The notes under the pieces: generated by a model
What the model saw: only the letters and a program-made list of their open reading frames with translations
Told to the model about the DNA's origin: nothing
The model's database searches: none
Made by a program: the position numbers and the translations under genes
Assembly: GCF_003612055.1 (NCBI RefSeq)
Contig: NZ_RAWB01000025.1
Coordinates: forward strand, 1-36,536
Direction: 5' to 3'
Source: Corallococcus llansteffanensis
Lineage (GTDB): Bacteria > Myxococcota > Myxococcia > Myxococcales > Myxococcaceae
DNA length: 36,536 bases
In this document: piece by piece, positions 1-36,536 of the stretch
How the letters are laid out: each line of letters opens with the position of its first letter
How positions within the stretch are numbered: position 1 is the first letter of the stretch

Positions 1-80
1 GCGCTGGAGGACCCCCGGGGGTGGGATGCACCGGGGGGCGAAGCGCGGTAGAACGGAGCGGTCATCTGGAGGTCAAGGCC

Positions 81-305
81 ATGTCCGTGGATCCCTACCG
101 TCGTGTCGGCTCGTCCCGCCCCGTGGGGCGCGTGCTGGGCGGCCAGGACCGCTTCGAGAAGGAAGCGCTGGAAGGCCCCCCCGAGGGCCCCCTCGCGATG
201 GAGCGCCGCCAGCGCCAGTCCGGAGGGCCCCCGCCGGTGAACGGCGAGAGCCCCTTCGCCGCGAAGCTGCGCAAGCTGGGCGGGTCGGACCCCGAGGGCG
301 CCTAG
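81..305 (+). CDS. small hypothetical protein (74 aa)
   Basis: I do not recognise this protein. The ATG at 81 is preceded by a good ribosome-binding site (CTGGAGG, about 10 bases upstream), which favours it over the upstream in-frame start at 21. The 74-residue product is hydrophilic, rich in Gly, Pro and Arg, with no signal peptide, membrane segment or cysteine, and is probably largely disordered. It ends in the tetramer CTAG, which is also the stop of the convergent oxidoreductase gene, so the two coding regions overlap by a few bases. Such small proteins are common between larger myxobacterial genes. It could be a non-coding stretch, but the tidy RBS and shared stop argue for a real gene. 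Confidence 0.5.
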   Translation: MSVDPYRRVGSSRPVGRVLGGQDRFEKEALEGPPEGPLAMERRQRQSGGPPPVNGESPFAAKLRKLGGSDPEGA

Positions 306-1048
306 ACCTGCGCGGAGCCGCCGTCCACGAACAGCTCCGCGCCGTTGACGAAGCTGCTGTCATCGGTGGCGAGGAACACCGCCACCTTCGCCACCTCGTC
401 CGGCTCTCCCATGCGGCCCAGCGGGATGGTGGACGTCAGCTGCTGCTTGAGCTGCGCCGCCTGCTCCGTGGGCACGAGCCCCGTGAGTCCCGGCGTGTCG
501 ATGGGGCCCGGGCTGATGGCATTCACGCGGATGCGGCGCGCCTTCAGGTCCGACGCCCAGGTGCGCGCGAACGAGCGGTTGGCGGCCTTGGTGGCGGCGT
601 AGACGCTGAAGGCGGGCGTGCCGTCGGACCCCGCGATGGAGGACGTCAGGATGACCGCCCCGCCGTCCTTCAGCAGCGGCAGCGCCTTCTGCACCGTGAA
701 CAGCATGCCCTTCACGTTGACGTCGAAGGTCTGGTCGAAGTGCTCCTCGGTGATGGCGCCCAGCGGCGCGAACCCGCCGATGCCCGCGTTGGCGAACACC
801 ACGTCCAGGTGCCCCGCCTGCTCCTTCACCACCGCGTAGAGCCGGTCCAGGTCCGCCATCACCGACACGTCTCCCTGGACGCCCACCGCGCCGTGGCCAA
901 TCTCCTTCACCGCCCGGTCCACCTCCGCCTGCCGGCGCCCGGTGAGGAACACCTTCGCCCCCTCGGCCGCGAAGCGCTTCGCGGAGGCAAAGCCGATGCC
1001 CGTGGTCCCACCCGTGACGACCGCCACCTTCCCGTCGAGCCTGCCCAT
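302..1048 (-). CDS. SDR family NAD(P)-dependent oxidoreductase
   Basis: A classical short-chain dehydrogenase/reductase of 248 residues, the usual length for the family, predicted soluble and cytoplasmic. The Rossmann cofactor motif TGGTTGIG lies at residues 12-19, the structural NAG at 87-89, Asn111, and the catalytic Ser137, Tyr150 and Lys154 (YxxxK). Arg38-Arg39 after the second strand suggest NADP(H) preference (inference). The substrate cannot be read from the sequence. I start it at the ATG at 1046-1048 because AAGGAG lies about 8 bases upstream and the fold begins there; a start at 1093 would add 15 atypical residues and run through the operator palindrome. It is divergent from the adjacent TetR gene, an arrangement in which the regulator usually represses the enzyme gene until a ligand binds. 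Confidence 0.93.
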   Translation of the reverse strand: MGRLDGKVAVVTGGTTGIGFASAKRFAAEGAKVFLTGRRQAEVDRAVKEIGHGAVGVQGDVSVMADLDRLYAVVKEQAGHLDVVFANAGIGGFAPLGAITEEHFDQTFDVNVKGMLFTVQKALPLLKDGGAVILTSSIAGSDGTPAFSVYAATKAANRSFARTWASDLKARRIRVNAISPGPIDTPGLTGLVPTEQAAQLKQQLTSTIPLGRMGEPDEVAKVAVFLATDDSSFVNGAELFVDGGSAQV

Positions 1049-1074
1049 GGTCCTGCTCCTTCTCGGTGAATCGT

Positions 1075-1119
1075 TATGGACTTGATGGTCCATATCTAAG
1101 AATGGTGGACCGCGCGGTC
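1075..1119. promoter_or_regulatory. candidate TetR operators between SDR and TetR genes
   Basis: The 92-base divergent spacer holds two dyads. The first is a perfect 7-bp inverted repeat, TATGGAC (1075-1081) and GTCCATA (1088-1094), with a 6-base spacer. The second is the perfect 12-bp palindrome GACCGCGCGGTC at 1108-1119. Both share the half-site GGAC(C). The AT-rich run after it (ataacttttaatttcc, about 1121-1136) is unusual for this genome and leads into the regulator start. Binding by the adjacent TetR protein is inference. Confidence 0.6.
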
Positions 1120-1140
1120 AATAACTTTTAATTTCCTGTC

Positions 1141-1746
1141 ATGGCTCGGCCACGGACATTCGATGAGGCCCAGGTGCTGCGCGCGGTGCGCGACCAGTTC
1201 TGGAACAAGGGTTATGCGGCGACCTCCATGGATGACCTGATGAAGGTCACGGGGCTGGGCAAGGGCAGCCTCTACGGGGCCTTTGGCGACAAGCATCAGC
1301 TCTTCCTGCGCATCTTCGACACGTACTGTGTGAACTCGGTGGAGTCGGTGCGGCAGGCGCTGGAGGGCCCGGACGCCGGAGCCCTGGAGCGGCTGCGGCG
1401 GTACCTGCTGGGGGCCGCCACCGCGTCCGCAGGCCCGAGCCGCCGGGGCTGCCTGGTGGCGCGGGGCACCGCGGAGCTGTCAGGCCAGGGAGCGACCGAC
1501 GTGACGGACCGGGCGCTGACGGCGTTCCAGGGCATCGAGGCGCACTTCGCCCGGTGCCTGGAGCAGGCCCAGCGTCACGGAGACGTGGCGGCCGGCGCGG
1601 ACCCCCGGAAGCTGGCCGCGATGCTGCTCGCGGTGTTCCGGGGGCTGGAGGCCCTGGGCCGCGCGGGGATGGACGAGGCCTCGCTGCGCGGCATGGTGGA
1701 GACAGCGCTGGAGGGCCTGCCCGTCAGCGCGCGTCGTCGGCGGTGA
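1141..1746 (+). CDS. TetR/AcrR family transcriptional regulator
   Basis: A 201-residue one-component repressor of normal TetR length. The N-terminal DNA-binding domain is clear: residues 1-60 with the helix-turn-helix at about 29-48 (MDDLMKVTGLGKGSLYGAFG) followed by the conserved D-K-hydrophobic start of helix 4. The C-terminal part (about 80-195) is the variable, all-helical ligand-binding and dimer domain, rich in Ala, Leu and Arg. The start at 1141 matches the family N-terminus (MARPRTFDEA). It is transcribed away from the SDR gene, with two palindromes in between, so autoregulation and control of the SDR gene are the likely roles. The inducer is unknown. It ends 17 bases before the convergent caspase-partner gene. 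Confidence 0.92.
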   Translation: MARPRTFDEAQVLRAVRDQFWNKGYAATSMDDLMKVTGLGKGSLYGAFGDKHQLFLRIFDTYCVNSVESVRQALEGPDAGALERLRRYLLGAATASAGPSRRGCLVARGTAELSGQGATDVTDRALTAFQGIEAHFARCLEQAQRHGDVAAGADPRKLAAMLLAVFRGLEALGRAGMDEASLRGMVETALEGLPVSARRRR

Positions 1747-1762
1747 AGGGATGCGGTCCTCC

Positions 1763-2845
1763 CTAACCGAAAGGGTTCGGGCCTGCGTCGCGCGAAGGGC
1801 TGTCCGTGTCGACGTCCAGCAGACTGAAGTCATCGGAGCGGACACGGGCGGGCGCGCCGTTCACGGACCGCGTCTCGAAAGGATTCCCCTGCTCCAGCTC
1901 GGTGAGGCGGCTCAGGAGGTCTCCCAGGATGGCTCCCTTGAGCTTCTTCCGGTGCGCTGGCGTCAGCTCGCGGGTGGCGTCGAGCGCCTGGAGGAACTCA
2001 GGCCAGAGCATATTCAACTCCTTCCGCTTCTCCGGGGGGCTGGAGGGACCTCCCATGATCTTGGCGGACTTCGCTTCGAAGTCGCTGAAGGCGGGCAGGG
2101 TCCCCCAGTCATCGCGCTCGGTGCGGCGCTCGATGGCGAGAATCATGTAGTCATGCTGCGTGTAGGGCGTGGCGATGATGGGATCCGCGCCCACCGAGAG
2201 CCGCCCCTTGTCCAACCACAGCTCTGACTCCCGCACCGTGTCGCGGGGGGCGGCAAGGCCCACGTAGACGCCGGTGGTCAGGGCCGTCTCTCCGGAGAAG
2301 GTGTCCCGGATGCCAAGCTGGAGCTGGCACTTGTCGAGCTTGAAGATGCTCTCCACGCCGGTCTTCACCACGAGCGCGAGCTGGGGAGCCGGCCCCAGCG
2401 CCAGCCCCGCGAGCTTCGCGACCTCCGTCACGGTCTGGATGAGCGCCTTGGCGGCCTCCTCCGCGGGCACCGAGTAGAGGCCCACGACCAGGGAGAGGTC
2501 GCCGCCGTCGTAGGGGATGGGACCCGCGAGCCGCTGGTTGAGGTTGATGATGCGCTCGAGGTGGCTGTCGGAGAGGTCCTTGAGCTGCCCGGGGCCGGCG
2601 AGCGTGTTCTCCTCGCGCGTGCCGTGCCGCACGAAGCCATGGAGGACGGGGTAGTAGCTGCGCCAGAGCTTGCGTGCGAAGCGCAGCGACATCTCCCGCA
2701 TGCGGAGCACGACGTAGTCCTCGCGGGGCCGGATGGGTTCGGCCCGGTAGCCCTTCTCAAGAACGTGGTCGTCCGCCAGACGGAACCAGCACAGCGGTCG
2801 TGGAGGGGCTGCGAACAGGGAGACGACGGCTTCGGTGAGCGACAT
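1763..2845 (-). CDS. unrecognised caspase-partner protein (360 aa)
   Basis: I cannot assign this protein to a named family. It is the second gene of a two-gene unit: its ATG follows the stop of the caspase-like protease by 9 bases, and its RBS (AAGGAG) overlaps that stop, so the two are almost certainly co-translated. Residues 110-247 look like an alternating beta-rich core (GGDLSLVVGLYSVP at 114-127, a Leu-Gln-Leu strand near 174, HDYMILAIE at 231-239, then a charged RTERDDW). A hydrophobic helix-forming stretch sits at about 130-165. The C-terminus (290-360) is helical then acidic and Ser/Asp/Pro-rich, likely flexible. There is no signal peptide or clear membrane anchor. It may be a substrate, regulator or sensor for the protease; that is inference from adjacency. 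Confidence 0.8.
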   Translation of the reverse strand: MSLTEAVVSLFAAPPRPLCWFRLADDHVLEKGYRAEPIRPREDYVVLRMREMSLRFARKLWRSYYPVLHGFVRHGTREENTLAGPGQLKDLSDSHLERIINLNQRLAGPIPYDGGDLSLVVGLYSVPAEEAAKALIQTVTEVAKLAGLALGPAPQLALVVKTGVESIFKLDKCQLQLGIRDTFSGETALTTGVYVGLAAPRDTVRESELWLDKGRLSVGADPIIATPYTQHDYMILAIERRTERDDWGTLPAFSDFEAKSAKIMGGPSSPPEKRKELNMLWPEFLQALDATRELTPAHRKKLKGAILGDLLSRLTELEQGNPFETRSVNGAPARVRSDDFSLLDVDTDSPSRDAGPNPFG

Positions 2846-2854
2846 GGGGCTCCT

Positions 2855-5242
2855 TCAAATCCAGAAGCAGGTCCAGGGCTGGTGAGGCTGGATCCGTCTC
2901 AAGAGGTGTTCGTACTTCCCGACCAGGGGCCAGGTGTCCGAGCCCAGCCGGACAAGCTCTCGCAGGCTGTCCGCCAGGACGGGAATGGCTGGAGAATGCG
3001 AGCCCTCCCAGGAAGCGCCGTCGAAATGCCCGCTGTCCAATGACTGGATGAGCCGCACGTCCGGGAGGTCACCAAAATAGGTCTGGAGGTTCCGCGCCGC
3101 TGCGTGCTGCTGGTCCTGCCATGCAGGGTCATTGCTGGCACGCCGGTGCTCCGCGAGGTACGCCATGCATCCCAGGAGCGGATCCACCCACTTCGCATCC
3201 AGCAACTCGCGAAGGTGGTCGTTGCACCGTCCCGTGTCCAGCAGCTCGCCCGAGGCGTAGAGCTGCTGCCCCAGCTGGAGCGCGCGCACCAACCGCGGAT
3301 AGGGAAGGTCGAGGACCGGCTCCTGATAGGTCACGTCCGGAATCCGGAGCAGGTTCTGGCTCAGGTCGAACGTGCCATCGGGCCGAAGGGTGAGGCTGAT
3401 GACCGTGAGGCGTTGAGGCTGGCCGGCACAGGCCACCTGCAAGGTGCCCAGGGCTCCCGCATGAATTTGGATGCTAAAGCTGGACGTTCCTCGCGCAAGC
3501 AACATCCCGATGCGGTCGAATCCGGTCCCGGGCGCACCAGGCGAACCCATCAGGGTGTTGGGGCCGGGAAGAAGCTTCAGCTTGAGGCCAGATCCGTTCG
3601 CATGGCCCTCGAATCCATCGCACGGCAGGACCCGGATACGGCGAAGGAGCATGCTGGGATCCCGCTTCCAGTCTCCATCCAGCGCGACCATCACCGCGAA
3701 AGGGGACTGTCCCCGATGCGCAAGGGCCCAGGAGTTGATGAGCTCTGGCTTGCGACGCAAGAAGGTGTTGTTCCGGTCGAATGACTTCAGGGCGATCAGC
3801 GGGAGCAGGGTGGGCAGGACCGCGGCCTGCATGGGCCCCACGATTTCTGATGGCATCACCCTGTCACCCATGGGCGGAATGGCTTCGCGCACGAGTGGTG
3901 AGTGGAGCGCATCGGGATGGAGGTCCACCCGCTGGTGGGCCAGGATGTAGATGTCCCGGGTGCCGAAGACCTCCAGGCCCAGCCGAAACGTGACGCGGTA
4001 GGGGCCGCAGGGCAGGGACGCTTCCAGCCGTTCGCGCGCCTCCTGGACGAGGTAGGGCGGTTCGAGCCCTACCACGCGAATCATGGCGGTCGGCTCCTCG
4101 GTCCACGCGCTGAGCGTGCCTGTTCCCGGTGCGGCCGCCAGCGCCTGTGCGATCCGCTCCACGGGCTCGCCCGCCGTGTTCTGGGAGGACTGTGGGGCGC
4201 CCGCGGAGCCGGTGATGCGAACCGTCAGCTCCCGCGTGCTCCGGACATCCACGGTCGTGCGGGTCGGCTCGGGGGTTCCGTGGGCCGAATCGACCCGGAT
4301 GGAATAGCGATGCGGCTTGAGGAGCAGGGTGTCGTGGTTGCCGCGCGGCGGCAGGCACATCTCCTTCAGGGGCATCCGCCGGAGCGCGACTTCAATCTTC
4401 GTCTGTGCCGCTGCTTGGTCCGGTTCGATGTGGATGGTCAGGGGTGCGTCGGGGACGGCCTCGATGATGCGCAAGGGGCGCGGCAGGGGGCCCCGGAAGG
4501 CCACTTCCGGCGCGTTGTACTTGCGCGACCACAGCGGCTCTTCCTGGAGGGCGTGGAGCACCCGGGCCAGGACGTGGGCGTGCAGGGACTGGAAGGTGAC
4601 GACGAACTGGTCCTCGTCCGCGTCGAAGTCCGTGGCCACGCCTTCACCCCGAAGGGCTTCCAGCAGGTGCGTGGTCATCACGCCGTGGCCTCCCCGGCGG
4701 CCCCTGGCCTTTCCCAGCGGGCTTACCGCGAAGAGGGTGGCCTGGGTGCGCGCGGCGCCTGGCGCGACCCCTGAGAAACCCATGGCACTGACTTCCGGCT
4801 GGATTTCGTAGTCCAGATCGCGGCAGGCATCGATGAAGTAGAACTGCTCCTGGGGACCGGCCAGCTGGAGCTTGTCGCGGAGTTCGTCCAGGTCGAGCAG
4901 CTTGCGGCCATCCTCGATGCCGCGCGCATCCGAGGCCACCAGCGCCGTCCGTGTCTGGGTCCGGGAGGCGTTGGAGAACGCGAGCAGTCCATGCCCGGCG
5001 AAGAAGAAATAGAAGCGATCGAGGGTCGCCCCATGGCGGTAGACGTGGTCGAGGGCCTCGAGCAACTGCTCCATGGTGGCCCCCGTCCCCGGCGCCGTGA
5101 GCAGGGTGATGTCGGCGGGGGCCACCAATCCCAGTGTCGCCAGGGCTCTTGCGAAGGCTTGTGCGTCGTTGACCGCGCTGGTCAAGGGTTGGAAACGGTA
5201 GTCGTCAATTCCCACGACGAGTGCACGCGTCTTCAAGTCCAA
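2855..5242 (-). CDS. caspase-like cysteine protease (peptidase C14) with long C-terminal region
   Basis: The N-terminal about 250 residues form a caspase/metacaspase-type domain: first strand RALVVGIDDY, catalytic His84 in FFFAGHG, and catalytic Cys140 in FYFIDACRD. After it come regions that look like beta-sandwich modules (about 258-350 and 375-450), and a C-terminal domain (about 480-795) with helical segments and the phrase FGDLPDVRLIQSL. There is no signal peptide, so it should act in the cytoplasm. C14 proteases in bacteria are known as effectors in immunity and regulated cell death and also in development; which applies here is not visible. The start is uncertain: both candidates are TTG codons, at 5240-5242 and 5234-5236. 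The SD-like GGGGGA (5243-5248) has proper spacing only for the second. The gene leads a two-gene unit. Confidence 0.88.
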   Translation of the reverse strand: MDLKTRALVVGIDDYRFQPLTSAVNDAQAFARALATLGLVAPADITLLTAPGTGATMEQLLEALDHVYRHGATLDRFYFFFAGHGLLAFSNASRTQTRTALVASDARGIEDGRKLLDLDELRDKLQLAGPQEQFYFIDACRDLDYEIQPEVSAMGFSGVAPGAARTQATLFAVSPLGKARGRRGGHGVMTTHLLEALRGEGVATDFDADEDQFVVTFQSLHAHVLARVLHALQEEPLWSRKYNAPEVAFRGPLPRPLRIIEAVPDAPLTIHIEPDQAAAQTKIEVALRRMPLKEMCLPPRGNHDTLLLKPHRYSIRVDSAHGTPEPTRTTVDVRSTRELTVRITGSAGAPQSSQNTAGEPVERIAQALAAAPGTGTLSAWTEEPTAMIRVVGLEPPYLVQEARERLEASLPCGPYRVTFRLGLEVFGTRDIYILAHQRVDLHPDALHSPLVREAIPPMGDRVMPSEIVGPMQAAVLPTLLPLIALKSFDRNNTFLRRKPELINSWALAHRGQSPFAVMVALDGDWKRDPSMLLRRIRVLPCDGFEGHANGSGLKLKLLPGPNTLMGSPGAPGTGFDRIGMLLARGTSSFSIQIHAGALGTLQVACAGQPQRLTVISLTLRPDGTFDLSQNLLRIPDVTYQEPVLDLPYPRLVRALQLGQQLYASGELLDTGRCNDHLRELLDAKWVDPLLGCMAYLAEHRRASNDPAWQDQQHAAARNLQTYFGDLPDVRLIQSLDSGHFDGASWEGSHSPAIPVLADSLRELVRLGSDTWPLVGKYEHLLRRIQPHQPWTCFWI

Positions 5243-5250
5243 TCCCCCAT

Positions 5251-5269
5251 CCAGGGTCGTGTGCCCTGG
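5251..5269. promoter_or_regulatory. inverted repeat just upstream of the caspase gene
   Basis: A perfect 6-bp inverted repeat, CCAGGG (5251-5256) and CCCTGG (5264-5269), with a 7-base spacer lies 9 bases before the first possible start of the caspase gene. Its place suggests an operator or a 5'-leader hairpin. No cognate regulator is adjacent. Arms this short arise by chance in GC-rich DNA, so the support is modest. Confidence 0.3.
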
Positions 5270-5391
5270 TTCTAATCGAGCCGGGCGGCGAGGGGTATGG
5301 GGGGCTTCCCCCTTCCCGCGACACGCCGCTTCGGGCTAGGCACGAGGCCTGACCGGAATCCACGCGGTCACTCACCGGGACGGGGACACGC

Positions 5392-5955
5392 ATGCGGAAG
5401 GCACACGCGGTGGCGGCATCCATGGCGGCGCTGCTGCTGGGACAGACGGGCTGTTATCGGACCAGCATCGTCACGAACCTGAGGCCCGAAGAGGGCAAGC
5501 CCCACCACGACCGGCAATGGTTCACGGCGGCGGGGCTGCTTCCCGTGTCGAAGGCGCCGGGGAGCGAGTGCACGAACGGCGTGGCCTGGGCGCAGAGCCG
5601 GGTGCTCCCCACGGACTTCCTCATCGAGGCGGGCCTGGCGGTCGCGGGCTCCCTGATTGGCGCGGCGGCGTGCTCCGGCTCCGGCACGACGGACGAGGAG
5701 CGGGGCAACTGCGCGGCGGTGGGCGCGCTGATCCCCACGCTCCTCATCGGTTCGCGCTCGGTGTCCTATGCCTGCGCCGCGGGCGACCAGAGCGGGGTCC
5801 TGCTGCCGGGCACGGGCTCGCGTCAGGAATTGCCGGCCCGTGTGCCCGACGACGCCAGCGCCCCGGGCGAAGACAGCGCCCCGCCGCCCGGGACTCCGAC
5901 CCCACCGCCGCTCCCGCCGTCCGGCTCCGTGCCGGAGACGAACCCCGGCCTCTGA
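5392..5955 (+). CDS. outer-surface lipoprotein, possibly Bor/Iss-like
   Basis: A 187-residue predicted lipoprotein. Residues 1-20 are a signal peptide with a lipobox ending QTGC, so Cys21 would be lipidated and the protein anchored in the envelope. The middle region has a HH..WF..GL spacing near residues 38-49, a Cys soon after, and a hydrophobic Gly/Ala-rich stretch (about 83-96) that could touch the membrane. This order resembles the Bor/Iss lipoprotein family (serum resistance in enterobacteria), but the similarity is by eye and weak. The last about 45 residues are Pro/Ser/Gly-rich and probably disordered. It is divergent from the caspase gene, sharing a 150-base spacer, and convergent with rsgA. 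No operon partner is visible. Confidence 0.7.
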   Translation: MRKAHAVAASMAALLLGQTGCYRTSIVTNLRPEEGKPHHDRQWFTAAGLLPVSKAPGSECTNGVAWAQSRVLPTDFLIEAGLAVAGSLIGAAACSGSGTTDEERGNCAAVGALIPTLLIGSRSVSYACAAGDQSGVLLPGTGSRQELPARVPDDASAPGEDSAPPPGTPTPPPLPPSGSVPETNPGL

Positions 5956-6015
5956 AGCAACCCCGGGACGCGGCGCGGAACACGCAGGTCCGCGCCACGC
6001 CCGGAGGATGTCTGT

Positions 6016-7122
6016 CTATTCGCCGCGCCGCTTGGTGCGCGTGCGCTGCCAGCCCGCGTTCGTCTGGGCGCGCTCGGCGCGTTTGTGCGCGCGCTGCGCG
6101 GCCGCGTCCGTCTGACGGGCGCTGAAGGACTGCTCGCGCAGGAGCTTCTCGAAGTTGGCGCGCCGCTCCTCGGGGAGCGTGCCCGCCTGGACCGCCGCCA
6201 CCACCGCGCACCCCGGTTCGTTCCGGTGCCCGCAGTCATTGAAGCGGCAGCCTTCGGCCAGCGTGAAGACATCCGCGAAGGCCTGGGCCAGGGACACCTT
6301 CTCGTCCTCGCCCCACAGCCCCAGCTCGCGCATGCCGGGCCCGTCGATGATGAGCCCGCCCTGGTCCAGCACGAACAGCTCGCGGTGCGTGGTGGTGTGC
6401 CGGCCTTTGTCGTCCTCCTCACGGACGGGCTGGGTGACGAGCCGCGCGGCGTCCAGCAGCCGGTTGGCGAGCGTGGACTTGCCCACGCCCGACGAGCCCA
6501 GCAGCACGCCGGTCTTCCCGGCCGGAAGCCGCGAGCGCACCTCCTCGATGCCCAGGCCCGCTTTCGCGCTCACCGCGAGCACGTCCACGCCGGGCGCCAG
6601 GGCCTGCACTTCCAGGACGCGCGCGGCCGCGTCCTCGGCGAGGTCCGCCTTGCTCAGGATGACGACGGGCGTGGCGCCGCTGTTCCAGGCCAGGGTGAGC
6701 GCCCGTTCGATGCGGCGCGGGTTGAAGTTGCCGTCCAACCCCACCACGAGGAACACCACGTCCACGTTGGCGGCGATGAGCTGCCCGTCGTGCTCGCTGC
6801 CCGCCTCGCGTCGCTTGAGGACGCTGCGGCGGGACAGCACGACCTGCATCAGGGCCTCGCCGTCACCAGAGGACGGCGGCTGCAGCAGGACCCAGTCGCC
6901 AATGGTGGGCAGCGACTCGGCGCTCTCGGCCTGATGCAGGAGGCGTCCGGCGGCACGGGCGAGGAACGCCCGGTCGGCCGTCTGGACGGTGAGCAGTCCC
7001 CGGTGCTGGCGCACGACGCGCCCGGGAACGAGGGAGGAGGCGGAGGAGGACTGTGAAGCGGACTGCGAAGCGGACATCGCGAGGTCGAAATCGGGACCCC
7101 AGCCGAGGGTTTCAAGAGACAC
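6016..7122 (-). CDS. rsgA: ribosome small-subunit-dependent GTPase RsgA
   Basis: RsgA (YjeQ) is a circularly permuted GTPase that helps the late assembly of the 30S ribosomal subunit; its GTPase is stimulated by that subunit. All family marks are present in the permuted order: N-terminal OB-fold (about 32-105), G4 SKAD (157-160), G5 SAK (185-187), G1/Walker A GSSGVGKST (209-217), G3 DGPG (260-263), and the C-terminal zinc-binding set Cys292, Cys297, His299, Cys305. The length of 368 is a little above the norm because of a Ser/Gln-rich N-terminal leader (about 16-30) and a basic Arg/Lys tail. The start is a GTG at 7120-7122 with CGGAG upstream; the ATG for residue 16 is an alternative. It is a lone gene convergent with the upstream lipoprotein gene. 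Confidence 0.95.
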   Translation of the reverse strand: MSLETLGWGPDFDLAMSASQSASQSSSASSLVPGRVVRQHRGLLTVQTADRAFLARAAGRLLHQAESAESLPTIGDWVLLQPPSSGDGEALMQVVLSRRSVLKRREAGSEHDGQLIAANVDVVFLVVGLDGNFNPRRIERALTLAWNSGATPVVILSKADLAEDAAARVLEVQALAPGVDVLAVSAKAGLGIEEVRSRLPAGKTGVLLGSSGVGKSTLANRLLDAARLVTQPVREEDDKGRHTTTHRELFVLDQGGLIIDGPGMRELGLWGEDEKVSLAQAFADVFTLAEGCRFNDCGHRNEPGCAVVAAVQAGTLPEERRANFEKLLREQSFSARQTDAAAQRAHKRAERAQTNAGWQRTRTKRRGE

Positions 7123-7481
7123 GGAAGGAACTCCGGGCAGAGCGGTGCCTGGGCGCGCCGGAGGAAGCCGGGACGCCTGGCGGGAACGGGGCTCGCGCTG
7201 CGACGGAGGGTGTTTCGGACCGGCTCAGCTGGCGAGCGCCCACGGAACGCAAGGGGCAGGGACCGCGTCGGCGACAAGGGGCAGGTTCATGGGGAAGCCT
7301 CCTGGAAGTGCGCGGAGCCGGCGGCCATCGCCGGACCGGGCGGGACCCTACCAAGTCGCCTCGCCTCTTGGCGACCCCCTCGGCAACGCGGTGCGCTTTC
7401 CCGCTTGCACCTCACGCGACGTGAGGTTGTACCCCGCTCATCCAGTCACTTGGGGAACACGTGGCTGGAAAGGGGTGAGGC
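7123..7481. other. divergent intergenic region between rsgA and the MerR gene
   Basis: About 360 bases without a convincing gene. Reading frames here lack ribosome-binding sites and typical codon use. It must hold the promoter of rsgA on the minus strand, which I cannot pinpoint, and the MerR-type promoter at 7405-7435 on the plus strand. A short inverted repeat (GTCGCC at 7355-7360, GGCGAC at 7370-7375) is the only other structure seen. Confidence 0.6.
7405..7435 (+). promoter_or_regulatory. MerR-type promoter/operator of the TipA-like regulator
   Basis: A perfect 8-bp inverted repeat, ACCTCACG (7409-7416) and CGTGAGGT (7420-7427) around CGA, sits between a -35 TTGCAC (7405-7410) and a weak -10 TACCCC (7430-7435). 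The 19-base spacing is the elongated spacer typical of promoters that MerR regulators activate by twisting the DNA. The motif resembles known MerR/TipA-type operators. It lies about 50 bases before the start of the regulator gene, indicating autoregulation. Confidence 0.82.
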
Positions 7482-8219
7482 ATGCAGCACACGGAACTGA
7501 AGGTCGGTGAACTGGCCCGGCGCACGGGGCTCTCCATCCGCGCGCTGCACCACTACGACGAGATTGGACTGCTCAAGCCCTCGGCGCACACGGCGTCGGG
7601 GCACCGGCTCTATACGGCGGCGGACATCGCCCGCCTGCATCACATCCTGTCGCTCAAGCAGCTCGGGTTCTCGTTGGAGGAGATCGCCGGGACGCTGGGC
7701 CGGGCGGACTTCTCCGCCCTGCGCGTGGTGGAGCTGCGGCTCCAGCGGGCACGGGAACAGCTTGCGGAGCAACGCCAGCTCTGCGAGCGCCTGGATGCCA
7801 TCGCACGACAGTTGCGCGCGGCGGAGCCCGTCTCCGCCGACGACTTCCTTCAGACCATCGAGGCCATGACCATGTTCGAGAAGTACTACACCCCGGAGCA
7901 GTTGAAGGAGCTGGAGGCCCGTCGCCAGGCGATGGGCGAGGACGCCATCAAGGAGGTGGAGGCCGAGTGGCCCCGCCTCATCGCCCGCATGCGCGAGGAG
8001 ATGGAGAAGGGCACCGACCCGGCCACCGAGCCGGTGCGCGCGCTGGCCACCCGCTGGCGCGAGCTCATCCGCGCCTTCACCGGTGGCAACCCCGGCATCC
8101 AGAAGTCGCTCCAGACGATGTCCCAGCAGGAGCCCCAGATGGCTCAGCGCCAGGGCCGCGACCCACAGCTGATGGAGTACGTGGGCCGGGCCATGGCCTG
8201 TCTGGACGCGCCGAAGTAA
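7482..8219 (+). CDS. MerR family regulator with TipAS effector domain
   Basis: A 245-residue MerR-family activator. The winged helix-turn-helix is at residues 5-70 (LKVGELARRTGLSIRALHHY, then the wing with GHRLYTAADI), followed by a coiled-coil dimerisation helix (about 75-118). Residues 125-245 match the all-helical TipAS type of antibiotic-recognition domain (EKYYTPEQLKELEARR, then a DPATEPVRALATRWRELI stretch). TipA proteins of actinobacteria bind thiopeptides and activate their own promoter; many Gram-negatives carry relatives of unknown ligand. The ATG at 7482 has GGGGTGAGG just upstream. The palindrome at 7409-7427 in an elongated promoter supports autoactivation. No transporter or resistance gene lies downstream on the same strand, so its only visible target is itself. 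Confidence 0.93.
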   Translation: MQHTELKVGELARRTGLSIRALHHYDEIGLLKPSAHTASGHRLYTAADIARLHHILSLKQLGFSLEEIAGTLGRADFSALRVVELRLQRAREQLAEQRQLCERLDAIARQLRAAEPVSADDFLQTIEAMTMFEKYYTPEQLKELEARRQAMGEDAIKEVEAEWPRLIARMREEMEKGTDPATEPVRALATRWRELIRAFTGGNPGIQKSLQTMSQQEPQMAQRQGRDPQLMEYVGRAMACLDAPK

Positions 8220-8229
8220 AGACAGACAC

Positions 8230-8269
8230 GGCGCCGGCCGTCAGCGGGCACTCCGCTGGCGGCCGCGCC
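8230..8269. terminator. bidirectional terminator-like hairpin
   Basis: Between the convergent MerR and low-complexity-protein genes lies a long stem: GGCG (8230-8233), a C bulge, CGGCCG (8235-8240), T, CAGCGG (8242-8247), loop GCACT, then CCGCTG, G, CGGCCG and CGCC to 8269. That is 16 Watson-Crick pairs and one G-T pair. No T-run follows on either strand, so it is either a weak intrinsic terminator or a 3'-end stabiliser. Confidence 0.6.
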
Positions 8270-8296
8270 GTCCCTGAGGGATGCCTTCAGCGCAGG

Positions 8297-9073
8297 CTAC
8301 TGGCCGCCAACGCCGCCCGTGGTCCCGGTGGAGCTGCCCGTGCCGGTGCCGCCCACGCCGCCGATGGTGCCGCCGGAGCCGCTGGTGCCGGTGCCGCCCA
8401 CGCCGCCGGTGGTGCCCGTCGCCCCGCTGGTGCCGGTGCCGCCCGTGCCGGTGCCGCCCGTGCTGCCCGGGTTGATGACGGAGCCTTCGGTGGTGCCTTC
8501 GGTGCCGGGCGCGGTGGAGCCCGTGGTGCCCGTCCCGCTGCCGCCGATGGTGCCGGTGCTGTTCGAGCCGCTACCGCCACTCGTCCCGGTGCTGGTGCCC
8601 GACCCACCGTAGGTGCCCGTGCTGGTGCCCGTACCCGTGGAGGGCGACGTGTAGCCGCCGGTGCCCGTGCTCGTCCCGGTGGAAGGCGACGTGTAGCCGC
8701 CGGTGCCCGTCCCGGTGGAGGGCGACGTGCTGCCCGTCCCGATGCCCGTGCTGCTGCCCGTGCCCGTCGTCGAACCCGTGCCGATCCCGCTGGTGCCGGT
8801 GCCGCCCGTGCCGGAAGTGCTCCCGGTGCCGGTGGTGGTGCCCGAACCTCCGGTGCCGCGGGTGTCCACGCCCGTGGAGTTGGTGGAGCCCGGCGTGAAG
8901 GTGCCGGTGGAGCCCGCGGTGCCGGTCTGCCCGGTGTTGACCATCTCCGAGGAGGTGCCCGATGAGCCGGGCGTCGTCCCGGGGCTCGACCCGTCGCCTG
9001 TCTGCTGGGCGAACGCGCTGCTGGAGAGCATGAAGCTGAAAGCCAGGGCTGCAGTGGTGATGGAGCGTCGCAT
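8297..9073 (-). CDS. secreted Gly/Ser/Thr-rich low-complexity protein
   Basis: A 258-residue exported protein of extreme composition. Residues 1-22 are a clear Sec signal peptide ending AFA, cut before QQTGDG. The rest is almost wholly Gly, Thr and Ser with a few Pro, Val and Ile, and no Cys, Lys, His, Trp or Leu; it includes degenerate tandem units such as [12 protein letters not shown] (nucleotides about 8636-8725) and [10 protein letters not shown]. Such sequence is probably disordered or an extended glycine-rich matrix, and many Ser/Thr could be modified. The start at 9073 has AAAGGA 8 bases upstream. The reading frame is supported by the signal peptide and RBS; the complementary Val/Pro-rich frame is a shadow. 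The function is unknown; surface coat or spacer protein is a guess. Confidence 0.75.
8636..8725. repeat. degenerate tandem repeat within the low-complexity gene
   Basis: Three copies of a unit containing GGCGACGTG begin at 8643, 8685 and 8721 (spacings 42 and 36 bases). On the coding strand they encode the SPSTGT...GGYT units. The in-frame length difference suggests slippage or unequal recombination. Confidence 0.6.
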
Positions 9074-9318
9074 GTCTGGAATCCTTTCCCCGTCCCTTGA
9101 GCCGTAAAGGTGTGTGCGTCACCGGACACGGCAACCCGTGGAAAGAAGCCGGCACCTGGCAGGTCGGCAGCCTGGAGGGACGCCCGTGGGGCGGCACCAA
9201 GCAGGGGGCGAGGGCACCTCCACGTGTGTTCTGCCTGGCCCCAAGGAGGGCTTGCGAGCATCGCGGGCGCCTCTTCGCGCCGGTTCTGTGCTGTCCTCCG
9301 GTCCGGAAGGGAGCGTGC

Positions 9319-10221
9319 GTGGGCGGACGGGAAGGTCCTCTGGCGGCGGGGCGCAAGAGCGCACGGCTCCTGCGCGGCGTGAGCGCTCGCGCGTGGCCGC
9401 TCACGCTCGTCATCGCGGCGGGCCTGGGGCTGCTGCTCTACGTCGCCACCACCAGCCTGCCGTACCTCATCGCCTCCCCTGTCGGTGACGCGTACCTGGG
9501 CGCGCTCAATGACTGTCTGGCGCGGCAGCTCGCAGGGGCCACTCGGCTGGGCTGGGCCGTGGCGCCGGATGCGTCGCGCGCGGCGGTGTTCGGGCCCCGC
9601 ATCGTCGCCGTCTGCGGCGAGGACGGCACCCACTCGCGGCTGGAGCTCCCCGGCGCCACCGCGCTCGCCTTCGATGGAGAGCGCCACCTGTGGGTCGCCG
9701 CCGGCGGGCACCTGCTGCGGGAGCGGGACGGCACCCTCCAACCTGTCGGCGACATCACACCGCCCGAGTGGCTCATCGGTCATACGGATGGTGTGATCGC
9801 GCTGGATGCCGCCGGACAGCTCGTCTCCGTGGCCCCGGACGGCAAGGTGCTGGGGCAGGCGCAGGTGCCCGGCCCGGGAGGACGGCTCTCCGTGGGGCCC
9901 GGCGGCCTGCTGGCGGCGGTGGAGTGGGGCGGCGGCGTGCTCGTCTATGAGGCGCGCAGCCTGGCGCTCGTGCGCGCGGAAGCTCCCTGCAACGTCGAGT
10001 TCCTCTGGTGGCTGGATGCCGCGGATCAGGTCCTGCTCGCCTGTGGCGCGGCGCCCTCTCAGGAGGACGCGCCCGCACCGGCCGCGCTCCGCTTCGACGT
10101 GCGCACCGGCACCCATCAAGAAGTGCCCGCGCGGACGCGCGCGCCTGCACGGCGGCTCCCGGGCCGAGCACTGTATGTGCAGGGGTGCGACGGCTTCCCC
10201 TGCACAGCCACGCCGCCCTGA
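9319..10221 (+). CDS. membrane-anchored protein with propeller-like repeats, unknown function
   Basis: A 300-residue protein starting at GTG 9319, preceded by GGAAGGGAG at ideal spacing; a start at 9097 would add 74 implausible residues. After a short basic leader (RKSARLLRG) comes one hydrophobic segment (WPLTLVIAAGLGLLLYVATT, about residues 26-45), so it is probably inner-membrane anchored with the rest outside the cytoplasm. Residues 60-300 hold short repeated strands of WD/PQQ-like appearance (LAFDGERHLWVAAGG, GVIALDAAGQLVSVAPDG, RLSVGPGGLLAAVEWGG) and suggest a beta-propeller of about five or six blades. I do not recognise a family. Four paired Cys near the C-terminus may form disulfides. 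It precedes the giant kinase by about 200 bases on the same strand, with a terminator-like hairpin between. Confidence 0.72.
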   Translation: MGGREGPLAAGRKSARLLRGVSARAWPLTLVIAAGLGLLLYVATTSLPYLIASPVGDAYLGALNDCLARQLAGATRLGWAVAPDASRAAVFGPRIVAVCGEDGTHSRLELPGATALAFDGERHLWVAAGGHLLRERDGTLQPVGDITPPEWLIGHTDGVIALDAAGQLVSVAPDGKVLGQAQVPGPGGRLSVGPGGLLAAVEWGGGVLVYEARSLALVRAEAPCNVEFLWWLDAADQVLLACGAAPSQEDAPAPAALRFDVRTGTHQEVPARTRAPARRLPGRALYVQGCDGFPCTATPP

Positions 10222-10336
10222 ACCTGTTATCTGGAGGCTCCGCGCCGGGGCTTCCGGGGATGCCCTGATCCCAGGTCGGGCAAGCCGTTCAGTGCTCGAC
10301 AGAAATGGTCTCACCCTTCCGGCTTTAGGTTCGACA

Positions 10337-10381
10337 AGCCCGCGAACTCATTGGAAGTTCATGAGATCGCGGGCTGTTTTT
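10337..10381 (+). terminator. intrinsic terminator or attenuator ahead of the giant kinase gene
   Basis: A strong hairpin: AGCCCGCGA (10337-10345), A, CTCAT (10347-10351), loop of 9, ATGAG (10361-10365), A, TCGCGGGCT (10367-10375), then GTTTTT (10376-10381). Fourteen pairs with one A/A mismatch and a T-run make this a standard Rho-independent signal. It lies 115 bases after the upstream gene and 41 bases before the kinase start, so it may end the first transcript or regulate the second. Confidence 0.8.
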
Positions 10382-10422
10382 CAGTTCCAGTCGCAGCGCC
10401 TTCCCGCTCAGGGGTTTCACTC

Positions 10423-17853
<7,431 letters not shown>

Positions 17854-17860
17854 TACTCAA

Positions 17861-17912
17861 CGACGGCGATCCACCGTCGCGCCCCCTTTCCACTTCCTTC
17901 TGGAAGGGGGCG
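17861..17912 (+). other. two hairpins between the tandem kinase genes
   Basis: Directly after the giant kinase stop lie CGACGG (17861-17866) / CCGTCG (17874-17879) with a 7-base loop, then CGCCCCCTT-T-CC (17880-17891) / GGAAGGGGGCG (17902-17912), about 11 pairs with one bulged T. No T-run follows. They mark the region as non-coding and may be a partial terminator or an mRNA processing site between the two genes. Confidence 0.5.
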
Positions 17913-17971
17913 ACCCTAGCCTTGTCCGCCGTGCCCCGGTCGCTGGGCACACGCGCTCCCCCGCTGCGCAC

Positions 17972-19948
17972 ATGAACTTCACAGAACCCACTCTGGAACG
18001 TCCCCAGGAAGCCGCGCACCCACCGCGCGCGGCCATCCTGATGGTGGATGACCACCCGGCCAACCTGCTGGCGCTGGAGGCCATCCTGGAGCCGCTGGGC
18101 CAGGAGCTGGTGAAGGCCACCAGCGGCGAGGATGCGCTCAAGCAGCTGCTCCAGCGGGACTTCGCGGTCATCCTGATGGACGTGCAGATGCCGGGCCTGG
18201 ACGGGTTCCAGACGGCGTCGCTCATCAAGCAGCGCGAGCGCACGCGCACCATCCCGGTCATCTTCCTCACCGCGCTCAGCCGCGACGCGGCCCACGTCTT
18301 CAAGGGCTACGCGCACGGCGCGGTGGACTACCTGCTCAAGCCCTTCGACCCGGAGATCCTCCGCTCGAAGGTCAGCGTCTTCGTGGACCTGTTCCTCAAG
18401 GAGCAGCAGCTCCAGCGCCAGGCGGCGCTGCTGCGTCAGCGCGACCGCGAGATGCTGGAGCGCCAGGGCGCGCTGCGCTACCGGCGCCTCACGGAGTCCC
18501 TGCCGGAGCCCATGTGGGCGGCCCGCGCGGACGGGGCGCTGACGTACGCCAACCGGGCCTGGCGCGACTACACCGGCCACCAGGAGGGCTATGAGCTGTC
18601 GCTCGCGGCCTTCCTGCAGGACGTGCACCCGGCGGACCGCGAGCGGATGCGCGGCGAGTGGGGCGAGGCCGTGTCGATGCAGGTGCAGGGCAGCGCGAAC
18701 GAGTTCCGGCTGCGGCGCAAGGACGGCGTCTACCGCTGGCACCTGGCGCGCGCGGTGCCGGAGCACGACGAGCACGGGGCGCTGGTGGGCTGGCTGGCCA
18801 TCGCCACGGACATCGACGACAAGCGCCGGGCGGAGGAGACGCTGGCGCGCTTCAAGACGACGCTGGACGCGACGCTGGACTGCGTCCTGATGTTCTCCCC
18901 GGACACGCTCATGCTCGCGTACGCCAACGCGGGCGCGGCCAAGCAGCTCTCCTCGAGCGTGGATGAGCTGGTGGGCCTGTCGGTGCTGGAGGTGGAGAGC
19001 GCCTTCGACGAGACGGGCTTCCGCAAGCTGCTGGCGCCGCTGATGTCCGGCACGCTGCCGTCGCAGACGTACTCCACCACCCACCGCCGCCGCGACGGCA
19101 CCGAGGTGCCGGTGGAGGTGGTGCTCCAGTACGTGGCGGAGGGCGAGGGCCCGGGCCGCTTCATCTCCGTGGCGCGCGACATCACGGAGCGTCAGCGGGC
19201 GGAGACCGCGCTGCGGCTGGCCAGCGAGGCGAAGGACGCGTTCCTCGCCGCCGCGAGCCACGAATTGCGCACGCCGCTGGCGGCCGCGAAGGGCCATGCG
19301 CACCTGGCCCTGCTGAAGCTGGGCGGGCAGACGGAGGCGGGGCCGGGCAAGTCGCTGCAGATCATCAACCGGCAGATCGACCGGATGGCGAAGCTGGTGG
19401 AGGACCTGCTGGACATCAGCCGGCTGCAGGCCGGAAGGCTGTCGCTGGAGCTGGAGCCGTTTGATTTCTCCCAGCTCGTGGTGGAGACGCGGGACCGGAT
19501 GGCGGTGCTGTCGCAGACGCACGAGCTGAAGGTGGAGGTGCCCGAGCACCTGGAGGGCACGTGGGACCGGGGGCGGCTGGACCAGGTGCTGACGAACCTG
19601 TTGTCCAACGCCATCCGCTACTCGCCCGAGGGTGGGCAGGTGCTGGTGCGCCTGGTGGCGGAAGGCGACACCGGCGTGCACCTGTCCGTGAAGGACCAGG
19701 GCGTGGGCATCCCCAGCGAGAAGCAGCGGCTCATCTTCGAGCGCTTCGGCCGCGCGCACGGCAGCAAGTACGGAGGCCTGGGGCTGGGGCTCACCATCAG
19801 CCAGGGCATCGTGGAGCAGCACGGCGGCCGCATCTGGGCGGAGTCCAGCGGCCAGGCCGGCCAGGGCTCCACCTTCAACGTCTGGCTGCCCCGCCACACC
19901 GCGTCGCAGGCCGCGACGACGACGGACGTGTCGCGCACCCCGAGCTGA
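17972..19948 (+). CDS. hybrid sensor histidine kinase (REC-PAS-PAS-HisKA-HATPase)
   Basis: A cytoplasmic kinase of 658 residues. Residues 20-140 are an N-terminal receiver domain (acidic pair Asp26-Asp27, phospho-acceptor Asp70, Lys123). Two PAS domains follow (about 168-285 with a C-terminal PAC, and 295-408), then HisKA with His430 ([10 protein letters not shown]) and HATPase_c (N box NLLSNAIRYS, DQGVGIP, GGLGLGLTIS). A receiver in front of the sensor domains suggests phosphate input from another kinase, and the giant kinase immediately upstream is the obvious candidate donor (inference). I chose ATG 17972 because the receiver begins about 20 residues later and hairpins fill 17861-17912. 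A GTG at 17846 overlapping the upstream stop is possible and would add 42 residues. No clear RBS precedes 17972, so the start is uncertain. Confidence 0.92.
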   Translation: MNFTEPTLERPQEAAHPPRAAILMVDDHPANLLALEAILEPLGQELVKATSGEDALKQLLQRDFAVILMDVQMPGLDGFQTASLIKQRERTRTIPVIFLTALSRDAAHVFKGYAHGAVDYLLKPFDPEILRSKVSVFVDLFLKEQQLQRQAALLRQRDREMLERQGALRYRRLTESLPEPMWAARADGALTYANRAWRDYTGHQEGYELSLAAFLQDVHPADRERMRGEWGEAVSMQVQGSANEFRLRRKDGVYRWHLARAVPEHDEHGALVGWLAIATDIDDKRRAEETLARFKTTLDATLDCVLMFSPDTLMLAYANAGAAKQLSSSVDELVGLSVLEVESAFDETGFRKLLAPLMSGTLPSQTYSTTHRRRDGTEVPVEVVLQYVAEGEGPGRFISVARDITERQRAETALRLASEAKDAFLAAASHELRTPLAAAKGHAHLALLKLGGQTEAGPGKSLQIINRQIDRMAKLVEDLLDISRLQAGRLSLELEPFDFSQLVVETRDRMAVLSQTHELKVEVPEHLEGTWDRGRLDQVLTNLLSNAIRYSPEGGQVLVRLVAEGDTGVHLSVKDQGVGIPSEKQRLIFERFGRAHGSKYGGLGLGLTISQGIVEQHGGRIWAESSGQAGQGSTFNVWLPRHTASQAATTTDVSRTPS

Positions 19949-20095
19949 AGGGGCGGTGACGGCCGCGCCCGCATGGGACGCGGCTGCGTTCGCGGGGGAC
20001 GCGGCCCGCGCCGTGGAGGGGTGTGTGCTCCGCGGGAGCGGGGTGCCCTGGAGCTTCCGGCACGGCGCGTGCTCAGGTGGGGGGCAGGAGGCTTC

Positions 20096-22030
20096 ATGCC
20101 CACGCGCCCCAACATCCTGCTGCTGACGGTCGACCAGCTCCAGTTCCCCCGCTTCGCCTACGGCCCTGACGGCGGCTTCCTGCCCGGCATCAAGGACATC
20201 CTGGGCTTCGTCAGCGAAGGCGGGGAGGACAACCCCTTCCGGAAGTTCTTCCCCGGCTTCGCGGCGCTGCGCCAGAACGCGGCGGTCTTCCGCAATCACA
20301 CCATCGCGGCGTCGGCGTGCACGCCCAGCCGCGCGGTCATCTACACGGGGCAGTACGGCACGCGCACGGGCGTCACGCAGACGGACGGCCTGTTCAAGAG
20401 CGGTGACGCGGCGGCCTTCCCGTGGCTCGCGGCGGACGGGATTCCGACGCTGGGGCACTGGTTCCAGAAGGCCGGCTACCACACGCACTACTTCGGCAAG
20501 TGGCACGTGAGCAATCCGCCGGAGCACACGCTCCAGCGGTACGGCTTCGACGACTGGGAGCTGTCGTATCCGGAGCCGCACGGGGCCTCCATCAACAACC
20601 TGGGCGCCTTCCGAGACGTGGGCTTCGCGGACCTCGCGTGCGACTTCCTGCGGCGGATGGCGTTGGGGCAGCCCTACAACCGCGCGCTCGCCAACCAGTC
20701 GTATGCGGCGCCGCGGGCCGCGCCGCCGGACGGGAGCGCGCAGCCGTGGTTCGCGGTCGCGTCGTTCACCAACCCGCACGACATCGCGACGTATCCCATC
20801 CTGCCGCGGCAGTTGGATCCGAACTCTCCCAAGCTGGGGCCGCTGGTGGTGCCGGTCGCGGGCCAGCCGTCCGTCACGCCGGTGGCGGGCACCTTCACGG
20901 TGCCGCTGAACCCGCTGGGGTTCCCGCAGCACAACGCGAACCTGCCGACGAACCTGCGCGACACGCTGGCCAACAAGCCGAGCTGTCAGCGCGACTACGC
21001 GTACAAGCTGGGGTTGGCGCTCGCGGCGAAGACGGGGCTGACGCTGCATCAGGCGAAGGAGGGCATCGACCCGGTGGCGGTCACGCTCAACTCGGGCATC
21101 CCCTTCCAGCTCACGGCGGATCCGGACGAGGCGGCGCGGCGGTTCCAGCAGTACTACGCGTGGCTCATCTCCCTGGTGGACGGGCACATCGCGCGGGTGC
21201 TGCAGACGCTCGATGACAGCGGCCTCAGGGAGAACACGCTGGTGGTGTTCCTCTCCGACCATGGCGAGTACGGGGCCGCCCACGGCTACCTGATGGAGAA
21301 GTGGCACACGTCCTACCAGGAGGCGCTGCACGTGCCGCTGGTGGTGCAGTTCTCCGAGGCGCAGGAGACGCGGTACATCGACGCGCTCACGAGCCACGCG
21401 GACGTGGCGCCCACGCTGCTGGGGCTGGCGGGCATCCCGCGTGAGGAGCTCGCGGCCATCCGCACGGACCTGCGATTGCACCGGCCGGTGCCGCCGTTCG
21501 TCGGCGCGGACCTGAGTCCGCTCGCGCGCGGCGAGACCCAGACCGTCACGGAGCCCAACGGCGCTCCGCGAGAAGGCGTGCTCTTCATCACCGACGACGA
21601 AATCACGGAGCCGCTGCCGCGCACCGGCGACCCGCACCAGATGCACGATGACGCCCTGTTCTCCGTGTACGCGCGCGCGGTGGAGGCGCTGCGTGACGGC
21701 AGCACGCGGGCGGGCAAGGTGCCGGGGCTGAAGCCCGGCGCGGTGTGCCAGCCGAACCACGTCCGCTGCGTGCGCACGCCGCGCTGGAAGCTGGCGCGCA
21801 CGTTCGACCCTTCCGGTGAGCACGCGGACCAGTGGGAGCTCTATGACATGCAGAACGACCCGCTGGAGATGGAGAACCTGCTCGTCTTCGACGGGCCCTT
21901 CCCGACGGTGATTCCGGAGCTGCCCAGGGGGTTGATTCGCGCGGAGGTCGACGAGGCCGCGAGGGCGACGCACGCGCTGCTTGGGAAGTACGAAGAGGAG
22001 AAGCTGTCGCCCTGGCCGCAGCGGAACTGA
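20096..22030 (+). CDS. type I (formylglycine) sulfatase
   Basis: A 644-residue alkaline-phosphatase-superfamily sulfatase that hydrolyses sulfate esters. The activation motif CTPSR has Cys75 as the residue turned into formylglycine; further ligands are Asp13 (NILLLTVDQL), Lys135 and His137 (GKWH), an NPHD motif near 225, and Asp388-His389 (SDHGEYG). Gln14 stands where many relatives have a second Asp. There is no signal peptide, so it appears cytoplasmic, although many sulfatases are exported. ATG 20096 has GCAGGAGG upstream and begins the fold; the upstream extension to 19973 is low-quality. The closest appearance is an arylsulfatase or choline-sulfatase-like enzyme; the substrate cannot be assigned. 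No maturase (formylglycine-generating enzyme) gene lies in the window. It follows the second kinase by 147 bases on the same strand. Confidence 0.93.
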   Translation: MPTRPNILLLTVDQLQFPRFAYGPDGGFLPGIKDILGFVSEGGEDNPFRKFFPGFAALRQNAAVFRNHTIAASACTPSRAVIYTGQYGTRTGVTQTDGLFKSGDAAAFPWLAADGIPTLGHWFQKAGYHTHYFGKWHVSNPPEHTLQRYGFDDWELSYPEPHGASINNLGAFRDVGFADLACDFLRRMALGQPYNRALANQSYAAPRAAPPDGSAQPWFAVASFTNPHDIATYPILPRQLDPNSPKLGPLVVPVAGQPSVTPVAGTFTVPLNPLGFPQHNANLPTNLRDTLANKPSCQRDYAYKLGLALAAKTGLTLHQAKEGIDPVAVTLNSGIPFQLTADPDEAARRFQQYYAWLISLVDGHIARVLQTLDDSGLRENTLVVFLSDHGEYGAAHGYLMEKWHTSYQEALHVPLVVQFSEAQETRYIDALTSHADVAPTLLGLAGIPREELAAIRTDLRLHRPVPPFVGADLSPLARGETQTVTEPNGAPREGVLFITDDEITEPLPRTGDPHQMHDDALFSVYARAVEALRDGSTRAGKVPGLKPGAVCQPNHVRCVRTPRWKLARTFDPSGEHADQWELYDMQNDPLEMENLLVFDGPFPTVIPELPRGLIRAEVDEAARATHALLGKYEEEKLSPWPQRN

Positions 22031-22040
22031 AGTCCGGGGC

Positions 22041-22068
22041 CCGGCACCTCTACTGGCAGAGGCGCCGG
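22041..22068 (+). terminator. hairpin after the sulfatase gene
   Basis: CCGGCACCTCT (22041-22051), loop ACTGGC, AGAGGCGCCGG (22058-22068): 11-base arms with one A/C mismatch, 10 bases after the sulfatase stop. No T-run follows. A second, 7-bp dyad (CGCGGAA at 22265-22271, TTCCGCG at 22284-22290) straddles the stop of the convergent exporter gene. The 245 bases between the genes hold nothing else I can support. Confidence 0.5.
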
Positions 22069-22275
22069 AGCCATGAGTACAGCGAAGGTGGAGGCCACGG
22101 CCCGCGAGGCGGCAGCCCTCTCCGCCACGAGGGCGGCATGGCGGACGCTCGCGACGGTCTCCGTGTCGAGCCGCAGGTCCTCGTGCGTGGAGGGCCGCTG
22201 GCTCAGGCCGTCAGCAGGGCACAGGCCACCCAGACAAACGCATGACCCGGAGCGGAAGGTACGACGCGGAATCGC

Positions 22276-23211
22276 TCAGCGCTTTCCGCGTGCCAGCAGC
22301 ATCACCGCGACCAGGATGGCTGCCATTGCGCCCCAGGTGAGCGGGCCCAGGGTCTCCCCCGCGAACACCACGCCCAGCAGCACCGCGACGCCCGGGTTCA
22401 CATACGCGTAGCTGGTGGCCAGCGCCGGCCTCGCATGGCGCAACAGATAGGCATACGCGCTGAACGCCACCAGCGAACCGAAGAGCACCAGGTACACGAA
22501 CGACAACACGGCCTTCATGGGCGGCGTGCCGTGCATCTGCTCGCCCAGCGCGAAGCTCACACCCGTCATCATCACGCCCGCGCTCAACATCTGCGTCGCG
22601 GGCGTCATCAACCCCGTGGGCATCGGCAGGCGCCGGCTCCACACCGAACCGAACGCCCAGCTCATCGGCGCCACCAGCAGCGCCAGCGCCGCCACCGTGC
22701 CGCCACTCATGTCCCCGCCCAGGTTCAAGAGCGCCACGCCCGCGAAGCCCAGCACCAGCCCCACCAGCTCCGCGCGCCCGGGCCGCTGCCCGAAGGCCGC
22801 GCCGAAGATGGCCGCCCACAACGGCATGCTGCCCACCACCAGCGCCGCCACCCCGGACGGCACCCCCAGGTTCTGCGCGTACGCGATGCCGCCGTTGCCC
22901 ACCACCAGCAACAGGAAGCCCGTGAGGGCGCCCGCTCTCCACTGCCGTGCCCCCGGCCCCGGCTGGCCCTTGAGCCGCAAGCCCGCGTAGAGCAGCCCGC
23001 CCGCCAGCAGGAAGCGCAGGCCCGCCATGCGGAACGGCGGAAAGCCCGTGAGGGCGAACCGCATCGCCAGGTAGGTGGACCCCCAGATGACGTAGAGCGA
23101 GAAGAGGCTGAACAGCAGCCAGCCCCGGTGGGGACCCTGCTCGGAGGCATCAGGCGGCGCGGCGGGCACGGGCAGGGGCGCGCGCGGCAGGGGGGCGGTC
23201 GAGGTGGTCAA
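22276..23211 (-). CDS. EamA/DMT-superfamily exporter, YedA-like
   Basis: A 311-residue inner-membrane transporter of the drug/metabolite superfamily. It has ten hydrophobic segments in two EamA repeats: the first from about residue 30 (LYVIWGSTYLAMRFAL, a motif typical of the YedA/RhaT-like branch), the second from about 175. After a Pro/Ala-rich cytosolic leader of about 30 residues come the membrane segments, ending in a short basic tail. Family members export metabolites, amino acids or toxic compounds; the substrate is not evident. The start is TTG at 23209-23211, preceded by AGAAGG at 8 bases; no ATG or GTG fits as well. It is divergent from hrcA across about 210 bases and convergent with the sulfatase gene, and seems to be a single-gene unit. 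Confidence 0.9.
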   Translation of the reverse strand: MTTSTAPLPRAPLPVPAAPPDASEQGPHRGWLLFSLFSLYVIWGSTYLAMRFALTGFPPFRMAGLRFLLAGGLLYAGLRLKGQPGPGARQWRAGALTGFLLLVVGNGGIAYAQNLGVPSGVAALVVGSMPLWAAIFGAAFGQRPGRAELVGLVLGFAGVALLNLGGDMSGGTVAALALLVAPMSWAFGSVWSRRLPMPTGLMTPATQMLSAGVMMTGVSFALGEQMHGTPPMKAVLSFVYLVLFGSLVAFSAYAYLLRHARPALATSYAYVNPGVAVLLGVVFAGETLGPLTWGAMAAILVAVMLLARGKR

Positions 23212-23330
23212 GACGGCGGCCTTCTAACGCCCGCCGTACCCCGGAGCGATGTGCGCTTTGCCGTACCCCCTCCACGCCCAGCGGGGAACCGGCGCGGCGC
23301 CTGCCTGCCCTGCTGAATGGACCCCCTGGA

Positions 23331-23359
23331 TTGAATGCCCCGGGCGTCCCTCTTAGAAT
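23331..23359 (+). promoter_or_regulatory. sigma-70-type promoter for hrcA
   Basis: TTGAAT (23331-23336), a 17-base spacer, and TAGAAT (23354-23359) closely match the vegetative consensus at ideal spacing, about 60 bases before the hrcA start. The -10 lies within the perfect palindrome TAGAATTCTA (23354-23363). No CIRCE element (TTAGCACTC-N9-GAGTGCTAA) is visible here. Confidence 0.7.
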
Positions 23360-23419
23360 TCTACAGGAAGCGCGGAGGCCGGAAGGTCCGGGCCGTCGGC
23401 TTCCGGAGTGTGAGCGGGA

Positions 23420-24451
23420 ATGCCCGACGAGCTGGGTGAACGCGAGAAGGAAGTCCTCCGTGCCGTGGTGCAGGAGTACATCACCACGGGCGGGCCTGTC
23501 GGCAGTCAGCAACTGACGCGCCGCGGGGAGTTCGAGGTCTCCTCCGCGACCATGCGCAACGTCCTCGCGGACCTGGAGGCCCTGGGCTTCCTGGAGAAGC
23601 CGCACACCTCCGCGGGCCGCGTGCCCACGGACCGGGGCTACCGCTTCTACGTGGACACGCTCGTCAAGCTGCGCGACCCCGCGCCGCGCGACCGCGAGCT
23701 CATCCACGCCGGGCTCGTGCACGAGTCCAACCTGGACGACATCCTGTCGGAGGCCAGCCGCGTGCTGCACTCGCTCACCCGCCACGCGGGCGTGGTGCTC
23801 ACGCCCCGGCCGGACGCGGCGGTGTTCCAGCGCATCGAATTCCTGCGCCTGCGCGAGGACCGGGTGCTCGCCATCCTCGTCGGCCAGAACGGCCAGGTGC
23901 ACAACAAGGCCCTCACCGTGGACTTCCCGGTGACGTCCGACGAGCTCGTCAAGGCCAGCAACTACCTCTCCGAACTGCTGCACCAGGTGCCCCTGGAGGA
24001 GGCCCGCGAGCGCATCCGCGCGGAGATGGACCAGGAGCAGGCGCTCTACAACGCGCTCACCGCCAAGGCGCTCAGGCTGGGCGCCGCGGCCACCGACCTC
24101 CAGACTCCCGAGCGCGTCCTCATCGAAGGCACGGGCTCCTTCCTGGAGCAGCCGGAGTTCGCGGACGTGGAGCGCATCCGCGCGCTGTTCCGCGCCCTGG
24201 ATGAGAAGCACAAGCTGCTGCACCTGCTGGACCGCGTGCAGCGCACCAAGGAGATGCACGTCTTCATCGGCGCGGAGAGCGAGTTCTCCGCCGCGGGCGA
24301 CGTCACCGTCATCGCCAGCCCCTACGGCACGGCGGAGGCGGTGCTGGGCACGGTGGGCGTCATCGGGCCCACGCGCATGGACTACCGGCGCGTGATTCCC
24401 CTGGTGAACTTCACCGCGCAGGTGCTCTCCAGCGTGCTGGAGAAGGTGTAG
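23420..24451 (+). CDS. hrcA: heat-inducible transcription repressor HrcA
   Basis: HrcA represses class I heat-shock genes (groESL, dnaK) by binding CIRCE elements; its folding depends on GroEL, which links chaperone load to expression. The 343-residue length is normal. The N-terminal winged helix is at about residues 5-75 (REKEVLRAVVQEYITTGGPV, then SSATMRNVLADLEALGFL and the conserved HTSAGRVPTDRGYRFYVD). The middle GAF-like dimer domain and the C-terminal YGTAEAVLGTVGVIGPTRMD with VLSSVLEKV are family hallmarks. The usual neighbours grpE, dnaK and dnaJ are absent from this window, and no CIRCE lies upstream, so it is not visibly autoregulated. ATG 23420 fits the family N-terminus. It converges with the lipid-kinase gene with 9 bases between stops. 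Confidence 0.96.
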   Translation: MPDELGEREKEVLRAVVQEYITTGGPVGSQQLTRRGEFEVSSATMRNVLADLEALGFLEKPHTSAGRVPTDRGYRFYVDTLVKLRDPAPRDRELIHAGLVHESNLDDILSEASRVLHSLTRHAGVVLTPRPDAAVFQRIEFLRLREDRVLAILVGQNGQVHNKALTVDFPVTSDELVKASNYLSELLHQVPLEEARERIRAEMDQEQALYNALTAKALRLGAAATDLQTPERVLIEGTGSFLEQPEFADVERIRALFRALDEKHKLLHLLDRVQRTKEMHVFIGAESEFSAAGDVTVIASPYGTAEAVLGTVGVIGPTRMDYRRVIPLVNFTAQVLSSVLEKV

Positions 24452-24460
24452 CGGCCCGCC

Positions 24461-25531
24461 TTACTGGGGCGCCGGGGCGTAGACGCGCAGCGCGGCCGAG
24501 GCGACCTCGAAGCGCATGGGCGTCATGCCCACGTTCTCCCCGTCCGCGTTCACCTCCATGGGCGGGTCCGTCTCCACGGTGAGGCGGCGGGTGTCCAGGT
24601 GCACGACCGCCTCGTGGTCCAGGTGCCCGCCGCTGCGCATGCCCAGGGCCACGCGCGCCAGTGTGGCGACGTCCTGCAGGTGGCCCAGCCCCGTGCGCTC
24701 CCCGCTCCCTTCGGCGGCGGACGGCGCGGTGATGGCGTAGACGTGCAGCTTGCGGTCATCCAGCGTCGCTTCCGGCGACACCATGTTGCCCGCGCCGTGG
24801 TAGCGGCCGTTGCCCACGACGAGCTGGAGCGCGTCCAGCTCCAGCGTCTGGGTGTCGGCCTGGAGGCGGACGTGGAAGGGCTGCAGGGTGCGCATCTCCG
24901 CGGCGGCGGCCATCGGGTAGGCCAGCTTGCCCGCGCGCTGCTTCAGCTCCTGCGTGAGCCGCTTCGCGATGGCGGTGGTCAGCCCCAGGCTGGCGGCGTT
25001 GAGGAAGGGCCGCCCGTTGACGAGCCCCACGTCCACCCGCGCCGTGTAGCCGCCGACGATGACGTCGCACGCGGCCTCGATGGTGTCCGGGATGCCCAGC
25101 GAACGGGCGAAGTCGTTGCCGGTGCCCAGCGGCACCACGCCCAGCGTCACGTCGCGGCCCATCAACACCTGCGCCGCGCAGCTGATGGTGCCGTCGCCGC
25201 CGCCCACGAGGATGCGGCGGGCTCCGGCCGCGAGGGTCTCCTCCAGCACCTGCCGCAGGCGCTTGGGCCGGGACAGCGCGTGCGCGACGAGGAGCGGAAT
25301 GCCCCGGTCGGCCAGCATGGCCCGGGCGGTTTCGAAGGCCTCGCGGCCCGAACGCGAGCGCGTGTTGACCACCAGGACCGCGGGTCCCTCGTCCAGGTGT
25401 CGGAGGCGGGGCGGCGCGTTGAGTGCGGGTTCCAGGTGCCACCTCTGCTTTCTGTGACGGCTTACCAAGGTGCTCACGGGCAGGCCGTGAAGCCAGTCGC
25501 ACCCCGGAGAAAAGGGCCGGGTGATGTCCAT
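24461..25531 (-). CDS. diacylglycerol kinase family lipid kinase
   Basis: A 356-residue member of the DgkB/YegS-type lipid kinases, which phosphorylate diacylglycerol or related lipids with ATP on the cytoplasmic face of the membrane. The catalytic domain starts near residue 49 (PAVLVVNTRSRSG), with the nucleotide loop GGGDGT at 110-115 and PLGTGNDFARSLGIP at 134-148. The second beta-rich domain (about 165-350) carries NAASLGLT and VVGNGRYHGAG and ends with the common DGE/MPMRFEV pattern. It could instead act on sphingoid bases or undecaprenol. The start is uncertain: ATG at 25529-25531 has GGTGGGG too close to it, and GTG at 25475-25477 would give a more usual N-terminus but has no RBS. It is divergent from the histone-like gene. 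Confidence 0.9.
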   Translation of the reverse strand: MDITRPFSPGCDWLHGLPVSTLVSRHRKQRWHLEPALNAPPRLRHLDEGPAVLVVNTRSRSGREAFETARAMLADRGIPLLVAHALSRPKRLRQVLEETLAAGARRILVGGGDGTISCAAQVLMGRDVTLGVVPLGTGNDFARSLGIPDTIEAACDVIVGGYTARVDVGLVNGRPFLNAASLGLTTAIAKRLTQELKQRAGKLAYPMAAAAEMRTLQPFHVRLQADTQTLELDALQLVVGNGRYHGAGNMVSPEATLDDRKLHVYAITAPSAAEGSGERTGLGHLQDVATLARVALGMRSGGHLDHEAVVHLDTRRLTVETDPPMEVNADGENVGMTPMRFEVASAALRVYAPAPQ

Positions 25532-25680
25532 TCCCCACCGGCGGGACGCGGAGACTTCCCGTGATGGACAGGGGTAGGGGGCCCGCGGGTTCCCCAGACA
25601 TGCAGGCGTGCCAACCTTGAAGGCGACGCAGGCTCCAGAGGCCGAGGCCCGCGCCGCGACCGTTTCCAGGAGGGTGACGC

Positions 25681-26115
25681 ATGGCACGAGGAAGCAAGGC
25701 GAAATACTCGGAGAAGCAGAAGCGCATGGCCGAGCACATCGAGAAGGGCTACGAGGACAAGGGCAAGAGCGAGAAGACCGCCGAGGCCCGCGCGTGGGCC
25801 ACCGTCAACAAGCTCACCGGTGGCGGGATGAAGGGCGGCTCCGGCAGCAAGGCGAAGGCGGCCCGTCAGCGTCCCGCGGCCCGCAAGAACGCGCGCAAGG
25901 CGGGGAAGGTCGGTGGCAAGCGCCGCGCCGCGACCGCGAAGAAGACCGCCACCTCCAGCCGCCGCAAGGCCGCGCCCACGCGGGCGAAGCGCGCCACCAC
26001 GGGCCGCAAGGCCACGCGCACCGGGACCGCCGGCAAGCGCTCCACGGCGCGCAAGAGCACGGCGCGCAAGAGCTCCGCCCGCAAGAGCACGGCGAAGCGC
26101 GGCTCGCGCAAGTAG
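25681..26115 (+). CDS. histone-like basic protein with plasmid-stabilisation-type N-terminal domain
   Basis: A 144-residue protein in two parts. Residues 1-57 (YSEKQKRMAEHIEKGYED, then SEKTAEARAWATVNKLTGGG) match a widespread small domain often labelled plasmid stabilisation protein in proteobacteria; its biochemical role is not established. Residues 58-144 are almost only Lys, Arg, Ala, Ser, Thr and Gly, with repeated KSTARKS units like the tail of histone H1 and of bacterial H1-like proteins, so nucleic-acid binding and a disordered tail are likely. ATG 25681 follows AGGAGGGTGACGC, a strong RBS. The gene stands alone between a divergent lipid kinase and a convergent HAD gene. A role in compaction of DNA is inference from composition. 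Confidence 0.85.
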   Translation: MARGSKAKYSEKQKRMAEHIEKGYEDKGKSEKTAEARAWATVNKLTGGGMKGGSGSKAKAARQRPAARKNARKAGKVGGKRRAATAKKTATSSRRKAAPTRAKRATTGRKATRTGTAGKRSTARKSTARKSSARKSTAKRGSRK

Positions 26116-26197
26116 GTTTCGGGGGCTTGCCGGTGGCCCGGGAGGACCGGAGCCGCCGGAAGCACCGGGCGCATCGCCAGGCCCGGCGGAGGTTCGC

Positions 26198-26911
26198 TCA
26201 GCGCGACTCCTCGTCCTTGGAGGTGTCCCGCGACGCCTCGTCCCACGGCCAGGCCTCGGGGTCCTGCTCCAGGCGGCGCAGCAGCTCCGCGGGGTCCTTC
26301 ACCAGCGTGCGGCAGCCGGCCGTGCGCAGGTCCTCCGCGCGGAAGCCCCCGCACAGCACGCCCACCGTGGCCACGCGCAGCTTGCCGGCGGCGAGCGCGT
26401 CGTAGGGCGTGTCACCCACCACCACCACCGTGGCGGGGTCCGGCTTGCCCAGCTTCGTCAGCGCCGCCTCGAAGATGTCCGGGTGCGGCTTGCTCTTGTC
26501 GACCTCGTCCTTGTTCGTCTTCGCCTCGAACAGGCCGTCGATGCCGCACAGCTCCACGTAGCGCTTGAGCTCGTCGTCCTTCGCGCTGGAGGCGAGCGCC
26601 AGCTTGCGGTGGGTCTTGCGCAGCTGCTGGAACAATTCCTTCACGCGCGGGAAGGGGCGCACCTTGGGCAGGAACTCGCGCTTGAACAGCGCGGAGCGGT
26701 ACTCCTCCAGGTCCTTGCCGAAGCGCTCCAGCTCCTCGTCGTTGAAGAAGACGGGCAGGAGCTGATCCGCGCCCTTGCCAATCTGGCTGCGGACGTGGGT
26801 GAAGGGGATGTCCCGGCCGAACTCGATGAACGCCCTGCGCCACGCCTCGGCGTGCTCGTCCACCGAATCAATCAGCGTCCCATCCACGTCGAAGATGACG
26901 TTATCGACCAT
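26198..26911 (-). CDS. HAD family phosphatase (phosphoglycolate-phosphatase-like)
   Basis: A 237-residue cytoplasmic HAD hydrolase with an alpha-helical cap, subfamily I. Motif I is FDVDGTLIDS (nucleophile Asp8, Asp10), motif II Ser108 (LALASSAK), motif III Lys141 (DKSKPHPDIF), motif IV Asp167 and Asp171 (VVVVGDTPYDA). The cap spans about residues 15-80. Family members dephosphorylate small phospho-metabolites such as phosphoglycolate or hexose phosphates; beta-phosphoglucomutase-like activity is also possible, so the substrate is open. ATG 26909-26911 has GGAGGG 8 bases upstream and is the natural N-terminus; a start at 26986 would overlap the preceding lipoprotein gene. The two are in the same direction with 46 bases between, so may be co-transcribed. 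The C-terminal tail is acidic. Confidence 0.92.
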   Translation of the reverse strand: MVDNVIFDVDGTLIDSVDEHAEAWRRAFIEFGRDIPFTHVRSQIGKGADQLLPVFFNDEELERFGKDLEEYRSALFKREFLPKVRPFPRVKELFQQLRKTHRKLALASSAKDDELKRYVELCGIDGLFEAKTNKDEVDKSKPHPDIFEAALTKLGKPDPATVVVVGDTPYDALAAGKLRVATVGVLCGGFRAEDLRTAGCRTLVKDPAELLRRLEQDPEAWPWDEASRDTSKDEESR

Positions 26912-26957
26912 GCGCAACACCCTCCGCCGTCCAAGGTGGCGATGGCGGGCGGGCCGG

Positions 26958-27779
26958 TCAACCGCCCGTGGGGGGCTTCGGTCCACTCTCCTGCGTTGTG
27001 CTGTCCACGAGTGTCCGGGTCTGCACGCTGTAACCCTCTGGCGCGGTGGGGGTGAACGCGTCGTTGGGCAGCGGCGTCTTCAGGTCCACGCGCGTCAGCA
27101 CCGTCTCCGCCTGCCGCGCGCCGGCCACGTGGCGCGTGAGCCTGCGCGGCACGCACAGCCCGAGCGCCGCGTCGCAGTGCTCCTCCTCCATGCGCACCTC
27201 CGCCTGGGTGCCATCCGCCGCGCGCGTGCGGCGGGCGAGGAAGTCCAGCGTGGGCCAGCGCAGCACGTACGTCACCTCCGTGCCCGCGCCCGCCTCGCCC
27301 TCCAGCGCCATGGACAGCTCCACGGCCTCCTTCGCCTGGGGGTGGTCTGAAATCCGCCGCGCCTTCGTGCTGCGCAGGAGCAGCGGCGCGCGGAAGCCCT
27401 CCGGCACGAAGGGCGTGAAGATCTCCGTGAGGAAGGCGGACAGCTTCTCCGCCGACACCTCGGAGTTGAACGTCGTGAACTGCTTGCTCCCGTCCACCTG
27501 TTCGTACAGGTGCTTGCCGTCCCAGGACACGGTGCGCGCCGCGGGCTGGGACACGGTGCCGCGCATCTTCTGCGGCGCCCGGTACGCGAACGTGAAGCCC
27601 GCGGACAGGCTGTCGCCCTCCTTCTGGGTGCCTTCCAGCTGGTAGTTCACGAGCTTCGCGTCGCGCGCGGCCAGGCGCTCGCGCACCTGCGCCATCAGCT
27701 CCGCGCCCTCCCCGCTTCCGGAGGAGGACGAACGGCACGCGAGGACGCACAGCAGGGGCAGCAGGAGGAGGGCGCGCAT
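26958..27779 (-). CDS. LolA-like outer-membrane lipoprotein
   Basis: A 273-residue envelope lipoprotein. The signal peptide is residues 1-14 with lipobox VLAC (Cys15), followed by a Ser/Gly linker. The mature part (about 28-255) shows the beta-strand pattern of the LolA/LolB/LppX half-barrel: LVNYQLEGTQKEG, FTFAYRAPQKMRGTV, TVSWDGKHLYEQ, TYVLRWPTLDFLARR, and a Cys pair (HCDAALGLC) that may form a disulfide. Proteins of this fold carry lipids or lipoproteins in the periplasm; many myxobacterial paralogues have no assigned role, and this lacks enough identity to call it LolA itself. The start at 27779 has GGAAG upstream. It is followed on the same strand by the HAD gene. Confidence 0.8.
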   Translation of the reverse strand: MRALLLLPLLCVLACRSSSSGSGEGAELMAQVRERLAARDAKLVNYQLEGTQKEGDSLSAGFTFAYRAPQKMRGTVSQPAARTVSWDGKHLYEQVDGSKQFTTFNSEVSAEKLSAFLTEIFTPFVPEGFRAPLLLRSTKARRISDHPQAKEAVELSMALEGEAGAGTEVTYVLRWPTLDFLARRTRAADGTQAEVRMEEEHCDAALGLCVPRRLTRHVAGARQAETVLTRVDLKTPLPNDAFTPTAPEGYSVQTRTLVDSTTQESGPKPPTGG

Positions 27780-27791
27780 GAGGGGGCTTCC

Positions 27792-27828
27792 AAAAAGAAA
27801 AAGGCCCCACTGTCGCCAGGGGGCCCTT
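27792..27828 (-). terminator. intrinsic terminator of the small lipoprotein gene
   Basis: On the minus strand the sequence reads AAGGGCCCC (27828-27820), a short loop, GGGGCC (27808-27803), then TTTTTCTTTTT down to 27792: a GC-rich stem with one bulge and a long T-run, typical of a Rho-independent terminator. It lies 31 bases after the stop of the gene at 27859 and just before the start of the next minus-strand gene. Confidence 0.88.
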
Positions 27829-27858
27829 GAGTCTGCCTCGGTGAGGAGGCAGGCGGAA

Positions 27859-28206
27859 CTACTTCACCGCCACGCCGGTCGCGGAGGAACTGGTGATGCC
27901 GATGATGGTGCCGAACAGGGCGAAGATGCCGTGACGGGGCGTGGTGTTGGCCGACTTCAGGTCGACCTTGGAGGCGCCCATGGCCTTCGCCTCGGAGATG
28001 AGGAGCTTGTTGACCACGGTGTCCAGGTCGCTCTGCACGATGTCGATGATGTGGAAGATCGCGGTCAGACCCAGCGAGCTACCCTGGATGACGGCCACGG
28101 CCTCGCCGTTGGCGGCGATCTCGGAACCGGAGACAACGGCGGACTCGACGCTGGTGCAGCCCACGAGGGAGGCGGCGGCAACGGCGGACAGGATGAGCTT
28201 CTTCAT
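27859..28206 (-). CDS. small lipoprotein of unknown function (115 aa)
   Basis: A 115-residue lipoprotein: signal peptide MKKLILSAVAAASLVGC with lipobox LVGC (Cys17). The mature chain begins TSVESAVVSGSEIAANGEA, has a mainly hydrophobic middle (AVIQGSSLGLTAIFHIIDIV), then KLLISEAKAMGASKVDL, a short basic point and a hydrophobic, Ser/Thr-rich end (FALFGTIIGITSSSATGVAV). The phrase with EAKAMGA-x-V-D recalls small bacterial lipoproteins of the TRL type, but I cannot confirm this. The RBS GGGGAG is 6 bases before the ATG. It is a single-gene unit with its own terminator at 27792-27828 and a strong leader hairpin at 28241-28268, suggesting a well-expressed gene. Confidence 0.8.
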   Translation of the reverse strand: MKKLILSAVAAASLVGCTSVESAVVSGSEIAANGEAVAVIQGSSLGLTAIFHIIDIVQSDLDTVVNKLLISEAKAMGASKVDLKSANTTPRHGIFALFGTIIGITSSSATGVAVK

Positions 28207-28240
28207 GGTTTTCTCCCCAACAGATGGTGGCTTGAATGGT

Positions 28241-28268
28241 GGAGGGGCGACTGAAGAGTCGTCCCTCC
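28241..28268 (-). promoter_or_regulatory. 5'-leader hairpin of the small lipoprotein gene
   Basis: GGAGGGGCGACT (28241-28252), tetraloop GAAG, AGTCGTCCCTCC (28257-28268): a 12-base stem with one G-T type mismatch, ending 34 bases before the lipoprotein start. It could be an mRNA-stabilising leader, an operator or the end of another transcript. No T-run follows, so it is not a clear terminator. Confidence 0.55.
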
Positions 28269-28369
28269 GTTTGATGGAACCTCAAGCGGCGCGGTTCGTA
28301 CCAGAAGTCAACTCCAAGTCAAGGACCCGGGTCGGGTAATCCGAGTTGTGTTCCACACTTCATCCGCGC

Positions 28370-28389
28370 GGCGACCGGGGCAGGTCGCC
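28370..28389 (+). promoter_or_regulatory. inverted repeat upstream of the site-2 protease gene
   Basis: GGCGACC (28370-28376) and GGTCGCC (28383-28389) form a perfect 7-bp stem with a 6-base loop, 29 bases before the protease start. It may be a leader hairpin or operator. Only position and symmetry support it. Confidence 0.35.
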
Positions 28390-28418
28390 CCTTTGGCGGA
28401 CATGAGGCATCTTCGCGC

Positions 28419-29423
28419 ATGCACCCGGTTTCCGTTCCGCGTCCCGCCCCGCCCTCCCGCGTCTGGCTGCACCTGCTGCTGTTCGTGGTGACCCTGGGGA
28501 CGACGTTCCTCGCGTACCTGCTGCTCTTCGGCCAGTCGTTCCCCTTCAGCGAAGGGGGCCTGTCCCCGCGGGACCGGACGCAGGCGCTGGCCTTCAGCGT
28601 GTCGCTGCTCGCCATCCTGGGCTCGCACGAGATGGGGCACTACGTGCTGGCGCGGTGGCACCGGGTGGACACGTCGCTGCCGTACTTCATCCCCCTGCCG
28701 GTGCCCGGGAGCCTGGGCACGCTGGGCGCGGTCATCCGCCTCAGGGGGCGCATCCCCACGCGCAACGCGCTGGTGGACATTGGCGCGGCGGGGCCGCTGG
28801 CGGGCCTGGTGGTGGCGCTGCCGCTGCTCTACTGGGGGCTTCTGCACTCCACCGTGGTGGACTCGCCCGCGGTGCCTTCGCCGTTCCCGGGTGACTCGTC
28901 GCTGTGGGCGCTGGGACAGGACCTGCTGCATTGGGTGATGGAGCGGCTGACGAACGCGCCGCCCGCGCTGGAGCCCGTCCTCACCCAGCGGCAGACGCAT
29001 TTCGGCGACAACCTCATCATGAAGGCGCTGACGTGGCTGGCCCTGGGGCCCGTGCCCGAGGGCAAGGACGTGGTGGTGCACCCGGTGGTGATGGCCGCGT
29101 GGTTCGGCCTGCTGGTGACGCTGCTCAACCTGCTGCCGGTGGGGCAGCTGGACGGCGGCCACCTGACGTTCGCGGTGCTGGGCCCCCGCGCCCGCACGCT
29201 GGGCAAGGGCGTGGCGTGGGTGCTGCTCTTCCTCACGGTGTTTGTCACCGCGTCGTGGGGCCTGTGGCTGCTGGTGGCGAGCAAGGTCGTGGGCTTCGGC
29301 CACCCGGAGGTGGTGGAGCCCACGGAGCCCCTGAGCCCCGCGCGCAAGCTCATCTGCGCGCTGTGCCTGCTGGCGCTCATCGGCTGCGCGATGCCCATCC
29401 CCCTGCGGGAGGTGCTGACATGA
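28419..29423 (+). CDS. site-2 protease family intramembrane metalloprotease (M50)
   Basis: A 334-residue polytopic zinc protease. The HEMGH motif (His70, Glu71, His74) lies in a hydrophobic segment, and the third ligand Asp245 is in NLLPVGQLDGGH. About six to seven membrane helices are visible, including 15-37, 56-76, 119-140 and the C-terminal ones. There is no PDZ domain, unlike RseP, so it belongs to the compact S2P group. Such enzymes cut membrane-bound regulators such as anti-sigma factors to release signals; the substrate is unknown. Its last codons overlap the next gene in ATGA, so the two proteins are translationally coupled. The ATG at 28419 gives a short Pro-rich leader before the first helix; the RBS is weak. 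Confidence 0.93.
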   Translation: MHPVSVPRPAPPSRVWLHLLLFVVTLGTTFLAYLLLFGQSFPFSEGGLSPRDRTQALAFSVSLLAILGSHEMGHYVLARWHRVDTSLPYFIPLPVPGSLGTLGAVIRLRGRIPTRNALVDIGAAGPLAGLVVALPLLYWGLLHSTVVDSPAVPSPFPGDSSLWALGQDLLHWVMERLTNAPPALEPVLTQRQTHFGDNLIMKALTWLALGPVPEGKDVVVHPVVMAAWFGLLVTLLNLLPVGQLDGGHLTFAVLGPRARTLGKGVAWVLLFLTVFVTASWGLWLLVASKVVGFGHPEVVEPTEPLSPARKLICALCLLALIGCAMPIPLREVLT

Positions 29424-30193
29424 AGTACCAGTGCGAGGCCTGCGAGCGGCTGGTCCCGGTGGAGTCCTTCCGCGTGGAGGACGGGGTGCTGACCGTGACG
29501 TGTCGGGCGTGCGGCGCGCGGACCCTCGCGCAGTCGTCCCCGGCTCCAGCCCTCTCCAACGAGGTTCCCCGCGAGGGCGGTGGGGGGCGTGGCGGCAGCG
29601 AGGGCGTCGCGGTGGCGGTCCCCACTCCGGAGAGCTTCGCGTCCGCGCCGCCCGTGCCTTCCCGCGTCAGTGTCACCGCCCTGCGCGTGGTGCGCTCCGA
29701 CGCGCCGTCCGCCGAGGCCCCCGCCCTGGACGGGGACCCGTTCCAGGCCCCGCCGGGGCACTGCCCCAAGTGCGTGGCGCCGAAGCGGGAGGAGGACGGG
29801 GCGTGCGCGCAGTGCGGGCTCGTCTACGCGAACTTCCTCCCGGACGAGCACCTGCCCTCCGGGGTGCTGGCCACCGAGTGGCGCGCGCTCCTCCAGACGT
29901 GGGACGACGACGAGGCGCATGACCGGCTGGTCACCCTGGCGGTGGGGCGGGGGGAGCTGGCCATGGCCGGCCGTCTGTACCGCCTGCGGCTGGCCCGGGC
30001 CCCGGGCGATGTGAAGGCGCTGCGGGGGCGGGACGAGGTGGTGCGCCGGGTGACGTCCGTGGTGCCGCTCGCGTCCGACGGCCCCTCGCCGGAGCTGGCC
30101 CGCAAGGTGAAGAGCATGGTGATGGGGGCCGTGCTGCTCGTCGCGCTGATGCTGGTGGTGCTGCTCTTCCAACTGCTGCGCGGCTCCTTCTAG
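29420..30193 (+). CDS. zinc-ribbon protein with C-terminal membrane anchor
   Basis: A 257-residue protein with two four-Cys metal sites: Cys5, Cys8, Cys28, Cys31 (MKYQCEACE ... CRACGA, similar to MJ0042-type zinc fingers) and Cys115, Cys118, Cys129, Cys132. Between them is a Ser/Pro/Gly-rich linker. Residues 140-215 look helical and TPR-like (WRALLQTWDDDEAHDRLVTLA, AGRLYRLRLARAPGDVKALR), followed by one hydrophobic segment near 234-253 (VMGAVLLVALMLVVLLFQLL) and a tiny tail. It is thus a tail-anchored inner-membrane protein with its zinc sites in the cytoplasm. The ATG overlaps the protease stop (ATGA), so it is made with the site-2 protease and is a possible substrate or adaptor of it (inference). 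Confidence 0.85.
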   Translation: MKYQCEACERLVPVESFRVEDGVLTVTCRACGARTLAQSSPAPALSNEVPREGGGGRGGSEGVAVAVPTPESFASAPPVPSRVSVTALRVVRSDAPSAEAPALDGDPFQAPPGHCPKCVAPKREEDGACAQCGLVYANFLPDEHLPSGVLATEWRALLQTWDDDEAHDRLVTLAVGRGELAMAGRLYRLRLARAPGDVKALRGRDEVVRRVTSVVPLASDGPSPELARKVKSMVMGAVLLVALMLVVLLFQLLRGSF

Positions 30194-30327
30194 ACGGGGC
30201 GGGGAACCGCTGGCCGGCCTGCTTCCCGGGCAGGCGGTGGAAGCGGTGGACAGGAACGCGCGAGCAGTGTCGGACACTGTTATCCTGGGTGGCCGCTCTT
30301 CTGTCCTCCTGCCCCCGAAACCGACGC

Positions 30328-32325
30328 ATGTCCGCGCCCGCGCCCCGTCCCCCCTCTGTCGACAGCCTGCTGGGTCCTGGCGGTGCGCTGGAGCAGGCGC
30401 TGCCCGCGTACGAGCACCGTCCGGAGCAGCTCCAGATGGCGCGCGCCGTGGAGCGGGCCTTCTCCGAAGGCAGCTACCTGCTGGCGGAGGCCGGCACGGG
30501 CACGGGCAAGACGCTCGCCTACCTGGTGCCGGCGCTCCTGTCCGGCCTCAAGGTGGTGGTGTCCACCGCGACAAAAACGCTGCAGGACCAGGTGTTCTTC
30601 AAGGACCTGCCACTGCTCAGCGAGAAGCTGGGGCTCCAGTTCGAGGCGGCCTACCTCAAGGGGCGGGGCAACTACCTCTGCCTGCACCGCTACGAGTCCT
30701 TCGAGAAGGATCCGCAGTTCGTCTCGCGGGACGAGGCGAAGCAGTGGCCGCTGCTCAAGAAGTGGGTGACGCAGACGGAGACGGGGGACCGGGCGGAGCT
30801 GGACCTGCCGGAGTCCTTCGCCGCGTGGTCGCGGCTGTCCACCACGTCGGAGACGTGCCTGGGGTCGCGCTGCGCGCAGTATGAGACGTGCTTCGTCACG
30901 AAGATGCGCAAGCGCGCGGAGACCGCGAACCTGCTGGTGGTGAACCACCACCTGTTCTTCGCGGACCTGGCGCTGCGCAGCTCCGGCAAGCGCACCGAAG
31001 GGGTGCTGCCCTTCTACGACGCCGTCGTCTTCGACGAGGCGCACGCGCTGGAGGACGTGGCCAGCGGCCACTTCGGCTATAGCGTCTCCAACTACCGGCT
31101 GGAGGAGCTGGCGCGCGACGCGGTGGCGGCCCTGCCGGCGAAGGACGACCGGCACCCGACGCTGTCGGCGCTGGCCCAGCGGGTGCGCTCGCACGCGGAC
31201 GCGCTGTTCGTCCAGGCGCCGCGCGCGCTGGGGCTGTCCAGCCAGGAGTCCACCGTGGCGCTGCGCCCGGAGACGATGGGCAAGCTGTCCGGCGCGCTGG
31301 AGCAGGTGCGCGAGGGCCTCTCCGCGCTGGCCTCCTTCTCCGGCAGCGAGCGAGAGGCGGAGCTGGCCGCCATCCACCGCCGCGCCGAGGAGATGGTGGA
31401 GCAGCTCACCTTCCTGGAGAAGGCGGAGTCCTCGGAGCACGTGTACTGGGCGGAGGCGCGCGGCAAGGGCCTGTTCCTGCGCGCCAACCCCATCGACGTG
31501 GCAAAGGAGCTGAGAGACAGGCTCTATGGCGCGCTCGACACGGTGGTGTTCACCTCCGCGACGCTCGCGGCGGACAGCCGCTTCGACTTCTTCGCCAAGC
31601 GCATGGGCATGTACGACGACGAGGGCCAGCCGGTGACGCGCGTGCGCACGCTCGCGGTGCCCAGCCCGTTCGACTTCCCGCGCCAGTCCGCGCTGTACCT
31701 GCCCACGCACCTGCCGGACCCCAGCGCCCCGGGCTTCATCGAGGCGGCGGCGGAAGAGATCATCAAGCTGTGCGAGGTGACGGGCGGGCGCGCCTTCGTG
31801 CTCTTCACGTCCCTGCGCAACATGGTGCGCGCGTACGAATTGACGGCCACGCGGCTGCCCTACCAGGCGCTGCTCCAGGGCGAGCGGCCCAAGGCGCAGC
31901 TCCTGGAATCCTTCCGCCAGACGCCCAGCGTGCTCTTCGCCGCGCACAGCTTCTGGGAGGGCGTGGACGTGCCCGGGGACGCGCTGAGCCTGGTCATCAT
32001 CGACCGGCTCCCGTTCGCGTCGCCGGGCGACCCGCTGGTGGCCGCGCGCATCCGGCAGATTGAGGCGCGCGGTGAGGAGCCTTTTGATCAGTACCAGTTG
32101 CCGCAGGCGGCGCTGGCCCTGCGACAGGGCTTCGGGCGGCTCATCCGCACGCAGGCGGACCGGGGCATCGTGGCGATGCTGGACCGGCGCATCGTGACCA
32201 AGGGCTACGGCCGGGTGTTCCTCTCCAGCCTGCCGCCCGCGAAGCGGATGGAGGACACGACGGAGCTGAGCCGCTGGTTCAATGGACCGGTACGCCCCGT
32301 TCCGCCTCTGAGAACCGTTCGTTGA
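30328..32325 (+). CDS. DinG/YoaA-family ATP-dependent helicase with Fe-S cluster
   Basis: A 665-residue superfamily 2 helicase of the XPD/DinG type, which unwinds DNA 5'-3' and removes R-loops and other blocks after damage. Walker A is AGTGTGKT (residues 55-62) and the DEAH box is at 236-239. Four cysteines that should hold a 4Fe-4S cluster are Cys118, Cys177, Cys182 and Cys188, in the expected place between them. Motifs of the second RecA domain include VFTSATL, FTSLRNMVRAYE, HSFWEGVDVPG and a final QGFGRLIRT. It lacks the exonuclease domain seen in some Firmicute DinG proteins, so it is closer to YoaA. ATG 30328 is preferred over 30289 because the latter begins in untypical sequence; no strong RBS is seen. 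Its 3' end overlaps the TonB receptor gene by 47 bases. Confidence 0.95.
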   Translation: MSAPAPRPPSVDSLLGPGGALEQALPAYEHRPEQLQMARAVERAFSEGSYLLAEAGTGTGKTLAYLVPALLSGLKVVVSTATKTLQDQVFFKDLPLLSEKLGLQFEAAYLKGRGNYLCLHRYESFEKDPQFVSRDEAKQWPLLKKWVTQTETGDRAELDLPESFAAWSRLSTTSETCLGSRCAQYETCFVTKMRKRAETANLLVVNHHLFFADLALRSSGKRTEGVLPFYDAVVFDEAHALEDVASGHFGYSVSNYRLEELARDAVAALPAKDDRHPTLSALAQRVRSHADALFVQAPRALGLSSQESTVALRPETMGKLSGALEQVREGLSALASFSGSEREAELAAIHRRAEEMVEQLTFLEKAESSEHVYWAEARGKGLFLRANPIDVAKELRDRLYGALDTVVFTSATLAADSRFDFFAKRMGMYDDEGQPVTRVRTLAVPSPFDFPRQSALYLPTHLPDPSAPGFIEAAAEEIIKLCEVTGGRAFVLFTSLRNMVRAYELTATRLPYQALLQGERPKAQLLESFRQTPSVLFAAHSFWEGVDVPGDALSLVIIDRLPFASPGDPLVAARIRQIEARGEEPFDQYQLPQAALALRQGFGRLIRTQADRGIVAMLDRRIVTKGYGRVFLSSLPPAKRMEDTTELSRWFNGPVRPVPPLRTVR

Positions 32326-34648
32326 GCCCGTCGCGCAGGCGCAGCCCCACGCGCGCCTGGAAGGGCGGGGCGAGCGTGTCCACGCCCGCGCGGCCCGCGA
32401 GATAGGTGCGGTCGAACAGGTTCTCCACTGCCGCGAAGGCGGCCACCTTCCAGAAGAGGTGGCGGCTCACGAACAGGTCCACGATGGCGGCGCCGCCCAT
32501 GCCGCGCGTGTTGAGGTCGTCCTCGTACTGCGGGCCCACGACGCGCAGCTGCGCGGTGGCGGTGAGGAGCGATGGCTCGTCGAAGGTGACGCTGAGTGAG
32601 CCCCGATGCCGGGGGTCCTGGGGAAGCTGGCGACCCACGAGGTCGGGCTGTCCGGGGGCCTCGGTGACGACGGGGTCCACGAAGGTGTAGGCGGCGAGGA
32701 GCGTCCACTGTCGGGCCGGGCGCCAGTCCGTGCCCAGCTCCACGCCGCGCACACGCGCCTGTCCCAGGTTCTGGCGCTGGCGGGTGGTGCCGTCGGGCAG
32801 GGGCGTGGCCAGGGTGACGTTGGTGACGGGGGCGTCGAGCACGTTCCAGAAGCCGGTGACGCGGCCGGTGAGCCCACGCGGGCCCACGGCCTCCACGCCG
32901 GCCTCGGTGCCCCAGAGGCGCTCGGCGCCCAGGTCCGGGTTGGCGGCGGTGAGGACGGTGCCCACCTGGAAGGGGCGGTACAGCTCGTTGAGGGTGGGGG
33001 CGCGGAAGGCGCGGTACACGGAGGCGCGCACGGTGAGCCAGTCCACCGGGCGCAGGCGCGCGGCGAGGCGCGGGCTGAGCTGTCCGGCGGTGCGGGGCTC
33101 GAAGTCGGTGGCGGTGGCGGTGCCGTTCGCGCGGCTCTCCAGCAGGGAGCCGTCCAGGTTGCGCCACGCGTCCCAGCGCAGGGTGCCGGCCAGCTCCAGC
33201 GCGGACGACACGGTGTAGAGGTCCTGCACGAAGACGCCGCCGGACAGCTGCGTGCCCCGGGTGGTGCGCGCGTAGAGCGTCGTGGCCGTGACGGTCGAGG
33301 GGAAGAGCAGCTCCTCCGCGGAGCCGGCGGACCGGCGCGCGTCCACGCCCGCGGCGAGCACGTGCCTGCCACCCAGCGTCAGCTCCGGGCCGGTCCACAC
33401 GAGCGAGCCGCCCTGATCATTGGCGGGAACGTCCTGGAGCGCGGAGCGGGCCTCGAAGTTCCGGTCCGGGGTGACGCGGGCGCGGTCCTGGGCGAAGTGC
33501 TGCGTGCGGCCGTAGAGGCCCAGCTCGAAGGTCCCGGTGTCCTCCGTGCGCAGGCGGGCGCTCCCGGCGAACCACGCGAGGTCCACGCTGGCGACGGTGT
33601 AGCGGGTGCCGCCGTTCTGCGTCTCCCGGAAGTAGCCCCCGCGCGCGGAGAGGAAGAGGTCGTCGGTGGCCTTCACCTCCACGCGCGCCTGCGCGGTGAC
33701 GTGCTTCGACGGGGTGTCGCCGTCGATGGTGCCGCGCTGGCCCTCCGGGACGATGCGGTAGCCGTTGCTGGTGAGGCCTTCGGCTTCCAGCGACACGCCC
33801 ACGCGCTTCCAGCGGTCCGCGATGCGCGCGGCGACGAAGCCGGTGCCCAGGTTGCCCACCGACAGGTCGGCGTCGATGACGGGGCCGATGGGCTGGGAGA
33901 TGAGCTGCACGACGCCGCCCAGCGCGGCGCTGCCGTAGAGCGCGGAGCCGCCGGTGGGGACGACCTCGATGCGGTCCAGGCCCAGGCGGGGCAGGGCGCG
34001 CCAGAACACCCAGCCGCCATAGGGGTCGTTCACCGGAAGCCCGTCCAGCAGCACCAGCCCGCGAGCGACCCCCGAAGGCGCCAGCCCGCGCAGGTTGAGG
34101 CCCTGGGCGGTGGGGTCCGCGACGAGCGAGGGCGTGCGGCGGAACGTGGCCGCGGAGGGCAGCGTGCGCACGAGCGCGTCCTGCGTGAGCGTGGGGCTGC
34201 GCTCCATCTCCGCGCGGGGAATCACCACCGTGGTGGCGGGCACGTCGCGAAGCGGGCGCGGCAGGCGCGTCGCGGTGACGACCGTCCGTGTCTCTCGGGG
34301 AGGCTCGGGCTCCCCGCTCGGGGCCGCGACGGTGGCGGGCTCCGGCTCCACCAGGGCGGACGCGCCATCGCTGTCGGGGACCTGCGTTCCTCCAGGGGGC
34401 GCTGGCTCATGAGGCGCCGCGCCTGTGTCGGGATCCTGAGCCCGGGCGGTGGCCCCCGCTTCGTGGGGTAGGGGCATGCCTCCATCCCGCGCCTGTGCGT
34501 CTGGGGACGCGGACAGGCCAGGCACCGCCGGTTGCGCCGCCGCGACGCCGGGCAGCACCAGCCCGAGGCAGACCCTGAAGCACCGGAGTCGTGCAAGCCG
34601 CCGGAGCGGCGGAACAGGCGGACGGGAGGGAGCGCGCGGGCCGGTCAT
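32279..34648 (-). CDS. TonB-dependent outer-membrane receptor
   Basis: A 789-residue receptor for active uptake of a scarce nutrient (siderophore, cobalamin or other) across the outer membrane, powered by TonB-ExbBD. The signal peptide ends AAA near residue 38. A Pro/Ala/Gly-rich linker (40-118) precedes the plug: TVVTATR (about 122-128), LNLRGLAPSG, VLLDGLPVNDPYGG and GGSALYGSAALGGVVQLIS (residues to about 260). The 22-strand barrel follows, with FRAPTLNELYRPFQVG and NLFDRTYL near the end. The ligand is not evident; BtuB or FhuA-like use is possible. The C-terminus is odd: after the last strand (VGLRLR) come about 17 extra residues that lie in the overlap with the helicase gene, so no terminal aromatic residue is exposed. 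ATG 34648 is the only sensible start. Confidence 0.93.
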   Translation of the reverse strand: MTGPRAPSRPPVPPLRRLARLRCFRVCLGLVLPGVAAAQPAVPGLSASPDAQARDGGMPLPHEAGATARAQDPDTGAAPHEPAPPGGTQVPDSDGASALVEPEPATVAAPSGEPEPPRETRTVVTATRLPRPLRDVPATTVVIPRAEMERSPTLTQDALVRTLPSAATFRRTPSLVADPTAQGLNLRGLAPSGVARGLVLLDGLPVNDPYGGWVFWRALPRLGLDRIEVVPTGGSALYGSAALGGVVQLISQPIGPVIDADLSVGNLGTGFVAARIADRWKRVGVSLEAEGLTSNGYRIVPEGQRGTIDGDTPSKHVTAQARVEVKATDDLFLSARGGYFRETQNGGTRYTVASVDLAWFAGSARLRTEDTGTFELGLYGRTQHFAQDRARVTPDRNFEARSALQDVPANDQGGSLVWTGPELTLGGRHVLAAGVDARRSAGSAEELLFPSTVTATTLYARTTRGTQLSGGVFVQDLYTVSSALELAGTLRWDAWRNLDGSLLESRANGTATATDFEPRTAGQLSPRLAARLRPVDWLTVRASVYRAFRAPTLNELYRPFQVGTVLTAANPDLGAERLWGTEAGVEAVGPRGLTGRVTGFWNVLDAPVTNVTLATPLPDGTTRQRQNLGQARVRGVELGTDWRPARQWTLLAAYTFVDPVVTEAPGQPDLVGRQLPQDPRHRGSLSVTFDEPSLLTATAQLRVVGPQYEDDLNTRGMGGAAIVDLFVSRHLFWKVAAFAAVENLFDRTYLAGRAGVDTLAPPFQARVGLRLRDGLNERFSEAERGVPVH

Positions 34649-34730
34649 TGCCGCCGCTCTATCGGATCTCCCGCCCTCGCGGGAAGGTTCACTCGCGGGG
34701 CCGGCTTCCTGGGACGCTCCAGAAACACGA

Positions 34731-34770
34731 ACGGCGGTGAAGGGCCGGACCTGGGCCCCTCCACCGCCGT
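34731..34770 (-). terminator. terminator of the DUF5684-like gene
   Basis: ACGGCGGTG (34731-34739) and CACCGCCGT (34762-34770) form a perfect 9-bp outer stem, extended inward by AGGG/CCCT and CC/GG with small bulges. It lies 36 bases after the minus-strand gene that ends at 34807. On that strand TCGTGTTTC follows, a short T-rich tail. Confidence 0.65.
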
Positions 34771-34806
34771 CACGTCAGGAGCAGGAGGCCCTGCCCTGCG
34801 CGGACA

Positions 34807-35223
34807 CTACGCCGCGGACATGCCACCGCTGGCGGCGGCCGGGCCCTGGTACTGCGCGTCGCCGAAGCCGAGGATGGCGTAGAAGACGGGGCCGAGCAGC
34901 GCCAGGCCGATGCCGAAGCCCATGCCCTTGCCGAACGACTTCGCCATGTCGATGCCGATGATGAAGAGCGCGATGATGTTCACGCAGGGGATCAACGCCA
35001 GCACCGTGAACCACGCCGGGCGGCCGACGATCTTCGTCATGATGTACACGTTGTAGATGGGGACGATGGCCGCCCACCCGGGCTCGCCCGCCTTCGTGAA
35101 CGTCTTCCACAGGCCCGCGATCATCGCGCCGATGAAGACCAGGTAGAAGATGTAGAACAACGGGCCAGGACCCGCGTTCTGCTCCGACGCCTGCCGCATC
35201 ATCTCAAGCTGCTGTTCATCCAT
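34807..35223 (-). CDS. DUF5684-like membrane protein
   Basis: A 138-residue inner-membrane protein with four hydrophobic segments: about 22-38 (PLFYIFYLVFIGAMIAGLW), 54-66 (AAIVPIYNVYIM), 76-92 (FTVLALIPCVNIIALFI) and 102-118. The phrases FTKAGEPGWAAIVPIYN and DMAKSFGKGMGFG and the closing LGFGDAQYQG match the DUF5684 family, which often sits next to, or is fused to, signal-peptidase-like genes; its job is unknown. The ATG at 35221-35223 with GAGGGGGAAG upstream is chosen over 35316, which would add 31 untypical residues. It is a single-gene unit with the terminator at 34731-34770 behind it. It is on the same strand as the PilT-like gene, about 120 bases downstream of it. Confidence 0.88.
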   Translation of the reverse strand: MDEQQLEMMRQASEQNAGPGPLFYIFYLVFIGAMIAGLWKTFTKAGEPGWAAIVPIYNVYIMTKIVGRPAWFTVLALIPCVNIIALFIIGIDMAKSFGKGMGFGIGLALLGPVFYAILGFGDAQYQGPAAASGGMSAA

Positions 35224-35344
35224 GACTGACTTCCCCCTCGGAAGTGTGGGACCCAGGCGCGAGCGCCGGTCCAGGTTCAGTCCCGAACAATTCGCGAAGT
35301 AGGGGGGTGAATGCAAATTCCCTCCCCCCTTTGGGTCGTCCGTC

Positions 35345-36451
35345 TCAGGCCTTGAGAGTTTCCGGCACCACCCAGTCCGGCTTCAGCCGCTGGATGACTT
35401 TCACGAAATTCTCCTTGTCCTGGGCTTTCTCCAGGGCGGCGTCGGGGAGGATGACGTCGTCCTTCACCAGCCGCTCCAGGTGCATGTCCAGGGTCTGCAT
35501 GCCCTGGCCCTGGCCCGCCTGCATCTTGGAGGCGATCTGGAATACCTTGCCCTCGCGGATCATCGACGCGATGGCGGCCCCGCCCACCAGGATTTCCAGC
35601 GCGGCGACGCGGCCCTTGCCGTCCGCGGTCTTGATGAGCTGCTGGGCGACGATGCCCGCCAGGGACTCCGCGAGCATGCCGCGCACCTGGCCCTGCTCGT
35701 CCGCGGGGAAGGCGTTGATGATGCGGTCGATGGTGGCCGGCGCGCTGTTGGTGTGCACCGTGGCGAACACCAGCACGCCGAAGCTCGCGAGCTGGAGCGC
35801 CAGCTTCATCGTCTCGTTGGTGCGCAGCTCACCGATGAGGATGACGTTGGGGTCCTCGCGGCCGGCGGAGCGGATGGCGGTGGCGAAGCTGGACGCGTGC
35901 GGGCCCACCTCGCGGTGGGTGACTTGGGCCTTGAGGGACTCGTGCACGAACTCGACCGGGTCCTCCACGGTGAGCACGTGCGAGGCGCGCGTCTTGTTGA
36001 TGTGGTTGATCATCCCCGCGAGCGTCGTGGACTTGCCGCTGCCCGTGGGGCCCGTCACCAGCACCAGCCCGCTGCGCCGGTCCGCCAGCTTGCGCACCAC
36101 CTCCGGCGTCTTCAGGTCCTCCAGCGTCAGCACCTTGCTGGGGATGGTGCGGAACACGGCGCCAATGCCGGTCATCTTGTAGAAGTAGTTGGCGCGGAAG
36201 CGGGCCTTGGTCCCGTAGCCATAGGCGAAGTCCAGGTCCAGCTCCTCGGTGATCTGCCGCTTCTGTTCGGGCGAGCAGAGCTCGAAGAGCAGCGGCTCCA
36301 GCTCCTCCTGGGTGAGGGGTTCGTCACGCAGAGGCACGAGCTCGCCGCGGATGCGGCCCAGGGGCGGGTAGCCCACGCCCAGGTGCAGGTCGCTGCCCTT
36401 CCTGTCGAGCAGCACGTCGAACCAGCTGGCGATGCGGGGAGTGTCCGTCAT
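35345..36451 (-). CDS. PilT-family type IV pilus retraction-like ATPase
   Basis: A 368-residue hexameric secretion ATPase of the PilT/PilU group, which in type IV pilus systems depolymerises pilin to retract the fibre; myxobacteria use this for S-motility and keep several paralogues. The N-terminal PAS-like domain is at about 1-105. Walker A is GPTGSGKST (134-142), the Asp box TVEDPVEFVH (161-170), Walker B LIGELR with Glu208, and the His box TVHTNSA (231-237). The C-terminal GMQTLDMHLERLV matches PilT (GMQTLDM). The usual MRD after the Walker B Glu reads LRT here, so it may be a divergent paralogue rather than the main PilT. It starts 1 base after the stop of the upstream gene, with AAGAAGG upstream, so it is in an operon with the partial gene at the edge. 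Confidence 0.93.
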   Translation of the reverse strand: MTDTPRIASWFDVLLDRKGSDLHLGVGYPPLGRIRGELVPLRDEPLTQEELEPLLFELCSPEQKRQITEELDLDFAYGYGTKARFRANYFYKMTGIGAVFRTIPSKVLTLEDLKTPEVVRKLADRRSGLVLVTGPTGSGKSTTLAGMINHINKTRASHVLTVEDPVEFVHESLKAQVTHREVGPHASSFATAIRSAGREDPNVILIGELRTNETMKLALQLASFGVLVFATVHTNSAPATIDRIINAFPADEQGQVRGMLAESLAGIVAQQLIKTADGKGRVAALEILVGGAAIASMIREGKVFQIASKMQAGQGQGMQTLDMHLERLVKDDVILPDAALEKAQDKENFVKVIQRLKPDWVVPETLKA

Positions 36452-36452
36452 G

Positions 36453-36536
36453 TCAGGCGCCCTTCTTGCCGAGCAGTGAGCCCACCTTGGACAGCATCCG
36501 CGCGCCCTCCTGGGGCGTGGCGGGCGGGGGCACGGT
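36453..36536 (-). CDS. 3' end of an unidentified gene upstream of the PilT-like gene (partial)
   Basis: The last 27 codons and TGA stop of a minus-strand gene whose 5' part lies beyond the window. The visible C-terminus is a Pro-rich stretch, then EGARMLSKVGSLLGKKGA, an amphipathic helix with Lys/Leu spacing. Its stop is 1 base before the ATG of the PilT-like gene, so the two are translationally coupled and probably serve the same pilus-related process. Tandem PilT-type genes are common in myxobacteria, so this may be another secretion ATPase, but the visible part does not show it. Confidence 0.7.
   Translation of the reverse strand, partial: TVPPPATPQEGARMLSKVGSLLGKKGA

Follow-up and report, generated by a model that had tools for sequence, protein, structure and literature searches.

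In the window, by which we mean the whole stretch of 36,536 nucleotides that was analysed, the gene of a putative site-2 protease overlaps the gene of a tail-anchored zinc-ribbon protein (here called ZN), and this raises the question of what the two products have to do with each other. The first-pass annotation had taken ZN for a candidate substrate of the protease and had named co-occurrence of the two genes as one check. The coordinates, strand and overlap that it gave, together with two Cys4 sites and one C-terminal helix in ZN, were borne out by the sequence, the alignment and the hydropathy scan. The relation that it drew between the two proteins was partly supported.

The upstream gene (28419..29423, forward strand) encodes a protein of 334 aa, which was identified as a PDZ-less site-2 protease (S2P; M50) from PF02163, an AF2 model, VIA-align and Foldseek. 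In Pfam, the Peptidase_M50 (PF02163) match had an E of 4.4e-23 and 82.2 bits, against a cut-off of 27.2. The zinc-binding motif HEMGH (residues 70-74; 28626..28640, forward strand) falls within model helix 50-80, placing an HExxH in a membrane segment as in this protease family, and its H70, E71 and H74 were invariant in 52 aligned orthologues. On another segment lies the second motif, of the LDG type, NLLPVGQLDGGH (residues 237-248; 29127..29162, forward strand). Here N237, P240, Q243, D245, G247 and H248 were invariant in the same 52 orthologues. The AF2 model had a pLDDT of 93.2 and a pTM of 0.89. Its top VIA-align match was the S2P of M. jannaschii (3b4r; Z 10.2, 194 residues, 5.3 A), tied with SpoIVFB (8vjm; Z 9.9, 181 residues, 4.2 A); rows 1-9 were all S2P/RseP-type entries, with Z from 10.2 to 6.9, and the next row dropped to Z 4.7. 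Foldseek put the same S2P entries at the top, yet with an E of 2.8e-03 at best, and the best sequence match among solved structures was likewise MjS2P (3b4r, profile E 2.2e-06). On sequence and model fold together, the product is a predicted protease of the S2P family. No PDZ domain was found, PF02163 being the sole Pfam match at E up to 1, which sets the protein apart from group I (the RseP type). The absence of any Pfam domain besides M50 would also be compatible with S2P groups II and IV, which according to the accessible part of PMC10202637 have no additional domains and are not extensively characterised. The genome (10.5 Mb) contains further M50 proteins, with seven matches, two of which lie within one open frame.

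The downstream gene (29420..30193, forward strand) encodes ZN, a protein of 257 aa, whose architecture was derived from an alignment of 36 homologues and an AF2 model, with codon-position bias as a check on the reading frame. All features lie on the forward strand: Cys4 site 1 (C5, C8, C28, C31; 29432..29512), invariant in the 36 homologues; Cys4 site 2 (C115, C118, C129, C132; 29762..29815), at least 90% conserved in them; a TPR-like helical domain at residues about 148-218 (29861..30073), delimited by the alignment, the model helices and weak fold matches; and a C-terminal membrane helix (best 19-residue window 30113..30169) with a tail of 7 residues. The model had a pLDDT of 80.7, the linker between the Cys4 sites being of low confidence. 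The helical domain is the part of ZN that is kept most widely, with W161, R188, D197 and A200 invariant in the 36 homologues. Its fold matches were weak, many of them to TPR or TPR-like proteins (Z up to 8.8; Foldseek E 0.16 at best), and the top VIA-align rows were farnesyltransferase alpha chains, at a Z of 8.8 that can mean merely a common arrangement. These searches hardly probed the zinc parts, and the weak helical matches pointed to no clear family. Pfam had no TPR match to the window's ZN at E up to 1.

ZN had no confident Pfam or NCBIfam assignment. None of the Pfam zinc-ribbon models exceeded its cut-off in the window's ZN (Zn_ribbon_4, PF13717, reached 13.4 bits against 30.3), so that the conserved Cys pattern and the model are the grounds for the label 'zinc ribbon'; Zn_ribbon_4 did match 18 of the 36 members at E up to 1, at best with 5.1e-05. 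Among PDB profile matches, all weak, the best (E 0.027) linked Cys4 site 1 to a domain of gliding protein X whose structure is solved (7zok). The zinc sites are not present in every relative. Cys4 site 2 is missing in L079, and both sites are missing in four proteins of family f5 (L078, L082, L089 with an inferred gene start, and L092) and in L179 of f21. All five of the latter adjoin the protease and retain the helical-plus-membrane core beside it. Among the 36 loci, the named contigs with the closest ZN relatives were mostly Corallococcus, then Myxococcus, Pyxidicoccus, Citreicoccus, Hyalangium and Archangium, in addition to MAGs. A record titled Comamonas sp. KCTC 72670 (BNCN01000017.1, L127) holds a myxobacteria-like ZN that is 54% identical to that of the window, and is probably mislabelled or contaminated.

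A hydrophobic C-terminal helix was present in all 59 ZN homologues scanned, with a median tail of 7 aa. Positive charge was more abundant before the helix than after it in 38 of these, equal in 15 and less abundant in 6. The sequences favour a tail-anchored protein whose zinc part faces the cytoplasm, the single helix being predicted N-inside. We also looked in this helix for a signature linked to the protease and found none: outside the genus, polar residues numbered 2.38 of 19 where ZN adjoins the protease and 2.29 where the protease was not found (p 0.82), and Pro occurred within the helix in 1 of the 59 homologues. This may speak, weakly, against a substrate that is under selection for cleavage. 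The tails were longer where the protease was not found (median 13, compared with 10 for adjacent genes outside the genus; p 0.056, confounded by relatedness), a weak difference in the direction that the substrate reading might predict.

The two genes share the four bases ATGA (29420..29423, forward strand) as start and stop. Four-base overlaps of this kind are frequent among bacterial genes. The first-pass annotation held that the overlap forces joint synthesis, which overstates the case, as ZN has a Shine-Dalgarno-like GGAGG of its own within the protease gene (29408..29412, forward strand), 7 nt before its ATG. Such a stretch preceded ZN in all 14 members of the genus that were checked, and in 21 of the 36 genomes when the other genera are counted in. 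It was not flagged in six further genomes that share the overlap (G032, G022, G018, G026, G023 and G017), and coupling is more plausible in these for that reason. The sequence thus favours the view that the overlap makes joint synthesis of the protease and ZN likelier without forcing it. When close relatives were compared, substitutions were in excess at third positions in both genes, from which it follows that both are coding; a spurious second frame was ruled out by this same mark of coding selection. In a consensus scan, two weak terminator-like sites and no site resembling a promoter were seen 5' of the protease gene, and none between ZN and the helicase gene that follows it.

To see how widely the pair is kept, we considered relatives at two depths. 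Of 59 relatives, 41 had ZN and 50 had the protease, and across 193 genomes of the phylum each of the two was matched in 144 (E up to 0.001). Nineteen ZN genomes were dropped because the match was weak or, where placed, covered mostly the first zinc site only, leaving 125, and G063 was taken out of the protease genomes, as no place was listed for its match, so that 143 remained. The resulting table has both genes in 116 of the 193 genomes. In 100 of the 116, from eight family codes, ZN lay directly 3' of the protease on the same strand, adjacency being defined as a gap of -60 to 450 bases; most adjacent loci examined had the 4-base overlap, and -4 overlaps occurred in several genera. Chance adjacency was ruled out by this recurrence of the gene order. 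The genes were separated in the remaining 16, of which 15 belong to f1, the window's own family, and one to f3. When 61 proteases were placed on a tree and labelled as adjacent, separate or no-ZN, the labels together needed 8 changes and 'separate' needed 3; this was a quick tree with 20 of its 57 inner branches open and a root for drawing only, and the shuffles ignore relatedness. From these sequence comparisons, the adjacency looks old and seldom broken. In one genome (G007:C473:8616-9458) the protease match came in two pieces (residues 1-92 and 145-333), from a frameshift, a gap or an assembly error, and the helicase match of G007 was likewise in pieces.

Co-occurrence gave a divided answer, with the genes adjacent in 100 of 116 genomes on the one hand and, on the other, apart in 16 and each found without its partner elsewhere. 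ZN was alone in nine genomes, of which two (G055 and G172) are incomplete, at 86% and 89%, and were left out as evidence. In the other seven, from f24, f29, f30 and f31 (G078, G097, G102, G103, G105, G106 and G111), the orthologous protease was not found at E up to 0.001. All seven have other M50 proteins, whose loci reached no more than 28.1 bits with the protease profile, compared with 432.7 for the window protease, in a scoring that covered 30 of the 56 listed places of the nine genomes. A dedicated substrate should be found only where its protease is, and these seven genomes depart from that pattern. ZN very probably has a use that is independent of this protease, to judge by its distribution. 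Conversely, 27 genomes had the protease without a convincing ZN (the 27 of the table minus G071, where a ZN relative without zinc sites stands beside the protease, plus G063). The absence is not certain in each of them, as 11 of the 27 had a dropped ZN match, the matched part of which was sometimes not listed. In 12 protease loci without ZN, from 11 genomes, the ZN profile gave nothing at E up to 1.

The pair is itself part of a wider gene order. Next to ZN in the window lies a gene for a YoaA/DinG-type DNA helicase (30289..32325, forward strand; NF053712 1e-222; the start may be 30331), and a helicase stood beside ZN in 16 of the 20 examined ZN loci with room to see it. Outside f1, the order also takes in a gene for a lipoprotein-like (LpoA/LppC-like) protein with TPR repeats and a Peripla_BP_6 domain. 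Of 42 genomes, 31 had it directly 5' of the protease, 4 more had it on the same strand at a distance of up to 4 kb, and in 7 it was unlinked, the 42 being the tabulated genomes outside f1 for which the place of the lipoprotein was listed. The order lipoprotein-protease-ZN was seen in f13 and others. In f7 it was lipoprotein-protease-helicase without ZN, in some cases with the lipoprotein set off by a gene or a gap, and in f24, f29 and f30 it was lipoprotein-ZN, ZN coming directly after the lipoprotein in 6 of the 7 ZN-only genomes (all but G103). Protease and ZN are both missing from G136 and G144, where lipoprotein and helicase are direct neighbours. The lack of both genes in G009 was rejected as a co-loss, because the contig ends 100 bases past the helicase start. 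Where ZN is separated from the protease, it was still beside the helicase in 6 of 7 examined genomes (G016, G019, G020, G028, G033 and G036; not G031). Protease and ZN in turn stay together in G006, G010, G014 and G022, where the lipoprotein is far off, and in G022, G026, G029 and G030, where the helicase is not beside ZN; three of the last four have the -4 overlap, and G029 has a 2-base gap. Read from gene order, the drop-outs point to a predicted conserved operon with members that can separate, and not to an obligate pair.

Several further observations concern these neighbourhoods. The lipoprotein-S2P-ZN-helicase order with drop-outs was also seen in L161-L180, L078, L080 and L082, from other families of the phylum; in the last three, the gene after the helicase resembles, from its translation, a small Ras-like (MglA-type) GTPase. 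G031 has a further ZN-like gene (G031:C141, L100), with no protease or helicase match in the stretch examined. Divergent from the protease in the window is a strongly conserved gene for a lipoprotein-like protein of 115 aa (27859..28206, reverse strand), with matches of 53-97% identity in the examined loci of the family and some others and no confident Pfam/NCBIfam family. This gene stays by the protease in G016, G019, G028, G031 and G033, where ZN has moved, and by ZN in G036. Farther upstream, positions 25681-26115 (forward strand) hold an open frame of 144 aa whose C-terminal tail is rich in Lys, Arg and Ala and resembles histone H1.

A comparable arrangement on a single chain occurs in the genome of the window itself. 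There, a second M50 protein (G000:C916), cut by the contig end, has an N-terminal Cys4 and a TPR-like segment (so called from its sequence) followed by the membrane core. This protein and that of G002:C153, in the same genus, are like the window pair in having Cys4 and TPR-like parts ahead of an M50 core, and unlike it in forming one chain instead of two and in the distance of the core, which scored 45.6 bits against the protease profile, compared with 432.7 for the window protease. The fused protein is patchily distributed: of 193 genomes, 22 had listed matches that spanned it wholly or for the most part, and the matches in G000 and G007 were shorter. Its Cys4 was present in 19 of 19 sequences inspected. 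The loci are L005, L217 (G000:C916) and L219-L244. HHalign paired the fused N-terminal part collinearly with the ZN profile along the second zinc site and some of the helical domain, at a probability of 21.8%, which does not establish kinship between the two. By analogy, an M50 protease can apparently carry a zinc/TPR-like module permanently, which would fit an accessory role of ZN better than a substrate.

Known systems resemble the window pair in part. The window protease and ZN are like RseP and RseA in the catalytic motifs and in the single span of the client, a part that ZN would play here. RseP differs in having PDZ domains and in acting after site-1 cleavage of RseA, as described in the accessible text of PMC10202637. 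ZN also differs from RseA in having almost no ectodomain, and no anti-sigma family appeared among the 25 of 54 families listed for its 36 members. For M. jannaschii, whose S2P (3b4r) was the first structural row and the best sequence match among solved structures, we know of no zinc-ribbon partner; that protease is archaeal, unlike the one in the window. The genes spoIVFA and spoIVFB share one operon. SpoIVFB, with SpoIVFA and BofA, is comparable to the window pair as a PDZ-less S2P with membrane partner proteins, going by what is accessible of PMC10202637 and PMC9042235, and it is a structural match (8vjm). In contrast to SpoIVFA and BofA, ZN has cytoplasmic Cys4 sites, a TPR-like part and a short tail. 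Adaptors of the Fis1 type also combine a TPR-like bundle with a C-terminal anchor. Fis1 was among the weak fold matches of ZN (2pqn, E 0.51 in Foldseek; 9aye, Z 4.9 in VIA-align), with scores that do not establish kinship, and it is eukaryotic and has no zinc ribbon.

When the explanations were weighed, an accessory adaptor came first and mere neighbourhood nearly as likely, followed by a substrate and, last, a BofA-like inhibitor. We give a probability of roughly 0.4 to the reading that ZN is a tail-anchored cytoplasmic accessory subunit, an adaptor or scaffold, of the protease at the inner membrane. The membrane helix would hold ZN near the PDZ-less protease, the zinc-ribbon and TPR-like part would bind a cytoplasmic partner or client, and the overlapping genes would keep the two proteins in similar amounts. 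This reading builds on the motifs, the predicted topology, the fold of the model, the deep conservation of gene order and the place of the pair in the wider order; the contact of ZN with the protease, what its TPR-like part binds and an effect on cleavage are what we infer. Adjacency in 100 of 116 genomes, the joint absence of the pair in G136 and G144 and the zinc-less core kept beside the protease are consistent with it. The residues of the helical domain are invariant and the sequence of the membrane helix varies, as would be expected of an anchor plus a binding domain. An accessory role was also preferred to a substrate because the second protease of the genome bears Cys4 and TPR-like parts on its own chain, a point tempered by the kinship of that segment with ZN, which is not established. 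ZN without the protease in seven genomes means that its role cannot depend wholly on this protease, and the 27 protease genomes without a convincing ZN likewise count against an accessory subunit, as does the frequent placing of S2P-family protease genes in operons with unrelated genes (rseP, rip1). It is possible, if somewhat doubtful, that the two proteins are mere neighbours in a conserved operon of lipoprotein, protease, ZN and helicase and act separately. Such an arrangement would account for the collinear order with gene drop-out, for the lipoprotein directly 5' of the protease in 31 of 42 genomes and for ZN beside the helicase in 6 of 7 examined genomes with the protease elsewhere. It accounts less readily for the four genomes in which protease and ZN stayed together as the lipoprotein moved, and for the four in which they did so as the helicase moved.

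The proposal of the first-pass annotation, that the ZN helix is cut without a prior site-1 cut and the zinc-ribbon/TPR-like part is freed into the cytoplasm, kept part of its ground, and we consider it rather unlikely. Adjacency in 100 of 116 genomes is tight, and the topology fits a client of a PDZ-less protease that needs no site-1 cut: all 59 homologues have one helix at the C-terminal end and a short tail after it (median 7 aa), which leaves no ectodomain to shed, charge is greater before the helix than after it in 38 of 59, and the protease has M50 alone in Pfam. SpoIVFB, also a PDZ-less S2P, acts independently of site-1 protease according to the accessible part of PMC10202637. The proposal fares poorly with the separations, with the zinc-less relatives that adjoin the protease, with ZN in genomes where the orthologous protease was not found, and with a helix that carries no signature, its polar content being the same with and without the protease (p 0.82) and Pro being present in 1 of 59. 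Still less probable is a dedicated one-step pair, in which the PDZ-less S2P would cut a co-translated ZN without site-1 cleavage and the freed regulator may act with the YoaA-type helicase. We regard as very improbable that ZN is a negative regulator whose helix sits in the active-site cleft, like BofA on SpoIVFB. Membrane inhibitors of S2P do exist, BofA and SpoIVFA being described as such in PMC9042235, but BofA is there said to need residues in and near its membrane segment, and the ZN helix shows no conserved residue.

The first-pass annotation knew of no described pair of this type, and our search of the literature (titles and abstract openings, with few subscription journals) agreed in finding none. 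What the locus offers is a partner gene, widely conserved beside a member of a known protease family, and that literature gave no description of the pair. Its place beside such a protease across the phylum makes the product of this gene a first, concrete candidate for a partner or client of the protease.
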